Shown here in pieces: positions 1 to 64,000 of a stretch of 64,000 nucleotides of DNA. Under the pieces are notes generated by a model. The model searched no databases. It saw only the letters and a list, made by a program, of their open reading frames with translations, and was not told where the DNA came from. The position numbers were made by a program, and so were the translations under genes. How positions within the stretch are numbered: the first letter of the stretch is position 1; each line of letters begins with the position of its first letter. The stretch comes from Bacteroidota bacterium (lineage in GTDB: Bacteria > Bacteroidota > Bacteroidia > Chitinophagales > Chitinophagaceae). The stretch covers positions 85,886-149,885 of the forward strand of contig JAFDZS010000009.1 of the NCBI GenBank assembly GCA_018266775.1. Direction: 5' to 3'.

Positions 1-35
1 TAAGGGGTGACTCACCGTATGAAACAGTAAATTTT

Positions 36-2066
36 TTATTCCAGGTCTGTTGCAGTACGCAACACTACCGGTGCTTTGATAAAATCACGCGGGTATCTTT
101 TTGCGTAACGCAACAGGATACCCAAAAACTCCGGGTAGTTACGCAAGTGAATGCCCCTGCTCTTGACTGCTACAAAAAATGCCAGGCCAAAACTTACTGC
201 AAAATTCAGCAACCCGATCAGGCAAACACCCAATATAGTATAAGTCAATTCGGATGCACTCACTGCGTGATCCAGCCCAAAAAAACCAATGGCCGTATTG
301 GCCGCAGAAATGGTAATATGCCTGATATCGAAAGGCAGCCCAAATGTATTTCCAAAAAAACTGGCCATACCCAGGCAAAAGCCTAAGGCAATATTACCAA
401 TCAATGAGCCAAAGTGGTTTTCTATATAATGAATGATCTTAAACCAGCGCTTTTCACTAAATACTGTTTTGAAAGATGACAGGCTTCTCAGCCGGTCACC
501 CACTTTTCCATATACAATATAATTTTCCACGTAGCCTGCAATCAATCCGCTAACAAATAAAAAGAAACCGGTAATGCACGCATATAATAAGGCCATGCTG
601 TGAAAAGGGTGTTGTTCTTCCAGCAGGTGATGCGCTGCTGCGCCAGCGGCAATTTTTGTTCCCGTAATTTCAAAAAACAAAAAAGCCAATATATAAGTTA
701 ATGGAAATACCACCAGCAGGTTGCCGGTAAATGATGCCAGCTGTGTACGGCTTACCCTGGCAACGGTAATGGCCAGGTTGCGCAGGTCGGGTTGTTCACC
801 CATTTTTTGTACATCAAATGAACTGGCCAGGTTATTGGCCGTGTATGCGGGCTGTTTAGTAGCGAGTGTGGAACCAGTATCCTGTATCAAAATAAAACCC
901 AGCGAATAATTGGTACTGTATAAAACACCCTGCCACAGCGGCAGCAGTTGTAATTTAGTCAACAAGTTTTTAATGACCCCAATAAAGGAAATAATAACGC
1001 CGCCGCCCGCTGCACTCCAGAACATTTTCCAGAATTCTTTTCTTGTAGTGGTGATGTAATGTTCCCCTTTTCTGCCTCCATGTTCTGCAATTTGGTAAGC
1101 CAGGTAACCGGTATTCTCACTTACAAATTCACGTACAGAATTTTTTTTATTCTCATTATGCACCACGGTTTTGAAATAGTCCACAAAGCGTTCTGTGTCC
1201 AGGCTGTTGTCGCTGTCCAGCACGTCAATGATAATAAACATGCGGTTGATTTGCTGCTGCAACCGGGTAAGGATATACGTTTGTGCCAGGCTGGTGCCGT
1301 AAGTGGGCCGCTGATCATGTATCCATTGAATACTTTGATTGCAATTATGTAATGCCTCAACAGCATTGCTTAGTGTCATCCGTAATATTCCTGCATCCTT
1401 TCCGTTTTCATAGTCCTGCAGGTACTCGTTCACCATACGGTTTTGTTCAAGAAAAGGATAAATGGCATCCTCAAAATTTTCATAGCGGTGCGTCACTTCT
1501 TTTTCCAGTCCCAATGTAGTTATGCGGTAACTCAGCAACTGCACCGATTGCTGTAATTGTTTGATGAGTGAGGGTTCAGTAAGATTGATCTGTATGCCCA
1601 GCATTTCAAAAAACTGTTTCCACAATTTCGGGTCCATTCCTTCCACCCAGATATGATCGCTTCTCTTATAAAAAATCCTGTCGATCACATACAGGAAATT
1701 ATCAGGAGATTTTAATGGGGGTAAAATTTTATGTTTCAGTTTAGATTGCAATTCCTGAATAAAACCACGGCTGCTTACAATGCCGCTTTCTGTTAGTGCA
1801 GTTACAATATCTGTTTTTATAAATTGACTGAGCAACGCTTTACGCAGGGAAAATAAGGAACTCCTGTCCTGGCTGAGCTGGAACATTACTGCCTGAAATT
1901 TTAATTCGGCATCATTACTATTCCGGGGATTATCGGGCCTGATTTTTTTCATCAGTTCCACCAGGTAATCCAGGCTGCGGTTACCCACGTGCAAAGGCAA
2001 TACCACCGCCGGTTTTTTCCGGGATATACTACTGCTTTCTTTTCTTTTTTTTGTAAGCCGCAACAT
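36..2066 (-). CDS. Gcr-family ('site-specific recombinase') multi-pass membrane protein
   Basis: The protein has 676 aa and matches the family named after the gonococcal Gcr 'site-specific recombinase'. The N-terminal ~340 residues are soluble and helical. A membrane half follows, beginning near residue 350 with a glycine-rich segment (SAAGGGVIISF), then the family hallmark LATKQPAYTA at about 401-410, then several hydrophobic helices. No tyrosine- or serine-recombinase catalytic motif is visible, so the recombinase name is probably historical and the real role is unknown. The reading frame is open for a further 102 codons upstream, but that extension runs through the divergent clpS gene. I therefore chose the ATG at 2066, which gives the basic start MLRLTKKRKE. 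It is transcribed divergently from clpS. Confidence 0.8.
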   Translation of the reverse strand: MLRLTKKRKESSSISRKKPAVVLPLHVGNRSLDYLVELMKKIRPDNPRNSNDAELKFQAVMFQLSQDRSSLFSLRKALLSQFIKTDIVTALTESGIVSSRGFIQELQSKLKHKILPPLKSPDNFLYVIDRIFYKRSDHIWVEGMDPKLWKQFFEMLGIQINLTEPSLIKQLQQSVQLLSYRITTLGLEKEVTHRYENFEDAIYPFLEQNRMVNEYLQDYENGKDAGILRMTLSNAVEALHNCNQSIQWIHDQRPTYGTSLAQTYILTRLQQQINRMFIIIDVLDSDNSLDTERFVDYFKTVVHNENKKNSVREFVSENTGYLAYQIAEHGGRKGEHYITTTRKEFWKMFWSAAGGGVIISFIGVIKNLLTKLQLLPLWQGVLYSTNYSLGFILIQDTGSTLATKQPAYTANNLASSFDVQKMGEQPDLRNLAITVARVSRTQLASFTGNLLVVFPLTYILAFLFFEITGTKIAAGAAAHHLLEEQHPFHSMALLYACITGFFLFVSGLIAGYVENYIVYGKVGDRLRSLSSFKTVFSEKRWFKIIHYIENHFGSLIGNIALGFCLGMASFFGNTFGLPFDIRHITISAANTAIGFFGLDHAVSASELTYTILGVCLIGLLNFAVSFGLAFFVAVKSRGIHLRNYPEFLGILLRYAKRYPRDFIKAPVVLRTATDLE

Positions 2067-2184
2067 ATTTATGGGAATTAAGGATACAGCTGAATGAGTT
2101 ATATGGTAAAGACAATTATCATGCCTCAATTGTTGCAGGCTGCGCTGTTTTATCAAAAAAATCGTATTATTTTTGTGTAAACAG

Positions 2185-2487
2185 ATGAAAGCAGAACAAC
2201 CCCATACAGATACCCGCAGCTGGGAAGAAACCGATGTGCTGACTACATCGGGGGAAACCTGTTCGCTCATTGTCTGGAACGATGAACACAATACTTTTGA
2301 ATGGGTAATAGAAACATTGATGGAAGTTTGCGGGCATACGGAACAGCAGGCTGAACAATGCAGTATGATCATTCACACCAAAGGTAAGTATGCCGTTAAA
2401 GAAGGCAGTTACGACACCCTGAAGCCCCAGTGCGATGCGATTACTGAAAGGGGCATTAATGCAACCATTGAAGTATTTGAAGTGTAA
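2185..2487 (+). CDS. clpS: ATP-dependent Clp protease adaptor ClpS
   Basis: This 100-aa protein is the N-end-rule adaptor that delivers substrates to ClpAP or ClpCP in the cytoplasm. The core fold is clear: LIVWNDEHNTFEWVIETL at about 28-45 contains the Asn32-Asp33 pair that binds the substrate N-terminus, and IIHTKGKYAV at about 62-71 contains the conserved His. The C-terminal beta strand ends INATIEV. The length is normal for the family. A TTG four codons upstream is in frame, but the ATG at 2185 is the better start. A -7-like TATTTTTG lies at 2168-2175, very close to the start. It leads a small gene set with the next two genes. Confidence 0.92.
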   Translation: MKAEQPHTDTRSWEETDVLTTSGETCSLIVWNDEHNTFEWVIETLMEVCGHTEQQAEQCSMIIHTKGKYAVKEGSYDTLKPQCDAITERGINATIEVFEV

Positions 2488-2535
2488 GTACTTTGCTGCT
2501 GAATACAATTTGATTTTCTTTTTTAAATTATTGTT

Positions 2536-2919
2536 ATGAAGGAATACATGCTGCTCATCCGCAATGAAGGTGATGGCAAAGCAGGATTATCCGCAGCTGA
2601 TCATCTTTCATTTATACAACAATGCGAAGTTTATATTGGTAAATTAAAAAGTAAACAGCAGCTGATTGCGGCGCAACCGTTGTTACGGGAAGGTGTTATC
2701 ATCGAAAAAAATGATGATCACTGGCAGGAACAACCTGTAAGCATTGCCGGCACCATACAGGTGGGCTATTATCATATTCTTGCCAACAGCCTTGATGAAG
2801 CCATACAAATTGCAAAAGAAAATCCTGAGTTCAGTTATGTGCCATCGGCAAGCATTGAAGTAAGGCCAATAAAAACGATAGAGCAGGAAACAGCATTTGT
2901 CTACCCCGGAGCAAAATAG
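2536..2919 (+). CDS. YCII-related (DGPF-type) small protein
   Basis: The 127-aa protein belongs to the YCII-related superfamily of small dimeric ferredoxin-fold proteins, often found with ECF sigma factors or as stand-alone genes. The start MKEYMLLIRNEG is the typical first strand. The segment GYYHILANSLDEAIQIAKENPEF at about 75-97 is the conserved hydrophobic strand and helix in which an aspartate-glutamate pair precedes 'AIQIAKENP', and SIEVRPI forms the last strand. No enzymatic role can be assigned. It lies 48 bp after clpS and 2 bp before the next gene, so all three are probably co-transcribed. Confidence 0.75.
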   Translation: MKEYMLLIRNEGDGKAGLSAADHLSFIQQCEVYIGKLKSKQQLIAAQPLLREGVIIEKNDDHWQEQPVSIAGTIQVGYYHILANSLDEAIQIAKENPEFSYVPSASIEVRPIKTIEQETAFVYPGAK

Positions 2920-2921
2920 TT

Positions 2922-3371
2922 ATGCCGTTCAGTTTTACAGCTGTCATCTATAAAAATGGGATTAATCTCTGTGTGGATGTGCCTTTGCATATTACAAATG
3001 CAATAACCGGCAAAAAAGGTTTTATCAAGATCAGGGGCACGCTGCGTAAACATTTTTTTCAGCAAACATTGGTGCCCGTTGCCAACGCACCTTACCGGTT
3101 GTTTGTAAATGGTATTATGCTGAAAGGCGCAGCTGTGGGTGAAGGCGACCGGGTACGTTTTACCATTGAACCGGATGAAGCGCCACCAGAATATCCCATA
3201 CCAGCGGCATTACTGCTGCAATTGAAACGGCATAAATTATTGCAGGCATTTGAATCATTAACGCCATCAAGACAAAAAGAAATTAACCGGTATATTGGTG
3301 CATTGAAAACTGGTACAGTGATTGAAAAGAATATCAGTAAAGTGATTACCTCACTAAAAATGAAAACTTAG
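2922..3371 (+). CDS. DUF1905 / YdeI-OmpD-associated family protein
   Basis: This 149-aa protein combines two modules often found fused. The N-terminal ~90 residues look like a DUF1905 beta-barrel (strands around GFIKIRGTLRKHFF and YRLFVNGIMLKGAAVGEGDRVRF). The C-terminal ~55 residues resemble the YdeI/OmpD-associated helical module, with LTPSRQKEINRYIGALKT as its signature. The family's biochemical role is unclear, though distant members have been linked to bacteriocin protection. It starts 2 bp after the YCII gene, so translation is probably coupled. The downstream neighbour is convergent and no obvious terminator hairpin was seen in the 58-bp gap. Confidence 0.72.
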   Translation: MPFSFTAVIYKNGINLCVDVPLHITNAITGKKGFIKIRGTLRKHFFQQTLVPVANAPYRLFVNGIMLKGAAVGEGDRVRFTIEPDEAPPEYPIPAALLLQLKRHKLLQAFESLTPSRQKEINRYIGALKTGTVIEKNISKVITSLKMKT

Positions 3372-3429
3372 TTTACGCGTGATTCACCACAATCATTTGA
3401 AAGCCCGAAAATGCTGTTACTATATTGCG

Positions 3430-5643
3430 TTACAATTTTACCCCAAATGAAATATTGAATGTTCTGCCATCAGCCGGTAAAATTCCGGGGCCCGGATACA
3501 TCGTAATTCTGCGGTTAAAATATTTTTCGTTGGTGAGGTTATTAATGCCTGCTGCAATATGGTATCGCTTATTAAGATTGAAGTTTGCGGTAACATCCAT
3601 CACATGCCATGCAGGCACAACACCAATCACTCCGTTACTACTGAATTCTGTATTAAATGCATCGTTATAGGTTTTGCTGGTATACGTATGCTGCAGTTCA
3701 ATATTAAAATTTTTGAGCAGCAGTTTAACACCGCATTTATTTACCCATGCTGGTGCGTTTTCCACATCATTACCTGCAATACTTTTATTAACACCTGCCT
3801 GGTTGATCATACCGCTTTTGTAATGTGCATCATTATACGCAAGCGAATTAAATACTTTCACATCCACTTGCGTCACATCCGGCGCAAACCATTTCATCAA
3901 AGACAATTCACCAAATGCTTCCACGCCTTTAATTACGGCATTGCCAATATTGGTGGTAAATAAATACGGATTACCTCCGCCTGCTGGCGTTTGGGAAACC
4001 AGCCCGATCTTATTACCATAATACAGGTAAAATGCATTCACTTCAAACTGCAATATATTTTTGGCACGGCCACGCCATCCGAGGTCAATATCATACCCCT
4101 TGCTGTCTTTCAATGCCGGATCAATTTTATCCAGCCTGTCTGCTGGTGTAATATTGGCATAGAGATAAGGCCTGTACGCCTGGGAAATATTACCATATAA
4201 TTGCGTGGCGGCGCTTAACTGGTATTGTATTCCTGTACCAAACAATGGAAAATTTCTTGTGCTGCGGTATGCAACCGCTGTTGATGCATTATTGATCACG
4301 CCATCAAGATTCGTTTTAATGATCTCGTACCTTACTCCCGGTGTTACTGATAATTTTGAAGACAGCCTGAAAATATTTTCCGCAAACATAGCATAGTTGG
4401 TAGTTGTCAAATGCAGGTCAATACCATAAGGTTTGGTTAACGACAAGTCAAAATCGCCTGCAGTGGTACCAACACCCTTCTGTCTTCTTTTTGTTAATTC
4501 AGTAAAGTATCTAATACCTGCTGAGAATGCTTGTGCATTTTTTCCCATGGTATATTGGTGCAGCAACCTGGCTTCTGCGGTGATTCCTTTGTAATAGTCC
4601 CTGTCTACCTGCCGGGGATTGTACGTGCCGAGTGCTGTATTTACGGTATCGGCAATATTGCCGGCGTTAATAAACTGTACACTGTTGCGTTGCCCGGTAA
4701 CAGAATGTACTGTTGTTTCCAATTTCGTGTTAGCATTAATGTTATACTTAAACAGCAATGCTGGTATATTGATCACTGGTTGAAAATAATTTCTTGCCCT
4801 TTCTGATTGTGTCGGGTTGGCTTTAAACTGTGCGTCGGTTAAACCTCCTGCGATCTGCTGTACATATTCCATCCGGGAAAACTCCGCTGCAATATTCATT
4901 TTGGCATTTACCTGGTAGCCAATATGGGCATAATAAGAGTGGTAATCGAATTGTGCATTATTCCTCCAGCCATCTCCATGGCGGTAATCATAAAAAGTAT
5001 AATAGTTCCATTTGCCCACGGTACCACCCACTGCATTATAAGAATTGAATAAATTATTGGATCCCACTGTTTGTTCTGTTTCCACTGCAACCGGCTTGGT
5101 ACTGTCACCCTGTTTCAATGTATAATTCAGCATGCCGCCAAACTGGGGGCCAAACTGCAGTGCAGCAGAACCCCGCACCAGTTGTATTTCTTCAATGGCC
5201 TGCATAGGTACGGTATAATGATTTTCGGGGTAACCAAAAATATCTGAATTGGTATTGTATCCATTCTGCCGCATATTCATTTCGATGGAACGATGGGCAT
5301 CGGTTCCCCTGGTGCCAATATTCATTTGTGTACCGGCTCCATCCATTTCCCATAAAGTCAAACCGGGTATCCGTGCCAGTACGGTACGGCCATTATTCAA
5401 TTGCACACCAGCTGTATTGTTAGACAGTTGCAGCAGGTTGGTGCGCTTGCCGGCGTAAATTACCGTTCCTTTACTATCAGGTAAAAATACTGCATCAGAA
5501 TTTCTTAGTAATGTATTAATCGTAATGCTGTCCAGCATTTTGTTGAAAGCAGAATCAGTTCCGGGTACTTTCTTTCTGGGTTGTTGTGCAAAAGCCTGGA
5601 GGGTTAAACCGGCAAACAGCAGTACTAATAATTTTTTTCTCAT
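3430..5643 (-). CDS. FecA-like TonB-dependent outer-membrane receptor
   Basis: The mature protein would be an outer-membrane gated barrel importing a chelated metal or other ligand with TonB energy. A signal peptide (MRKKLLVLLFAGLTLQAFAQ) is followed directly by a plug domain with VQLNNGRTVLARIPGLTLW and EEIQLVRGSAALQFGPQFGGMLNY, then the 22-strand barrel region. The C-terminus (RRITMYPGPGILPADGRTF...SFGVKL) is typical of receptors annotated as Fe(3+)-dicitrate transporters. There is no CarboxypepD-like N-terminal domain, which separates it from SusC proteins. The frame is open 17 codons further upstream, but the ATG at 5643 starts the signal peptide. It is the last gene of a minus-strand cluster with two haloperoxidase-like lipoproteins. 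The ligand cannot be read from the sequence. Confidence 0.85.
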   Translation of the reverse strand: MRKKLLVLLFAGLTLQAFAQQPRKKVPGTDSAFNKMLDSITINTLLRNSDAVFLPDSKGTVIYAGKRTNLLQLSNNTAGVQLNNGRTVLARIPGLTLWEMDGAGTQMNIGTRGTDAHRSIEMNMRQNGYNTNSDIFGYPENHYTVPMQAIEEIQLVRGSAALQFGPQFGGMLNYTLKQGDSTKPVAVETEQTVGSNNLFNSYNAVGGTVGKWNYYTFYDYRHGDGWRNNAQFDYHSYYAHIGYQVNAKMNIAAEFSRMEYVQQIAGGLTDAQFKANPTQSERARNYFQPVINIPALLFKYNINANTKLETTVHSVTGQRNSVQFINAGNIADTVNTALGTYNPRQVDRDYYKGITAEARLLHQYTMGKNAQAFSAGIRYFTELTKRRQKGVGTTAGDFDLSLTKPYGIDLHLTTTNYAMFAENIFRLSSKLSVTPGVRYEIIKTNLDGVINNASTAVAYRSTRNFPLFGTGIQYQLSAATQLYGNISQAYRPYLYANITPADRLDKIDPALKDSKGYDIDLGWRGRAKNILQFEVNAFYLYYGNKIGLVSQTPAGGGNPYLFTTNIGNAVIKGVEAFGELSLMKWFAPDVTQVDVKVFNSLAYNDAHYKSGMINQAGVNKSIAGNDVENAPAWVNKCGVKLLLKNFNIELQHTYTSKTYNDAFNTEFSSNGVIGVVPAWHVMDVTANFNLNKRYHIAAGINNLTNEKYFNRRITMYPGPGILPADGRTFNISFGVKL

Positions 5644-5663
5644 TCCTGACAATTTTAGCGTTA

Positions 5664-5671
5664 CAAAATTA
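5664..5671 (-). promoter_or_regulatory. Possible -7 element for the TonB receptor gene
   Basis: On the minus strand TAATTTTG fits the Bacteroidota -7 consensus TAnnTTTG. A TTG lies about 20 bases further upstream, and the receptor ATG lies about 20 bases downstream. This would let the receptor be transcribed separately from the haloperoxidase gene upstream. It is a pattern match only. Confidence 0.35.
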
Positions 5672-5730
5672 ATATCGTTTGATAAATGCACCAATGACCT
5701 TTCTCACTTTTCCCAAAGAACCGTACTACC

Positions 5731-5754
5731 GGCCCTGCTTAGACAAGCAGGGCC
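5731..5754. terminator. Perfect 10-bp hairpin between haloperoxidase and TonB genes
   Basis: GGCCCTGCTT and AAGCAGGGCC form a perfect 10-bp stem closed by the loop AGAC. It sits between the stop of the haloperoxidase gene and the possible receptor promoter. There is no T-run on the minus-strand side, so it may be a 3'-end stabiliser or an attenuator rather than a classic intrinsic terminator. Confidence 0.5.
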
Positions 5755-5797
5755 ATAGCAGATACGATTTTTGTTACCAAACGATTGTTCATTTATT

Positions 5798-7351
5798 TTA
5801 TTCAGCGCCATCTGTATGCCCACGGCTTACAGCATAGCTGCCTACTTTATTTCCTGTTGTTAGCCCCACTACGCAATCACTTCTGAAATGTATCGCCCCA
5901 TACATCCTCGACAGAGATGCTTCATTTGCCATATCGGTAAACTGTTGTGCTTTGTCCGGAACGATATAACCCAATACAGTACTCGCTGCTCCGCTGAAAG
6001 TGCTGTGCCCGCTTATATATGCAGGGAAGTTGGGTAACCCTATATCTGTTTTGATACGGGTGTCCATCTGCATGGGTCTTGGGTTGAAATAATAAAACTT
6101 TGTATCCCAGCAGGCGACGGCTGCATCCATGAGGCTCATATTCAGCAAGGCCAAATTGCGGGCCCACCTCGCTTCACTGAAATTTAATTTTACAAATTCC
6201 GAAGCAGCAATATAGTTCCAGTGGCCTGGTGGTGTATACGTGCCCACACCATCAGACCAAAATGTGGCTATTGCCTTCTGTTCACGGGTAAGATTTTTTT
6301 GTATCTGGTATATTTCCTCCGTTTCGTTTTTAAATTGGGCTGAAGTGGTGGATGGGGGCGGCCCCGGCCTGATGGAAGTTACCATGGTCAACGAATCGAA
6401 CAACCATGTTTTTACTTTACTGAATAAAGGCAGCATTGGCGGGCGCCTGGGCGACTCCTGGCTGTACCAGGGCACTTCACCTTTTGCCATGGCATCTGTT
6501 TCAAACTGGGTCCACTGTGTTTGCGTACCTGCTGCTGCACCTGCACGGTCGCCACGGGCACGGGTGATGAACTTGGCTGCAATGGCTCTTCCGAGCGATT
6601 CACCGGCATCAATATCACTGCGTACATTCATTCCCGCTATCAGCCTGGCTTTTTTATGTTCGTCTGCTTTCTGGTCAATAAAGTCCTGGTCGCCGGGAAA
6701 CATCAGTTTTAAAATTTCTTCTGAAGCACCCAGCACCACCGCATCTTCGCTGGGGTAAGAAGGTAATGTCGATTTAGGCAGCAGTGTTTGAATGGTTCCA
6801 TCTACAGTAAAGGGCGCTGCACGGTTGTACAACGATTTATAATAGTAACATGCAATACAGGCATCGTATTGCGCAGCACTAAGGTAAGCATAAGCCCTTG
6901 CCGCATAAGGCGGGTTGGCAAAAGGAAAAAGCGGGTACGCTAAAGGGTTATTGGCACTGGGCAAAGGATAAGTACCATCCGGGTTTTGATACGGGGGTAC
7001 GTTATGTTTGGCCACCAGTTCCCGCATAATCTCATTCCACCGCAGCACTGCGCCTGCACCCCAGTATTTCACCAGTTCCTGCTCACCCCCGGTAATATTA
7101 TTTTGGAAACTTTTGATCTCGCTGAGCTGTAATACATAATCAGGAGATGAAGTGGCAATGGGCGCTGCACAGGGAAATTCGCCTGCAGAAGCCAGCAGCA
7201 AAGGTTTCCATGTACCGGCGTTGGCATCATTGCGGGTGGGGTTAATGGCTGGATAATCTGCATTTGCTTCCTGTATTTTTTTAGAACAGGAATTGAATGA
7301 CACCACAGTTATAACGGTGATGACGATGATATAGGCAAATATTTTTTTCAT
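5798..7351 (-). CDS. Vanadium-dependent haloperoxidase / PAP2-type lipoprotein (copy 1)
   Basis: This 517-aa exported protein belongs to the vanadate-dependent haloperoxidase / PAP2 acid phosphatase superfamily. A lipobox (SFNSC, Cys about 22) predicts a lipoprotein. The vanadate or phosphate pocket is complete. Lys418 and Arg425 sit in K-x6-R (KFYYFNPRP), Ser447-Gly448-His449 form the SGH motif, and Arg482 and His488 sit in R-x5-H (SRMYGAIHF). The K-x6-R and R-x5-H spacings equal those of fungal vanadium chloroperoxidase. Whether it oxidises halide or acts as a phosphatase cannot be told from these residues. It lies between an outer-membrane barrel gene (52-bp gap) and the TonB receptor gene. 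A second, diverged copy lies at 9549-10880. Confidence 0.83.
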   Translation of the reverse strand: MKKIFAYIIVITVITVVSFNSCSKKIQEANADYPAINPTRNDANAGTWKPLLLASAGEFPCAAPIATSSPDYVLQLSEIKSFQNNITGGEQELVKYWGAGAVLRWNEIMRELVAKHNVPPYQNPDGTYPLPSANNPLAYPLFPFANPPYAARAYAYLSAAQYDACIACYYYKSLYNRAAPFTVDGTIQTLLPKSTLPSYPSEDAVVLGASEEILKLMFPGDQDFIDQKADEHKKARLIAGMNVRSDIDAGESLGRAIAAKFITRARGDRAGAAAGTQTQWTQFETDAMAKGEVPWYSQESPRRPPMLPLFSKVKTWLFDSLTMVTSIRPGPPPSTTSAQFKNETEEIYQIQKNLTREQKAIATFWSDGVGTYTPPGHWNYIAASEFVKLNFSEARWARNLALLNMSLMDAAVACWDTKFYYFNPRPMQMDTRIKTDIGLPNFPAYISGHSTFSGAASTVLGYIVPDKAQQFTDMANEASLSRMYGAIHFRSDCVVGLTTGNKVGSYAVSRGHTDGAE

Positions 7352-7366
7352 TGTTGTAAATTTTCA

Positions 7367-7385
7367 TGCTGCGTTTACCGCAGCA
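7367..7385. other. 7-bp intergenic hairpin
   Basis: TGCTGCG and CGCAGCA form a 7-bp stem around the loop TTTAC in the 52-bp gap between a barrel gene and a haloperoxidase gene. There is no adjacent T-run. It is one of three intergenic hairpins in this cluster. Confidence 0.35.
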
Positions 7386-7403
7386 ATGGTGATGAAATGA
7401 AGG

Positions 7404-8360
7404 TTAGTGTTTGTCCTTGGTATCTTCCTTCTTCTTTTTCTTACTCAAATCAAAAATGTAAAACACACCTCCTCCAAAACTGGTTGACTGCCCAACGTTT
7501 CTGCCTGCAATGGTAGTATTTGCATCGGCTACAAATGATAAGCCGTTTACAAAATCCGTATCATATTTTACATGCAGTGCCAGTTTGGTGGCATCCATAT
7601 TATTACTTACAAAGGGCATATTGTTTTTGGTAATGTCGAAACCACCGAGTGTGCTGAATTTATCTACAATACCTTCCACAATCCATGTACTGCTGCGGTA
7701 ACCAATCCTGAAGTTGACATCGCTGGCATCGGGCATTTTTACTTCGTTGGTATAATGCATTTCAGTGGTGTAATAAGTGTTCCTGTCTAATGTTACATTA
7801 CTGCGCAGCATATATGTACCCGAAATGGTGGCGAACCAGTCTCCCATTTCATAATCAGCCATCACCCGTAAAGAACCCGTTTTACTATGCAGCCCTATAG
7901 CCGTTGGCATCAGGTCAATATAATAATTCGTTACCGGGTTGGAATACCCCCCCAGCAGTATCGCTTTTAAATTTCCTTTCCCTATCATTTTTTCTTTTGC
8001 CACCCATTTTACCCAAAAGCTCAGATCCTGCAGACCTTTTTGCCCTTTCAGGTTTCCTGCGTTTGCCCGGGTGGAAATATAAGGCAAACCGAATAGTACA
8101 TTTAGTTTATCGTTTATACCATAATTACCCATAATTGCAGCAGTTGTGGCACTTACAGTACCCAGGTTGGCATTATCTCTTTTATAAGTACCTTCCCAGT
8201 AATTTTTCCAGCTGCTTTTCGAAACAGTTGGACCCACGCAGAAAAAATTCTTCTGCATTAAAATACCATCAATATCCGTTTGGGCAATGGCAGATGGTTT
8301 GAAAATGATCAGGCATAACAATAACCCAAACATTTTCACGGCGGTGAAAATCTTTTTCAT
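7404..8360 (-). CDS. Outer-membrane beta-barrel protein (transporter-like, MetA-type fold)
   Basis: The protein has 318 aa. It has a signal peptide (cleavage near IAQTDI, about residue 27) and alternating amphipathic strands throughout, for example KLNVLFGLPYIS, GLQDLSFWVKWVA and DVNFRIGYRSSTW. This suits a small outer-membrane barrel of the broad 'phenol-degradation MetA-like' group. It ends with the hydrophobic strand GGGVFYIFDL and then an unusual lysine-rich tail (KKKKKEDTKDKH). The substrate is unknown. It lies between the second barrel gene, from which it is separated by a strong hairpin, and haloperoxidase copy 1. Its place in the cluster suggests passage of a substrate or product of the haloperoxidase-like enzymes. 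Confidence 0.65.
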   Translation of the reverse strand: MKKIFTAVKMFGLLLCLIIFKPSAIAQTDIDGILMQKNFFCVGPTVSKSSWKNYWEGTYKRDNANLGTVSATTAAIMGNYGINDKLNVLFGLPYISTRANAGNLKGQKGLQDLSFWVKWVAKEKMIGKGNLKAILLGGYSNPVTNYYIDLMPTAIGLHSKTGSLRVMADYEMGDWFATISGTYMLRSNVTLDRNTYYTTEMHYTNEVKMPDASDVNFRIGYRSSTWIVEGIVDKFSTLGGFDITKNNMPFVSNNMDATKLALHVKYDTDFVNGLSFVADANTTIAGRNVGQSTSFGGGVFYIFDLSKKKKKEDTKDKH

Positions 8361-8389
8361 GATGTTTAATTTTGGTGATGCGGCAGCGG

Positions 8390-8425
8390 GTTTCTTTCGT
8401 ACAGCCGTAACTGTACGAAAGAAAC
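8390..8425. other. Perfect 15-bp hairpin between two barrel genes
   Basis: GTTTCTTTCGTACAG (8390-8404) and CTGTACGAAAGAAAC (8411-8425) are perfectly complementary, with a six-base loop CCGTAA. No T-run follows on either strand. It could be an RNA processing or stability element, an attenuator, or a protein-binding palindrome inside the operon. Confidence 0.6.
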
Positions 8426-8445
8426 TGAATGATGTTACTAAATGA

Positions 8446-9513
8446 TTACAACCTGAAAGTCATACCCACACTGATGAGATAATCTGCAAATGCAGCATCT
8501 CCCTGCGTGTATTTTCCAGTATCAGCGGTGATTCTTTTATCAGAGTTGCTTTGTGTGCGGTCTCTTTTCAATGCTACCGGCACAGCAAGGTTAAAACTCG
8601 CTTTTTTTGCAACGTATGTAATGGAAGGTTCTGCTGAAAGAATGTAACCGGGACGTCTGAAGCCACGGCTGCCGCCAATCAAATCTGTTGAAGGTAACCC
8701 TTCAATCCTTACCCCACCGGCAAAATTGAATCCTTTAACCATATAACTTACACCGCCTCTCGCCATGAATAAATCCGGCACGCTCATCACATCAGTGTTG
8801 TATTTTTTGGCTGTGGCAGATGGCGTACCACCTCTTGCAGTGGATGTTCCATTTACTTCTCTTGGATTAGAGAGGTAGAAGAAACTGCCATATAAGCCCA
8901 GCTTATGGGTAAAATTGTAAAAGCTGTTTATTTCCAAAGTGATCCCTGTACCACCATCTCCCGGTTGTATAGACTGATCTACCGGGCCGAGCAAAAGTGA
9001 ATCTGGTGTTTTAGTATGAAAATAATCCATGTAGTTAGCATTTCCTGTAGGCAGTTTAATGCCAAGGCCTAACTGAACATTTCCTTTATGGGATGTTTTG
9101 GGATCAAACATCCAGCGGTATGCTGAAAAGCGAAAATCGCCAATACCGAATGAACCTGTAGTGTACCTGCCGGAATTAGCATGTTCGTACAATGAACTTC
9201 TTTTAAAATCCATGATCGGTAATGTTACTGCCAGCGACCAGCGGTTGTTGATGGTACGTGTTGCTGTAACATCCAGCTCGTAAGAATGGTTGATCACATT
9301 TGTGCCCTGGTCAACCCTTTGCTTTTGTTCATCTGGCCCAACAAAATGTTTATACGATTTAAAATACCTGTTGTTTAAATTTAACTCCCAGCCTTTTGCA
9401 TCTGCAGGCCTGCTGCAAACACCGGCTGTTCCTTTAATAGCTACACAACCCTGGGCGTGTACATTAGTATTTGCCATTGCGGCAATAAATATTAGTGTCA
9501 ATAGTTTCTTCAT
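8446..9513 (-). CDS. Outer-membrane beta-barrel protein next to haloperoxidase
   Basis: This 355-aa exported protein has a signal peptide ending in VHAQ (about residue 20). A short segment with two cysteines follows (QGCVAIKGTAGVC), then a barrel-like series of strands such as RWSLAVTLPIMDF, GNVQLGLGIKLPTG and GFNFAGGVRIEGLPS. The last residues (LISVGMTFRL) form a typical terminal outer-membrane strand ending in an aromatic plus hydrophobic residue. The fold resembles MetA-pathway-type channels, but sequence alone gives no substrate. It starts 35 bp after haloperoxidase copy 2 and precedes the other barrel gene, so the two barrels and two enzymes appear to form one expression unit. Confidence 0.65.
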   Translation of the reverse strand: MKKLLTLIFIAAMANTNVHAQGCVAIKGTAGVCSRPADAKGWELNLNNRYFKSYKHFVGPDEQKQRVDQGTNVINHSYELDVTATRTINNRWSLAVTLPIMDFKRSSLYEHANSGRYTTGSFGIGDFRFSAYRWMFDPKTSHKGNVQLGLGIKLPTGNANYMDYFHTKTPDSLLLGPVDQSIQPGDGGTGITLEINSFYNFTHKLGLYGSFFYLSNPREVNGTSTARGGTPSATAKKYNTDVMSVPDLFMARGGVSYMVKGFNFAGGVRIEGLPSTDLIGGSRGFRRPGYILSAEPSITYVAKKASFNLAVPVALKRDRTQSNSDKRITADTGKYTQGDAAFADYLISVGMTFRL

Positions 9514-9548
9514 TGTTTTAGTTTTAGAATGTGAATGTTGTCAAGGCA

Positions 9549-10880
9549 TCACTTTTCCATTTTCAGTTTATTTACTATAAAGTCGCCCACTTTTTTTCCA
9601 TACTCAGTACTTATAATGCAACTGGGATGAAAGTGAATGCCGCCATAAAACCTTGCCAGGTTATTTTCTTCGGCAGCAGCCCGGAACGATTTAAATGAAC
9701 GGTTTGCAATACCAAACTCCAGTTCGCTGGTATCGGTATAATTAAAATTGTCGCCAAACATTTTAGTCAGGGCTTCGGCAGATGCTGATGATACAGTGCT
9801 GTGCCCGCAGGTATATTCAGGAAATGGTGGTGTTTGCAGGTAAGGCCTCCATTCCTGGTCGATGTATTTATTGATTACTGTTTCCGGCCTTATTGTATTA
9901 CTCCTGTATTTTTCATCCCAGCATTCAATAAACGAGTCGAACATGCAGATTGATGTGAGCGTGTAGGCGGCCACAGTTTTTTTGAAGTCAGCTTTGGCTT
10001 TTTGTGCAGCAATACCTACAATATTCATCCAGTGCCCGGGAGGAGAAAATTTTTTGGTAACAAACATTACATGCCCCACTACATTTAATTTTCCATTGAG
10101 ATCATCCCAAAAGTCTGCGATGTGTTTTTGTTCATCATTCAAACTGTCTATAGCATTTTTCACTGCCATCACCTGTTTATAATATGGACTGTTTTTGTCC
10201 TTCATATTATACTGCATGGGAGGTGGTGGTGCAAACTGACTGGCACTGTCCATCACCATTGGCCGTATCTCATTCCAATGCGGCTCAAGCGCACTGGTAT
10301 AAGCAGGTGGCGTGGGCACCCATCTTCCCGGTGTATCTATAACCGTATACCTGGAGGAGCTTCTTGTTTGTGCATAATTATCATTTTTACTCCAGGCCAA
10401 AATAGCTTTTGAAATGGTATCTGCAAAGGCTTCAGAATTGCTGAACATTACATCCGTCATTCCCTGTGCTTTCGCAAAAGTCTTTATACTGTCAACGTAT
10501 TCTTTCATACTGCCTTCAGGAAAAGTTACTGCTTCACCCACCCTGCAAAAAGCCAGTAAGGAAGCAAATTCAAAATCTATTTTTTTCCCGGCCTCCGGCT
10601 TTGGCACCATGGTTAAACCATGCAATTGGCCTGCCAGTGAATAATACTCGTTCGGGTAACCCGCTGCTATACACTCATACGCTGCAATGTTTGCATAAGT
10701 GTAATTTCGTGATGACACGATGGGTGAAAAACCTACAAACTTTACTACTTCGTTTAATTGTTTCACTGTTTTGCTGTAAGAAAATGCATCAGTGAAATAT
10801 GTCTTCTGATCTTTTTTATCCTGCCTGTTGCACGCATATACACACACTGCCAGCAACGCAAGCGCTATTATCTTTTTCAT
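9549..10880 (-). CDS. Vanadium-dependent haloperoxidase / PAP2-type lipoprotein (copy 2)
   Basis: The protein has 443 aa. Its lipobox (VCVYAC, Cys about 17) predicts a lipoprotein. It has the vanadate-pocket pattern Lys324-x6-Arg331-Pro (KYRSNTIRP), then Cys358-Gly359-His360, then Arg410-x5-His416 (RFYGGIHF). The SGH serine of the family is cysteine here (YTCGHS), whereas copy 1 keeps serine. The overall similarity to copy 1 is limited to the C-terminal half, so this is an old divergence rather than a recent duplication. It lies 79 bp after the 188-aa gene and 35 bp before a barrel gene. Halide oxidation and phosphatase activity both remain possible. Confidence 0.82.
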   Translation of the reverse strand: MKKIIALALLAVCVYACNRQDKKDQKTYFTDAFSYSKTVKQLNEVVKFVGFSPIVSSRNYTYANIAAYECIAAGYPNEYYSLAGQLHGLTMVPKPEAGKKIDFEFASLLAFCRVGEAVTFPEGSMKEYVDSIKTFAKAQGMTDVMFSNSEAFADTISKAILAWSKNDNYAQTRSSSRYTVIDTPGRWVPTPPAYTSALEPHWNEIRPMVMDSASQFAPPPPMQYNMKDKNSPYYKQVMAVKNAIDSLNDEQKHIADFWDDLNGKLNVVGHVMFVTKKFSPPGHWMNIVGIAAQKAKADFKKTVAAYTLTSICMFDSFIECWDEKYRSNTIRPETVINKYIDQEWRPYLQTPPFPEYTCGHSTVSSASAEALTKMFGDNFNYTDTSELEFGIANRSFKSFRAAAEENNLARFYGGIHFHPSCIISTEYGKKVGDFIVNKLKMEK

Positions 10881-10959
10881 ATTAAAATTTCGTGACTAAA
10901 AATTTCAGAACGGCGGCTCATGCTGTCGTTCAGCAGCAATTGTATCTAAATTCAATTAT

Positions 10960-11526
10960 TCAGATCAACTTTGTATCGGGGGGTTGTTCAACAGTAGCTT
11001 TGTGTAATTGGCCAGAATTGGCGGTATAATAAGCTATTGCAGTTGTTTGGAGAATGGTCATCCCGGGGTCGGCATTCCATTTATTTTGCTGATCATATTC
11101 GCTCAATACTTTAACAAAGGAAGCGAGTTTATTGTTGGCGGAAGATTTTTTGGCAGCGTCTTTTTGAAGGTCAAACGCCACCTGGGTAAAGTTATCTTTA
11201 GATTTTAATAACTCCTGCTTTGAGATGTTGGGAATGCACATCATTTCAAGCGTGTCATTATATATCCTGCTTTTTACGTACTGGTACAATATTCCATTCA
11301 TTTCCACTTCGCCATACGCACGGGTAAATTCTTTCTGATTATTATAATAAGGAAGATGGATGGCCTTTTTTACGGAGATGAGTTCATTATCATTATAGCG
11401 GTTATTGTCCAGTGCAAGCTCCAGTGTTTGATCGGCCTTTTTTACTAACAGGGATACAAATAAACGATACCCAAAAAGGTTGAACGCAAACACCAGTAAT
11501 AATGATATGGCCGCGAATTTTCTCAT
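10960..11526 (-). CDS. Membrane-anchored protein of unknown function, first gene of haloperoxidase cluster
   Basis: I do not recognise this 188-aa protein. It has one N-terminal hydrophobic segment (MRKFAAISLLLVFAFNLFGYRLFVSLLV) that could be an uncleaved anchor. The rest is soluble, charged and partly helical (DNNRYNDNELISVKKAIHLP; a lysine-rich KDAAKKSSANNKLASFVKV at about 120-140). No cysteine pair, metal motif or known domain was seen. It is the first gene of the minus-strand cluster with the two haloperoxidase-like genes. It might be an accessory factor for them or for metal supply, but that is guilt by association only. Confidence 0.6.
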   Translation of the reverse strand: MRKFAAISLLLVFAFNLFGYRLFVSLLVKKADQTLELALDNNRYNDNELISVKKAIHLPYYNNQKEFTRAYGEVEMNGILYQYVKSRIYNDTLEMMCIPNISKQELLKSKDNFTQVAFDLQKDAAKKSSANNKLASFVKVLSEYDQQNKWNADPGMTILQTTAIAYYTANSGQLHKATVEQPPDTKLI

Positions 11527-11601
11527 TAACAGTATTGCAAAATAAGTATAATTATTGAGTTTTTGCCATTTTGGCCCGTCATTTCTTGGTCGCTTTGGCT
11601 C

Positions 11602-11613
11602 GCAACCGTTTGC
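11602..11613. promoter_or_regulatory. Possible LacI-type site (weak)
   Basis: GCAACCGTTTGC differs by one base from the perfect palindrome GCAAACGTTTGC found before the lacI-type gene. It lies between the end of the GH65 gene and the start of the 188-aa gene. Its position 3' of GH65 is not that of a normal operator for the sugar genes, so it may be chance. Confidence 0.25.
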
Positions 11614-11648
11614 AATCGGTATTTTTTTTGAATGAATAGGGCCACGGC

Positions 11649-13679
11649 TTATTGTTTTACACTAAAAGTCTTTTTCTGTGGCCCCACGCCTGTTATGGTC
11701 AGGCTTTTCCATTGTTTGGGCAACACCGATTTTACCTGCACAATCCCGGTTGGTGTAATATCCAGCCCGCCAAACCCGTTCAGCAAACTTTGCAGAATGC
11801 CGCCTGCTCCCGTTGCAAAATAGGGATTGGTACCGCCTTTTGTTTCGGCAATCACATTAAACGGAGGATCGAGGTTGGGCACATAAGCATCTTTAAAAAA
11901 GTGCCAGGCCTTATCTGCATCGCCTAACCGGGCATACAATAATGCAAAGATACCCTGCGTCATTGCGGGGGTGCCTTCGTTTGGCACCCGCACAGAATAA
12001 TAATCCAGGTCTTTTTTTATTTGTTTGGGATCTGTAATTTCTTTTATGGGATAGGCCAGCAGGTTTACATCTGCCTGTTTGATGCCTTCTCCTTTATAGG
12101 CGGCATGTTCACTGGTAACACCGTCCGCCATTTTTAATATAGGTATATTGCTGGCTACATCCATCCAGTCTGCATCCGGTGTAATGCCCAATAATTTTGC
12201 CGCTTCTGTTGCCGCTTTCAAATTCGCTTTAGCGGCAGCGTTAGTAAAAGCATTATTGTCTACATTCTCTGCCCATTCATCTGCAGCCACCACGTTCTTA
12301 ATATCATAATGGCCGGGTCCGTTTCTTTCCACGCGGCTAGCCCAAAAGTCTGCTGTGTTTTTTAAGATGGGCCACCCCTTTTCTTTCAGCCAGTTTTTAT
12401 CCTGTGTTACACAATAGTAATTCCATACGGCCAGGCCCACATCAGCAGTGATATGATGTTCAAACGGGCCACTCAATGCCCACACCGGCGTTTCCTCCAC
12501 ACCGGTCTCTGCACTTTCCCATGGATACATAGCGCCTTTATATCCCTTACCGAATGCATTGCGTTTGGCAGCTTCCAGTCTTTCAAAACGGTATTCCACC
12601 ATGCTTTTTGCCATTTCAGGATGCAGCTGCAATAATGCGGGAAACATCCATAACTCTGTATCCCAGAATACGTGTCCGTTATAACCCAACCCGCTTAAAC
12701 CCATTGGCGACGGACTATTACTCGATCCCTCTCTCACAAAAGAATATAAATGATACAGCATACTGTGTACATCCTGCTGACTTTGGGCATCGCCTTCAAT
12801 GATGATGTCGCTCTTCCATAATTCATCCCAGGCTTCCTGGTGCATTTCAATCAACCTGTCACGTCCCTGCAGTTTGGCAAAAATGGTCAGCCGCTCGGCT
12901 TCATTCAACGGGTCGTTGTGATGTGCAGAAGTAATGGATGAACCGACAATGGCATAACGGTATACCTCACCCGCTTTTAATTTACGGGAGAATTTCATCA
13001 GGTGCATATTATTATCCCACATTTCATGTATTACTCTTGGTTCGCTGCCATGTGGTTCTGTAAAGATGAAAGCATTGCTGGCGCACATGAGCAATTTCCC
13101 TGTCGGACTTTTAGCTGTTGAAGTCAATAAGCTGATGGTGGTATGCGGTCTGTCGATTTCGTTGTAATAATTCTGTACATCTTTCAACGCATCGGGTGCA
13201 TCCATTTGTGAGGCACCGGTGAGTGAAAAATCTTTTTTAGCTGTGATGGTTATATCCATCAGCACGGAGTAAGGTAAATTACGCAGCGCATAATACGTGT
13301 AACTGATGGTGGCCACATCTTTATAATCGAATGATGTGGTAAAACTGGCATGCTGCATATCCAATTGCTGCTGCATGTTGGTGGCATCATTATTACCGAG
13401 GCGGCGGCCATCAATTTCCACATACATATTCAGCAAGTTAAAGCTGCGCAGAAAATTGCTTACCCGGCCACGGCCATAGAGATCATAGGCACCGGCCAAT
13501 ACCACATCTTTTACTTTAAACGCTTCGGGGCTGCTCACAATACCAATCATTCCGTTGGCTACTGTAACGCCATAATAATTCTTGGGGTCAATATTTGCAG
13601 CAGTGATCTTCCATGGATCCTGCGCCACCAGTTTAAGGCTGCACGATAATGTAAATAAGAATAAAACAAATGTTCTCAT
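11649..13679 (-). CDS. Exported GH65 family alpha-glucoside hydrolase or phosphorylase
   Basis: This 676-aa protein has a signal peptide (MRTFVLFLFTLSCSLKLVAQ) and the full GH65 layout: an N-terminal beta-sandwich (about 25-270), a helical linker and an (alpha/alpha)6 barrel. The catalytic acid is expected at Glu468 in AADEWAENVDNNAFTN. The substrate-loop motif IKQADVNLLAYP lies near 545, and GHVFWDTELWMFP (about 335-347) is the usual barrel entry. Most GH65 enzymes are cytoplasmic phosphorylases. An exported one in Bacteroidota is more likely a hydrolase, as for the characterised Flavobacterium johnsoniae alpha-1,2-glucosidase (kojibiose hydrolase). It follows GH13 by 36 bp in one operon. 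Kojibiose, nigerose or trehalose could be the substrate. Confidence 0.85.
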   Translation of the reverse strand: MRTFVLFLFTLSCSLKLVAQDPWKITAANIDPKNYYGVTVANGMIGIVSSPEAFKVKDVVLAGAYDLYGRGRVSNFLRSFNLLNMYVEIDGRRLGNNDATNMQQQLDMQHASFTTSFDYKDVATISYTYYALRNLPYSVLMDITITAKKDFSLTGASQMDAPDALKDVQNYYNEIDRPHTTISLLTSTAKSPTGKLLMCASNAFIFTEPHGSEPRVIHEMWDNNMHLMKFSRKLKAGEVYRYAIVGSSITSAHHNDPLNEAERLTIFAKLQGRDRLIEMHQEAWDELWKSDIIIEGDAQSQQDVHSMLYHLYSFVREGSSNSPSPMGLSGLGYNGHVFWDTELWMFPALLQLHPEMAKSMVEYRFERLEAAKRNAFGKGYKGAMYPWESAETGVEETPVWALSGPFEHHITADVGLAVWNYYCVTQDKNWLKEKGWPILKNTADFWASRVERNGPGHYDIKNVVAADEWAENVDNNAFTNAAAKANLKAATEAAKLLGITPDADWMDVASNIPILKMADGVTSEHAAYKGEGIKQADVNLLAYPIKEITDPKQIKKDLDYYSVRVPNEGTPAMTQGIFALLYARLGDADKAWHFFKDAYVPNLDPPFNVIAETKGGTNPYFATGAGGILQSLLNGFGGLDITPTGIVQVKSVLPKQWKSLTITGVGPQKKTFSVKQ

Positions 13680-13715
13680 ACCTGTACTAAAAATATTTTA
13701 GTGTATACTATAATG

Positions 13716-15503
13716 TTATTTTAATTCCACAACACAGGCCTGGTAAGGCTGCAGGTTCACCACACCATTTTGCACTGTCAAAGGCTGCAGGTTATTGATC
13801 CATTCTTTGCCCAGCTGCATAGTACCAAGGTTGAATTTGCCGCCAGTTTTTCGAAAGCTTAACAATACTAATACTTTTTTACCTCCTGCTTCACGTGTAT
13901 AGGCATATACGTCAGGATTATCCACATCCAGCAATGTATATTTTCCGTACACCATAATATCCTTATGCTCTTTCCGCAGCTGCACCATCTTTTTAAAATA
14001 GTTTAATATGGAATTGGCATCTTTTTCTTCCGCAACAACATTTATGGTGGATTTGTTATCGTTCACCTTTAGCCAGGGCGTGCCCGTGGTAAAACCTCCG
14101 TTCAATCCTGCATCCCATTGAAATGGTGTACGCCCATTATCCCTTGCTCCGCCCGTTTTCTGGTCTTCAATAAAACCTTTTACATCTCCACCGGCATTTT
14201 TCACTTTGTTGTATTCAGCAATGGTTTCTATATCGCGGTAGTCTTCTATCTTATCAAATTTAATATTCGTCATGCCCAGTTCATCACCAAAATAATAATA
14301 AGGTGTGCCCCGCATGCTTAATAAAAATGTGGTGAGCATTTTAGAAGAGGCATCATGGTATTCCGGTGCATCATTTCCCCAGCGGCTTACCATACGCGGT
14401 TGATCATGATTGCCGAGGTATATTGTTCCCCATCCTTTATTTTCAAAAACGCTATCCCAGTCAGAATATATTTTTTTGAATGCCACGAGGCTCCAGTTAG
14501 GATCCATCTTTTTAAAATAGCCAGGCACATAACCTAAACTCACGCCATCAAAATGGTAAGCCATATCCAGTTCTTTACGGTCCGGGTCAACAAAATCCAT
14601 TACGGTTGATTTGGTGGTTCCTGCGCCTTCTGCAACAGTCATAATATCATATTTGCTCAGCACTTCTTTATTCATTTCCTGTAAATAACTGTGCAAGCCG
14701 GGGCCACTGGCCTGGTACACATCCCAACGGCCATCATATTTTGCATCCAGGTCTTTTTGGGTAATAACCGGGAATGTAGTGTCTTTCGCAATAAATGGAA
14801 TGACATCCATACGGAAACCATCCACTCCTTTTTTAAACCAGCGGTTCATCATAGCATAAATTTCCTGGCGCACTTTGGGGTTTTCCCAATTCAGGTCGGG
14901 TTGTTTATAGCTGAAGTAATGCAGGTAATAACTGTTGGTAAGGGAATCGAAACGCCAGCCACTGCCATCCACTTCAAAATTGCCGGGCCGGAATGGTGGT
15001 TTGCCTTTTTCTGCGGGCCACCAGTGAAAATAATTACGGTATGGATTGGTTCTTGAACTGCGTGCCTGTTTAAACCATTCATGTTCATCGCTGCAATGAT
15101 TCACCACCAGGTCCATCACCAGCTTTAAATTGCGTTTATGCATTTCCGATAGCATCGTATCAAAATCGGCCATAGTGCCAAACTCTTTCATAATATCATC
15201 ATAATTGCTGATGTCGTAACCGTTATCGGCATTGGGGCTGCCATAAATGGGATTCAGCCAGATGACATCCACGCCAAGGCTTTTCACATAATCTAATTTG
15301 CTGGTAATGCCTTTTAAATCACCAATACCATCACCATCACTGTCTTTAAAACTGCGGGGGTAGATTTGATACACCACCACTTCCTTCCACCATTTTTTTT
15401 GCGAAGCAGTATCCATAGTACCTGATTTAACTGTGCCTGGATTATTACAGGAAAAAAGGCTGCAGGAAAAGATTACAGCTGCAGCAGCATATAGCTTATA
15501 CAT
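13716..15503 (-). CDS. GH13 (subfamily 31-like) alpha-glucosidase lipoprotein
   Basis: This 595-aa lipoprotein (lipobox SLFSC, Cys19) is a retaining alpha-glucosidase of the oligo-1,6-glucosidase type. The TIM-barrel motifs are all present. DLVVNH is at about 131-136, and QPDLNW at 201-206 is the region-V signature of this subfamily. The nucleophile is Asp233 in VDGFRMDV, the acid/base Glu292 in VAEG, and the stabiliser Asp367 in GNHD. A C-terminal beta domain ends the chain. The track start at TTG 15509 is two codons upstream; ATG 15503 is preferred. It diverges from the MFS gene across a 152-bp region holding a LacI-like site, and is transcribed into GH65. The paralogue at 35875-37617 is close. 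Confidence 0.9.
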   Translation of the reverse strand: MYKLYAAAAVIFSCSLFSCNNPGTVKSGTMDTASQKKWWKEVVVYQIYPRSFKDSDGDGIGDLKGITSKLDYVKSLGVDVIWLNPIYGSPNADNGYDISNYDDIMKEFGTMADFDTMLSEMHKRNLKLVMDLVVNHCSDEHEWFKQARSSRTNPYRNYFHWWPAEKGKPPFRPGNFEVDGSGWRFDSLTNSYYLHYFSYKQPDLNWENPKVRQEIYAMMNRWFKKGVDGFRMDVIPFIAKDTTFPVITQKDLDAKYDGRWDVYQASGPGLHSYLQEMNKEVLSKYDIMTVAEGAGTTKSTVMDFVDPDRKELDMAYHFDGVSLGYVPGYFKKMDPNWSLVAFKKIYSDWDSVFENKGWGTIYLGNHDQPRMVSRWGNDAPEYHDASSKMLTTFLLSMRGTPYYYFGDELGMTNIKFDKIEDYRDIETIAEYNKVKNAGGDVKGFIEDQKTGGARDNGRTPFQWDAGLNGGFTTGTPWLKVNDNKSTINVVAEEKDANSILNYFKKMVQLRKEHKDIMVYGKYTLLDVDNPDVYAYTREAGGKKVLVLLSFRKTGGKFNLGTMQLGKEWINNLQPLTVQNGVVNLQPYQACVVELK

Positions 15504-15569
15504 AAACAATCAATTGAGGTTTAAAGGTATTGCATTTAGCAGGAACAGCGAAGCCTGATTTTTTGAACA

Positions 15570-15581
15570 GCAATCGTTTGC
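15570..15581. promoter_or_regulatory. Predicted LacI-family operator in GH13/MFS divergent promoter
   Basis: GCAATCGTTTGC is one base from the perfect palindrome GCAAACGTTTGC at 34790-34801 and keeps the central CpG expected of LacI-family operators. Its first ten bases after G also equal the left half of the operator at 37711-37730 (AATCGTTTGC). It lies 67 bp before the GH13 start and 75 bp before the MFS start, well placed to control both directions. Confidence 0.55.
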
Positions 15582-15655
15582 AGGAATATTTGTATGCAGG
15601 AACCGCATTGCAGGCAATGTTTTTTCTCTATCTTAATGTTCTATTGCACTTGCTT

Positions 15656-17005
15656 ATGAATCAAAACAAACTCTTCCGTTATTCCATTGTTGCGGCATTG
15701 GCCGGTTTTATTTTTGGGTTCGATACCGTGGTGATTTCCGGTGCCAATCAACCTATAAAAGATTTATGGCATACCACACCATTGTTTCATGGAGTGTTCA
15801 TCATGTCTATGGCTTTGTGGGGCACCGTAGCCGGTTCTGTATTTGGCGGCATACCCACAGAAAAATTCGGGCGCAAAAAAGTGTTGTTATGGATTGGTGT
15901 GCTCTTTGCGTTGTCAGCTTTTGGGTCTGCACTGGCACCGGATCCGTATACCTTTTCATTCTTCCGTTTTATTGGCGGGCTGGGCATTGGCGTTTCTTCA
16001 GTTGTTGCACCCACTTATATTTCAGAAATTTCTACACCGGCTACAAGGGGAAGGCTTGGTGCCATGTACCAGTTCAATATTGTGTTTGGTATTTTGATCG
16101 CTTATCTTTCCAATTATTTTTTAAAAGGTGTGGGCGGCACTAACGACTGGCGTTTTATGCTGGGTGTATTGGCCATACCAGCCATTATTTATACGGTAAT
16201 GGTTTTGGGTGTGCCAGAAAGCCCACGCTGGCTCATCACACAAAAAAATAATCTGGATGTTGCAAAAAAAGTAATGACAGCTATTGGTGTGGAAAATGCA
16301 GATGCAGAAACACAGGCCATTATTGCTGCCAACGAACTGGAAAAACAAAATAATGGTAAAGGTTCCTTCTTTATTTCGAAACACAGCAAAGTGTTGTGGC
16401 TGGCATTTTTAATTGCTTTCTTTAACCAGCTTTCCGGCATCAATTTTATTTTATATTATGCCCCTGAAATATTATCCAAGATAGGCTTGGGTGAAACAGA
16501 TTCATTGCTTAACTCTATTGCCATTGGCGGCACCAATCTTATTTTCACTTTTGTGGGATTGTATTTAATTGACCGTTTGGGCAGAAAAACGTTATTGCTG
16601 ATTGGTTCGTTAGGTTACATCATCAGCCTGGGTATGGTGGCGTATGCTTTTAAAATGCATGAAAGCCCGGCTTTCTTAATGAGTTTTTTATTACTGTTTA
16701 TTGCCTCGCATGCTGTTGGGCAGGGCGCAGTGATCTGGGTATTTTTATCAGAAATATTTCCGAATAAGGTCAGGGCGATGGGCCAATCATTTGGCGCCAG
16801 TACGCATTGGGTGTTTGCCGCCATCATTACATTAATCACACCGGTTTTTTTAGATAAAGACAAAGGCATACTCAAAGACCAGCCGGAAATTATTTTTGCT
16901 TTTTTAGCAGGCATGATGGTACTGCAATTGATCTGGGTACTTACAAAAGTACCGGAGACAAAAGGAGTATCACTGGAAGAAATTGAAAAGAAATTAATTG
17001 GCTGA
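15656..17005 (+). CDS. MFS sugar porter (SP family)
   Basis: The 449-aa inner-membrane protein has about 12 hydrophobic helices and the sugar-porter signatures. These are GFIFGFDTVVISGA in helix 1, the loop motif GRKK after helix 2, PESPRWL at about 183-189 before the central loop, a second DRLGRKT after helix 8, and PETKG near the end. It would import a mono- or disaccharide by proton symport. I chose the ATG at 15656 (MNQNKLFRYS), since the open frame upstream of it encodes a non-conserved stretch crossing the divergent promoter. It is followed 27 bp later by the GH32 gene, which suggests uptake of fructose or sucrose-type products. Confidence 0.88.
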   Translation: MNQNKLFRYSIVAALAGFIFGFDTVVISGANQPIKDLWHTTPLFHGVFIMSMALWGTVAGSVFGGIPTEKFGRKKVLLWIGVLFALSAFGSALAPDPYTFSFFRFIGGLGIGVSSVVAPTYISEISTPATRGRLGAMYQFNIVFGILIAYLSNYFLKGVGGTNDWRFMLGVLAIPAIIYTVMVLGVPESPRWLITQKNNLDVAKKVMTAIGVENADAETQAIIAANELEKQNNGKGSFFISKHSKVLWLAFLIAFFNQLSGINFILYYAPEILSKIGLGETDSLLNSIAIGGTNLIFTFVGLYLIDRLGRKTLLLIGSLGYIISLGMVAYAFKMHESPAFLMSFLLLFIASHAVGQGAVIWVFLSEIFPNKVRAMGQSFGASTHWVFAAIITLITPVFLDKDKGILKDQPEIIFAFLAGMMVLQLIWVLTKVPETKGVSLEEIEKKLIG

Positions 17006-17032
17006 TTCTTTTAACGTGATAAAAAGCGCATC

Positions 17033-18520
17033 ATGAAAAAAACGGTTATCTTGCAGCTACTTGGTTTATTTCTTTATACTACCGCTGTGGCACAAACGAA
17101 ATTATATACAGAGCAGTACCGGCCCCAGTTTCATTTTTCGCCGGCCACCAATTGGTGCAACGACCCCAACGGATTGGTGTATAACAATGGAACCTATCAT
17201 TTATTTTACCAGTATAATCCTTTCGGCAATCAATGGGGGCACATGAGCTGGGGGCATGCCACCAGTAAAGACTTAACACACTGGACGCATTTGCCTGTAG
17301 CACTGAAAGAAGAAAACGGCATCATGATCTTCTCCGGTTCCTGCGTGGCAGACAAAAAAAACTCCAGCGGCCTGGGCACTTCATCCGCTCCGCCGATGGT
17401 GGCTATTTATACCGGGCATATTGAAGGCGTGAACCAATCACAATACCTTGCTTACAGTAATGATAATGGTGTATCGTGGAAGAAATATGTGCACAATCCT
17501 TTGCTGGATATGCATAAAAAAGATTTCCGCGACCCCAACATCTTTTGGTATGCACAAAAAAAATATTGGGTAATGAGTGTGATGTACCCGGTAGAACATG
17601 AAGTGCAGTTTTATGCGTCAAACAATTTAAAAGAATGGAAATACCTCAGCAGTTTTGGCCCTGCCGGTGACACCAGTGGCGTGTGGGAATGTCCGGACCT
17701 GGTGGAAGTGCCCATACATGGTGCGCCCGGTAAAACCAAATGGGTTTTGCAGTTATCACAAAATGCCACCATGCAGTATTTTGTGGGTGAGTTTGATGGT
17801 GAACGTTTTACCAATGAAAACACTGACAGCATTATTCAACGGCCAGATTATGGACCGGATTATTATGCAGCGATTACTTTTAACCAACTGCCCGATCATC
17901 ATTTGCCCGTGGCAATGGGTTGGGTGAACAACTGGTATTATGCCAATGATATTCCCACCACGCCATGGAAAAGCGCCATGTCTTTGCCAAGGAACCTGGA
18001 AGTAAAAAAGGTCAGTGGACAATGGATATTATTGCAACAACCGGCTGCTGAACTGCAGTTCACGAAAAAAAACCTGTTCACTGCTGCAACAAAAACAGTA
18101 CAGGGAAACACTGCACTGCCTGTACACAGCAACCAGTTTGAAATGACTGCACAGCTTGATGCGGCGCAGTCATCAGGCATTCGCATTGCTGCCGGGAATG
18201 ATCAATATGTTGAACTGGGTTACGATGCAGATGCTCATTCCTTTTATTTAGACAGGAGCCACGCCGGCAAGGAAAGTTTCAACGTCAACTTCAGTAAACG
18301 TAATTATTTTAAGTACAGCTTTACTGATGTAAATAAAACACTGCCGGTGCATATTTATTTTGACCACAGCATAATAGAAGTTTTTGTGAATGATGGCGAA
18401 GCTGTTTTTACCGCACAGGTTTTTCCGCCAGATGAAAACAACGGCATTGAATTATTCAGCAAAGGAGGAAAAGCTATTTTCAGCAATATCAGCATTAATG
18501 AAGTGCAGCGCATTTGGTAA
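17033..18520 (+). CDS. Exported GH32 fructan/sucrose beta-fructosidase
   Basis: This 495-aa exported enzyme (signal peptide ending AVAQ, about residue 20) hydrolyses terminal beta-fructosides such as levan, inulin or sucrose. The five-blade propeller motifs are clear. The nucleophile Asp44 lies in NWCNDPNG, the transition-state Asp167 in FRDP and the acid/base Glu219 in WECPDL. The usual WMNDPNG reads WCNDPNG. A C-terminal beta-sandwich follows (about 340-495), with the typical HIYFDHSIIEVFVNDGE strand. It lies 27 bp after the sugar porter gene, so it belongs to the same operon. Exo-type levanase or inulinase is more likely than a cytoplasmic sucrose-phosphate hydrolase because it is exported. 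Confidence 0.9.
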   Translation: MKKTVILQLLGLFLYTTAVAQTKLYTEQYRPQFHFSPATNWCNDPNGLVYNNGTYHLFYQYNPFGNQWGHMSWGHATSKDLTHWTHLPVALKEENGIMIFSGSCVADKKNSSGLGTSSAPPMVAIYTGHIEGVNQSQYLAYSNDNGVSWKKYVHNPLLDMHKKDFRDPNIFWYAQKKYWVMSVMYPVEHEVQFYASNNLKEWKYLSSFGPAGDTSGVWECPDLVEVPIHGAPGKTKWVLQLSQNATMQYFVGEFDGERFTNENTDSIIQRPDYGPDYYAAITFNQLPDHHLPVAMGWVNNWYYANDIPTTPWKSAMSLPRNLEVKKVSGQWILLQQPAAELQFTKKNLFTAATKTVQGNTALPVHSNQFEMTAQLDAAQSSGIRIAAGNDQYVELGYDADAHSFYLDRSHAGKESFNVNFSKRNYFKYSFTDVNKTLPVHIYFDHSIIEVFVNDGEAVFTAQVFPPDENNGIELFSKGGKAIFSNISINEVQRIW

Positions 18521-18574
18521 AGCCGAATGCTTTAAATTGCATGGTGAATAAAGAAAATTCCATTTAACTTTTGT

Positions 18575-19510
18575 ATGAAAAAAATATTGCTTGTTGCTGC
18601 TGTAGTACTTGCGTTGGGTATTGCTGCTGTTTATATTTTTATTCCGTCTACCATTACCGTTTCCTGTGTACGGCCTGTACGGGCTATGCCCCCTGCTGTA
18701 AGCAGGTTTTTGGCAGATACTGCAAAAATCTATACAGCCATTCAACCTTCTGCTGGGGCAATGGGCAATGATTTTACTTACAATGGCTTTACCTACCATC
18801 TCAATAAGCTGATGTATAATGGTACTGAGTTCAGCGTTAAAAAAAACCAGGATACTGTTTCTGCTACACTGATTGGTGTTGACCTGGATAAAGATTCCGG
18901 TTTTATTTACTGGACGGCAAATATTCATTCCAGTACAAATCCCTTTACAAGGCTCAGTCAGTATGTTTTTGCTCATGGTTTAAAAAACAGTATGAGTGGG
19001 TTGATTGACCAGATGAAAAATTATTTGGATACGCCGGCACATCTATATGGTATTGGAGTTAAAGAAATAGAACTTAAAGATTCTGTGCTCATCAGCACTA
19101 AAAGCCATAAAGCCACCGAACCAGCTATCGCTGATATTTACCTGTTGGTAAAAAAGCTGAAAGATTACGCACTTAGCGAGCAGGTAACTGCCACCAACTA
19201 CCCGATGGTAAACATTCAGCAAAATGAAACTGGTGGTTTTGATTTTATGGTAGGCCTTCCCGTTAGCAGAACAGTTCCGCAAACTGCAGACATTAATATC
19301 AAGTACATGCCATACCGCGGTAAAATGTTTATTACAGAGGTGAAGGGCGGCCCCGGCACTATTAAAACTGCAGCGGCTCAATTAAAGGAATTTGTAACTG
19401 ACAGCCGGCGCTCCGTTCCTGCAATACCATTTGAATTGATGGTTACAGACAGGAGTATGGAAAGCGATACCAGCAAATGGGAGACGATGCTGTATTACCC
19501 GGTGATGTGA
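18575..19510 (+). CDS. Membrane-anchored protein with GyrI/SRPBCC-like domains, function unknown
   Basis: This 311-aa protein begins with one hydrophobic helix (MKKILLVAAVVLALGIAAVYIF) followed by an extracytoplasmic region. Residues about 27-160 resemble the polyketide-cyclase/SRPBCC type of ligand-binding fold found after such anchors in other Bacteroidota proteins. Residues about 165-311 resemble a GyrI-like (SOUL-related) effector-binding domain, with FDFMVGLPV and the ending FELMVTDRSMESDTSKWETMLYYPV. Both assignments rest on pattern memory and are tentative. It follows GH32 by 54 bp on the same strand but has no obvious sugar link. The 90-bp repeat array begins just after it. Confidence 0.6.
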   Translation: MKKILLVAAVVLALGIAAVYIFIPSTITVSCVRPVRAMPPAVSRFLADTAKIYTAIQPSAGAMGNDFTYNGFTYHLNKLMYNGTEFSVKKNQDTVSATLIGVDLDKDSGFIYWTANIHSSTNPFTRLSQYVFAHGLKNSMSGLIDQMKNYLDTPAHLYGIGVKEIELKDSVLISTKSHKATEPAIADIYLLVKKLKDYALSEQVTATNYPMVNIQQNETGGFDFMVGLPVSRTVPQTADINIKYMPYRGKMFITEVKGGPGTIKTAAAQLKEFVTDSRRSVPAIPFELMVTDRSMESDTSKWETMLYYPVM

Positions 19511-19540
19511 ATTTTGATACAGAAGTATGGCAATAAAAAT

Positions 19541-19797
19541 TTAGCCGCAGATGCGCAGAGGCATGGTCTGACGTCCCGTCTGACCATGAAAAGTTAGCCG
19601 CAGATGCGCAGATGAAAGTAATTTAAATTATTGTATACAGCATAGCAGGAACAGGGTCTGACGTCCCATCTGACCATGAAAGGCTAGCCGCAGATGCGCT
19701 GATGAAAGCTATTTAAATTACAGCTCACAACACAGCGGGGACATGGTCTGACGTCCCGTCTGACCATGAAAGGTTAGCCGCAGATGAACGGATGAAA
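19541..19797. repeat. 90-bp tandem array with REP-like imperfect palindromes
   Basis: Three copies of an imperfect palindrome, full form CATGGTCTGACGTCCCGTCTGACCATG, start at 19562, 19652 and 19742, exactly 90 bp apart. Each forms a stem GGTC-T-GACG / CGTC-T-GACC with a conserved T-T mismatch and a three-base loop; copy 2 carries a few changes. Between them lies a second conserved element, TTAGCCGCAGATGCGCAGAT, followed by an AT-rich ATTTAAATTA. The array fills the convergent gap between the 311-aa gene and the first FG-GAP gene. The hairpins may also act as terminators in both directions. Confidence 0.8.
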
Positions 19798-19804
19798 CCT
19801 GGCT

Positions 19805-22800
19805 TTATTTTTTGTACCGGATCACGCGGAGGCTGTCGTTGTTCATTGCCATTATATATGCGGGCTGGTGATTAATACTGATGGGGCTGATATGCCGCAC
19901 CTGCCCTTTAATCTGCATACCATTAATACTTTCCGCTGCAAATTGATTGTTTCCCTTATTTACCAGCACTGTTCCAAAATCTGCATCATAACGGCCCATT
20001 TGTATGTTGTTATCGTAATAATTTCCTGCCAGTAAAATATCGGGTTGATGATCTCCATTCGCATCCACCACTGCTGCGCAACGCATGGGGCTAAGTTGTG
20101 CTTCCCATGGCATTGGCTGCATATCGAACTGCAGGTTGCCTTTATTGATCAAAATGGCATTAGAAAAATTCGTGGCAGTTAACACATCAGAAGAACTTAA
20201 TTTTTCATCGGTAAAAATATCCGTAAGGGTTGCTTTTGCAAAATCCGATGCATACAAAAATTTCTTTTTCAAAAAAGGTAATTGCCTTTGTAATTCATCT
20301 TTATTGGCAAACGGCAATTCTTTTCCGTTCAGGAAATAAGTCATAATCTGTTCTTTCTTTCCATTATTATCAAAGTCATTGTAATATAACTTTACCGGTT
20401 CATCCTTACTGGCATGCAGGCGTGAGTTGAGTCCTAAATTTCCCGCAATAATATCTATGTTGCCATCATTGTTCACATCTACGGGTAAAATAAAATTCCA
20501 CCAACCATGATCGGCACTGATTGTTTTTTTGGTAAATGATGTACTATTGTTTAGAAAAACATCTATCCCACCCCATTCATTGCACACCAGTAAATCTTTT
20601 TTCCCATCTTTATCCATATCAACCCATTGTGCATTCGTCACCATTCCTTCGGTTGCCAGGTCTTTAGCATATTGTGCTGTTACATCCTTAAATTTTCCGG
20701 TACCATCGTTCAGTAATAAATAAGAAGGTGGCGTTTTTCCGTATTCCCAGGGCACTACTCTTCCACCTAAGAATAAATCGATGTAACCATCTCCATTAAA
20801 ATCAAAAGGTACCACGCAGGATTGTGTCACAAATATATCGCCAAATGCATGCTCCAGTTTTTTGAAATGCGCCTTACCATCGTTAAGGTATACACGCGGT
20901 TTTAATTTTTCGTCCTGCCCATAGTATTCGTTACCACCGCTGGCAATCACTAAATCAGGGTTACCATCTTTATTTACATCAGTAAAAACGGCATCCACAT
21001 CTTCATACAAACTATCGTTGAATAAATCTGGCTGATCTGTGACAATAAATTTTCCATCAGGTTGCTGCAGGTAAACAGCATTATGATGCGTACGTGATGC
21101 ACCGATAAAAATATCTTCTAAACCATCATGATCAATATCACCGACTGCAAGTGCCGGCCCTTCAGTTGACACCATGTGCGGTATCAGAAATTCCCTGTTA
21201 AACTCCACAAATGTGTTTTCCTTATGGCAGTACTGCAAACCTGTTGTTGCTGTAATATCTTCCATCGGTTTCGTATCGCTCTTATAATGCGTTGTAATGC
21301 GTGCATAATCAAATTGTGGTAGCCCTTTTTGATATTCCAGTTTCATTTGCGGCTGTGCCGGATTAAAGGTGATGGGCTGGTATGTATTATCTGGCCAGAT
21401 CAAAAATGCAGAATCCACCTTTGTGTTGGTGAGCCCAATCAGCATTGGCTCTTCCATGCTGGATAAAAATCCCTTTACCGGATATTTTTCATACGTCCTG
21501 ATTTGATCTTTACTGAATACAACCACTTTTGCACCTGTAGCATTAATGTTGGTTGCAGCGCCTTTCAACTGCAGCGATGCATATTGTTTGTCTTTAGCAT
21601 CATTGCTTTTATTTTCATATACCAATACCGGTTCATTCACATTATTCACCACCACATCCAGGTCGCCATCATTGTCCAGGTCTGCATATACCGCACCATT
21701 GGAAAATGTGGGTATTGCTCCTGCTACGCTTGCATTCATCTCTTCAAACTGCATATTGCCTTTGTTGTGGTAAAAACAATTCGGCAATTTTATTTCCGGA
21801 AATTTGTTGATGAGCGCCATGTCTTTTTCGTTGCCATTATTCTCTCTCATCTGCCGTTGTATTTCGCCATCAGAAATAAAATTGGCATAATCCATATCAT
21901 TCATTCGTTTCGGTATGCCATTGGAAATAAACAGGTCTTTCAATCCATCATTATCAAAATCCATCCATAAAGGTGCCCAGCTCCAGTCTGATGCATATAC
22001 ACCCGCATACAAACCCACTTCGCTGAACATGCCGTTGCGGCGGTTGTACTGCAAATTATTTCTCGTGTACTGGTAACTGTAACCAATATCAATTTTATGA
22101 TAGAAGATATCGTAATCATCTTCTCCCAGCGAACGTTTTAGTATTGCAGGGTCAGATGGCAGCATATCCATTGAAATGATTTCGGGAAATCCATCGTTAT
22201 TCACATCGGCTACATCCACACCCATGGAAAACTGGCTGGTGTGCATCAGTGCACTGGTGCCCTTTTCTGCAAATGTGCCATTATGCTGGTTAATGTAGAG
22301 GTAATCATCTTCGTGAAAATCATTACCCACGTATAAATCTGGCCAGCCATCGAGATTAATATCGGCGGCTGCAACGCCCAGTCCGTAACTGATGGCAGAA
22401 CTGTTAATGGTACTTTGCACTGTCACATCAGTAAAATGGTTGTTGCCGTCATTACGGAATAACCTGTCGCCGGATAAAGGATTATACGTTCCAATAAAAT
22501 CTTTTCGGGGTGCAAAGGTTCCGTTTTGATGTACAGAGTGGTTCAGCAAAAACATATCCAGGTCGCCGTCCAGATCATAATCAAAAAACAAAGCCTGGGT
22601 GCTGAAGCCGGAAAAGCCAAGGCCGTACTGGTCTGTCTCATCTTCATAAAATGGAACCCCATTGTTGATTCCTTTGCAAATAAGCAATTGGTTTTTCCCA
22701 TGCAATGTTCTGAAATTACCCACCCTGCAAATATAAATATCCAGCAAGCCATCGTTATTAATATCCACTACAGAAACACCTGTACTCCATTGCCCATCCT

Positions 22801-23140
22801 GTGGAATTTTTGCTTCTGCGGTAACGTCTTTAAATTTTAACTGCCCTTCGTTCAGATATAATTTGTTGCTGCCCTGGTTAGCCGCAAAGAACAGGTCTGT
22901 TTTACCATCGTTATTAAAATCCCCGGCCCCTACGCCTGCCCCGTTATAAAAATACATGTAGTGAAACATGTTGAAAGAATCTGTTGGTGTAAGTGTGTTG
23001 CTGAAATGCAGGCCGGTTTGTTTGTCTGTCAACGTTTCAAACATTACCGGTGCTGTTGGTTGTTTATTACTGTTGCAGGCACTCATCAGTATTGCCAGTA
23101 ATACTGTTACTACAATTTTATATCGTTTCAAAAAGATCAT
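19805..23140 (-). CDS. FG-GAP/VCBS-repeat ASPIC-UnbV (CRTAC1-type) lipoprotein 1
   Basis: This 1111-aa lipoprotein (lipobox ILMSAC, Cys22) is a surface or periplasmic beta-propeller protein. About a dozen calcium-type FG-GAP/VCBS blades can be read by their DxDxDG loops, such as DFNNDGKTD, DYDLDGDLD, DLDNDGDLD, DFNGDGYID and DVNNDGNID. Around the middle is an ASPIC/UnbV-like segment (ATGAKVVVFSK...VDSAFLIWPDN). It would bind carbohydrate or protein rather than catalyse, but that is inferred. It is the last of three tandem paralogues behind susCD and the most diverged: it lacks the IPSRGFQSSVDYKQ motif shared by the other two. It starts 7 bp after copy 2 ends. Confidence 0.82.
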   Translation of the reverse strand: MIFLKRYKIVVTVLLAILMSACNSNKQPTAPVMFETLTDKQTGLHFSNTLTPTDSFNMFHYMYFYNGAGVGAGDFNNDGKTDLFFAANQGSNKLYLNEGQLKFKDVTAEAKIPQDGQWSTGVSVVDINNDGLLDIYICRVGNFRTLHGKNQLLICKGINNGVPFYEDETDQYGLGFSGFSTQALFFDYDLDGDLDMFLLNHSVHQNGTFAPRKDFIGTYNPLSGDRLFRNDGNNHFTDVTVQSTINSSAISYGLGVAAADINLDGWPDLYVGNDFHEDDYLYINQHNGTFAEKGTSALMHTSQFSMGVDVADVNNDGFPEIISMDMLPSDPAILKRSLGEDDYDIFYHKIDIGYSYQYTRNNLQYNRRNGMFSEVGLYAGVYASDWSWAPLWMDFDNDGLKDLFISNGIPKRMNDMDYANFISDGEIQRQMRENNGNEKDMALINKFPEIKLPNCFYHNKGNMQFEEMNASVAGAIPTFSNGAVYADLDNDGDLDVVVNNVNEPVLVYENKSNDAKDKQYASLQLKGAATNINATGAKVVVFSKDQIRTYEKYPVKGFLSSMEEPMLIGLTNTKVDSAFLIWPDNTYQPITFNPAQPQMKLEYQKGLPQFDYARITTHYKSDTKPMEDITATTGLQYCHKENTFVEFNREFLIPHMVSTEGPALAVGDIDHDGLEDIFIGASRTHHNAVYLQQPDGKFIVTDQPDLFNDSLYEDVDAVFTDVNKDGNPDLVIASGGNEYYGQDEKLKPRVYLNDGKAHFKKLEHAFGDIFVTQSCVVPFDFNGDGYIDLFLGGRVVPWEYGKTPPSYLLLNDGTGKFKDVTAQYAKDLATEGMVTNAQWVDMDKDGKKDLLVCNEWGGIDVFLNNSTSFTKKTISADHGWWNFILPVDVNNDGNIDIIAGNLGLNSRLHASKDEPVKLYYNDFDNNGKKEQIMTYFLNGKELPFANKDELQRQLPFLKKKFLYASDFAKATLTDIFTDEKLSSSDVLTATNFSNAILINKGNLQFDMQPMPWEAQLSPMRCAAVVDANGDHQPDILLAGNYYDNNIQMGRYDADFGTVLVNKGNNQFAAESINGMQIKGQVRHISPISINHQPAYIMAMNNDSLRVIRYKK

Positions 23141-23147
23141 GAATCAA

Positions 23148-26100
23148 TTACTTTTTTATTTTGTTCGGATTGTACCGGTACCATAATGGCAGTGCATCGT
23201 TTTGCAAAAATAGAAATCCGCTGCCTTTACTTGTCCTTAATAGTTCAATATCTCTCACCATTCCATTTAATGACAACCCGCTTTGCTGTTCTGTTAACAA
23301 CGTATATTTTCCTTTTCCATCATTAATGAACACCTCACCCTCATTGCCATCCAGCCTTCCCAATTGTGGTTGAAAATTAAATTCATTACCACCCGCTATA
23401 ATATCCATCGCCCTGTCTCCATTTACATCTGCAATGGCCAATGCTTTGATGCAGGACATTTGCGCCATCAATGGCAATGGTTCAATGGCAAACTGCCCGT
23501 TACCATTATTGATGGCTACCACTGACTGCGGGTAATCAATTTTCCGCACTACCGCTTTTTTTAACTGTTCAGCTGTAAACAAATCTTCAATTGATTTTGT
23601 TGCAAAATCTGTGTAATGCAGGTTTTGCTTTTTTAGCGAAGGCAATTCATCCTGCAAATCCCGTTTCATAAAAACGGGTTTGTCTTTACCATCTGCAGTT
23701 TTTGTCATGATCTTATCCACCCGGCCATTGTCATCAAAATCGGCACAGTACAATTTCAACGGTGTTTTTGCTGATGGTGATAAATTAAAGTTGGTGCCAA
23801 GGTTACCCAATACAATATCATCTTTTCCATCTCCATTGACATCTGCAACAGCCATCGCCTGCCACCATCCGTTTAACGAAGACAAGTTAGTTTTCACTTC
23901 CTCCAGTTTTCCTGCGGTATATTTAAAAGCATGTGGCGCCATCCATTCGCCAGCCACCAGTAATTCTTTCTTTCCATCGCCATCCACATCACACATAACC
24001 GCACATTTCACCATTCCAATAGTACTTAAGCCTGCTGTTTTACCAGCATCCATTGCGGTGAAAATGCCTTTACCATTATTCAGGTAGATATGACTTAGTG
24101 GCGTTAATCCATATTCCGCTGTAACACAGCTTGCGCCCACAAATACATCCATGTCTCCATCACCATCAAAATCATAAGCCACCGCTGCCCCGGTGTTATC
24201 ATTATTCAGCGGAAAAGAGTTAGCAGACAACGTAAAATTTCCTTTACCATCGTTCAAAAACAGGCGGTGCTGTAATTCCCTGCTGGCCGGCATTACACTG
24301 TTTCCTGCTGCACCGATGAATAAATCAGTATGTCCGTCTCCGTTAGCATCAAAAAATAATACTACAGCATCTTCAAAACCCTGCAGGTCTTTCATGGCAG
24401 GAATGTCTTTTTTAATGAAGCCATTGCCGGTTTGCAGGTACAGTTGCCCCTGGTGTAATGAAGTGCCACCAATAAATACATCCTGTTTTCCATCTCCATT
24501 AACATCAGCCACTGCAGCCTGCGGCCCCTGGTGCGACAACATTTCCGGTATGGCTTTCTCTGCATAAAAGTCAGTATAGTCTGGCTGCTGGTGTTTATCG
24601 AACGAAGAATCACTTAACAGGAACAATGGCTCTTCTTTTTTAATGATGACTGGCGGTGTGGGTAATGCAGTTTCGTTTTGAACGATGGTTAATACCGTAT
24701 CAATTTTCGGGTTGATGATTTTTGTATAGGTAAGATCAGGCCAATATACGAGCAGGGAATCAATTTTTGTTTGCGCACCAAGACCAATAATTTGTTTATA
24801 ATCTACTGAAGATTGGAAACCACGGCTGGGAATCACTTCACGGGTTAATTGCTGCTGTTGGATACAAGCCACAATTTTTGTTCCCACTGCAAACTGGTTG
24901 GGCGATTGGCCTTTTACAGCCACTGCTAAATAATGGTTACGGGTTTCTTCCCTGCTGTTGTTTTTGAATACCAATGCAGGTTCATTGGTATTGTTCACTA
25001 CAAGATCAAGATCGCCATCGCCATCCAGGTCTGCATAGGCAGCACCATTGCTGAAGGAATTTTGATTAAAGCCCCATGACTCTCCAATGTCTTCAAATTT
25101 TAAATTGCCCAGGTTGCGGAATACTTTATTAGGCACCGCGATAGATGGAATTTTATTCACCAGCCCGTACAAATCTTTTTTACCGGTGGCTATCATTTTA
25201 GCCTTAATGTCATTGGCATCAAAGTCCAGGAAATCCTGGTTGGTAAGATCCCGGTAAATGCCGTTGCACACATATAAATCATTGTAGCCATCATTGTCTG
25301 CATCAAACATTAATGCACCCCAACTCCATTCTGATGCGCAGACACCACTGTAATTGGCAATGTCCGTAAATCTGCCGTTGCCATCATTCAGTTGTAACGT
25401 GTTTTGCAAATACTGGTGATAGAAATCATTTCTTTCTTTTAAACGGAATTGGTCTATATCATCAAAGCTCAGTGTTGTTTTTAACCGGTAATCATTTGCC
25501 GGCAACATATCGGTGGTAAATATTTCCGGGCGGCCGTCATTATTGATGTCACCAATATCTGCACCCATTGATGCATAACTGTTGTGTTTGATACAATCAG
25601 TCAGTTCATCTTTAAATGTTCCGTTTTTTTGATTGATGTACAGGTAATCTCTTTCAAAAAAATCGTTAGACACATATACATCGGGATAATGGTCCCCATT
25701 AATATCCGCCACTGTAACGCCCAGCCCAAAACTCATCAATGTTCCGTGTATGCCTGCCTGTTGTGTTACTTCTGTGAAATGTCCGTTGTCATTTCTATAC
25801 AGATGATCGCCGCCGCCTTTCAAGCTGTCGGCAACCGGCCATTGACTGGCGGGCAAATCCCGCTGGTGCGGATAACCCAAACTATTTACCGGAACCGGGC
25901 TGTTATTGATGATAAAACAATCCAGGTCGCCATCCATATCATAATCAAAAAAACTGGCTTGTGTGGTATAACCTGAATCAGCAAGGCCATAGGCTTCTGC
26001 CTTTTCTGTAAAAGTTAAATCATGGTTGTTAATGTACAATTGATTTTTGCGTAAAGCAGCGTTGCCCATATTACCGGCATTGCACACATAAATATCCAGC

Positions 26101-26504
26101 CAGCCATCGTTATTCACATCTGCAAAAACAACGCCGGTACTGAATTGCAGCTTATCACCAAATCCTGCTTTTGCAGATATATCTTCAAATTTAAAATTGC
26201 CTTTGTTTAAAAAGAGTTTGTTAGCACCCTGGTTAGCGGTAAAGAAAACATCTGGCAATCCATCGTTATTAATATCACCTGTTGCTACTCCGCCACCATT
26301 ATAAAAGTTGCGGTAGTTGAGTATGTTGATGGTTTCATTGTCCTGTACCTTATTGTTAAATGCAATTCCTGTATTTTCCATCGCTTCAAACAACGGCTTT
26401 GTATTATTGTTATGGCAGGACGAAAGCTCAAGCAGCAGCAATACCAATACAATATTGCCCAAGGATCTACCTATAAACTTTCTTATAGCAACTTCACTGT
26501 TCAT
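23148..26504 (-). CDS. FG-GAP/VCBS-repeat ASPIC-UnbV (CRTAC1-type) lipoprotein 2
   Basis: The protein has 1118 aa. Its lipobox is LLELSSC (Cys about 30, after a longer n-region). The propeller blades carry calcium loops such as DINNDGLPD, DVNNDGWLD, DYDMDGDLD, DLDGDGDLD, DVNGDGKQD and DFDGDGDMD. The ASPIC/UnbV region reads VGTKIVACIQ...REVIPSRGFQSSVDYKQIIGLG. That motif and most blade sequences match copy 3 closely, so copies 2 and 3 arose by the more recent duplication. It is flanked by 7-bp and 20-bp gaps and must be co-transcribed with both neighbours. Binding of the glycan imported by SusCD is a reasonable guess, and a role in adhesion is an alternative. Confidence 0.82.
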   Translation of the reverse strand: MNSEVAIRKFIGRSLGNIVLVLLLLELSSCHNNNTKPLFEAMENTGIAFNNKVQDNETINILNYRNFYNGGGVATGDINNDGLPDVFFTANQGANKLFLNKGNFKFEDISAKAGFGDKLQFSTGVVFADVNNDGWLDIYVCNAGNMGNAALRKNQLYINNHDLTFTEKAEAYGLADSGYTTQASFFDYDMDGDLDCFIINNSPVPVNSLGYPHQRDLPASQWPVADSLKGGGDHLYRNDNGHFTEVTQQAGIHGTLMSFGLGVTVADINGDHYPDVYVSNDFFERDYLYINQKNGTFKDELTDCIKHNSYASMGADIGDINNDGRPEIFTTDMLPANDYRLKTTLSFDDIDQFRLKERNDFYHQYLQNTLQLNDGNGRFTDIANYSGVCASEWSWGALMFDADNDGYNDLYVCNGIYRDLTNQDFLDFDANDIKAKMIATGKKDLYGLVNKIPSIAVPNKVFRNLGNLKFEDIGESWGFNQNSFSNGAAYADLDGDGDLDLVVNNTNEPALVFKNNSREETRNHYLAVAVKGQSPNQFAVGTKIVACIQQQQLTREVIPSRGFQSSVDYKQIIGLGAQTKIDSLLVYWPDLTYTKIINPKIDTVLTIVQNETALPTPPVIIKKEEPLFLLSDSSFDKHQQPDYTDFYAEKAIPEMLSHQGPQAAVADVNGDGKQDVFIGGTSLHQGQLYLQTGNGFIKKDIPAMKDLQGFEDAVVLFFDANGDGHTDLFIGAAGNSVMPASRELQHRLFLNDGKGNFTLSANSFPLNNDNTGAAVAYDFDGDGDMDVFVGASCVTAEYGLTPLSHIYLNNGKGIFTAMDAGKTAGLSTIGMVKCAVMCDVDGDGKKELLVAGEWMAPHAFKYTAGKLEEVKTNLSSLNGWWQAMAVADVNGDGKDDIVLGNLGTNFNLSPSAKTPLKLYCADFDDNGRVDKIMTKTADGKDKPVFMKRDLQDELPSLKKQNLHYTDFATKSIEDLFTAEQLKKAVVRKIDYPQSVVAINNGNGQFAIEPLPLMAQMSCIKALAIADVNGDRAMDIIAGGNEFNFQPQLGRLDGNEGEVFINDGKGKYTLLTEQQSGLSLNGMVRDIELLRTSKGSGFLFLQNDALPLWYRYNPNKIKK

Positions 26505-26524
26505 GTACGTTCTTTAGTTTCCTT

Positions 26525-29500
26525 TTATTTCCTGTTATTTAATTTAAACAATGCGGGGTATTCATTATTGATTAAAAACAGCAGGTGATCTTTTTTATTA
26601 ATGCTGATTTCCTTAATATCCCTTACCACACCATGCAGGTGTAACCCTGTAAAGAATGGATCCATCCATGTAAAATTTCCTTTACCATCATTGATGAGTA
26701 CATCACCACAACTGGCATCCAGCCGTTCGTATTGCGGAAGAAATCCAAACTGGTTTCCTCCACAGATGATATCAGGGAAACCATCATTGTTTACATCAGC
26801 GGCATACATACTGTTGATGCAGGTCATCTGGCTCATCACCGGCAGTTTGTGAATGGTGAAGTTTCCGTTTCCATTATTGATGGCAACAACAGATGCATCG
26901 TAGTCAAACCGCTTTACTGTGGCTTTTTTAATAACATCTGCCGGGAATAACTCCTGTATAGATTTTTTTGCATAGTCAATATGTTTCAGGTTATTCTTTT
27001 TTATGATGGGCAATTGTTCTTCCAGTTCTCTTTTTACCATTACCGGTTTATCCATTCCATCAACAGTATAGGTGATAATTTTATCTACAGTTCCGTTTTG
27101 GTCATAATCGGCCAGCCACAACTTAACAGGATGTTCAGCATCGGGTTGCAGGTAAAAATTCTCACCAATATTACCGAGTATCAAATCCATTTTACCGTCT
27201 TTGTTTACATCTGCAACAGTTACGGATTGCCACCACCCATACATACTGTCGAGGTTGGTTTTTACTGTTTCAAAATGATCGTGATTATAGGCGTATATTT
27301 TGGGTGTCATCCATTCTCCTGCTATAATCAGTTCTTTTTTGCTGTCGCCGGTTACATCTGCCCAAAGCGCATCTGTTACCATTCCTATTTTGGATATGTC
27401 CGGATTTTTTGTTGCTGCAATATCAGTAAAGTGGCCGTTTCCGTCATTCACAAACAAGAAGCTGGTGGGATCCATGCCATAAAATTTGGGGTAGCTTCTT
27501 GCGCCCACAAAAATATCAGGGTATCCATCACCGTTAAAATCATTGATTGCTGCCACAGCAATATTCATGGACACGTCTGGAAATGCCGCCGTATCAATTT
27601 CAAAGTTTCCTTTGCCATCGTTCCTGAATAAGCGTATTTGCAATTCGCGGCTGTGTACATCATTATTGTTACCGCCGGGACAAATCAAGAGATCAAGATC
27701 GCCATCATGATCGCAGTCAAAAAAGTTTACAGCAACATCTTCAAAAGAAAGGAATTGTTTGAATGCAGGTATGTCTTTCTTTACAAAATTACCATTACCG
27801 GTCTGCAGGTATAATTGCCCCTGGTGACTGGGTGTGCCGCCAATATAAACATCTTCCAACCCATCGCCATTCACATCTCCCACAGCGGCCTTCGGCCCTT
27901 CTTCTGATAATTTACGTGGCACATTTCTTTCGAGGTAAAAATCGGTAACATCATTTTCCTGGTGCTTGTCAAAAGTGTTTTTAACCAGGGTAAATAAGTC
28001 TGCGGAGGAAACCGAATCCGGCAACGGCATCATTGTTTTTTCATTGCCCTGCTGCTCTAGCAATAACTGGTTAATGCCCGGATGAATAATTTTCGTTTGT
28101 GTTCGGTTCGGCCAGGTGATCACGAGTGAATCTACAGCTGTTGCTGTACCTATTCCAATCACCTGTTTATAATCTACCGATGACTGAAAGCCGCGGCTTG
28201 GTATCACTTCACGGGTCATCACCTCGTTACTGAGAAAAGCCTGTATCTTACTGCCTACTGCAAAAGGATTTTTTCCTTCGCCTTTTAAAGTTATTTCCAG
28301 GTAATTGTTTTTATTGATCTGCCTGGCATTGTTCCGGTATACAAACGAGGGCATGTTTTCATTGTTGACGATCAGGTCCAAATCGCCGTCATTGTCTAAA
28401 TCTGCGTATGCTGCACCGTTAGAGAATGATGGTTGTGTAAAGCCCCATTCATCACCAATATCAGTAAATTTCAACTGGTGATCATTGCGGTACACTTTAT
28501 TCTTCAATGGGGTTTTAGGAATTTCTTTCAGCACCTGGTCTACCTCATCCTTCTTTCCTGTAAGCACCATACGGTGCACCACATCGTTGGCAAAAAAGTT
28601 CATAAAATCAAGATCGGTCACATCCTTTTGTACACCATTGCATACATAAATATCATTCCATCCATCGTTATCCATATCAAACATCAGTGCCCCCCAGCTC
28701 CAGTCGGTAGCACTTACACCGGAGTAATTGGCCACATCTGTGAAGGTGCCGCTTTTGCTGTTTAATTGCATGCAATTCTTTACATAATGATAATAAAATC
28801 CCGCTTTCACTTTCCTGTTGAACATATCGATATCATCAAAGGCACCGGTTGTTTTAATACGGAAATCAGACAATGGCAGCATGTCTGTAGTAAAGATGTC
28901 GGAGTAACCATCGTTATTGATGTCGGCAATATCTGCACCCATGGAAGAAAAGCTGGTGTGCGCCATGCAATCTTCCAGCATATCTTTAAAAGTTCCGTTT
29001 TTCTGGTTGATATAGAGATAATCCCTTTCGTAAGAATCATTGGCTACATATACATCGGGCCAGCCATCGTTGTTGATATCGCCTACAGATACGCCCATTC
29101 CAAAACTCACTAACGTACCATGAATGCCGGCACTCTGTGTTACTTCTGTAAACTTTCCATTATCGTTACGGAATAAATGATCGCCACCACCTTTTAAAAA
29201 ATCTCCCACCGGCCATTTGCTTTCGAGCAAATCTCTTTTATTCGCAAACTCCAGTTGATTTACCGGTATGGGAGAATTGTTGATCATAAAACAATCCAGG
29301 TCGCCATCTCCATCATAATCAAAGAAAGAAACCTGTGTGGTATAGGCAGAAATATCAAGGCCGTACTGTGCCGCAGCCTCAGTAAAAGTATTGTTATGAT
29401 TGTTGATGTAGAGTTTGTTTTTACGGTTGCCTGTAGCCATGTGGCCGGATGAACAAACATAAATATCGAGCCAGCCGTCGCCGTTTACGTCAGCAAAAAC

Positions 29501-29842
29501 AGCACCGGTATTCCATTTATCATCTTCAATAATACCGGCAGATTTTGAAATGTCTTCAAATTTAAAATTGCCTTTGTTCAGGTACAATTTATTACTTGCG
29601 GTATTAGATGTAAGGAATACATCGGGTAACCCGTCGTTATTGATATCTGCTATAGCCACACCACCCCCGTTGTAAAAATTCCGGAAGAGAAAGCTGTTTT
29701 CTTTTTTACCATCATAAACGTTGTTGGTAAAATTGATACCGCAATCTGTTACCAATTCAAATAAGGGAGTTTGCTGCCGGCCTTTACATGAAAACAATAC
29801 CAATGGCAGCAAGTACAACAAGCACCTTGTAAACTTCATCAT
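26525..29842 (-). CDS. FG-GAP/VCBS-repeat ASPIC-UnbV (CRTAC1-type) lipoprotein 3
   Basis: This 1105-aa protein is the first of the three FG-GAP genes after susD. It has a short signal sequence with lipobox LVLFSC (Cys about 19-20). The blades show DINNDGLPD, DVNGDGWLD, DYDGDGDLD, DLDNDGDLD, DVNGDGLED, DFNGDGYPD and DVNKDGKMD calcium loops. The ASPIC/UnbV motif REVIPSRGFQSSVDYKQVIGIG is nearly identical to that of copy 2. Two adjacent ATG codons (29842, 29839) can start it. The 84-bp gap to susD contains a hairpin with a T-tract, so its expression relative to susCD may be lowered by partial termination. Confidence 0.82.
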   Translation of the reverse strand: MMKFTRCLLYLLPLVLFSCKGRQQTPLFELVTDCGINFTNNVYDGKKENSFLFRNFYNGGGVAIADINNDGLPDVFLTSNTASNKLYLNKGNFKFEDISKSAGIIEDDKWNTGAVFADVNGDGWLDIYVCSSGHMATGNRKNKLYINNHNNTFTEAAAQYGLDISAYTTQVSFFDYDGDGDLDCFMINNSPIPVNQLEFANKRDLLESKWPVGDFLKGGGDHLFRNDNGKFTEVTQSAGIHGTLVSFGMGVSVGDINNDGWPDVYVANDSYERDYLYINQKNGTFKDMLEDCMAHTSFSSMGADIADINNDGYSDIFTTDMLPLSDFRIKTTGAFDDIDMFNRKVKAGFYYHYVKNCMQLNSKSGTFTDVANYSGVSATDWSWGALMFDMDNDGWNDIYVCNGVQKDVTDLDFMNFFANDVVHRMVLTGKKDEVDQVLKEIPKTPLKNKVYRNDHQLKFTDIGDEWGFTQPSFSNGAAYADLDNDGDLDLIVNNENMPSFVYRNNARQINKNNYLEITLKGEGKNPFAVGSKIQAFLSNEVMTREVIPSRGFQSSVDYKQVIGIGTATAVDSLVITWPNRTQTKIIHPGINQLLLEQQGNEKTMMPLPDSVSSADLFTLVKNTFDKHQENDVTDFYLERNVPRKLSEEGPKAAVGDVNGDGLEDVYIGGTPSHQGQLYLQTGNGNFVKKDIPAFKQFLSFEDVAVNFFDCDHDGDLDLLICPGGNNNDVHSRELQIRLFRNDGKGNFEIDTAAFPDVSMNIAVAAINDFNGDGYPDIFVGARSYPKFYGMDPTSFLFVNDGNGHFTDIAATKNPDISKIGMVTDALWADVTGDSKKELIIAGEWMTPKIYAYNHDHFETVKTNLDSMYGWWQSVTVADVNKDGKMDLILGNIGENFYLQPDAEHPVKLWLADYDQNGTVDKIITYTVDGMDKPVMVKRELEEQLPIIKKNNLKHIDYAKKSIQELFPADVIKKATVKRFDYDASVVAINNGNGNFTIHKLPVMSQMTCINSMYAADVNNDGFPDIICGGNQFGFLPQYERLDASCGDVLINDGKGNFTWMDPFFTGLHLHGVVRDIKEISINKKDHLLFLINNEYPALFKLNNRK

Positions 29843-29855
29843 AAAAAAATTACAG

Positions 29856-29889
29856 AAAAAAAAGAAAGGTCAATTTTCATTGACCTTTC
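29856..29889 (-). terminator. Intrinsic terminator or attenuator between susD and FG-GAP genes
   Basis: On the minus strand GAAAGGTCAA and TTGACCTTTC form a perfect 10-bp stem with a six-base loop (TGAAAA on that strand), followed directly by eight T residues. It lies 38 bp after the susD stop and 14 bp before the next start codon. No separate promoter for the FG-GAP genes was seen after it, so partial read-through is likely. Confidence 0.75.
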
Positions 29890-29926
29890 AAAGTTAAACT
29901 ATTATATCGTTAACCAACTGCTATTG

Positions 29927-31621
29927 TTAGTAGCCTGGGTTTTGAACCAGGTTAGGATTAGAAGCGAGGGCTTGTGTTGGGATAGGATATACATTGTAAT
30001 GTGCATCATCGGCAGTTTTATACTGCCATAATTTGTTGAACACACCAAAACGTAACAGGTCAGTTCTTCTTTGTCCTTCCCAGTAGAATTCACGTCCTCT
30101 TTCTGCTAATAAACATTTAGGATTATCAACTGTGCTGCTGATATTGGCATAAGTACCGTTATCCAGTAATGTCAGCGGACCAGCCATTGCACCAGCTCCT
30201 CTTGCAGCACGCAAAGTATTCACCAGTGTTAATGCACCAGCCGCATCTGGAGAAGCTGCACGTAATTTTGCTTCAGCCACCATCAGGATAACATCGGGAT
30301 AGCGGAAGAGTTGTATCCAGTTTCCTGAAGGACCCTGGTAGTATTTGGTGCCATTGGTAAAGTCTGGTACATATTTAGGAACGCGGATACCAGTTACTTC
30401 AAGGTTTGCACCCTGTTCCTGCATATTGGCTGCAATTGTTGGGTTGAATGCTAACGGTGCGCCCTTCCTGTCTTTTAATGCCACACCATTTTGGTCATAT
30501 TGCTGACCGATCATCAAACCTGGACGTATACCGCTGATGTTTGTACAACCCTGATAATAACGGCCTCCTAACCTTTTGTCGAGGATAGTGTCAGGGTTAT
30601 TGATTGCTCCAATAGAAGCCCAGTTAGCAACACCGGTTGTTGGGGTTACTGCTCCGAAGCTGCTGTAGAAATCACCAATAGTAGAGAATCCATTCCAACC
30701 TGCATTAGGCACATAATCAGTTTCCTGGTTGTAGTGCAATGTCATACACCATCTTCCCTGCGGGCCGCTGTTATTGGCACTTACACCGGATGTGTTGGGA
30801 TAAGCGAAGATAGATTCAGTAGAACCACTGTTAGTAGCGCTGAAATTATCAAAATAGCTCGGCATTAATGTATACTTACCACTGCTGATAATGGAGTTAC
30901 CAATGGTGATTACCTGCTGCATGTCTGCATCAGCGAAGGTTGGATTGGTTCTGTTCAGAAACATCCCTTTATTCAGTAACAATTTCATCAACAACACATT
31001 TGCTGCATCTTTAGTTGCAACAGAAGAAGCTCCGGTGGTGGGCAGGTTAGGAATAGCTGCTGTTAATTCAGATGCAATAAAGTTAACGGCATCTGCACCA
31101 GATTTTACTGTAGGTGCATTCAGCAGGTTATCTCCCGGGTTCCTGATGGGGTATTGACCATACAGGTCAAGTAGTGTATACAATGCAAAAGCCCTGATAA
31201 ACCTTGCCTGCGCAGCCTGAGATGCAGTGGGGCTGAAACCCAAAACGTTGGTAGCATCAAAGTTGATTTTGTTCAAAGCATTAAACACATTCAGTACCTG
31301 TGAGTGATCAGCTGTCCATGTATGAGCATGCACCACACGCCAAACACCGTTATCATCCCAGTCACCACCACGGGTGGGAACCAATGATTCATCAGTGGCA
31401 TTTTCCTGCAAAGAGAATACAAGATCCTGTGCAGTGAATGGACCACCTAAATCGGTATACGCATTCTGTAACAACAGCGCCACACCATTAGAGCCTAACG
31501 CATTGGCCGTTTGGCCGTTGGTCAATGTACTGCTCAACTGCTCATTTAATTTGGTACAACCGGTCATCGTCGCGATTACACCAAAAACTGCGGCAATTTT
31601 AAATAATTTATTTCTTTTCAT
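29927..31621 (-). CDS. SusD/RagB-type glycan-binding lipoprotein
   Basis: The 564-aa outer-membrane lipoprotein (lipobox ATMTGC, Cys22) pairs with the SusC transporter as the lid of a glycan importer. Typical SusD features are the N-terminal start CTKLNEQLSS, TPR-like helices (ARFIRAFALYTLLDLYGQYP at about 139-158), the C-terminal LAERGREFYWEGQRRTDLLRFG and the final NPNLVQNPGY. The length is normal. It begins 21 bp after susC in the same minus-strand operon. The ligand cannot be read from the sequence. The neighbouring GH13, GH65 and GH32 genes and shared operators suggest alpha-gluco- or fructo-oligosaccharides. The C-terminus closely resembles the partial SusD at the right edge of the window. 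Confidence 0.93.
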   Translation of the reverse strand: MKRNKLFKIAAVFGVIATMTGCTKLNEQLSSTLTNGQTANALGSNGVALLLQNAYTDLGGPFTAQDLVFSLQENATDESLVPTRGGDWDDNGVWRVVHAHTWTADHSQVLNVFNALNKINFDATNVLGFSPTASQAAQARFIRAFALYTLLDLYGQYPIRNPGDNLLNAPTVKSGADAVNFIASELTAAIPNLPTTGASSVATKDAANVLLMKLLLNKGMFLNRTNPTFADADMQQVITIGNSIISSGKYTLMPSYFDNFSATNSGSTESIFAYPNTSGVSANNSGPQGRWCMTLHYNQETDYVPNAGWNGFSTIGDFYSSFGAVTPTTGVANWASIGAINNPDTILDKRLGGRYYQGCTNISGIRPGLMIGQQYDQNGVALKDRKGAPLAFNPTIAANMQEQGANLEVTGIRVPKYVPDFTNGTKYYQGPSGNWIQLFRYPDVILMVAEAKLRAASPDAAGALTLVNTLRAARGAGAMAGPLTLLDNGTYANISSTVDNPKCLLAERGREFYWEGQRRTDLLRFGVFNKLWQYKTADDAHYNVYPIPTQALASNPNLVQNPGY

Positions 31622-31642
31622 TTTATTGCGTTTTTTATTGAA

Positions 31643-34591
31643 TTATAAGGAGAATTTCAAACCTAATACAATCATCCTTGAAGTTGGGTAAGGCACATAC
31701 TCAATTGACCTTGACGGATACCCGCTTGTGCTTTTGTCAACGTTTACTTCTGGATCGAAACCTGTAAATTTGGTCAGCACAAACACGTTGTTCATTGAAA
31801 TAGAAACAGAAGCTCCTTTGACATATTTAGCAACATCGCCCAGATTATAACCCAATTTTAAGTTACGGAGTTTAAAGTAGTTTCCTTTTTCCAGGAACCT
31901 GTCAGAGGCGGCAATACCACTACTTGCTTTTTCAGCTGAGTTATAAGCTGCTTTGTCAATATTCCTTCCCTGCAGGATACCTGCAATATTGGTAACACCG
32001 TTAGCAGTATTGTTATAGATCATGAATCCGCCTGCGCCACCACCATTGATTACGAAATCAAATTTTTTGTAGCGTAATGTGGTGCTGATGCCGTAGTAGC
32101 TGTGTGGGTTAGGGTCACCTGCATAATCAGGTGCCGCAGTTACCTGCTGGTTACCGTTAGCATCGAAACCTGTGAAATGTTTCAGGTAGAATTCCTGCAA
32201 AGGATATCCGTTTGCAATAACTTCTGATAATGCGCCAGACAAACCTTGTCCGTTGATAGTACCGGTTTGGATTGGAGCCAGGTTAAATTTGGTCAGCTTA
32301 TTTTTATTATAAGAATAGTTCAAAGATAAATCCCAGCTAAACTCTTTTTTATCAACTAGGTTGCCATTCAGCTGTACTTCAAAGCCTTGGTTAATCAGGT
32401 CAGCAGGAATGTTGATCCATGTGCTGGTAGCAGGTGCTGGCTGAATAGCCTGGCTTTGATACAGCAGGTTGGTGGTATTTTTCTTGTACCAGTCGAAAGT
32501 ACCGTTGATCCTTCCTTTCATAACAGCAAATTCCAAACCTATATTTGTAGATTTAGTTTGTTCCCATTTCAGGTTCGGGTTGTACACATTAACCTGGCCA
32601 GCCGAGTTATATGAACCGAAAGCAAATTGCTCCTGGCCAGAACCTGCAGGATATTCCTGGTTTCCAGTAATACCCCATGAGGCTCTTAACGCCAGAGTGC
32701 TGAAGATATTATTATCTTTCATAAAATCTTCGTTGCTGATGGTCCACCTTCCGGCAAATGAGGGGAATGTTCCATATTTATTGTTAGAACCAAATTTGCT
32801 TGAACCATCTCTTCTTACCAATGCAGTTAAAATATACCTGTTATCATAATTCAGGATAGCCCTAGCAAAGTAGGATTGTACTTCAACCAGCGGATCAACA
32901 TAAGTTGTGGGCAGACTTTGTACATTTCCGTCCTGCATCATACTTGTATATAAAATTGGAATGATGGTAGACTGTGTTAAGTTGGTATTAAAACCAGAAG
33001 CTACATATTGTTCGAAAGAGTACTGACTTTTCCAGTATTCATAACCTAACAAACCTGTTATTCTTAATTTTTTGGTTAAATCTCCATTATAACTCAACGT
33101 ATGAGAAATCAATTGCGAGTTCAATTTTGCATTAGCGATTGCACCTAATCCCAAACCAGAAATACCGGTATAACCCTGCAACCATCCTGGATAGTTAGTT
33201 TTCCTTTGACCAGTACTGTTATTGATGGAGAACAATAATTTATACTCTAGGCCTTTTATAATTTTATAAGTTCCTGAAATATTTCCCAAAACGGAATTAG
33301 TAACAGCACGGTCATTAATGGCTGCAATAAATGCCAGTGGATTTCCAGTACCGTTAGTAGGGAAGAAATATGACCCATCAGGATTGTAAAAAGAATAAGT
33401 AGGGTTCCATTGTAACGCAGCACTCATCAGGTTACCCTGAGAACCTGCTGTATTTGTTACTGCTCCAAACCTGTGAGGGACACTTCCTGCATTCAGGTAA
33501 AAATCCAGTGTCAATTTTTTATCCAGCAAAGTCGTGCTACCATTGAAGTTGGCAATATACTTTTCCAGACCTGTGCCTTTTAAGAAACCTTCTGTATTGT
33601 TTGCATAAAATGAGGCCCTATAGCGCCCATTTTCGTTACCACCGCCCAATGCTATATTATAAGCAGATGAAACGCTTTTAGATGTAATTTCTTTTAATGG
33701 ATCCACACTTTGTCCTCCATTCCATGTAGAAGCAGCGCCGTATTTCGACAATGCGGTTACAAAGTCTGATTTTGATAATATTTCAAACTTCTTCATGTAA
33801 CCTGCAAAAGCACCAAAGTCAGCTGCAGCATCCAGTTTCATTGCACCGGGTTTTGCCTTTTTTGTAGTAATTACAATTACCCCGTTTGCACCTCTTGAAC
33901 CATATATCGCAGCAGAAGCGGCATCCTTTAATATTTCTAGATTTTCGATATCGTTGGGATTAAGAAATAACAAAGGGTTCGAAGTTGGTGTTCCCCCCAA
34001 GGAACTTGCAGAGAAACCAGGTTCAGCATTACGGCCATCCAAAGGAACTCCATCAATTACATACAAAGGGTTATTGTTGGAGCGTAATGAACTGGTACCA
34101 CGAACCTGGATAGAAGTTCCTGCACCAGGCTCACCACTGTTGGTCGTAACCAAAACACCGGCTACCTTACTTTGCAGCAGTTGATCCGGAGTATTGATGG
34201 CTCCTGTATTAAAATTCTTGGATGAAACTGATCCAACCGCACCGGTTAAATCTTTTTTACGAACTGTTTGGTAACCAATTACCACAACCTCGTTTTGATT
34301 GATTACATTGGCCTGTAATGTTACATTGTAAGGACCCGCGCCTGTTACTTTCACTGATTGGCCGGTATAACCGGTACCACTGAAAAGCAGGGTGGAACCC
34401 ACTGCAACACCATTCAATGTATAAACACCTTGTGCATTGGTGGAAGTACCTTTGGTGGTACCTTTTACTGTAACGGAAATGCCAGAAACCGGATCTCCTT
34501 TGGAATCAGTTACCGTTCCCGTTACTGTTTGGGCTTTTGCAAACGCAGCAAACCCAATTACTGCCAGCAGCAGCATAGCAGCTTTCCTCAT
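31643..34591 (-). CDS. SusC/RagA-family TonB-dependent glycan transporter
   Basis: The protein has 982 aa. A signal peptide (MRKAAMLLLAVIGFAAFAKAQ) precedes a CarboxypepD-regulatory-like domain (VTGTVTDSKGDPVSGISVTVKG, about 21-105). Next come a plug domain with the SusC signature YGSRGANGVIVITTKK (about 230-245) and the outer-membrane barrel ending VLGLKFSL. It imports oligosaccharides with SusD as lid. The frame extends five codons upstream, but the ATG at 34591 heads the signal peptide. The gene is divergent from the lacI-type regulator across about 280 bp holding predicted operators, and heads the operon susC-susD-FG-GAP3-FG-GAP2-FG-GAP1. Confidence 0.94.
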   Translation of the reverse strand: MRKAAMLLLAVIGFAAFAKAQTVTGTVTDSKGDPVSGISVTVKGTTKGTSTNAQGVYTLNGVAVGSTLLFSGTGYTGQSVKVTGAGPYNVTLQANVINQNEVVVIGYQTVRKKDLTGAVGSVSSKNFNTGAINTPDQLLQSKVAGVLVTTNSGEPGAGTSIQVRGTSSLRSNNNPLYVIDGVPLDGRNAEPGFSASSLGGTPTSNPLLFLNPNDIENLEILKDAASAAIYGSRGANGVIVITTKKAKPGAMKLDAAADFGAFAGYMKKFEILSKSDFVTALSKYGAASTWNGGQSVDPLKEITSKSVSSAYNIALGGGNENGRYRASFYANNTEGFLKGTGLEKYIANFNGSTTLLDKKLTLDFYLNAGSVPHRFGAVTNTAGSQGNLMSAALQWNPTYSFYNPDGSYFFPTNGTGNPLAFIAAINDRAVTNSVLGNISGTYKIIKGLEYKLLFSINNSTGQRKTNYPGWLQGYTGISGLGLGAIANAKLNSQLISHTLSYNGDLTKKLRITGLLGYEYWKSQYSFEQYVASGFNTNLTQSTIIPILYTSMMQDGNVQSLPTTYVDPLVEVQSYFARAILNYDNRYILTALVRRDGSSKFGSNNKYGTFPSFAGRWTISNEDFMKDNNIFSTLALRASWGITGNQEYPAGSGQEQFAFGSYNSAGQVNVYNPNLKWEQTKSTNIGLEFAVMKGRINGTFDWYKKNTTNLLYQSQAIQPAPATSTWINIPADLINQGFEVQLNGNLVDKKEFSWDLSLNYSYNKNKLTKFNLAPIQTGTINGQGLSGALSEVIANGYPLQEFYLKHFTGFDANGNQQVTAAPDYAGDPNPHSYYGISTTLRYKKFDFVINGGGAGGFMIYNNTANGVTNIAGILQGRNIDKAAYNSAEKASSGIAASDRFLEKGNYFKLRNLKLGYNLGDVAKYVKGASVSISMNNVFVLTKFTGFDPEVNVDKSTSGYPSRSIEYVPYPTSRMIVLGLKFSL

Positions 34592-34779
34592 AATAGCAAG
34601 AAGCATAATCGTTTGGTTTTTTTGGAATGAACAAATGAATAACCGGAAATGTATAAATATATATAGCCCTGTGTTTGCAATCGTGTTTACAACAAATAAG
34701 CAAGCAAAAGGTTAATAAAGTATTAAAATTTCCATAATAAAGCTACATTTAATTATGTATCAATTACACGACAAATACA

Positions 34780-34787
34780 TATTTTTG
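34780..34787 (+). promoter_or_regulatory. Possible -7 element for the lacI-type gene
   Basis: TATTTTTG fits the Bacteroidota -7 consensus TAnnTTTG and is followed within three bases by the operator-like palindromes, as expected for autoregulation. No good -33 element was found. Confidence 0.35.
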
Positions 34788-34789
34788 CT

Positions 34790-34824
34790 GCAAACGTTTG
34801 CGAAATTGTTTGCGAAAACGGTTG
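34790..34824. promoter_or_regulatory. Predicted LacI-family operator cluster
   Basis: A perfect 12-bp palindrome GCAAACGTTTGC with central CpG lies at 34790-34801. It overlaps a second CpG-centred half-palindrome (CGTTTGCGAAATTG). A third, GTTTGCGAAAACGGTTG at 34808-34824, is identical over 17 bases to a site at 37713-37729. All lie between susC and the lacI-type gene. They are best read as two or three adjacent operators controlling both. Confidence 0.7.
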
Positions 34825-34869
34825 TTGTGCAAATATTTTTTATAATCTGTTTTTTTTAACGACTGCTGC

Positions 34870-35856
34870 ATGAATAACACCACACTCAAGAAAATCTCTG
34901 AGATTCTGGGACTTAGTATTTCTACTATCTCAAGAGCCCTGAAAGATCACCCCGATATTTCAGCCAAAACCAAACAAAGGGTTGTAGAACTGGCCACCAC
35001 GCTTGATTATGAACCCAACGCCAATGCCATTAACCTGCGCACGAGCAACAGTAAACTTTTTGGATTGATTGTGCCGTCTATTTCCAATTGGTTTTATAAT
35101 GCCTTCATCGCTTCTGTTGAAGAAGACAGCCGCAGAAACGGGTATTCGCTGATGATACTGCAATCGGGAGATGATCCCTCCATTGAAATTAACAACCTTA
35201 AATTATGCCGGCAAAACCGGATTACCGGACTGTTTGTTTGTATATCGCCTGAAACGACCAATATTGAACCATTCCTTAAACTAAAGGAAATGGATATCCC
35301 CGTTATCTTTTTCGACAAAGTTCCTGATGATGCCCGTTGCAATAAAGTTTGTGTGGCCGATGCACTGTCTGCCACCATGGCGGCCAATGAACTCATCAGC
35401 AAAAAAAAGAAAAAAATTGCAGGACTGTTCGGTAATCCTCATTTACTCATTACGCAAAAAAGGCTGGAAGCCTTTCGCAAAACCATACACGAAAAATCAG
35501 GTGCAGCTCAATTGATTATTGATTATGCCCCCAGTACCGAAGATGCCGAATCGAAAACCATTGAACTGCTGAAAGAAAAACCTGATGCCATTTTTTGTAT
35601 GAGCGATGAGATACTCATTGGCGTGATGAAAGCCATTCAGCGTAAGGGGCTCTCCATACCGAAAGACCTTGGCGTGATCACCATCAGCAACGGTGCTGCA
35701 CCTAAATTATACTTCCCGGAAATTACTTATGTTGAAACCAGCGGGCATAAACTGGGCAAAATGGCTTATTCCAGCATGATGGCCTGCCTCGGCGGCAGTA
35801 CTTTCATACAGGATTTAACTATAGAATCCATATTAGTGGAAGGCGGTTCGCTTTAG
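34870..35856 (+). CDS. LacI-family transcriptional regulator
   Basis: The 328-aa protein has a LacI helix-turn-helix at its N-terminus (TLKKISEILGLSISTISRALKDHP, about 4-27, with the hinge at NAINLRTSNSKLFGLIVP, about 53-70). A periplasmic-binding-protein-like sensor domain follows (DYAPSTEDAESKTIELLKEKPDAIFCMSDE is the typical cofactor-cleft strand-helix). It would repress or activate sugar genes in response to a sugar or sugar phosphate. It diverges from susC, and its promoter region carries CpG-centred palindromes also found before the GH13 and MFS genes. It probably regulates itself, the susCD operon, both GH13 genes and the MFS-GH32 pair. It is convergent with the second GH13 gene, 18 bp away. 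Confidence 0.93.
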   Translation: MNNTTLKKISEILGLSISTISRALKDHPDISAKTKQRVVELATTLDYEPNANAINLRTSNSKLFGLIVPSISNWFYNAFIASVEEDSRRNGYSLMILQSGDDPSIEINNLKLCRQNRITGLFVCISPETTNIEPFLKLKEMDIPVIFFDKVPDDARCNKVCVADALSATMAANELISKKKKKIAGLFGNPHLLITQKRLEAFRKTIHEKSGAAQLIIDYAPSTEDAESKTIELLKEKPDAIFCMSDEILIGVMKAIQRKGLSIPKDLGVITISNGAAPKLYFPEITYVETSGHKLGKMAYSSMMACLGGSTFIQDLTIESILVEGGSL

Positions 35857-35874
35857 TTTATGGAATGGCGCTGA

Positions 35875-37617
35875 TTACTGTAATGCTATTATAACCGCCT
35901 CGTATGGACGCAGTTGACTTCCGCTATTAAGGCCGCCGTAATTATCTACGAGCAATTTACCTTTACTAACGTCAAGGCCGGCAGACACAGTAACTGGTTT
36001 ACTCCTGAAGTTCAGCAACACCAGTATCTTTTTGCCATTCCATTCACGGGTGTAAGCATATGCATCAGGATTATCTTTATCCAGTAAAGTATATTTTCCA
36101 TATACTAATGCCAGGTTATCTCTTCTTATTTGTGTAAGTTTTCTGAAATAATTTAAACAACTGCTGCTGTCCTTCTCCTGTGCCGCTGCATTGATGGTGG
36201 TATAATTCGGATTCACTTTTATCCACGGCGTACCTGTGGTAAAACCTGCATTGGTTGTATTATCCCATTGAAATGGTGTACGGCCATTATCCCGGCAACT
36301 GAAGCTGATCGTTTTCATAAAAGCAGGTATATCCCCACCGGTTTGCTGCAGGTGTTTGTATTCATTCAGTGTAGGCATATCCCGGTAGTCTTCTATTTTA
36401 TCAAACCTGATATTCGTCATACCCAGTTCATCTCCATTATAATAATACGGTGTACCCCTCATTGTTAGCAAAAAGGTGGACAACATTTTTGAAGATATTG
36501 TTCTGAAGGAATCGCTGTCGTTTCCAAAACGTGTTACCAGTCTCGCCTGGTCGTGGTTGGCCAGGAAGATAGAAAGCCATCCTTTTTCTGCAAAGGCACT
36601 ATCCCACCGCGAAAAAATCTCTTTCAGTTTTAGTACACTGTAGCCACCAGGTTTGGCAAGGTCTACCGCATCGAATGCATACGCCATGTTCAGTTCATTG
36701 CGGTCGGCATCTACCAAATCATGTGCATCTTCAAATGAATTGCCTGCGCCTTCTGCAACGCTCATGGCATCATATTTACTCAATACCTGTTTATTCATTT
36801 CCTGCAGGTAATCGTGAATATGCGGCCCCATGGCATAGTACTTAATAAAATTTTTCTCAAAGCCCTGCGGCCATACCGGGAAGGTGGTGTCTTTGGCCAC
36901 AAACTGAAAAGCATCCAGCCTGAAACCATCAATACCTTTATCCAACCAGAATTTCATGATATCATACACTTCATTACGCAGTTTGGGGTTTTCCCAATTC
37001 AGGTCGGGTTGTTTACGGGAAAAGTAATGCAGGTAATAAGCGTCACTCAAAGAATCATAACGCCATGCATCGTGATTAATATCGAACAAACTGTAACGGT
37101 ACGGCGGCTTGCCCCTGTCTGCATTCCACCAATGGTAATAATCACGATAAGGATTATTGCGGGAACTGCGGCTTTGTTTAAACCATTCATGTTCATCACT
37201 GCTGTGGTTTACCACCAGGTCCATCACTAACTTTATTCCCCTTTCATGCATTCCTTTCAATAAAGAATCAAAATCGGCCATAGTGCCAAACTCTTTCATG
37301 ATATTCCGGTAATCACTAATATCGTAACCATTATCATCATTGGGGGATTGATAAATGGGATTCAGCCAGATGACATTAATACCGAGACTTTTTAAATAAT
37401 CCAGTTTTGAGATGATGCCTTTCAAATCACCAATGCCATCGCCATCCGCATCTTTAAAACTCCGGGGATATAATTGATACACCACGGCTTCTTTCCACCA
37501 TTTTCTTTCGCTATTGCCGGGTTGTGCAGCAGATTTTTGATCAGTATTATTACTGCAGGAGTATAGCACGAAAGCAACAAATACCAGCAATCCCAGGAAT
37601 AGTTTTTGCACATTCAT
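35875..37617 (-). CDS. GH13 (subfamily 31-like) alpha-glucosidase lipoprotein, paralogue
   Basis: This 580-aa lipoprotein (lipobox VLYSC, Cys21) is an alpha-glucosidase with the same layout as the GH13 enzyme at 13716-15503. QPDLNW is at 203-208, the nucleophile Asp235 in GFRLDA, the acid/base Glu289 in VAEG and Asp356 in ANHD. Most of the barrel is near identical to the first copy, while the loop around residues 172-190 (RYSLFDINHDAWRYD versus RPGNFEVDGSGWRFD) and the region after the third motif differ. This suggests duplication followed by a shift in substrate preference. It diverges from the DapA-family gene, with a predicted LacI operator in between. Confidence 0.9.
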   Translation of the reverse strand: MNVQKLFLGLLVFVAFVLYSCSNNTDQKSAAQPGNSERKWWKEAVVYQLYPRSFKDADGDGIGDLKGIISKLDYLKSLGINVIWLNPIYQSPNDDNGYDISDYRNIMKEFGTMADFDSLLKGMHERGIKLVMDLVVNHSSDEHEWFKQSRSSRNNPYRDYYHWWNADRGKPPYRYSLFDINHDAWRYDSLSDAYYLHYFSRKQPDLNWENPKLRNEVYDIMKFWLDKGIDGFRLDAFQFVAKDTTFPVWPQGFEKNFIKYYAMGPHIHDYLQEMNKQVLSKYDAMSVAEGAGNSFEDAHDLVDADRNELNMAYAFDAVDLAKPGGYSVLKLKEIFSRWDSAFAEKGWLSIFLANHDQARLVTRFGNDSDSFRTISSKMLSTFLLTMRGTPYYYNGDELGMTNIRFDKIEDYRDMPTLNEYKHLQQTGGDIPAFMKTISFSCRDNGRTPFQWDNTTNAGFTTGTPWIKVNPNYTTINAAAQEKDSSSCLNYFRKLTQIRRDNLALVYGKYTLLDKDNPDAYAYTREWNGKKILVLLNFRSKPVTVSAGLDVSKGKLLVDNYGGLNSGSQLRPYEAVIIALQ

Positions 37618-37710
37618 AACAGCAAGCCAATTTAAAATGTCAGATAATACGGTAAGTTACTGCAACAGTTTAATAATTAGGCATTGATTATTGGCTTTTC
37701 CTGCATGAAA

Positions 37711-37730
37711 TCGTTTGCGAAAACGGTTGA
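37711..37730. promoter_or_regulatory. Predicted LacI-family operator before GH13 and DapA-family genes
   Basis: AATCGTTTGCGAAAACGGTT spans these bases (approximate ends) with a central CpG and 7 of 9 symmetric positions. Its core GTTTGCGAAAACGGTTG is identical to the site at 34808-34824 before the lacI-type gene. It lies about 90 bp upstream of the GH13 start and 39 bp upstream of the DapA-family start. Confidence 0.65.
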
Positions 37731-37768
37731 TGTGCATTAATTTTACCACTCACTTAAAAACCAATCTC

Positions 37769-38674
37769 ATGAGCATTCAATGGACCGGCGTTATACCTGC
37801 CCTTACCACCAAATTCAATACTGACGATCAGTTAGACTTACCGCTTTTTGAAAAAAATTTAAAGGCGCAGATGGCAGCCGGTATAAACGGCATCGTTCTT
37901 GGCGGCACATTGGGTGAAGCCAGTGTGTTAACCACTGCTGAAAAAGAAACACTCATCAAATTTGCTGTTGAAAAATGTGAAGGCAAAATTCCTGTTATTT
38001 TAAATATTGCTGAAGGCGCCACAAGAGAAGCGTTACAGCAGGCCACTTATGCCAAACAATGGGGCGCCACGGGTTTGATGGCATTACCCCCAATGCGGTA
38101 TAAAACCGATCACAGGGAAACTGTAACCTATTTTAAAACTATTGCTGATTCCACCGACTTACCCATTATGATTTACAATAACCCTGTGGATTATAAAACA
38201 GATGTTACCCTGGATATGTTTGCCGATTTAACGGAATGCAAAAACATACAGGCCGTAAAAGAAAGTACCCGTGATGTTACAAATGTTACCCGTATGATCA
38301 ACCGCTTTGGCGACCGCTATAAAATATTATGTGGTGTGGATACATTAGCAATGGAAGAACTGTGCCTTGGTGCTGATGGCTGGGTGGCTGGTTTGGTTTG
38401 CGCTTTCCCTGCAGAAACAGTGGCCATTTTTAAATTGGTAAAAGCTGGCCGCATTGCAGAAGCCACTGCCATTTACAGGTGGTTTATGCCTTTACTTGAA
38501 ATGGACATTCATTCCAAACTGGTGCAGTATATTAAACTGGCAGAACAGCAGGCGGGTATTGGCTCTGAAAGTGTGCGTGCCCCAAGGTTAACTTTGATTG
38601 GAGAAGAAAGAGAACGCATCTTAAAAAATATTAACGATGGTATTGCGGCAAGGCCCGTATTACCTGTGTTATAA
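37769..38674 (+). CDS. DapA-family lyase/deaminase, possibly pyrroline-hydroxycarboxylate deaminase
   Basis: The 301-aa TIM-barrel enzyme belongs to the dihydrodipicolinate synthase / N-acetylneuraminate lyase superfamily. The Schiff-base Lys164 lies in IQAVKEST, the catalytic Tyr136 in MIYNNPV, and the carboxylate-binding GTLGE at 46-50. True DapA is unlikely in an accessory locus. One family member, 1-pyrroline-4-hydroxy-2-carboxylate deaminase, acts in hydroxyproline breakdown, and a hydroxyproline epimerase gene lies about 3 kb downstream. A sugar-acid aldolase is the main alternative. I chose the ATG at 37769, since the upstream frame runs through a predicted LacI operator. A strong bidirectional terminator follows. 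Confidence 0.85.
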   Translation: MSIQWTGVIPALTTKFNTDDQLDLPLFEKNLKAQMAAGINGIVLGGTLGEASVLTTAEKETLIKFAVEKCEGKIPVILNIAEGATREALQQATYAKQWGATGLMALPPMRYKTDHRETVTYFKTIADSTDLPIMIYNNPVDYKTDVTLDMFADLTECKNIQAVKESTRDVTNVTRMINRFGDRYKILCGVDTLAMEELCLGADGWVAGLVCAFPAETVAIFKLVKAGRIAEATAIYRWFMPLLEMDIHSKLVQYIKLAEQQAGIGSESVRAPRLTLIGEERERILKNINDGIAARPVLPVL

Positions 38675-38714
38675 AATATAGACAATATTGTCCGTTTTTA
38701 TCCGGCACTTCAAT

Positions 38715-38755
38715 AAAAAATCCTTTGCCTGTCAAACGCAAAGGATTTTTTTTTA
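38715..38755. terminator. Bidirectional intrinsic terminator
   Basis: AAAAAATCCTTTGC and GCAAAGGATTTTTT form a 14-bp stem around the loop CTGTCAAAC, followed by further T residues on the plus strand and A residues on the other side. It separates the convergent DapA-family and fatty-acid-hydroxylase-type genes and should end transcription from both. Confidence 0.85.
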
Positions 38756-38776
38756 TGGGATGAATCGTTTTTGATA

Positions 38777-40042
38777 TCAGGAGTTAACTAAAGCCTGTTG
38801 CCGCTTTTTTGCAGCTACGAGCCATACCGACATCATAAAAGAAAAAGCAAAATATTCCAGTACGGCATAAGTGATGATGGGAGAAAGTTTATCTGCACCA
38901 AACCAATCGCCCCATAAAAATACTAACGCTATGCCCAGTATTGTTTTGATGGCTTCCCACACCAATGCGTATTTATTGCCATCCATCATTTCAGTAAATG
39001 CATACACAAATAAAAACACAAACAATCCATACACATAAATGCCCGGTTGATTGATGGCTGCAATATTGCCAAACAAATAACTCACCATCAGCAATAACAC
39101 CATCAATTGTATCCAGCACCAAACCAGCATGGGTTTAGCATGCGGGGTATCATACTTTTCAAAATGGTAAACATCTTCAATTTTATATACCGGGTATTTG
39201 TCTGCAACATCTGCGGGGCGCCAGCCCGTGGGCATAAACCATATCCTGAATTTATCCACCCAGTTTTTTGTTCTCAATGCATCTTTCGTGAGTAACCATA
39301 AATGCTGAAAATTGATTTTGATCGGATTCCAGGTATGTGCCGGCCGTGTTATTCCATAAACGGGCGGAACATGGGGCAATTCTTCCTGGAACGTACCAAA
39401 TATTTTATCCCAGATGATGAGTATCTGCCCCAAATTTTTATCAATGTATTCTTTATTGATAGCATGGTGTACCCTGTGATGTGAAGGTGTTACAATAATT
39501 TTTTCCAGGAAACCCATTTTTTTGATGTGCCGTGTATGATACCAGAACTGCGCAAACAAATGCAATGGTGCAACAATAACAATCACTTCATTGGGTACAC
39601 CCAACACCGCGGCAGGCAATAAGAGAATGACAAATAACCTGATAAAAACAGCAATACTCTGCCGCAATGCACAGGCAAGGTTAAACTCTTCGCTGCTGTG
39701 GTGAATGATATGACTGTTCCAGAAAAAATTAAATTTATGATCGACAAGATGAACCACATAACCCGCAAAATCCAAGGAAATAAATGTAACCACATACACC
39801 AGCCAGGTGGCTTTGATATGTGTAACGGCCAAATGATCCAGCAGCCATTGATAAGAAATTAATGCCGGTGTTAAAATGAGTACATCTTTAGTAACATTGG
39901 TAACCCCGGAGGTCAGGCTGGAGATCATATCCATAGTGCGGACGGTATCATTATGCTTCCTCCATCCATACCATTTTTCAAACAATACCAGCAATAAAAA
40001 AACCGGCATTGCAATGAGCAGAATTTTTCCATATTGTTCCAT
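38777..40042 (-). CDS. Sterol desaturase / fatty acid hydroxylase superfamily membrane protein
   Basis: This 421-aa inner-membrane protein has the histidine clusters of the membrane di-iron hydroxylase superfamily: HLVDH (His98, His102), HIIHH (His111, His114, His115), then SHHRVHH (about 188-193). Hydrophobic helices flank them. Some members hydroxylate or desaturate lipids, and others act on alkylglycerols. The C-terminal third (about 290-421) contains four or five additional hydrophobic helices, which makes it longer than minimal family members. It stands alone, convergent with the DapA-family gene across a strong terminator and divergent from the GH130 gene. No link to glycan use is apparent. 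Confidence 0.85.
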   Translation of the reverse strand: MEQYGKILLIAMPVFLLLVLFEKWYGWRKHNDTVRTMDMISSLTSGVTNVTKDVLILTPALISYQWLLDHLAVTHIKATWLVYVVTFISLDFAGYVVHLVDHKFNFFWNSHIIHHSSEEFNLACALRQSIAVFIRLFVILLLPAAVLGVPNEVIVIVAPLHLFAQFWYHTRHIKKMGFLEKIIVTPSHHRVHHAINKEYIDKNLGQILIIWDKIFGTFQEELPHVPPVYGITRPAHTWNPIKINFQHLWLLTKDALRTKNWVDKFRIWFMPTGWRPADVADKYPVYKIEDVYHFEKYDTPHAKPMLVWCWIQLMVLLLMVSYLFGNIAAINQPGIYVYGLFVFLFVYAFTEMMDGNKYALVWEAIKTILGIALVFLWGDWFGADKLSPIITYAVLEYFAFSFMMSVWLVAAKKRQQALVNS

Positions 40043-40134
40043 GCGTTGAACTTTTTTCGTAACTATACAAAATTAAACGGATAAGTACTTTCGTTATTAC
40101 TTTAGATTGCTTAACACTGAATTAAAATAACTGT

Positions 40135-41256
40135 ATGAAACCAGCTCTCCTCGCTGCAGCGCTTTGCTGTACTGCATTTCCGGCATCTACGTTTGCCCAG
40201 CAAATGCAAGATAATACATCCAATTGGCAAATGGGGCCTTTTGTTAAACCTGCTGAAAATCCACTAATGGGCGCTGACTCCACCTACCATTTTCATTGCC
40301 CTATGAAGAATGAAAGCATACAATGGCAAAAGGCAGATGTATTCAATCCTGCAGCTATAGTTAAAAACAATAAAGTGTATGTATTGTTCAGGGCAGAAGA
40401 TGTACCGGGTACGGGTATTGGTATGCGTACTTCACGCATTGGCATTGCCGTAAGTGATGATGGATTACACTTCAAAAAAAATCCATTACCGGTTTTATAT
40501 CCCGGCAATGATGCCTTTAAAAAATACGATAATCCCGGTGGTTGCGAAGATCCCCGTATAGTAGAAAAGTCGGATGGCACTTATGTTTTACTGTACACCA
40601 GTTGGGACAGGAAAGTTGCCCGACTCAGTGTGGCAGTTTCAAAAGATCTGTATCACTGGAAGAAGAAAGGCCCGGCATTTTTAAACGCATACAATGGAAA
40701 ATTTTTAAATACCTGGAGTAAGTCCGGATCAATAGTTACCCAATTCAAAAATGGGAAATATGTTGCGGCCATCATCAATGGTAAATACTGGATGTACTGG
40801 GGCGAAGGGCCGGTTTACTTAGCATCTTCCAAAGATTTGATCAATTGGGTGCCTGTACTGGATGCCAATCAAAACTTATTACCCATACTTTCTGCAAGAA
40901 AAAAAATGTTCGACAGCCAGGTGGTGGAACCCGGGCCCCCGGCAATACTTACCAGCAAAGGCATCTTGCTGTTGTATAATGGAAAAAATGCAGAAACTGA
41001 TGATGCTGATCCTGGATTACCAAAAGGGATCTATTGCGGCGGGCAGGCATTGTTTGATGCCACACACCCTGAAAAATTATTACAGCGCAGCAACACTTAT
41101 TTTATCAAACCCAGTTTGCCCCATGAAATTTCCGGGCAATATAAAGCAGGAACAACTTTTATTGAAGGACTGGTGTACTATCAGAGAAAAAATTTCCTAT
41201 ATTACGGGACAGCAGATAGTATGATTGGCGTAGCGATTTACGAAATAAAAAATTAA
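40135..41256 (+). CDS. Exported GH130-family mannoside phosphorylase/hydrolase
   Basis: This 373-aa protein has a signal peptide (cleavage after TFAQ, about residue 22) and the five-blade propeller pattern of GH130. The segments are VFNPAAIVKNNKVYVLFRAED (about 69-89), RIGIAVSDDGLHF, GCEDPRIV at 137-143 with the conserved Glu138-Asp139, and VEPGPPAI. Cytoplasmic GH130 enzymes are beta-mannoside phosphorylases. Exported members, which lack the phosphate-binding basic residues, act as beta-1,2-mannosidases, and export favours that reading here. It is the first gene of a tight plus-strand operon; the next start codon lies 1 bp after its stop. The substrate remains open. Confidence 0.72.
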   Translation: MKPALLAAALCCTAFPASTFAQQMQDNTSNWQMGPFVKPAENPLMGADSTYHFHCPMKNESIQWQKADVFNPAAIVKNNKVYVLFRAEDVPGTGIGMRTSRIGIAVSDDGLHFKKNPLPVLYPGNDAFKKYDNPGGCEDPRIVEKSDGTYVLLYTSWDRKVARLSVAVSKDLYHWKKKGPAFLNAYNGKFLNTWSKSGSIVTQFKNGKYVAAIINGKYWMYWGEGPVYLASSKDLINWVPVLDANQNLLPILSARKKMFDSQVVEPGPPAILTSKGILLLYNGKNAETDDADPGLPKGIYCGGQALFDATHPEKLLQRSNTYFIKPSLPHEISGQYKAGTTFIEGLVYYQRKNFLYYGTADSMIGVAIYEIKN

Positions 41257-41257
41257 A

Positions 41258-41659
41258 ATGGATAAAAAATCAACCCCTCCTTCTAAAGAAATCAAAGCAA
41301 TACTTGATAAAATTAAAAATTGTAAAGAAATCCCTGTTTCACAAAAAAGTAATGCCTGGTTAGATTGTATCCCTAAAGATCCAGGGAATTATATATTTTA
41401 CAAGAGGGAAGATAAACTTATCCCAATATATGTAGGGGAAACCTCTAACCTGCATAAGAGAATGAAAACTTTTCATACAATAACCACTCACCCAACTAAA
41501 TCAAAAAACGGCTATAAAAAAATTCAGGAATTATTAAAGAAAAAAATCAATATCTACCTAAAATTTAGCATTGTCAGATTTGGTCGGAAGGAATTTGAGG
41601 AATGGTTCATTACTCGGCAGAATCACAATGATAATCTATTAAATTATTCTCGAAAGTAA
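41258..41659 (+). CDS. GIY-YIG-fold nuclease-like protein
   Basis: This 133-aa cytoplasmic protein shows the GIY-YIG pattern. PGNYIFYKRED (about 42-52) stands for the first motif, IPIYVGETSNLHKRM (about 55-69) gives the YVG motif and the conserved Arg68, and FEEWFITRQNHNDN (about 113-126) gives the catalytic Glu and distal Asn. GIY itself reads GNY, so activity is not assured. Its base composition is visibly more AT-rich and lysine-heavy than that of its neighbours. It sits between GH130 (1-bp gap) and the epimerase (5-bp gap) without disturbing either. It is probably a recent arrival in the operon and has no evident part in glycan use. Confidence 0.65.
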   Translation: MDKKSTPPSKEIKAILDKIKNCKEIPVSQKSNAWLDCIPKDPGNYIFYKREDKLIPIYVGETSNLHKRMKTFHTITTHPTKSKNGYKKIQELLKKKINIYLKFSIVRFGRKEFEEWFITRQNHNDNLLNYSRK

Positions 41660-41664
41660 ATCAA

Positions 41665-42666
41665 ATGAAACAAACATTTCATTGCATAGATGCCCATACC
41701 TGCGGCAATCCCGTTCGCTTAGTGAAAGAAGGCGGCCCCAAACTGAACGGAAATAATATGAGCGAAAAGCGCCAGCATTTTTTACAGGAATACGACTGGA
41801 TCAGGAAAGGCCTGATGTTTGAACCCCGCGGGCATGATATGATGAGCGGCAGCATCCTCTACCCTCCTCACGGTCCGCAAAATGATGTGGCGGTTTTATT
41901 TATTGAAACCAGTGGTTGTTTGCCGATGTGCGGCCACGGAACTATCGGCACTATTACCATTGCTATTGAAGCAGGATTGATACAACCCAAACAACCCGGC
42001 ACCGTTCGTATGGAAGCACCGGCAGGATTGGTAAACATCGCTTATACACAAGTGGACAATAAAGTAAAAACGGTTAAACTTACCAACGTGGCTTCATTTC
42101 TGCATTCCACTGATGTAACGGTGGATTGCCCTGAATTAGGTGAACTGACAGTTGATGTAAGTTATGGCGGTAATTTCTATGCCATTGTAGATGTACAGAA
42201 AAATTTTAAAGGGCTGGAACACTATAGTGCAGATCAGTTAATTGCCCGGGCAAGGGAATTGCGTAAACGGATAAACGAAAAATATGAATTTGTTCATCCT
42301 GAAAATGACACTATCAGGGGTTGCAGCCATATTTTATGGACAGGTGCTGTGCTGGATCCTGCTTCCACCGCACGCAACGCCGTATTTTATGGCGATAAGG
42401 CAATTGACCGAAGCCCGTGCGGAACAGGAACATCTGCCCGTATGGCGCAATGGTATGCAAAAGGATTATTGAAACCCGGTGAAGAATTCATCCATGAAAG
42501 TATCATTGGCAGTAAATTCATTGGCCGTATTGAAGAAGAAACGTCCATTGCGGGCAAACCTGCCATCCGACCCAGCATTGAAGGCTGGGCAAGGATTTAT
42601 GGCACTAACACCATCACTATTGACGATGAGGATGATCCTTATGCTTTCGGCTTCCAGGTAATATAA
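41665..42666 (+). CDS. Proline racemase family; 4-hydroxyproline 2-epimerase
   Basis: The 333-aa enzyme belongs to the proline racemase family and keeps both catalytic cysteines: Cys89 in PMCGHGTIG and Cys252 in SPCGTGTSARM. Two cysteines mark epimerases and racemases. Members with Thr at the second site are 3-hydroxyproline dehydratases, so 4-hydroxyproline 2-epimerase is the best call. It would convert trans-4-hydroxy-L-proline to the cis-D form, the first step of the pathway that a DapA-family deaminase later serves. A D-hydroxyproline dehydrogenase and a semialdehyde dehydrogenase are not in the window. It is third in the plus-strand operon, 6 bp before the PqqB-like gene. Confidence 0.85.
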   Translation: MKQTFHCIDAHTCGNPVRLVKEGGPKLNGNNMSEKRQHFLQEYDWIRKGLMFEPRGHDMMSGSILYPPHGPQNDVAVLFIETSGCLPMCGHGTIGTITIAIEAGLIQPKQPGTVRMEAPAGLVNIAYTQVDNKVKTVKLTNVASFLHSTDVTVDCPELGELTVDVSYGGNFYAIVDVQKNFKGLEHYSADQLIARARELRKRINEKYEFVHPENDTIRGCSHILWTGAVLDPASTARNAVFYGDKAIDRSPCGTGTSARMAQWYAKGLLKPGEEFIHESIIGSKFIGRIEEETSIAGKPAIRPSIEGWARIYGTNTITIDDEDDPYAFGFQVI

Positions 42667-42672
42667 TTAAGC

Positions 42673-43629
42673 ATGAAATGGTTACTGTATATTTTATTGG
42701 GTTACTCATTAGTTCCGGATTCAGGATTGTGGCCTTTGCATAACATATCACGTAAACCATTACCCGAAATAAGCATTGTAGTGCTGGGCATTGCGCAGGA
42801 TGCCGGTTACCCCCAGGCAGGTTGTACTAAAGCATGCTGCAATGCATACTGGCAGGGAAAAGAGCGTAAAAAACTGGTAACTTGTCTGGCATTAGTTGAT
42901 CGCAGTACCAATCAATTCTGGCTGTTTGATGCTACGCCGGATATTGCAGCGCAATTGCACACGCTTCAAAACTATCTTCCTGAAAAAAACAACTACTCAC
43001 CAGCCGGCATTTTTCTTACCCATGCGCATATTGGCCATTACACGGGTTTAATGCATTTAGGCAGAGAAGTGATGAATGCAACAGCCATTCCTGTTTGGGC
43101 AATGCCGCGTATGGACAGCTTTCTCCGCAACAACGGCCCCTGGAACCAGTTGGTACAATTAAAAAATATCAGGTTGATGCCACTTCACAATGACAGCACA
43201 GTTACACTCAATAATGCGCTTACTGTTACTCCCTTTTTAGTTCCGCACCGTGATGAATATTCCGAAACAGTTGGCTATAAGATTTCATCCTCCAATAAAA
43301 AAATTCTGTTCATCCCGGACATTAATAAATGGCAGCAATGGAATAAAAATATTGCAGGTGAAATTCAACAATGCGATGTTGCTTTTATTGATGGTACGTT
43401 TTATCAAAGCGGAGAATTACCAGGAAGAAACATGAGTGAAATTCCGCACCCTTTTGTTGAAGAAACCATGCAGTTGCTGGATCATTTGCCCATTACTGAA
43501 AAAAATAAAATCAGGTTCATCCACTTCAATCATACCAATCCTTTAATAAAAAATAAAAGCACTGCAAAAAATGCTGTGAAAGCAAAAGGATATGGTGTTG
43601 CTGAAGAAGGTATGGTCATTTCACTATAA
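42673..43629 (+). CDS. PqqB-like metallo-beta-lactamase-fold hydrolase
   Basis: This 318-aa protein resembles PqqB. It has VLGIAQDAGYPQAGC with further cysteines (KACCNAYW) near the N-terminus, the metal motif LTHAHIGHYTGL, a downstream VPHRDEYSETVGY and the last histidine in IHFNHTNP. A hydrophobic N-terminus (MKWLLYILLGYSLVPDSG) suggests export or a membrane anchor, unlike classical cytoplasmic PqqB. No other PQQ biosynthesis gene lies in the window, so a role in cofactor synthesis is doubtful. It is 6 bp after the hydroxyproline epimerase and 3 bp before GH3, so it is translationally linked to both. Confidence 0.75.
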   Translation: MKWLLYILLGYSLVPDSGLWPLHNISRKPLPEISIVVLGIAQDAGYPQAGCTKACCNAYWQGKERKKLVTCLALVDRSTNQFWLFDATPDIAAQLHTLQNYLPEKNNYSPAGIFLTHAHIGHYTGLMHLGREVMNATAIPVWAMPRMDSFLRNNGPWNQLVQLKNIRLMPLHNDSTVTLNNALTVTPFLVPHRDEYSETVGYKISSSNKKILFIPDINKWQQWNKNIAGEIQQCDVAFIDGTFYQSGELPGRNMSEIPHPFVEETMQLLDHLPITEKNKIRFIHFNHTNPLIKNKSTAKNAVKAKGYGVAEEGMVISL

Positions 43630-43632
43630 TGT

Positions 43633-45765
43633 ATGAAAAAGTTTATACTGTTTGTTTTTCTTATCCCGTGTTTGTTGTCTATCCATGCGCAACAAACATT
43701 GCTGTTTCGAAACGAAAAATTAAGCGCTGAAGAAAGAGCAAGGGATCTTATCAGTCATCTCACCACCAATGAAAAAATTGCGTTATTGCTGTACAACAGT
43801 CCGGGTGTGCCCCGGCTTAACATTCCTTCTTATAATTGGTGGAATGAAGCATTGCATGGTGTGGCGAGGGCGGGCCGTGCCACAGTGTTTCCACAAGCTA
43901 TTGGAATGGCTGCCACATTCAATGATTCATTGATACAAACCATGGCCAATGCCATCAGCGATGAAGCCCGAGCCAAATACAATGCCGCGGTAAAAAACAA
44001 TAACCGTGCACAATATCTCGGCCTTACTTTCTGGAGCCCGAACATCAATATTTTCCGTGATCCCCGCTGGGGCCGCGGCCACGAAACGTATGGAGAAGAC
44101 CCTTTTCTTACCGGCAAAATGGGTTCGGCTTTTGTGAGGGGAATGCAGGGTATGGATCACCGTTATTTTAAAACTGTGGCCTGTGCCAAACACTTTGCCG
44201 TGCACAGCGGCCCTGAACCGCTGCGGCATGAATTCAATGCAGTCATCAGCAACAGCGATCTGCGCAACACGTATCTTCCCGCATTTAAAACATTGGTTAC
44301 CGAGGCAAAAGTGGGCGGGGTAATGTGTGCTTATAACCGTACCGACAGCCAGCCTTGCTGTGCAAACCATTTATTGCTACAGGATATCCTGAGAGATGAA
44401 TGGCAATTCAAAGGTTATGTAGTGACAGACTGCTGGGCACTGGATGACATTAAAACCTATCATCATTATGTAAAAACAGATGCGGAAGCTGCGGCAATGG
44501 CAATTAAAGCAAACGTAAATGTGGAATGCGGCAATACATTAAAAGCACTGCAGGATGCATTACAGCAACATCTTTTAACTGAAAAAGATATCGATGCATC
44601 ATTGCAGATCAACCTCGTAACGTTATTTAAACTGGGCTGGTTTGATAAAAAAACGCCTTTTGACAATATCTCACCCGCTGTGGTGGATAATGAAGCACAC
44701 CGCAAACTGGCAAGAGCTGTAGCCGCACAATCTATGGTGTTGCTCAGTAATAAAAATCATGTACTGCCTTTATCGAAAAACATTGGCCATATTTTAATTA
44801 CGGGGCCTAATGCCAATGTGAGCAATGTACTAATGGCGAATTACAACGGTTCTTCTTCCAAGTGCGTAAATTTTGTAGAAGGAATTACTGCAGCAGTCAG
44901 TGCATCCACCATCATCAGTTATAACCAGGGCTGTAGTTTAACCGATACCACTATGCAGGATGTGTACTGGCAAATTAACGATGCCGATGCTGTTGTTGCA
45001 ATAATGGGTTTATCACCATTGCTGGAAGGTGAAAATGGTGACGCATATTTATCGGAAGCTGGTGGCGATAAAAAAGATATTCATTTCCCTTATGCACAAT
45101 TGAAATATTTGAAAGCACTAAGAAATAAAACAAAAAAACCATTGATTGTTGTTGTCACTACAGGTTCCGCTGTTGAATTGAAAGAAGTGGAAGCACTGGC
45201 AGATGCAGTGTTACTGGCCTGGTATCCTGGCGAAGAAGGTGGCAATGCTGCAGCAGATATTCTATTCGGCAACTATAACCCGTCCGGCAGATTGCCCGTA
45301 ACGTTTTACCAATCCAACAATGATCTTCCGGCATTTGATGACTACGCTATGAAAGGCCGTACTTACCGTTATTTTACCGGGCAACCGCAACATGCTTTTG
45401 GCTTTGGTTTAAGTTATACTAATTTTAGTTATACTGGTTTAAGTGTTTCGTCTACAAGTGACAGGTATATATTCAATTTTAAACTTTCCAATTCCGGAAA
45501 ATTTGATGGAGATGAAGTAGCCCAGCTTTATGTAAAAAGATTGAACGCCGGCAGCGACGAACCGGTACAACAATTGAAAAGTTTCAAACGTATTCATATT
45601 ACCAGGGGAAAAACGATTACTGCAAGTTTAGCATTGGAGAAAAAAGATTTGGCCTGGTGGGATGAGCAGCAACATGCTTATGTGGTGTACCCGGGAAAAT
45701 ATGAAATTGGTATCGGCAGTGCCTCCGATCATATTTTATTAAAACAGGTGATTGAGGTAAAATAA
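43633..45765 (+). CDS. Exported GH3 beta-glycosidase (beta-xylosidase-like)
   Basis: The 710-aa enzyme has a signal peptide ending SIHAQ (about residue 20) and the usual three GH3 parts: an N-terminal TIM-like barrel (about 30-360), a C-terminal sandwich (about 370-590) and a fibronectin-like domain (about 600-700). The nucleophile is Asp266 in VVTDCWALDD. The motifs NWWNEALHGVARAG (about 69-82) and FRDPRWGRGHETYGEDP (about 141-157) are those of beta-xylosidases. No PA14 insert is present, so it is shorter than many Bacteroidota relatives. It is the last gene of the plus-strand operon and runs up to the REP-like array. Xylosides are the likely substrate, with beta-glucosides as an alternative. 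Confidence 0.88.
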   Translation: MKKFILFVFLIPCLLSIHAQQTLLFRNEKLSAEERARDLISHLTTNEKIALLLYNSPGVPRLNIPSYNWWNEALHGVARAGRATVFPQAIGMAATFNDSLIQTMANAISDEARAKYNAAVKNNNRAQYLGLTFWSPNINIFRDPRWGRGHETYGEDPFLTGKMGSAFVRGMQGMDHRYFKTVACAKHFAVHSGPEPLRHEFNAVISNSDLRNTYLPAFKTLVTEAKVGGVMCAYNRTDSQPCCANHLLLQDILRDEWQFKGYVVTDCWALDDIKTYHHYVKTDAEAAAMAIKANVNVECGNTLKALQDALQQHLLTEKDIDASLQINLVTLFKLGWFDKKTPFDNISPAVVDNEAHRKLARAVAAQSMVLLSNKNHVLPLSKNIGHILITGPNANVSNVLMANYNGSSSKCVNFVEGITAAVSASTIISYNQGCSLTDTTMQDVYWQINDADAVVAIMGLSPLLEGENGDAYLSEAGGDKKDIHFPYAQLKYLKALRNKTKKPLIVVVTTGSAVELKEVEALADAVLLAWYPGEEGGNAAADILFGNYNPSGRLPVTFYQSNNDLPAFDDYAMKGRTYRYFTGQPQHAFGFGLSYTNFSYTGLSVSSTSDRYIFNFKLSNSGKFDGDEVAQLYVKRLNAGSDEPVQQLKSFKRIHITRGKTITASLALEKKDLAWWDEQQHAYVVYPGKYEIGIGSASDHILLKQVIEVK

Positions 45766-46491
45766 AATCTTGCCGATAAGTAAGTGCCAGCGGGGAAGTC
45801 AACTGGTACAGTTGCCTTTCTTCAAAAAAGTTATTCCGAAGTATTAACTTTTGATACCCTGATGAAAAGAAGGCAACCTTGCAGGTTGACTTCTTTAGAA
45901 GATGTCAATCTTGCAAAGAAGAAAGCGGCGGCGGGGAAGTCAACTGGTACAGTTGCCTTTCTTCAAGAAGTTACTCCAAAAGTATTAGCTCATAACAGTT
46001 CAACAAAAAGAAGGCAACCTTGCAGGTTGACTTCTTCAGAAGATGTCAATCTTGCAAAGAAGAAAGCGGCAGCGGGGAAGTCAACTGGTACAGTTGCCTT
46101 TCTTCAAGAAGTTACTCCAAAAGTATTAGCTCATAACAGTTCAACAAAAAGAAGGCAACCTTGCAGGTTGACTTCTTCAGAAGATGTCAATCTTGCAAAG
46201 AAGAAAGCGGCGGAGAGGAAGTCAACTGGTACAGTTGCCTTCCTTCAAAAAAGTTATTCTGAAGTATTAACTTTTGATACCCTGATGAAAAGAAGGCAAC
46301 CTTGCAGGTTGACTTCTTCAGAAGATGTCAATTTTGCAAAGAAGAAAGCGGCGGAGAGGAAGTCAACTGGTACAGTTGCCTTCCTTCAAAAAGTTACTCC
46401 AAAAGTATTAGCTCATAACAGTTCAACAAAAAGAAGGCAACCTTGCAGGTTGACTTCTTCAGAAGATGTCAATCGATGAATACGAACAACA
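45766..46491. repeat. Five-unit 141-bp array of REP-like palindromes in alternating orientation
   Basis: Five units begin near 45796, 45937, 46078, 46219 and 46360, a strict 141-bp period. Each holds a forward arm GAAGTCAACTGGTACAGTTGCC and, about 75 bp later, an inverted arm GGCAACCTTGCAGGTTGACTTC. Each arm is itself an imperfect palindrome (GAAGTCAAC-N7-GTTGCCTTC with one T-C mismatch). The spacer between the arms comes in two versions, ordered A-B-B-A-B. Because 141 is divisible by three, a 231-codon open frame runs through, but it is repeat-derived and I do not call it a gene. This is the only gene-free stretch longer than 300 bp in the window. Confidence 0.9.
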
Positions 46492-47673
46492 TTATAAATT
46501 TCGTACTATACCCATTTCCAATCCTCTTAATTCAGCCAAACCTCTTAGTCTTCCAATGGCAGAATAACCGGGGTTTGTTTTCTTATTTAAATCATCCAGC
46601 ATCTGGTGGCCATGATCAGGCCGCATGGGGATACTGATTTTCCTTTGCTGCATCACCTGTATAATTTGTTTTACCACCGCATACATATCCACATCACCTT
46701 CCAAATGATTTGCCTCAAAAAAATCACCCTCACTGTTTCGTTGTGTACTGCGCAGGTGAATGAAGTTGATCCGGCTGGCAAATTGCTGCACCATTGCAGG
46801 CAAATCATTATCTGCACGTACGCCAAATGAACCGGTACAAAAACACAATCCATTATTCAAAGAAGGAACAGCTTTAACCAATGCTTCAACATCAGCAGCT
46901 GTACTTACCACACGCGGCAAACCTAAAATAGCATAAGGCGGATCGTCCGGATGAATAACCATTTTCACATTGCAGTCATCCGCAACCGGAATGATTTCCT
47001 GTAAAAAATAAATTAAGTGAGAACGGAGTTTGGAGGCATCAATACCTGCATAAGCGTCCAGTGCTTCCTGGAATTTTTCCAGCGTAAAACTTTCTTCACT
47101 GCCCGGTAAACCTGCTATGATGTTGCGTTGCAGCAATTGCTTTTCTGCATCCGTCATTGCAGCAAATTTAATTTTCGCTTTCTCTATTTCAGCAGCCGTA
47201 TAATCCTGTTTGGCATTTTTCCTTTTGAGCATGAATACGTCAAATGCAACAAAGGCAGTTTTTTCAAAACGTAAAGCTTTGCTGCCATCTTCTGTGGTGT
47301 AAGACAAATCAGTTCTTGTCCAGTCCAGCACGGGCATAAAATTATAGGTAATAACATGAATACCACAAGCACTCAAGTTTTGTATAGATTGTTTGTAGTG
47401 TTCAATATATGTTTTAAAGTTTCCCGTTTGTGTTTTGATGGCTTCATGTACCGGAACACTTTCCACTACTGACCATTGCAGCCCTGCTGCTTCGATGATT
47501 TTTTTTCTTTGCTGAATTTCTTCCACCGTCCAGGTTTCTCCATTGGGAATATGATGCAGTGCAGTTACCACACCGGTACAACCAGCCTGTCGTACATCTG
47601 CCAAACTTACTGGGTCATTCGGGCCAAACCAGCGCATGGTTTGCTGCATCATCGTTGCTTCATTCGTGTTCAT
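46492..47673 (-). CDS. uxuA: D-mannonate dehydratase
   Basis: This 393-aa cytoplasmic enzyme dehydrates D-mannonate to 2-keto-3-deoxygluconate in glucuronate breakdown. Typical UxuA features are [19 protein letters not shown] near the start, [18 protein letters not shown] (about 105-122) and the metal-site region MVIHPDDPP. Later come [14 protein letters not shown] with the catalytic region and [14 protein letters not shown] near the end. The length is typical. Its product feeds the KDG kinase/aldolase steps, which are not in the window. It is the last gene of the minus-strand locus. Its stop lies only about 12 bp from the repeat array, and a solo repeat arm lies just upstream of it, so it is bracketed by repeat elements. 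Start alternatives are ATG 47673 or 47652. Confidence 0.93.
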
Positions 47674-47724
47674 TTGTATTTTATTATTTGTGTATGTCTA
47701 TTATTTTTTAGTCTCTCTATTGTA

Positions 47725-47769
47725 AAGAAGGCAACTTTGCAAGTTGACTTCTTTCGAAGATTTCAAATA
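47725..47769. repeat. Solo REP-like arm upstream of uxuA
   Basis: AAGAAGGCAACTTTGCAAGTTGACTTCTT is a single copy of the palindrome found in the 141-bp array, in its inverted orientation. It is followed by a diverged match to the array's next bases (CGAAGATTTCAA versus AGAAGATGTCAA). Two substitutions relative to the array arm (CAACCT/AGGTTG to CAACTT/AAGTTG) preserve base pairing. The rest of the 163-bp gap is AT-rich with CCATTATCAATTGTCCATTATTC-type filler. Confidence 0.75.
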
Positions 47770-47836
47770 TCGCACCACACCCGAAAAGCGCTTCAATTCA
47801 TTTTTTCCATTATCAATTGTCCATTATTCATCTTCT

Positions 47837-49276
47837 TTAATGCTGCCTCACCGCCTGCATCCTTTCAGGAAATGCTGCATCTCCATCCAGGTTTTGAATC
47901 TTCAGGTTGCTTACATTCATACTTTCCAATGCGTGTGCAAAATAATTTGCTTTATCTGCTCCCCATTGCACACTGCAATTACGCACCATAATATTTTCCG
48001 CGCTGTCAAAATAAAAACCCGAAGTGCTTCCTGTTACAAAACCTTCCACTTTGCAGGGGCGCCTGTCGTAAATACCACCCTGCAGTGTTGTTGTTTTATT
48101 AATCTGTACATCCACATGATCAAAAACAATATTGGATATTTTATCAGCAGATTCTGCACTTACATAAACGCCATTTTCACTTATACATTTAATATTGCTG
48201 AAGTAAATATTTTTCACCTGCCCCACCCTTCCTTCAGTTACCCCTTTTGGAAAACGCCAGTTGGCATCTTTATTATTACCATTGGCACGGCGATACGCTG
48301 TGATGTAAATCGGTTCTGCTTTTCCCCACCAGGTATCGCTGAATAAATGGCCTTCCACAATCATATTACTGAAGATGACATCACTTACAACACCTTCATC
48401 ACGGTTTTGTATGCCCACACCACGGTTACTGTTTTTGATAATGCAGTTATTGAACAATACCTGTCGTATAGTATCCATATTTTCTGATCCAATTTTTATG
48501 GCGCAGCTCCTGGATGTCATCGTGCAATTGGTTATAACTATATTTTCACAAATGCCAAATGCTTCATATTCCCTCCGGTTCTTTAAACAAATACAATCAT
48601 CACCACTTTCAATATAACAATCACTGATGCGCACATTTTTGGAATGGTCCACATCAATGCCATCGCTGTTGCGTACTTTTAAACTGTTGAGCAAGGTGAT
48701 GCCATTAATTACAACATCATTACAGCCTGCAAGATGAATCGTCCAGTATGCAGCATTACCAATATGCACATTGTTGATACGGATATTTTTTCCGCCGATG
48801 ATCGTCAGCACATGCGGCCTGGGATCGAGTATATGAAAAGGTTTCAGTTCATAAGCATCTTCCAGTTCTGCGCCCATGAATGCAATGCCGTTGCCGTTGA
48901 TACTTCCTCCACCGCTGATGGTAAGGTTCTGAATATTTTCTGCACTGATCCATGTGGTGCCTTCGCCGGGATTATTGCGGAATGCACTTTTGGTGTACAC
49001 TTTTTCATTCGGATTTGCAAGAACTGTTGCACCTGCTTCCAAATGAAAATCAATACTTGATTTTAACACAAATGGACTTGCCATAAATGTAAATGGGGCA
49101 GGTATCAACACTTGTCCGCCGGTTTTGCTGCAGGCATCTATCGCCTTTTGTATGGCTGCTGCATCATCAGTTTTTCCATCACCGCGAGCGCCAAAATTTT
49201 TGATGTTGTATATTTTTTGTGCAGTGGTTGTTTGCAATGTCAGCACTGCAAGTACAATAGATGTCAGTTTTTTCAT
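47837..49276 (-). CDS. Exported GH28 family polygalacturonase-like protein (copy 1)
   Basis: The 479-aa right-handed beta-helix protein has a signal peptide (ending TTTAQ, about residue 20) and the GH28 start INVKNFGARGDGKTDD-like block at about 25-38. The catalytic aspartates are visible: NSDGID at 203-208 and GDDC at 225-228. The next GH28 motif, GHG, is replaced by SCAI (about 257-260, SCAIKIGSE), and the RIK motif is not obvious, so its bond specificity may differ from canonical polygalacturonases. The open frame starts at a GTG, but ATG 49276 is preferred. It lies between GH95 and uxuA in the same direction. Confidence 0.82.
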   Translation of the reverse strand: MKKLTSIVLAVLTLQTTTAQKIYNIKNFGARGDGKTDDAAAIQKAIDACSKTGGQVLIPAPFTFMASPFVLKSSIDFHLEAGATVLANPNEKVYTKSAFRNNPGEGTTWISAENIQNLTISGGGSINGNGIAFMGAELEDAYELKPFHILDPRPHVLTIIGGKNIRINNVHIGNAAYWTIHLAGCNDVVINGITLLNSLKVRNSDGIDVDHSKNVRISDCYIESGDDCICLKNRREYEAFGICENIVITNCTMTSRSCAIKIGSENMDTIRQVLFNNCIIKNSNRGVGIQNRDEGVVSDVIFSNMIVEGHLFSDTWWGKAEPIYITAYRRANGNNKDANWRFPKGVTEGRVGQVKNIYFSNIKCISENGVYVSAESADKISNIVFDHVDVQINKTTTLQGGIYDRRPCKVEGFVTGSTSGFYFDSAENIMVRNCSVQWGADKANYFAHALESMNVSNLKIQNLDGDAAFPERMQAVRQH

Positions 49277-49392
49277 TTTCACTATTCACGGTTTAAATTG
49301 ATGAATGATGTGTTGCTGTACAAGTGTGCGACGCAACGATGTTCAATAGCAATACTGCAGCTTGTTTCATTATGATATTATTAAACGAAGTT

Positions 49393-51849
49393 TTATTGCA
49401 ATTGAATTTGATAAGTTCTTCCTTTCACTGTATTAAAAGTGGTTACATAACCCACTGTTGATGGATTGCATGTAACATCAAGCCCTTTTATTTGAATGGG
49501 CTGATAAGTTCTGATGGTGCATGTGCCGCCAATTCTTGCCGTAACCGCCGCTGTTTTTAATTGATGATTGCTCCACTGCATATCCACCACAAAATTGCCC
49601 CGTGCCACCAAACCCTTTACTGTTCCATCTTTCCAGTCGTTGGGTAAAGCGGGCAGTAAAAAAATTTCATCCTGGCTTTGCAGCAGCATTTCCATTACAC
49701 CGGCGCAACCGGCAAAATTGCCATCAATCTGGAATGGTGGATGTGCATCGAATAGGTTTGGATAAGCGCCGCCACCCCGATTATATTTCGTGCCGTTTTC
49801 CCTTGTTAACCGTAGCAAATTTTTATACAACAGATGTGCATGATTGCCATCAAGCAACCGTGCCCAGAAATTTACTTTCCATGCCAGGCTCCAACCGGTA
49901 CCATCATCGCCACGAATTTCCAATGTGCGCTTAGCGGCGGCGGCCAATTCTGGTGTTTTTAATGGAGAGATAAGATGCGCTGGATACAATGCATATAAAT
50001 GTGATACATGGCGGTGATGCGGATCCACATCTTCATAATCTTTATACCATTCCTGCAATTGCCCTTTGCTGCCGATTTGAAAAGGGTATAATTTTTTTGC
50101 TGCTGCTTCAATACTGTCAGTAAAATTTTTATCGGTGTTTAAAATTTTTGCTGCCATTGTGGTGTTATCAAACAAATCACGAATGATGCCCATGTCCATT
50201 GTGGTGGCAATAGAAATATCAGCAGTCTTTTTATCGGCATAATAAAAATCATTTTCCGGTGAGAGTGATGGTGCAGTTACCAAATGTCCTTTGTTATCCG
50301 GCACTAACCAACCAAGCGTAAATTCGGCCGCTCCTTTCATTAGCGGATAAGCTGTTTCCTGTAAAAATTTTTTGTCGCCGGTGTATAAATAATGCTCCCA
50401 CAAATGCCGGCAGAGCCAATTGGCACCCATGGCCCAGTTTGCCCATTTGGGATCGCCTTTTCCTGTATCGCCTACAGGATTGCTTAGTGCCCAGATGTCG
50501 GCATTATGATGCGTTACCCAACCATTGGCATTGTAAAATTCTTTGGCTGTTCGTTTACCCGTTACAGCAAGATTTTTTACCAGGCCGAACAAAGGCGTTG
50601 TCATCTCGTCCAGGTTGCCCGCTTCCGCCGGCCAGTAATTCATCTGCACATTGATGTTGGTGGTGTAATTGGAACTCCATGGTGCCCGTAACACTTTGTT
50701 CCAGATGCCCTGCAAATTAGCTGGTGCATCCGGCGTGCGTGAACTGCTGAATAAAAGATAACGGCCATACTGAAAATATAATGCTTCAAGGCCGGGATCA
50801 TTTCCGGTTTTATTAAAAGTTTCCAGTCTTTCATCAGTGGGCAAATCGGTACGGCTGCCTGCTCCCTTATTCAGTTGCAGCGAAACACGATTGAAATAAC
50901 GGTGTACATCATTTAAGTGAGCAGTTAAAAGTGTACTGAATTTTTTTGTTACCGCTTTACTCAATGCAAGTATTGCTAAAGCTTCTTCATTTTTCCCTTC
51001 TGAATCAGGACATTTATCAAAACCATTGAAGCTTGTTGCCACACTGCACAGCAGCAGCACTTCTGTTGCGTTAGTGATTCGTATTCCACTCGTATCAGTA
51101 ACCACCGTTCCATCTTTTGCAGTGGCATTTAACTGCATGGCAAAACGCATTCCGCGGCAGCCTGCAGTGTCCGTATAAATAATGGGTTCTTTATTGGCAT
51201 TGAAGTAGCTTGGGTCTGCATGCGCCGGTGCTTTGCCTTTCAGCATCAACACATTTTTTCCCAATACCGTATTTTGGTAATGTAACAGTGAACTGGTTGA
51301 AATGTTACAATTTATCTTTTGATGTTCGCTGGCTGTTATCCGCACCACCATCACCTGGTCGGGCGCTGAAATAAATATTTCCCTTTTGTATTGCACCGCA
51401 TCAATAGTGAATGTTGTTGTTGCCACACCATCCTGAATATTCAAATCACGGTAATATTGTGTGGGCTGTTGTGTAAATGGTTGTTGAATTTTAATATCAC
51501 CCAATGGCAGATAACTTTCTGAATACAGTCCCTGCATCTTTCTTGCCAAACGGCCTGCCTCATCATATTGTTCATTAAATAATGCGGCTCTTAATTTTGG
51601 CAGGTATTCCGGTGCATGCGGGTTTACATTATCTTTTACCGGGCCGCCACTCCATAATGTGGCTTCATTCATTTGCAGCAATTCTTCATTCACTCCTCCA
51701 AATACCATTGTGCCAATGCGGCCATTACCGATAGGCAATGCTTCTGTCCACACAGTTGCCGGTTTATTATACCACAGTTTATTGTCCTGTGCTTTAGAAG
51801 TTTGCAGAACAATAATGCCAGCAAGAATCAGTAAGGATCGTTGTCTCAT
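49393..51849 (-). CDS. Exported GH95 alpha-L-fucosidase / alpha-L-galactosidase
   Basis: This 818-aa enzyme has a signal peptide (ending TSKAQ, about residue 21), an N-terminal beta domain with KPATVWTEALPIGNGRIG (about 29-46), and an (alpha/alpha)6 barrel. The residues known from GH95 structures are present: the paired asparagines in NINVQMNYWPAEAG (Asn398, Asn400), the general acid Glu532 in TAPSLSPEND, and the conserved FQIDGNF aspartate near residue 700. It removes alpha-1,2-fucose or L-galactose from plant xyloglucan, pectin side chains or glycoprotein glycans. Its ATG overlaps the GH92 stop in an ATGA junction, so the two are translationally coupled. Confidence 0.92.
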   Translation of the reverse strand: MRQRSLLILAGIIVLQTSKAQDNKLWYNKPATVWTEALPIGNGRIGTMVFGGVNEELLQMNEATLWSGGPVKDNVNPHAPEYLPKLRAALFNEQYDEAGRLARKMQGLYSESYLPLGDIKIQQPFTQQPTQYYRDLNIQDGVATTTFTIDAVQYKREIFISAPDQVMVVRITASEHQKINCNISTSSLLHYQNTVLGKNVLMLKGKAPAHADPSYFNANKEPIIYTDTAGCRGMRFAMQLNATAKDGTVVTDTSGIRITNATEVLLLCSVATSFNGFDKCPDSEGKNEEALAILALSKAVTKKFSTLLTAHLNDVHRYFNRVSLQLNKGAGSRTDLPTDERLETFNKTGNDPGLEALYFQYGRYLLFSSSRTPDAPANLQGIWNKVLRAPWSSNYTTNINVQMNYWPAEAGNLDEMTTPLFGLVKNLAVTGKRTAKEFYNANGWVTHHNADIWALSNPVGDTGKGDPKWANWAMGANWLCRHLWEHYLYTGDKKFLQETAYPLMKGAAEFTLGWLVPDNKGHLVTAPSLSPENDFYYADKKTADISIATTMDMGIIRDLFDNTTMAAKILNTDKNFTDSIEAAAKKLYPFQIGSKGQLQEWYKDYEDVDPHHRHVSHLYALYPAHLISPLKTPELAAAAKRTLEIRGDDGTGWSLAWKVNFWARLLDGNHAHLLYKNLLRLTRENGTKYNRGGGAYPNLFDAHPPFQIDGNFAGCAGVMEMLLQSQDEIFLLPALPNDWKDGTVKGLVARGNFVVDMQWSNHQLKTAAVTARIGGTCTIRTYQPIQIKGLDVTCNPSTVGYVTTFNTVKGRTYQIQLQ

Positions 51850-54122
51850 TTTAGTGAACTGAATGATAAAGGTTTTGATGATGTGCCGCTTCCCCAGGAA
51901 GATGGCTTATCCTGTAAATATAAATCCAAAACGCCACCATTCATCAGCATTGCATAAGTAATATAATTTTTTTGATACTTCTCTTTATTCCACGTTGCCT
52001 TTGCAATATATTTTGCTGTTGCAGCAGCTTTATGGCAAACTACACGAAATGTTTTTCCATTGGTTAATTGAATGGCATAGTCATCATACAGTGGTGTACA
52101 CAATTGGTAATTGTTCGATACAGGATCAACCGGGTAAAAACCTAATGCTGCAAATACATACCAGGCGCTCATTTGCCCTGCATCATCATTTCCGCTTAAA
52201 CCACCGGGGCCATCGCTGTATTCATCCTGCAGAATTTGCTGTACACGGCTTTGTGTTTTGTAAGGTGCTGTTGTAAAGTTATACATGAAGGGAATTTGAT
52301 GCCCCGGTTCGTTGCCATGCCAGTATTCGTCTTTAAAAAATAAACTGTCCAACGCTGTTTGCAGTTTTTTCTCTCCGCCCATTAAATTAATAAGCCCTTT
52401 CACATCATGCGGCACATAAAAAGTATATTGTCTTGGTGTACCTTCTGTAATATAATTTTCTCTTCGGTCAGCGTTAAAATAATTTACCCATCTTTTATCT
52501 TTCATCCGTCCTCTTACCATGTGCACAGCTGTGTCAAAAACATTTTTATAATTAAATGCACGGTGATACAACGCTAAATAGTCGCTTTTCTTTTGCAGGC
52601 TGTTGGCCACTGTAGCCAATGCATAATCATCGTACGCATATTCCAGTGTACGGCTTACCTGTTCTTTTTTATGAAAGGCTTCGGGCACACTGTCTTCCAT
52701 GGGTATAAAACCATATTTCAAATAAGATTTTAATGCACGGCGACCCATCCCATTTTTGTATTCGGCATAATCTTGTGTAGTGTCAAAAGCATTCTTACGC
52801 ATTAATGCGTAAGCTTTTTGAATGTCGTAATTGCGAATACCTTTGGTGAATGCCGATGCAATAAATGCGGTGGCATGATCGCCAATCATTGCGGCAGTAT
52901 AACTGTTCCAGCAGGGAAAAATAGGCAACCATCCACCCTGTTCACCTTTTGCAATGAGTGATTGCACCAATTGATTGATCAACTGCGGTTGCAATATTTC
53001 AAATAAAGGCAACTGTGCCCTGTAAATATCCCACATGGAAAAATCATCGTAATAATTTCCATAGGTTAATTTCATGACACCGTCATTACCGGAGAATTTT
53101 GGATAACTGCCATCCACATCATTCATTAACCGCGGATGCTGCATGGCGTGATACATAGCAGTATAAAAGATTCGTTTATCTTTTTCACTACTGGTATTAA
53201 TTTGTATTTGTGATAATGCTTTTTCCCAGGTGGTGCTGCTCTCTTCACGAATAGTTGCAAAGCCGGCCGTTCTTAATTCGGTAATCAAATTTAGTTTTGC
53301 ATTTTCCATACTGGTAAAAGATGTTCCCATACGTATGCGCAACTGTTCTCCCTTTTGTAATGCAAAACCAATAAATGCGCCTATATCTTTTTTGTGCTGA
53401 ATCGTTTCTTCTTTAAAAACAGCATTGCCCGCAAATGTCCCTGCCACACCTTTGCTTCGTTCCACTTCAATATAAAACCATCCATTGAAACCAGCAGGTT
53501 GCCCCCAGCCCTGGTAAATGCGGTGCACCGGATTATAGCCGCTGATCACCCCGTGTTCAGGATCCACCTTAATAAAACCTTCACCATAATCGCTGTTGGG
53601 CGTGATGAGCAGATACAAACTGTCGTTACGCTGCATGGTGAATTGTATGAAGCCGCAACGCAATGTTGAAGTCATTTCCGCAGTAAAACTATTTGGGATA
53701 TCCAACTTATAATATGCGGGTGATATGATTTCATTTTTATGATCAAATACAACCGCATAATCCTTCGGATCAGTTTTTAATGTCCCCAATACCGGCATAA
53801 TGGTTACACTTCCATAATCCTGCGTACAGGAACCGCTGAGCCAGTGTGTGCCACGAAAACCGGTAAGCATTGAATCTTTATAAAAATAGGGCGGCTGGCA
53901 TTTTTGTTCTGTTAATCTGGTTTGTGCAGTCCATTGCGTCATAGCGAAAGGTAATGTTACTGCGGGTATCGTATTCGCATTCGCTTCGGAGCCTGCTTCA
54001 CTGTGTTTTTTTGCTGATGCTGTGGTGGATGGTGCAGTGCCGGATAAAGGCTGCACATAAGGCAGGAGTTGCTGGGCTTTGGTTTGCAGAAAAAAAACAC
54101 AGATGGTGGATGCTAAAAGCAT
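51846..54122 (-). CDS. Exported GH92 alpha-mannosidase
   Basis: GH92 enzymes are calcium-dependent exo-alpha-mannosidases acting on N-glycans and mannans. Motifs seen are GSVTIMPVLG near the N-terminus, DDFSMWDIYRAQLPL in the middle and GNEPGHQIPFMYN. Last comes the family hallmark GLSGNDDAGQMSAWYVFAALGFYPV close to the C-terminus. The frame is open to an ATG at 54197, but residues 7-20 of that version (ILKKLSIIHYPLFI) come from AT-rich TTATCCATTATCC filler. I prefer the ATG at 54122, which directly heads a signal peptide (MLLASTICVFFLQTKAQQ) and gives 758 aa. It overlaps GH95 by 4 bp. Confidence 0.9.
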   Translation of the reverse strand: MLLASTICVFFLQTKAQQLLPYVQPLSGTAPSTTASAKKHSEAGSEANANTIPAVTLPFAMTQWTAQTRLTEQKCQPPYFYKDSMLTGFRGTHWLSGSCTQDYGSVTIMPVLGTLKTDPKDYAVVFDHKNEIISPAYYKLDIPNSFTAEMTSTLRCGFIQFTMQRNDSLYLLITPNSDYGEGFIKVDPEHGVISGYNPVHRIYQGWGQPAGFNGWFYIEVERSKGVAGTFAGNAVFKEETIQHKKDIGAFIGFALQKGEQLRIRMGTSFTSMENAKLNLITELRTAGFATIREESSTTWEKALSQIQINTSSEKDKRIFYTAMYHAMQHPRLMNDVDGSYPKFSGNDGVMKLTYGNYYDDFSMWDIYRAQLPLFEILQPQLINQLVQSLIAKGEQGGWLPIFPCWNSYTAAMIGDHATAFIASAFTKGIRNYDIQKAYALMRKNAFDTTQDYAEYKNGMGRRALKSYLKYGFIPMEDSVPEAFHKKEQVSRTLEYAYDDYALATVANSLQKKSDYLALYHRAFNYKNVFDTAVHMVRGRMKDKRWVNYFNADRRENYITEGTPRQYTFYVPHDVKGLINLMGGEKKLQTALDSLFFKDEYWHGNEPGHQIPFMYNFTTAPYKTQSRVQQILQDEYSDGPGGLSGNDDAGQMSAWYVFAALGFYPVDPVSNNYQLCTPLYDDYAIQLTNGKTFRVVCHKAAATAKYIAKATWNKEKYQKNYITYAMLMNGGVLDLYLQDKPSSWGSGTSSKPLSFSSLK

Positions 54123-54262
54123 ACGGCGCACCGCTTGAATGAACAGTGGATAATGGATAATGGATAATTTTTTTAAGATGGAGTTATCAAATTTCATTTG
54201 GTGTCTTTAATAAATAAAATCAATTATCAATTATCCCGCAGGGCCCAGTGGGCAATTATCAA

Positions 54263-55828
54263 TTAATTCTTTTCTACAATAGTTGGCTGCAGAAATTTCC
54301 CCTCAGCCGTTACCTGTTTTATTTGTTGATGCTGCACATCATTCAATAAAACCGCATTGCGGTAGTCATTTCCATTCATTACAAATTTTATTTTTTTTAG
54401 CTGAATACCATCTGCATGACGGATGAATAATCCCCATACCGGCAACTCTCCAAACATCGAAAATTCAGGATAAGCTTTTTCTGCTTCCGTAATTTGTGCT
54501 GCAGCATTCATTGGGAAATATTGCATTGCCGTATCCGACACAGATGCATAATCTACCTGCACTTTTTTAATACCAATATTTTGTACCGCATGCCCCGGCA
54601 AACCGGTAACGGAAGAAGGAAATACATTGTGCCGGTAGATGATGGCCGCTGTATCTTTCCCTGAATTATTCCATGGCGAAACGCTTTGTACTGACCCTGT
54701 AACGGGCTTTATGCCGGGTGGATATTTTAATAAAGGCCCTTCCATTGGGTAACCGGCATCTGGTTTGCCTGCCGGTACCTGCACGTATAATTTTTGTATG
54801 CGGATATTGTTTACAGTACTGTATGCACTGTCATTATTTCGATGGCCCAGCCTGATGAATATGGCATTACCGGTATTGGTGGCGAATATTTTTTTGATAT
54901 CCACATTTTCCAAAAAGGCTCCATCAACAGATTCCAGTGCAACGGCAGAACGGTACGTATCATAGATGTACAAGTGTTTTACTTTAATTTTTCTGAAACC
55001 GCCATGTGATCCTGTGCCTATTTTAAATGCGTTGGCACTGGAACGCAAACGGCAGTGCGCTATAAAAATATTTTCACAGTAATCCTTTATTTCCGTTTCT
55101 GATTTAAGACAAATCGCATCGTCTGATGCATTGATATCGCAATGCGTGATGCGTACATTTTTACAGTTGTTGATGTCAATACCATCGTTGTTCCAGTATT
55201 CATTGCTGAGTACCGTTACATGATCAATGACAACATGATTGCACCGCCGGTATTCCTGTATCCATGATGCACCATTGATGAGATGAATGCCTTTGATAGT
55301 AACGTTTGTGCATTCTGTAAATAAAAGCAGTTTGGGCCGGTTTCTTTCTTCAGGTATTTTTACAGGCCATTGCCTGTCCGTTAATTGCCTGCCGGAAAGT
55401 AATTCAATTACATTTTGTACTACTGCTTTTCCACGGCCATCAATTGTTCCTTCACCTGTTATAGCAATATGATGTTGCGCCGTTGCAGCAATTAATGCGG
55501 CTGCCGAAGCCGTACCATAATCTAACCTGCTGGTGGTGGCGAGCAATACTGCATTTTTTTCCAGATGCAACTCCACATCCGATTTCAATTGCAGTACACC
55601 TGTTACAAAATTTCCCGCAGGCACCACTACCCTTCCACCTTTTTTCGCAGCATCATCTATAGCTTGTTGTATTGCCGCTGTATTATTTGTACTGCTGTCT
55701 GGTTTTGCGCCGTAAGCAGTAATGTTGAAAGTATTTCTTTGCTGCGCAGCGAGTACAGCAGGAATAGTGCAGCACATTGCGAACACCAGTACGTGCTTTA
55801 TCTTTTTATTCAATTGATCAATACGCAT
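54263..55828 (-). CDS. Exported GH28 family glycosidase-like protein (copy 2)
   Basis: This 521-aa beta-helix protein has a signal peptide (ending VLAAQ, about residue 29). It keeps the GH28 opening block FNITAYGAKPDSSTNN at about 34-49 and the acidic motifs WNNDGID at 212-218 and ASDDAIC at 234-240. As in copy 1, GHG is missing (SANAFKIGTGSHG, about 264-276). A charged insert (about 145-165, GRQLTDRQWPVKIPEERNRPK) and a long C-terminal extension (about 360-521) distinguish it from copy 1. It may act on a decorated galacturonide or another uronide. Its start overlaps the end of GH89 by 11 bp; 140 bp separate it from GH92. Confidence 0.8.
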   Translation of the reverse strand: MRIDQLNKKIKHVLVFAMCCTIPAVLAAQQRNTFNITAYGAKPDSSTNNTAAIQQAIDDAAKKGGRVVVPAGNFVTGVLQLKSDVELHLEKNAVLLATTSRLDYGTASAAALIAATAQHHIAITGEGTIDGRGKAVVQNVIELLSGRQLTDRQWPVKIPEERNRPKLLLFTECTNVTIKGIHLINGASWIQEYRRCNHVVIDHVTVLSNEYWNNDGIDINNCKNVRITHCDINASDDAICLKSETEIKDYCENIFIAHCRLRSSANAFKIGTGSHGGFRKIKVKHLYIYDTYRSAVALESVDGAFLENVDIKKIFATNTGNAIFIRLGHRNNDSAYSTVNNIRIQKLYVQVPAGKPDAGYPMEGPLLKYPPGIKPVTGSVQSVSPWNNSGKDTAAIIYRHNVFPSSVTGLPGHAVQNIGIKKVQVDYASVSDTAMQYFPMNAAAQITEAEKAYPEFSMFGELPVWGLFIRHADGIQLKKIKFVMNGNDYRNAVLLNDVQHQQIKQVTAEGKFLQPTIVEKN

Positions 55829-58022
55829 TGCGTATGGTGTTTTGATATTTTTGGTACAATGCTGTTACCACTTTCAATAAATCGCCTGTTGTTGTTACAG
55901 GATAATCCTTTCTTGCATTCACCCAATGCCACTCCCAGTTTTTCATTTGTTGTGTAAATTTTTCATTATCCATTTCTTTTCCTTCCTCCATTGCTTTTGT
56001 TGCTGCGGCAAAAAACTGTTGCCAGCGGGGCACATAAAAATCATTGATCAATCCGCTCCATTGGCGGCAGGCATATTCATTCAACGGACAATTCTTATCT
56101 CCCCATAGCGTAATCAAATCTTTTGCGTTGAATTCATACAATGCTTTTTCTTTTTCCGCAGCACCATTTCTTCTTGCAGCTGCAATCCATGGGCCTAATA
56201 AAAAATCTTTCCTTGTAGCCAGTAGCCGATCCATGTCTTTCATCAATGCAATAAATGCGGTACTGTATTGCTGAAACGCTCTGCTATCTTTTGCATGGTA
56301 CGCATTTACTATTTGGCGTTGCAATGGCAATGCATAATTTGCCAGTACCTGTCTTGCCACATCAACTAAATCGAAACGAAAACCATCACTGTTTTTGCAT
56401 GCAGGAATGGCTTTCATCATGGCATCCCATGCCGGTAATAAATCTTTTGCATCATAATTTAACCGGGTATTGGCCCATTGTCTTAATGAATCCAGTGTTG
56501 GCCTTGCCTGGATGATGGACTCCGCACCGTCACGTTTGTATTTATTTGCAGGCACCGTGTACACTGTATTGCGTAATACATTCCATGCTGTTGCTGTATT
56601 GTTATCCAACACTCCATACCGGTTGGTGATGTATTGCTTTATCCATTCGTTTACATCAATCGGTTGATCGTTCCATGTATTATTCGTCATCAATTCATAC
56701 AATACAGGATTTTGTTCAATGCCTTCCATCGTTAATCCAATGCCTTTCATTTGGCCGCTTTGTGCATCATGCAATGCTTTTGCAGGTTCGGTGGCCACTG
56801 TTTCCATTCTGCCGAACAAATTAGTGTTGCCTCCAAAATTGTTCAGCATATTCCAAATCCATGGTTTGCCATAAAATGCACGGGTGCGTTTCCATACCGG
56901 TTCAATTTCTGTAGCCAGGTCGAGTACAATCATCTTATTATTGGGCACTGCATTCAGTAACGCTTCTGTTTGTGGTTCTTTCCAGAATTTCCGGTCGCTG
57001 TAAAACAGCCAGCCCTGCATTACCCAGATGGCCGCAGTATCTGCCTGGCGCATGCCTTCATATACTCTTGCGCTGAGCTTGCCCAGGAATTCCGGTTCAC
57101 TGCCGGGCGGTTCGTTTTCATTAAAGGTATCAGCAGAATATAAATGATCTGTTCCGAGTAATTCCGTTTGTTGCTGCAAAAAATGTTTTCCGATTTGTGC
57201 AAACATCGGGTCTTCTGAATCTAATATATACGTGTCTGCAAAACCGTTAGTCCAGTTGGTTTGCTTTAATTTTGCGTTGGGAAATTTTGTTTTGAATGCT
57301 GCGGGCACATGGCCGGTAAAAGCAGGCAGTACGGGTTTCATACCCAATGCCCGTTCTCTTGCAATAATTTTTTGCTGCAGTGCAAAATGATTTTTCATCC
57401 AGGATAAGGGTAATGGCCCACCCCAACCATCCAAATTGCCCATCCAGAACCAGGAGAAATAAGAAGGCCCGCAGAAGAAATTGGCAAGCTCTGCATCGGT
57501 AAAACCCATTTCTTTATATACGAGGTACCAGGTGTATTCTTCTCCCGTTATTGATAATGGCATATTGATGCCATGCAGCGCCATCCAGTCTATTTCTTTT
57601 TCCCAGCGGTTCCAGTCCCACCAGCTCATGCTGTAATTGAATGTACAATAGTTGAGATAGTAGCGGTATTCATAAGGTGTGTTTTTGTGTATTCGTTTCT
57701 TCGGTAATGGCAGTATTGCCGGTAAATGCATATTCACGCCATTCCAGGTAATTTGTGTATGACAAAATTCATTGAGATAATAATACAATGCTGATGCCAC
57801 CGCAACGCCATTATTTCCACGCAGTACAATACTGTTCCCTTTGCGGTCAATTTCAAACACATCTTTATCATTTTCTTTTGGTACAATTTCCAGTATAAAC
57901 TGTTTACTGTGTTGCGGAACTATACGCTGTAACAATTGCATTGCATCACCCAGCCAGTTTTGTGCCGCTGCAGTTGTTACGATGCCACAAAAAATAAAGC
58001 CTGTGAAAATAATTTTTCTCAT
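55818..58022 (-). CDS. Exported GH89 alpha-N-acetylglucosaminidase (NAGLU-like)
   Basis: The 734-aa enzyme has a signal peptide (ending TTAAAQ, about residue 21) and three parts as in human NAGLU: a small N-terminal domain, a TIM barrel and a helical C-terminal domain. Signature segments are YRYYLNYCTFNYSMSWWDWNRWE (about 103-125), the active-site strand SADTFNENEPP (about 300-310) and WIWNMLNNFGGNTNLFGRM followed by GLTMEGIEQNP, holding the second glutamate. It releases terminal alpha-GlcNAc. It lies immediately downstream of an SSS symporter and near an HGSNAT-like acyltransferase, and overlaps GH28 copy 2 by 11 bp. Confidence 0.92.
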   Translation of the reverse strand: MRKIIFTGFIFCGIVTTAAAQNWLGDAMQLLQRIVPQHSKQFILEIVPKENDKDVFEIDRKGNSIVLRGNNGVAVASALYYYLNEFCHTQITWNGVNMHLPAILPLPKKRIHKNTPYEYRYYLNYCTFNYSMSWWDWNRWEKEIDWMALHGINMPLSITGEEYTWYLVYKEMGFTDAELANFFCGPSYFSWFWMGNLDGWGGPLPLSWMKNHFALQQKIIARERALGMKPVLPAFTGHVPAAFKTKFPNAKLKQTNWTNGFADTYILDSEDPMFAQIGKHFLQQQTELLGTDHLYSADTFNENEPPGSEPEFLGKLSARVYEGMRQADTAAIWVMQGWLFYSDRKFWKEPQTEALLNAVPNNKMIVLDLATEIEPVWKRTRAFYGKPWIWNMLNNFGGNTNLFGRMETVATEPAKALHDAQSGQMKGIGLTMEGIEQNPVLYELMTNNTWNDQPIDVNEWIKQYITNRYGVLDNNTATAWNVLRNTVYTVPANKYKRDGAESIIQARPTLDSLRQWANTRLNYDAKDLLPAWDAMMKAIPACKNSDGFRFDLVDVARQVLANYALPLQRQIVNAYHAKDSRAFQQYSTAFIALMKDMDRLLATRKDFLLGPWIAAARRNGAAEKEKALYEFNAKDLITLWGDKNCPLNEYACRQWSGLINDFYVPRWQQFFAAATKAMEEGKEMDNEKFTQQMKNWEWHWVNARKDYPVTTTGDLLKVVTALYQKYQNTIRNAY

Positions 58023-58032
58023 ACAATTAAAT

Positions 58033-59676
58033 TTACCAATATACCGTATACAATGCTGCTAAGATACCACAGATAATAAGTGATCCCACTATAAAACCAG
58101 GCGTTACTTTAAATAAACTGGTATCCATTTCTATGTTGTGAGAATCTTTATCACTTTTTGGATAGCGTAAACTCATTGCCACCATCATAATCACTACTGC
58201 AAAAAAGGTGATCGTCATCCTGTCAAGAAAAGGATAATTGGGGAATGCGCCGTTGGTCCATTGTGGTAAAAACTTTAATACGGTTGAAACGGGCACGGTA
58301 AGCAATGCGCCGGCTAAACCTGCGGCAGCTGTGGTTCTTTTCCAAAACATGCCCAATAAGAAAATGGCCAGCACGCCTGGTGAGAAAAACCCAGCGTATT
58401 CCTGTATGAATTGATAAGCCTGGTCCAATGTTTTTAATTGTGGCGCAACCAATGCAGCTACAAGCATAGAAATAATCACTGCCCATCTTCCGGTTAATAC
58501 CATTTTCTTTTCTGAAGCATCCTGGTTAATATATTTCTTATAGATGTCCAATGAAAATATGGTGGAGATACTATTGGCTTTTCCTGCAAGTGATGCTACG
58601 ATGGCTGCAGTTAATGCGGCGAAAGCAACACCTTTTAATCCGGCCGGCAATAAGTTCATCAATGTGGGATAAGCATGGTCTGGTTTTAAAACAGGATGAT
58701 GAGGATCTGAGAAATCAAGCATTTCATTTTGAAACATGCCATTGTGATGCATCACATACATCGCAATGCCGGGCAGTACCGCAATAACAGGCACCAGTAA
58801 TTTTAAAAACGCTGCAAATAAAATTCCTTTGCGTGCCGTCTTCAAATCTGCACCCAATGCCCGTTGTACGATGTATTGGTTGCAACCCCAATAGGCCAGG
58901 TTATTAATGAGCATGCCGCCAATTAAAACAGATAAACCCGGCAGTTCCATGTAATGCGGATTGGATTTATCCAGTATCATGTGAAAATGTTCAGGCGCCT
59001 GTTGTTTTAAAATAGCCAGGCCTTTGAAAATATCTTTTCCAAAACCAAATTGCTCTGATAATAATGATAATGCCAGGTATGTTGTCACCAATCCACCAAT
59101 CACCAATACCAAAACCTGGAATACATCTGTATATCCAATCACTTTCATTCCACCCAATGTTACCACAACAGAAAAAATACTCAGGCCAACAATACACCAT
59201 TCAAAACTGATAGGTGCTATGGAGGAAATGGCCAGCGCACCGAGATAAATAATGGAAGTAAGGTTTACAAATACATACACCAGCAACCATATCACCGCCA
59301 TGATGGTACTTACCAAACCATTGTACCGCTGTGATAAAAACTGCGGCATCGTGAAAATCTTATTCTTTAAATACATGGGAATGATGAACACTGCAACAAT
59401 GATGAGCGTTGCGGCTGCCATCCATTCATAAGTAGAAATAGCCAAACCAATTTCGTAACCGGAACCGCTCATGCCAATAAAATGTTCTGCTGAAATATTG
59501 GAAGCAATCAATGAGGCACCAATGGCCCACCAGGTAAGTGAACCTTCTGCCAGAAAAAAATCTTTTGAACTGGTGGCGGCTGCTTTCTTCTTTTTATAAA
59601 TATAAATACCATAAGCTGACACCAGGATGAAATACACCGCGAAGACGATGTAATCTGCAATTTGTAATTTGTTCAT
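58033..59676 (-). CDS. Sodium/solute symporter (SSS family, SGLT-like)
   Basis: The 547-aa inner-membrane protein has about 14 hydrophobic helices of the sodium/solute symporter family. It opens with ADYIVFAVYFILVSAYGIYIYKKKK. The family motifs follow: FFLAEGSLTWWAIGASLIASNISAEHFIGMSGSGYEIG (about 40-77, sodium-binding region) and PAGLKGVAFAALTAAIVASLAGKANSISTIFSLDIY (about 338-373). It would import a monosaccharide released by the locus, as vSGLT imports galactose. It starts 44 bp after the acyltransferase gene and ends 10 bp before GH89, in the same operon. The sugar could be GlcNAc, fucose or galactose. Confidence 0.9.
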   Translation of the reverse strand: MNKLQIADYIVFAVYFILVSAYGIYIYKKKKAAATSSKDFFLAEGSLTWWAIGASLIASNISAEHFIGMSGSGYEIGLAISTYEWMAAATLIIVAVFIIPMYLKNKIFTMPQFLSQRYNGLVSTIMAVIWLLVYVFVNLTSIIYLGALAISSIAPISFEWCIVGLSIFSVVVTLGGMKVIGYTDVFQVLVLVIGGLVTTYLALSLLSEQFGFGKDIFKGLAILKQQAPEHFHMILDKSNPHYMELPGLSVLIGGMLINNLAYWGCNQYIVQRALGADLKTARKGILFAAFLKLLVPVIAVLPGIAMYVMHHNGMFQNEMLDFSDPHHPVLKPDHAYPTLMNLLPAGLKGVAFAALTAAIVASLAGKANSISTIFSLDIYKKYINQDASEKKMVLTGRWAVIISMLVAALVAPQLKTLDQAYQFIQEYAGFFSPGVLAIFLLGMFWKRTTAAAGLAGALLTVPVSTVLKFLPQWTNGAFPNYPFLDRMTITFFAVVIMMVAMSLRYPKSDKDSHNIEMDTSLFKVTPGFIVGSLIICGILAALYTVYW

Positions 59677-59720
59677 TAGAGATATAGTTTGCTGTCGTTA
59701 ATTTGTCTGTCTGTTTACTA

Positions 59721-60932
59721 TTATATTTTCAGGAACCATTTCTTCCTGTATAAAAAATACAATGCGGCACATTGAATAATGGTAACGCCTGTCCACAACA
59801 AAGGCTGGTGCCACATTTCCGGTGCTTTATCTACCAGTCCGCCAAAAATGAATTGTGATGTGGATTCAAAATCTACCAATCCATGCGCTGCCATATAAAT
59901 TAAAATGGAATTACAACCAATCCACACCATTGGCATACTCCATCGTTTCCATCCCACCACATCAATAATGTAATAAAATATGGCAAAGAGCAACATACTC
60001 CATCCGCCTGCATACAACACAAAAGACCCCGTCCACATATTTTTATTGATGGGAAAAACAGTATTCCATGCTAAACCCAATAACAACAGTACAGCCCCGC
60101 CTGCAAACAATGCAATGGCCTTGTACGTTGTGCTGAGTTTTTCATGTTGCAATAATTGCCCGGTAAAGATGCCCAGCATGGCAGAACCGATAGCGGGCAG
60201 CGTTGATAAAATTCCTTCCGGATCGTACACACCACGGTGCAGCTTACCCGGCAATAATATCCGGTCGATATACGCTTCCAAATTTCCTTCCGGTGTTAAT
60301 ACACCAGCGCCATAGCCTGGTATCGGAATCCACATCATGGCCAACCAATAGGCCAATAGTATACCCACAAACCAAATGATCTGTGCACGCAGTGATGTGT
60401 TCAGGTAAATGATGGCTGCAAAAAAACAACTCAACGCAATGCGGCCGAGTACACTGGCCATGCGGGTATGTGCATAGTCCTGCCATTTGAATAAACCATT
60501 CACCACCATGCCCAGGAAAATTAAAATGAGTGTGCGCTTAATTAATGAACGGTAAATTTTTTTCCTGGCAATGGCTTTATTCACTCCCGCCTGTTGCAAT
60601 TGTTTGGTATAAGACAAAGGCATGGATATACCGGCAATAAAAATAAATAATGGAAAGATGACATCATAAAAAGTAAATCCATTCCATGGTGTATGATGCA
60701 ACTGGTTGCTGATGCCTACTGCTATTCGTTCCCAAAAATTTAAGTCCCCATTTACAGCAATCTGCCAGTCTGCAGGGTTGCGGTATAAATGATGATTAGT
60801 GAGTACAATATTGGCGAGGCCGTGAAAAATCTCTTCGCCGCTGATGATCCAGAACATATCAAAACCACGCAATGCATCAAGCGATATCAATCTGCCTGCA
60901 ACGGGATTTTGTATAGCGGTGTTCGTGGCCAT
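59721..60932 (-). CDS. HGSNAT-like (COG4299/DUF5009) membrane N-acyltransferase
   Basis: This 403-aa protein has about ten hydrophobic helices and belongs to the family of heparan-alpha-glucosaminide N-acetyltransferase. The family opening is RLISLDALRGFDMFWIISGEE (about 14-34), and WNGFTFYDVIFPLFIFIAGISMPLS at about 83-107 is the conserved second block. In lysosomes the homologue uses cytosolic acetyl-CoA to N-acetylate terminal glucosamine across the membrane. Bacterial members are little studied. Its ATG overlaps the stop of the upstream toroid gene (TAATG), and GH89 lies two genes downstream. Acetylating glucosamine ends so that GH89 can remove them is the natural hypothesis. Confidence 0.8.
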   Translation of the reverse strand: MATNTAIQNPVAGRLISLDALRGFDMFWIISGEEIFHGLANIVLTNHHLYRNPADWQIAVNGDLNFWERIAVGISNQLHHTPWNGFTFYDVIFPLFIFIAGISMPLSYTKQLQQAGVNKAIARKKIYRSLIKRTLILIFLGMVVNGLFKWQDYAHTRMASVLGRIALSCFFAAIIYLNTSLRAQIIWFVGILLAYWLAMMWIPIPGYGAGVLTPEGNLEAYIDRILLPGKLHRGVYDPEGILSTLPAIGSAMLGIFTGQLLQHEKLSTTYKAIALFAGGAVLLLLGLAWNTVFPINKNMWTGSFVLYAGGWSMLLFAIFYYIIDVVGWKRWSMPMVWIGCNSILIYMAAHGLVDFESTSQFIFGGLVDKAPEMWHQPLLWTGVTIIQCAALYFLYRKKWFLKI

Positions 60933-62704
60933 TAACTAAAATTCAGTTGATGATGAAATGGCGTGGTACCGGTGATGTACACATAATTGCCTTTTGTATG
61001 CAATGTGCCAAAATGAGTGCTGTAGCGTTCACCCTCCAGGTTGGTAATGTTTTTATGCGTTACTGCACCGGGGCCAAAACGAATGCTGTCTTCACCAGAA
61101 GTAAACGTTCCATAACCGTTTTCTAAAAACTGGTTCCTGTTGTCATCAGCCGTTATACCGGTTACTGTTCCTCCTTCTGCAAAACATAATTCAATAGTTA
61201 CGGCAACACCTTTGGTTCCTGTAATATCCAATTCTATTTGATATTGCCCATCCTGTACTGTAAAAGCAATGGTGGTATCCAGTGTTTTTACATTGCTTAC
61301 GGGACGATCCTGAAAATCCATTTTATTCCAGAAGCGGCCATCAATACTGGGCGATAATGCATAATCGCCATCCACTTTTCTTTTGCTTTTAGGTAATGGC
61401 TGATAATAAGGAACCGTTAATTTCTTATGCAATATATAGCGTTTATCCTTTTGCGTAAGTCCTTTGCTGTAAAAATATCCTGTGGCGAAAAAGCCACAGG
61501 ATAAACGCATAAAACGCAGAATTGCATTGCCTTTGCGGAATGCAAAAAAATCGGGACTTACTGAGCGGCCTGATGCAATGATCAAAGGCCAGTCTACCCC
61601 GCCAAATAATGTTGCAGTTGTGTTATGATTTCTTAATCTTAATAAATGAGAAGTGGTAAACCATTTGTTATATTCCACCGGTAATGTTGCCGGTGCAGGC
61701 ATGCGTTGCTGCAGCGTTTCGTTTTCCAAATAGAAACAAAGGCTTCTGTCCAGCACTTCTTCTTTAAATCCTTTCATCTGCTCAATGGCTTTGGCAATGG
61801 CTGCAAAAAATGCATCATTAAAATGGTTTGCCATCCATCGGTAATAATTATAATAGGAAACAATCGTTTTACCAATGTATTGATCCTGCCTGCGGGAATC
61901 GGTAGTTACCAAATCCCCGTTCGGCTCCAGGTAATAATATGTGCTTTCTAAATTCCTTTTTACATATTGCAATAACTGCGGCTTGCGCAGCAGCCTTGCC
62001 ATGGTGAGTAATGAATTATTTTCCACGCCACCATACAGCCTGCTGCGTTCCGGGTAATGGCCATCTTTATCCATGAAGATGCCTTCGCCCAGCCAGTCTT
62101 CAATACGGCTTAAATATTTTTGTGATGGTGCCAATGCGTTTACTCTTGCCAATGCTGCACAAATTACCCAACGGTGGTTGGGTGTATGCACACCTCCTGT
62201 TACCAATGCTGCCGCACTTTTTTCGATGAACAGTTGTAATTGCTGCCGCATGCTTTCCAATGCAGCGTTGCCATCTTTTTTCAAAATGAACGCTGCTGCC
62301 GTTAAAGGTTCCAACAGAAAAGCGGTATCTGGCGGAGATTCCAGGTTGCCGATATTTACTGTTCCATCTTCTGTTTGATATTGCTGTAAGCCGGCAACAA
62401 TTTCCTGCAGTTTTGGTAACACTAATTCGCTGTGAAAATATTTTGATAAAGCGTAACAATACGAAGCTGAGAGTACTGCTAAGTCGTAACCTGATTTTCT
62501 GCTGAACATAAATGCACCATTTCCTGTACCGGCCAGTAGTTTATCCACCTGTGCATCGTTAGCTGCAGCCAATGACTGCATGAATGCCTCATCAGTATTG
62601 CTGTTGTGCCACAACTGCAAAGGGGTATTGGCCATTGCATTGGCTGCCGGAGCCAATGCAGCCATTGCAGACAGTTTGATAAATGTGTTCCTTTTCATAT
62701 TCAT
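60932..62704 (-). CDS. Exported toroid protein, possible polysaccharide lyase-like, function unknown
   Basis: I do not firmly recognise this 590-aa protein. It has an N-terminal signal-like segment (FIKLSAMAALAPAANAMANT, about 8-27) without a twin-arginine pair. The first ~330 residues look like an (alpha/alpha) toroid (repeated helix pairs; HTPNHRWVICAAL, YGGVENNSLLTMARLL, SRRQDQYIGKT). The last ~230 look like a beta-sandwich. This is the layout of heparinase II/III-like and related polysaccharide lyases. Possible catalytic residues in the N-H-R-W and Y-x-x-Y segments cannot be verified by eye. It is translationally coupled to the HGSNAT-like gene and lies 27 bp after the phosphatase gene. 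Confidence 0.6.
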   Translation of the reverse strand: MNMKRNTFIKLSAMAALAPAANAMANTPLQLWHNSNTDEAFMQSLAAANDAQVDKLLAGTGNGAFMFSRKSGYDLAVLSASYCYALSKYFHSELVLPKLQEIVAGLQQYQTEDGTVNIGNLESPPDTAFLLEPLTAAAFILKKDGNAALESMRQQLQLFIEKSAAALVTGGVHTPNHRWVICAALARVNALAPSQKYLSRIEDWLGEGIFMDKDGHYPERSRLYGGVENNSLLTMARLLRKPQLLQYVKRNLESTYYYLEPNGDLVTTDSRRQDQYIGKTIVSYYNYYRWMANHFNDAFFAAIAKAIEQMKGFKEEVLDRSLCFYLENETLQQRMPAPATLPVEYNKWFTTSHLLRLRNHNTTATLFGGVDWPLIIASGRSVSPDFFAFRKGNAILRFMRLSCGFFATGYFYSKGLTQKDKRYILHKKLTVPYYQPLPKSKRKVDGDYALSPSIDGRFWNKMDFQDRPVSNVKTLDTTIAFTVQDGQYQIELDITGTKGVAVTIELCFAEGGTVTGITADDNRNQFLENGYGTFTSGEDSIRFGPGAVTHKNITNLEGERYSTHFGTLHTKGNYVYITGTTPFHHQLNFS

Positions 62705-62731
62705 AGCAATGCTGCAGGCGTTTCGCCATTA

Positions 62732-63718
62732 TCATTTACTGATAGTGGTGCTGTAAATAATTTTCCCGGTATAATCCACTGCAGTAACCGTCATTGCAGT
62801 GGTGGTTACTGTAAATACCATAAACCCGTATTCAGATGCCAGCATCTTTGCTTCCGGTATTACATGTACGGGTGTACGCTCAGATGCTGACCCTGTTATA
62901 AAGTGCTGTGTTGTACCATTGGCTACCAAATGCTGCAGGCTGTGTTCATGCCCGGCTAAAAAAACATCCACACCATATTGATCAAATAAAGGTTTCAGTG
63001 TGCGCCTGATGGCCTTGGTATCATAGCCTTCTGTTCTGCTGCCGCCGGTAAACATGGGGTGATGCCCCACTACAACCTTCCACTTAATATTTTTATTTCC
63101 TGCTGCCTGTTTCAGCTGTGTTGCAATCCATTTTTTCTGTGCAGCACTGTCCGCCGTTTTTACATTCGGCCCATATTCAGGGTTGCTGTAAAACTCCGGT
63201 ATCAACGGATTGGTATCAATAAATAAAAAAAGAATTTTGCTTGCTGTATCTCCCGGTATGCTGATCAGTTTGGAATAATACCGTGCCGGCATTTTCCACC
63301 TGCGGCTGATTTTGGAATACCGTACCTGTGCATCAGGATTGGTTTTGTAATCATGATTGCCCAGTACCGGATACCAATCCCACTGTAATGAAAATGCGGT
63401 ATAAATATCTTCGAAAGAATACCGCCACAAAGGATCCCACTCACTGACCACACCACTGGGATAAAAATTATCTCCCACTGCAATGGTAAATTGTGATTTT
63501 ACTTCGGCGGCTGTTTTGCCCATTTGTGCTGCCACCTGCTTTTGATGGTCTTCACCAACACGGCCCCAATCGCCCATGGCAATAAAGTTGAGTGCGCCCG
63601 GCGGAGTGGCAATTTGTTTAGGCAGTATAACTGTTGCACTATCTTTAATATACACCTGTGCTTTTGCCAGGTTCAGCAGTAATACCGGTAATAATAATGT
63701 GAGGTATGTTTTTTTCAT
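62732..63718 (-). CDS. Exported tartrate-resistant-type purple acid phosphatase
   Basis: The 328-aa calcineurin-like phosphoesterase has a signal peptide (ending LAKAQ, about residue 21). All five metal-site motifs of small purple acid phosphatases are present: GDWG (49-52), GDNFY (82-86), GNHDY (120-124), GHHP (218-221) and GHEH (256-259). It would hydrolyse phosphomonoesters outside the inner membrane. The family binds an Fe-Fe or Fe-metal pair, and the purple-making tyrosine is Tyr86 in GDNFY. It is the first gene after susD in the locus, so it may remove phosphate from a phosphorylated glycan or supply phosphate. A terminator separates it from susD. Confidence 0.88.
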   Translation of the reverse strand: MKKTYLTLLLPVLLLNLAKAQVYIKDSATVILPKQIATPPGALNFIAMGDWGRVGEDHQKQVAAQMGKTAAEVKSQFTIAVGDNFYPSGVVSEWDPLWRYSFEDIYTAFSLQWDWYPVLGNHDYKTNPDAQVRYSKISRRWKMPARYYSKLISIPGDTASKILFLFIDTNPLIPEFYSNPEYGPNVKTADSAAQKKWIATQLKQAAGNKNIKWKVVVGHHPMFTGGSRTEGYDTKAIRRTLKPLFDQYGVDVFLAGHEHSLQHLVANGTTQHFITGSASERTPVHVIPEAKMLASEYGFMVFTVTTTAMTVTAVDYTGKIIYSTTISK

Positions 63719-63743
63719 GCTGCTAAATTACCCAACCAAAAGT

Positions 63744-63771
63744 AAAACCCGAAGTATATACTCCGGGCTTT
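63744..63771 (-). terminator. Hairpin terminator after the partial susD
   Basis: CCCGAAGTA and TACTCCGGG pair across a two-base centre with one G-U wobble on the minus-strand RNA, flanked by AAAG and followed on that strand by TTTTACTTTT. It lies between the susD stop and the phosphatase start and may act as a partial terminator within the locus. Confidence 0.55.
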
Positions 63772-63798
63772 AATTGATTGACTGCTACTATGAGAAAA

Positions 63799-64000
63799 TT
63801 AATATCCGGGGTTTTGCGACAGGTTCGGGTTGGCAGCCAATGCTACAGTAGGAATCGGGAAGAGCCTCCTGTATGCTTCTGCATTGGTTTTAAAACCCCA
63901 GCTGTCTTCGTATTTACCAAAACGGATCATATCGTTCCTGTGCCATGTTTCCCATGAAAATTCACGGCTTCTTTCTTTATATAAATCATCCAGCGTTACT
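63799..64000 (-). CDS. SusD/RagB-type lipoprotein, partial (C-terminus only)
   Basis: The minus-strand frame from the right edge to a TAA at 63799-63801 encodes the last 66 residues or so of a SusD protein. Typical C-terminal features are LYKERSREFSWETWHRNDMI, then RFGKYEDSWGFKT, RLFPIPTVAL and the final ANPNLSQNPGY, which parallels the ending of the SusD at 29927-31621. The rest, and presumably its SusC partner, lie outside the window. It marks the 5' side of the large minus-strand locus ending with uxuA. Confidence 0.9.
   Translation of the reverse strand, partial: VTLDDLYKERSREFSWETWHRNDMIRFGKYEDSWGFKTNAEAYRRLFPIPTVALAANPNLSQNPGY

Follow-up and report, generated by a model that had tools for sequence, protein, structure and literature searches.

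The gap between two convergent genes in a Bacteroidota genome (Chitinophagaceae) is filled by a run of alternating palindromes, and the question that this locus raises is whether the run belongs to a mobile family and which enzyme would serve that family. REP-RAYT systems are known mainly from Proteobacteria, with a GTAG-tagged hairpin. The window analyzed here is a stretch of 64,000 nucleotides, part of contig C24 of a genome of 5.08 Mb in 24 contigs; coordinates given without a contig are those of the window. An earlier note on this DNA had interpreted the run as part of a REP/BIME family that is mobilized by a RAYT (REP-associated Y1 HUH transposase), and had proposed a genome-wide search for the palindrome arm, a search for a RAYT gene flanked by it and a test for codon-level selection in an open frame kept by the repeat period.

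The array (45795 to 46457, without a strand of its own) occupies the gap between the 3' ends of a GH3-family glycosidase gene (beta-xylosidase-like, 43633 to 45765, plus strand), whose stop codon (45765) lies 30 bp ahead of it, and of the convergent mannonate dehydratase gene uxuA (46492 to 47673, minus strand), whose stop codon (46492) lies 35 bp past it. We observed a BIME-like array of five units with a period of exactly 141 bp, holding ten REP-like hairpin arms, imperfect palindromes in strictly alternating orientation. Repeat and pattern searches thus bore out the layout described in the earlier note: Tandem Repeats Finder gave a period of 141, 4.9 copies and 89% matches at 45790 to 46474, and all ten arms fit GAAGTCAAC-N7-GTTGCCTT(C/T) with zero mismatches to the pattern, which was matched 22 times in the window versus 0.21 times expected by chance. 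The start given there, 45796, was off by one base, as the first arm begins at 45795. The odd-numbered arms lie on the plus strand and belong to class B, with a G-C foot: arm 1 (45795 to 45819, loop TGGTACA), arm 3 (45936 to 45960), arm 5 (46077 to 46101), arm 7 (46218 to 46242) and arm 9 (46359 to 46383). The even-numbered arms lie on the minus strand and belong to class A, with an A-T foot: arm 2 (45869 to 45893, loop CTGCAAG), arm 4 (46010 to 46034), arm 6 (46151 to 46175), arm 8 (46292 to 46316) and arm 10 (46433 to 46457). The T-C stem mismatch and the order of the two 3'-3' spacer versions had also been read correctly, the former being present in 10 of 10 arms and the latter running A-B-B-A-B. 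The first 3'-3' spacer (45820 to 45868, 49 nt) is of version A, and the first 5'-5' spacer (45894 to 45935, 42 nt) lies inside an A/B head-to-head dimer. The near-identical 141-bp units and the recurring spacers indicate that the array grew by tandem duplication after insertion. An eleventh, isolated arm of class A (47727 to 47751, minus strand, loop TTGCAAA), missed by the earlier note, lies between two tandem genes in the window.

We then compared arms from the whole genome. The arm is an imperfect palindrome forming a short stem-loop, with a 25-nt core, 18 letters of conserved sequence and a stem of 13 bp including the foot. Stem pair cells were formed in 98.5% of cases compared to 93.5% in shuffles, and none of 500 shuffles reached 98.5%. 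With one exception, the foot pair beside GAAG...CTTC was either A-T (50 arms) or G-C (32 arms); in a reduced alignment of 36 arms it was A-U in 19 and G-C in 17, with no exception, and the loop-closing pair was C-G in 28 and U-A in 8. The stem is therefore supported by compensatory changes, which define two classes, A (A-T foot) and B (G-C foot). The T-C mismatch lies five bases in and is kept in nearly all arms genome-wide; it thus gives the palindrome a direction. Arms are organized as inverted dimers and tandem clusters, and each head-to-head (5'-5') pair of arms with 7-nt loops consisted of one class A and one class B arm, spaced 40 to 47 nt apart, while tail-to-tail spacers in short-loop arrays were mostly 46 to 49 nt long. 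No GTAG (GT[AG]G) or CGTC tag was conserved upstream of GAAG in the 36 aligned arms. Some arms, all of class A, have long loops of 42 to 44 or 74 nt with unchanged outer ends. At the first four such sites the loop lengths fell into these two narrow groups, loop sequences differed by site, and the outer stem and the mismatch were retained.

The census of arms was based on pattern and covariance searches together with the stretches around the sites. Pattern matches numbered 65 on the forward and 60 on the reverse strand, counts that are inflated by near-palindromic arms matching both strands, compared to 0 and 1 for the reversed control. The sequences around the first 19 stretches contained 83 arms. 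A covariance model built from 36 arms gave 102 hits in the genome, 12 of which were the same place on the opposite strand. The arm thus occupies 90 or more places, grouped in about 25 sites, and the newly found sites yielded further long-loop arms. The genome-wide search thus refuted confinement of the arms to this locus: the family counts about 100 copies, as singles, dimers and arrays. A run of N breaks one array (C9, about 14220 to 14420), so that its copy number is uncertain. According to an open reading frame heuristic, all sites were intergenic, about 14 in convergent, 11 in tandem and 1 in divergent intervals, and most lay some 11 to 140 bp past a stop codon. The sole divergent interval was the one upstream of a transposase-like gene on contig C11. 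Among 98 relatives, 58 of them from the same genus, we obtained a single hit, which is at chance level. A pattern scan of 84,980 species, a collection that may omit the window's own genome, gave two isolated hits, where base counts would predict about 7 by chance, and one of the two lacked the class A or B foot. Judged from these searches, the arm family is species-specific.

Searching the genome with Pfam Y1_Tnp returned six genes, none near an arm, which carry other palindromes or none. Listing the open reading frames between arm clusters brought up a gene that this search had missed, and the idea of an orphan family without an enzyme gene was dropped once it was found. This gene (C11:541443-542099, 219 aa) is the arm-flanked candidate for which the earlier note had proposed to look: it is embedded in arms, three upstream (541100, 541247 and 541319) and eleven or more downstream (542145-542863). 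Among about eleven Y1-type genes in the genome it alone is so embedded, the ten others having no arms nearby. The NCBIfam model REP_Tyr_transpos matched its protein over the whole domain (E=1.9e-5), with a score of 24.6 bits, far below the curated 80-bit NCBIfam cut-off. The protein gave no match to Pfam Y1_Tnp, and the W[QE] motif was not found in it, GxLFxxPFKR standing instead. Of 398 genomes from the order, 93 had homologs. An alignment of 25 homologs showed His62 and His64 (HUH) and Tyr152 to be invariant and Asn61 nearly so; the clade has the motifs NHxH, GxLFxxPFKR and YIHAN(P) and a length of about 205 to 225 aa. REP_Tyr_transpos matched all 25 (best E=2.3e-18), and Pfam Y1_Tnp matched 12. 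Against the PDB, the clade profile retrieved only 4er8, the E. coli TnpA-REP (E=4.3e-5), and hhalign of the clade to canonical RAYTs gave 98% probability (E=1.5e-13). A tree placed the clade apart from the 2.6-like RAYTs that occur in this order (support 97/97). By these profile and motif comparisons, the C11 gene is a divergent RAYT.

Two features of the C11 neighborhood were observed besides. The hairpin nearest upstream of the gene (C11:541319) is perfectly palindromic and its stem extends over a long stretch (GTTTCAAAGAAGGCAAC...GTTGCCTTCTTTGAAAC); it is without the T-C mismatch, as are the hairpins beside the nearest homolog of the gene, in genome G424. Moreover, the gene's own array (C11:542135-542938) has two 3'-3' spacer versions in the order x-y-y-x-y, which is the A-B-B-A-B order of the window array (45820 to 46432), and the spacer sequences look unrelated. 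The matching order may be a coincidence, or the arrays may have grown in a common way.

Homologs of the C11 gene in related genera were then inspected for hairpins of their own. Similarity between the upstream and the downstream hairpin was at least 0.75 in 9 of 26 homologs, compared to 0 of 650 mismatched flank pairs, the remaining 17 homologs falling below this threshold. In G424, whose protein has 53% identity, the hairpins contain the core GGAAGTCAA, common to the studied arm, and occur only on either side of the gene and nowhere else in that genome. A 41% homolog (G217) comes with a different hairpin, GTGGTTCACTC-N5-GAGTGAGCCAC, which has one conserved mismatch and was found in at least 13 places, two of them flanking the gene. 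For a 32% homolog (G372), the hairpin was seen at five places, three of which are upstream of the gene. Hairpin amplification across these genomes and the studied one thus runs from 2 (at the gene only) over 5 and 13 to about 100 copies. Judged from these comparisons, gene and hairpin appear to travel and to diverge together.

Other REP-like families were also noticed in the studied genome. A second one is present in the window as three copies of GGTCTGAC-N5-GTCTGACC, with one conserved T-T mismatch, at 19565 to 19765 within a 90-bp tandem array (19565 to 19797). Genome-wide, its pattern has 25 forward matches. Another Y1-type gene (C20:273466-274078) is closely followed by five tandem copies, and gene and hairpin family apparently form a second REP-RAYT pair. 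Two more RAYT-type genes (C23:484k and C21:164k) are flanked by different palindromes of their own (ATATCATCCTTGTC/GACAAGGATGATAT and GGATGCTGGAGC-type, respectively).

Several other explanations of the array were weighed. As the earlier note had pointed out, the 141-bp period holds a 231-codon frame open (45784 to 46479, plus strand), and the array could on this ground code for a repetitive protein of 231 residues. Differences between the A and B spacers, however, were distributed 9/7/6 over the codon positions and comprised 6 synonymous and 16 non-synonymous changes (27% synonymous versus 24% expected at random). By codon position and synonymous share, codon-level selection was thus absent from this frame. 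Moreover, 30% of shuffled 141-bp units also kept an open frame, and sister arrays in the genome repeat at intervals not divisible by three (137, 139, 154, about 203 and about 208 bp). The frame stays open since 141 is a multiple of three and, by coincidence, no stop falls within the unit; it is incidental and not a gene, and we give the coding explanation practically no credence. That the array arose merely by local tandem duplication, without ever having been mobile, would fit its near-identical units and exact period, and duplication surely built it from a first dimer; as a full explanation this is refuted by the spread of the same arm, singly, in dimers or in arrays, over about 25 sites, which makes it extremely improbable.

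The arms might also be bidirectional intrinsic terminators with T-rich tails, multiplied by selection at gene ends and not by a transposase. Indeed, most sites lie about 11 to 140 bp past a stop codon, the neighboring genes being for the most part convergent or in tandem, and 10 terminator-like sites were predicted in 850 bp versus 0.9 expected, nine of them in arms. But terminators have no need for a conserved 18-letter sequence, a T-C mismatch, two-class heterodimers or constant spacers, and arms with loops of 42 to 74 nt would be poor ones; the arms also cluster around one transposase gene, and the family is absent from all congeners. We consider this explanation unlikely, while the terminator-like form of the arms is a second possible reason for their position and to that extent counts against a reading by transposition. 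Still less likely, in our judgment, is that the hairpins are the ends of miniature elements moved by another transposase, with the RAYT-type gene a bystander. Long-loop arms (42 to 44 and 74 nt) do keep their outer 9-bp ends, like terminal inverted repeats, but matched hairpins recur beside homologs of the C11 gene in other genera, hairpin core and protein diverge together, and no other Y1-type gene of the genome is near an arm.

We therefore hold it highly probable that the array belongs, as a BIME-type cluster, to a species-specific family of REP hairpins, and that the divergent RAYT at C11:541443-542099 is the cognate enzyme of this family. The earlier reading stands as regards the family, with its dispersed intergenic arms, A/B heterodimers and arm-flanked RAYT-type gene; cutting and mobilization of the arms by the RAYT-type enzyme are what we infer, and it counts against this part that relatives are without the family altogether, so that arm movement has to be deduced. 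Also against the reading speak the missing tag, the absence of a Y1_Tnp match and of W[QE], the NCBIfam score below the cut-off and the 17 homologs that fell short of the hairpin threshold. By analogy with E. coli, the enzyme would recognize the arm as folded single-stranded DNA, the T-C mismatch would mark the strand, a role that the bulge has in E. coli REPs, and the HUH/Tyr site would cut and rejoin the arm. A/B dimers (REPINs) would be the mobile unit, seeded at new intergenic sites, and an inserted dimer would then expand by tandem duplication to the strict 141-bp array. As GTAG is missing, strand choice may depend on the mismatch and the foot. In the host, the hairpins probably end transcripts in both directions or form structures at the 3' ends of mRNAs.

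On a broader and more tentative level, which we regard as possible but doubtful, a separate Chitinophagales RAYT clade, about half of it invisible to Pfam Y1_Tnp, would uphold REP populations by reading a hairpin that contains a mismatch and whose foot, self-complementary and switching between classes, takes the place of a GTAG guide. The clade would tolerate loops of 7 to 74 nt, so that the hairpin can carry extra sequence, and it may derive from a (2.1-like) subclass that is not known to have REPs. The REP family described here, from Bacteroidota, is species-specific and well populated; it is tagless, its hairpins fall into two covarying classes, and a candidate for its enzyme has been identified. 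Its tagless arms make the choice of strand and cutting site by a RAYT without a GTAG guide directly testable, and the graded series of 2, 5, 13 and about 100 copies does the same for the start of a REP population.

How does this system compare with those already described? A search of the literature on REPs in Chitinophaga and RAYTs in Bacteroidetes showed only Di Nocera 2013 and Quentin 2018 to be relevant. In E. coli, TnpA-REP binds REP hairpins in single-stranded form, depends on both the mismatch in the stem and a 5' GTAG, is active on the REP strand only, and cuts and rejoins it (PMC8266576). As in E. coli BIMEs with their Y and Z REPs, we found two REP classes in head-to-head heterodimers and tandem arrays, a conserved stem mismatch and one flanking REPtron gene (PMC8266576). 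Unlike E. coli BIMEs, the arms have no GTAG tag but a self-complementary, covarying foot (A-T or G-C), and number about 100 instead of about 600; unlike E. coli TnpA-REP, the studied protein clade is without the W motif. Inverted doublets with a conserved 5'-5' spacer, here 40 to 47 nt, resemble the REPINs or HH dimers (PMC3116915), and a RAYT gene bounded by hairpin pairs resembles TIRYT/TIRtron genes (PMC3733652). The studied arms differ from both in being a new sequence family in which some arms have loops of 42 to 74 nt.

Closer parallels are found in the TnpA-Y1 classification of Quentin et al. 2018 (PMC6006769), who also reported REPs without the GT[AG]G tag. Their subclass 2.6 (Bertels group 5) comprises genes from Bacteroidetes that have atypical hairpins, lacking GT[AG]G, on their flanks and copies of these elsewhere in the genome, similarly to what we observed here. 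That subclass has WQ and YIH[QN]NP motifs and a median length of 179 aa (PMC6006769), whereas the studied clade has GxLFxxPFKR and YIHAN(P), about 205 to 225 aa, and its place in the tree is apart (97/97). Judged by eye from the motifs, the nearest is subclass 2.1 (Bertels group 1), with NH[YF]H, an FQ variant at the W motif, Y[IV]HLNP and an SS tail motif, a subclass reported not to be associated with REPs (PMC6006769). Taken together, the family has the short hairpin, the dispersed intergenic copies and the inverted dimers and clusters of REPs and BIMEs, without their GTAG/CGTC tag. Its C11 locus is arranged like a REPtron, a Y1-type gene flanked on either side by copies of one repeat. The encoded protein has the HUH motif and catalytic Tyr of RAYTs and is related to TnpA-REP by sequence profiles, while it lies below the family cut-off and has neither a Y1_Tnp match nor W[QE]. 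With most features of REP/BIME-RAYT systems present, the tag and W[QE] missing, and a difference from subclass 2.6 in motifs and tree, the array and its candidate enzyme are thus best described as a variant of REP/BIME-RAYT systems.
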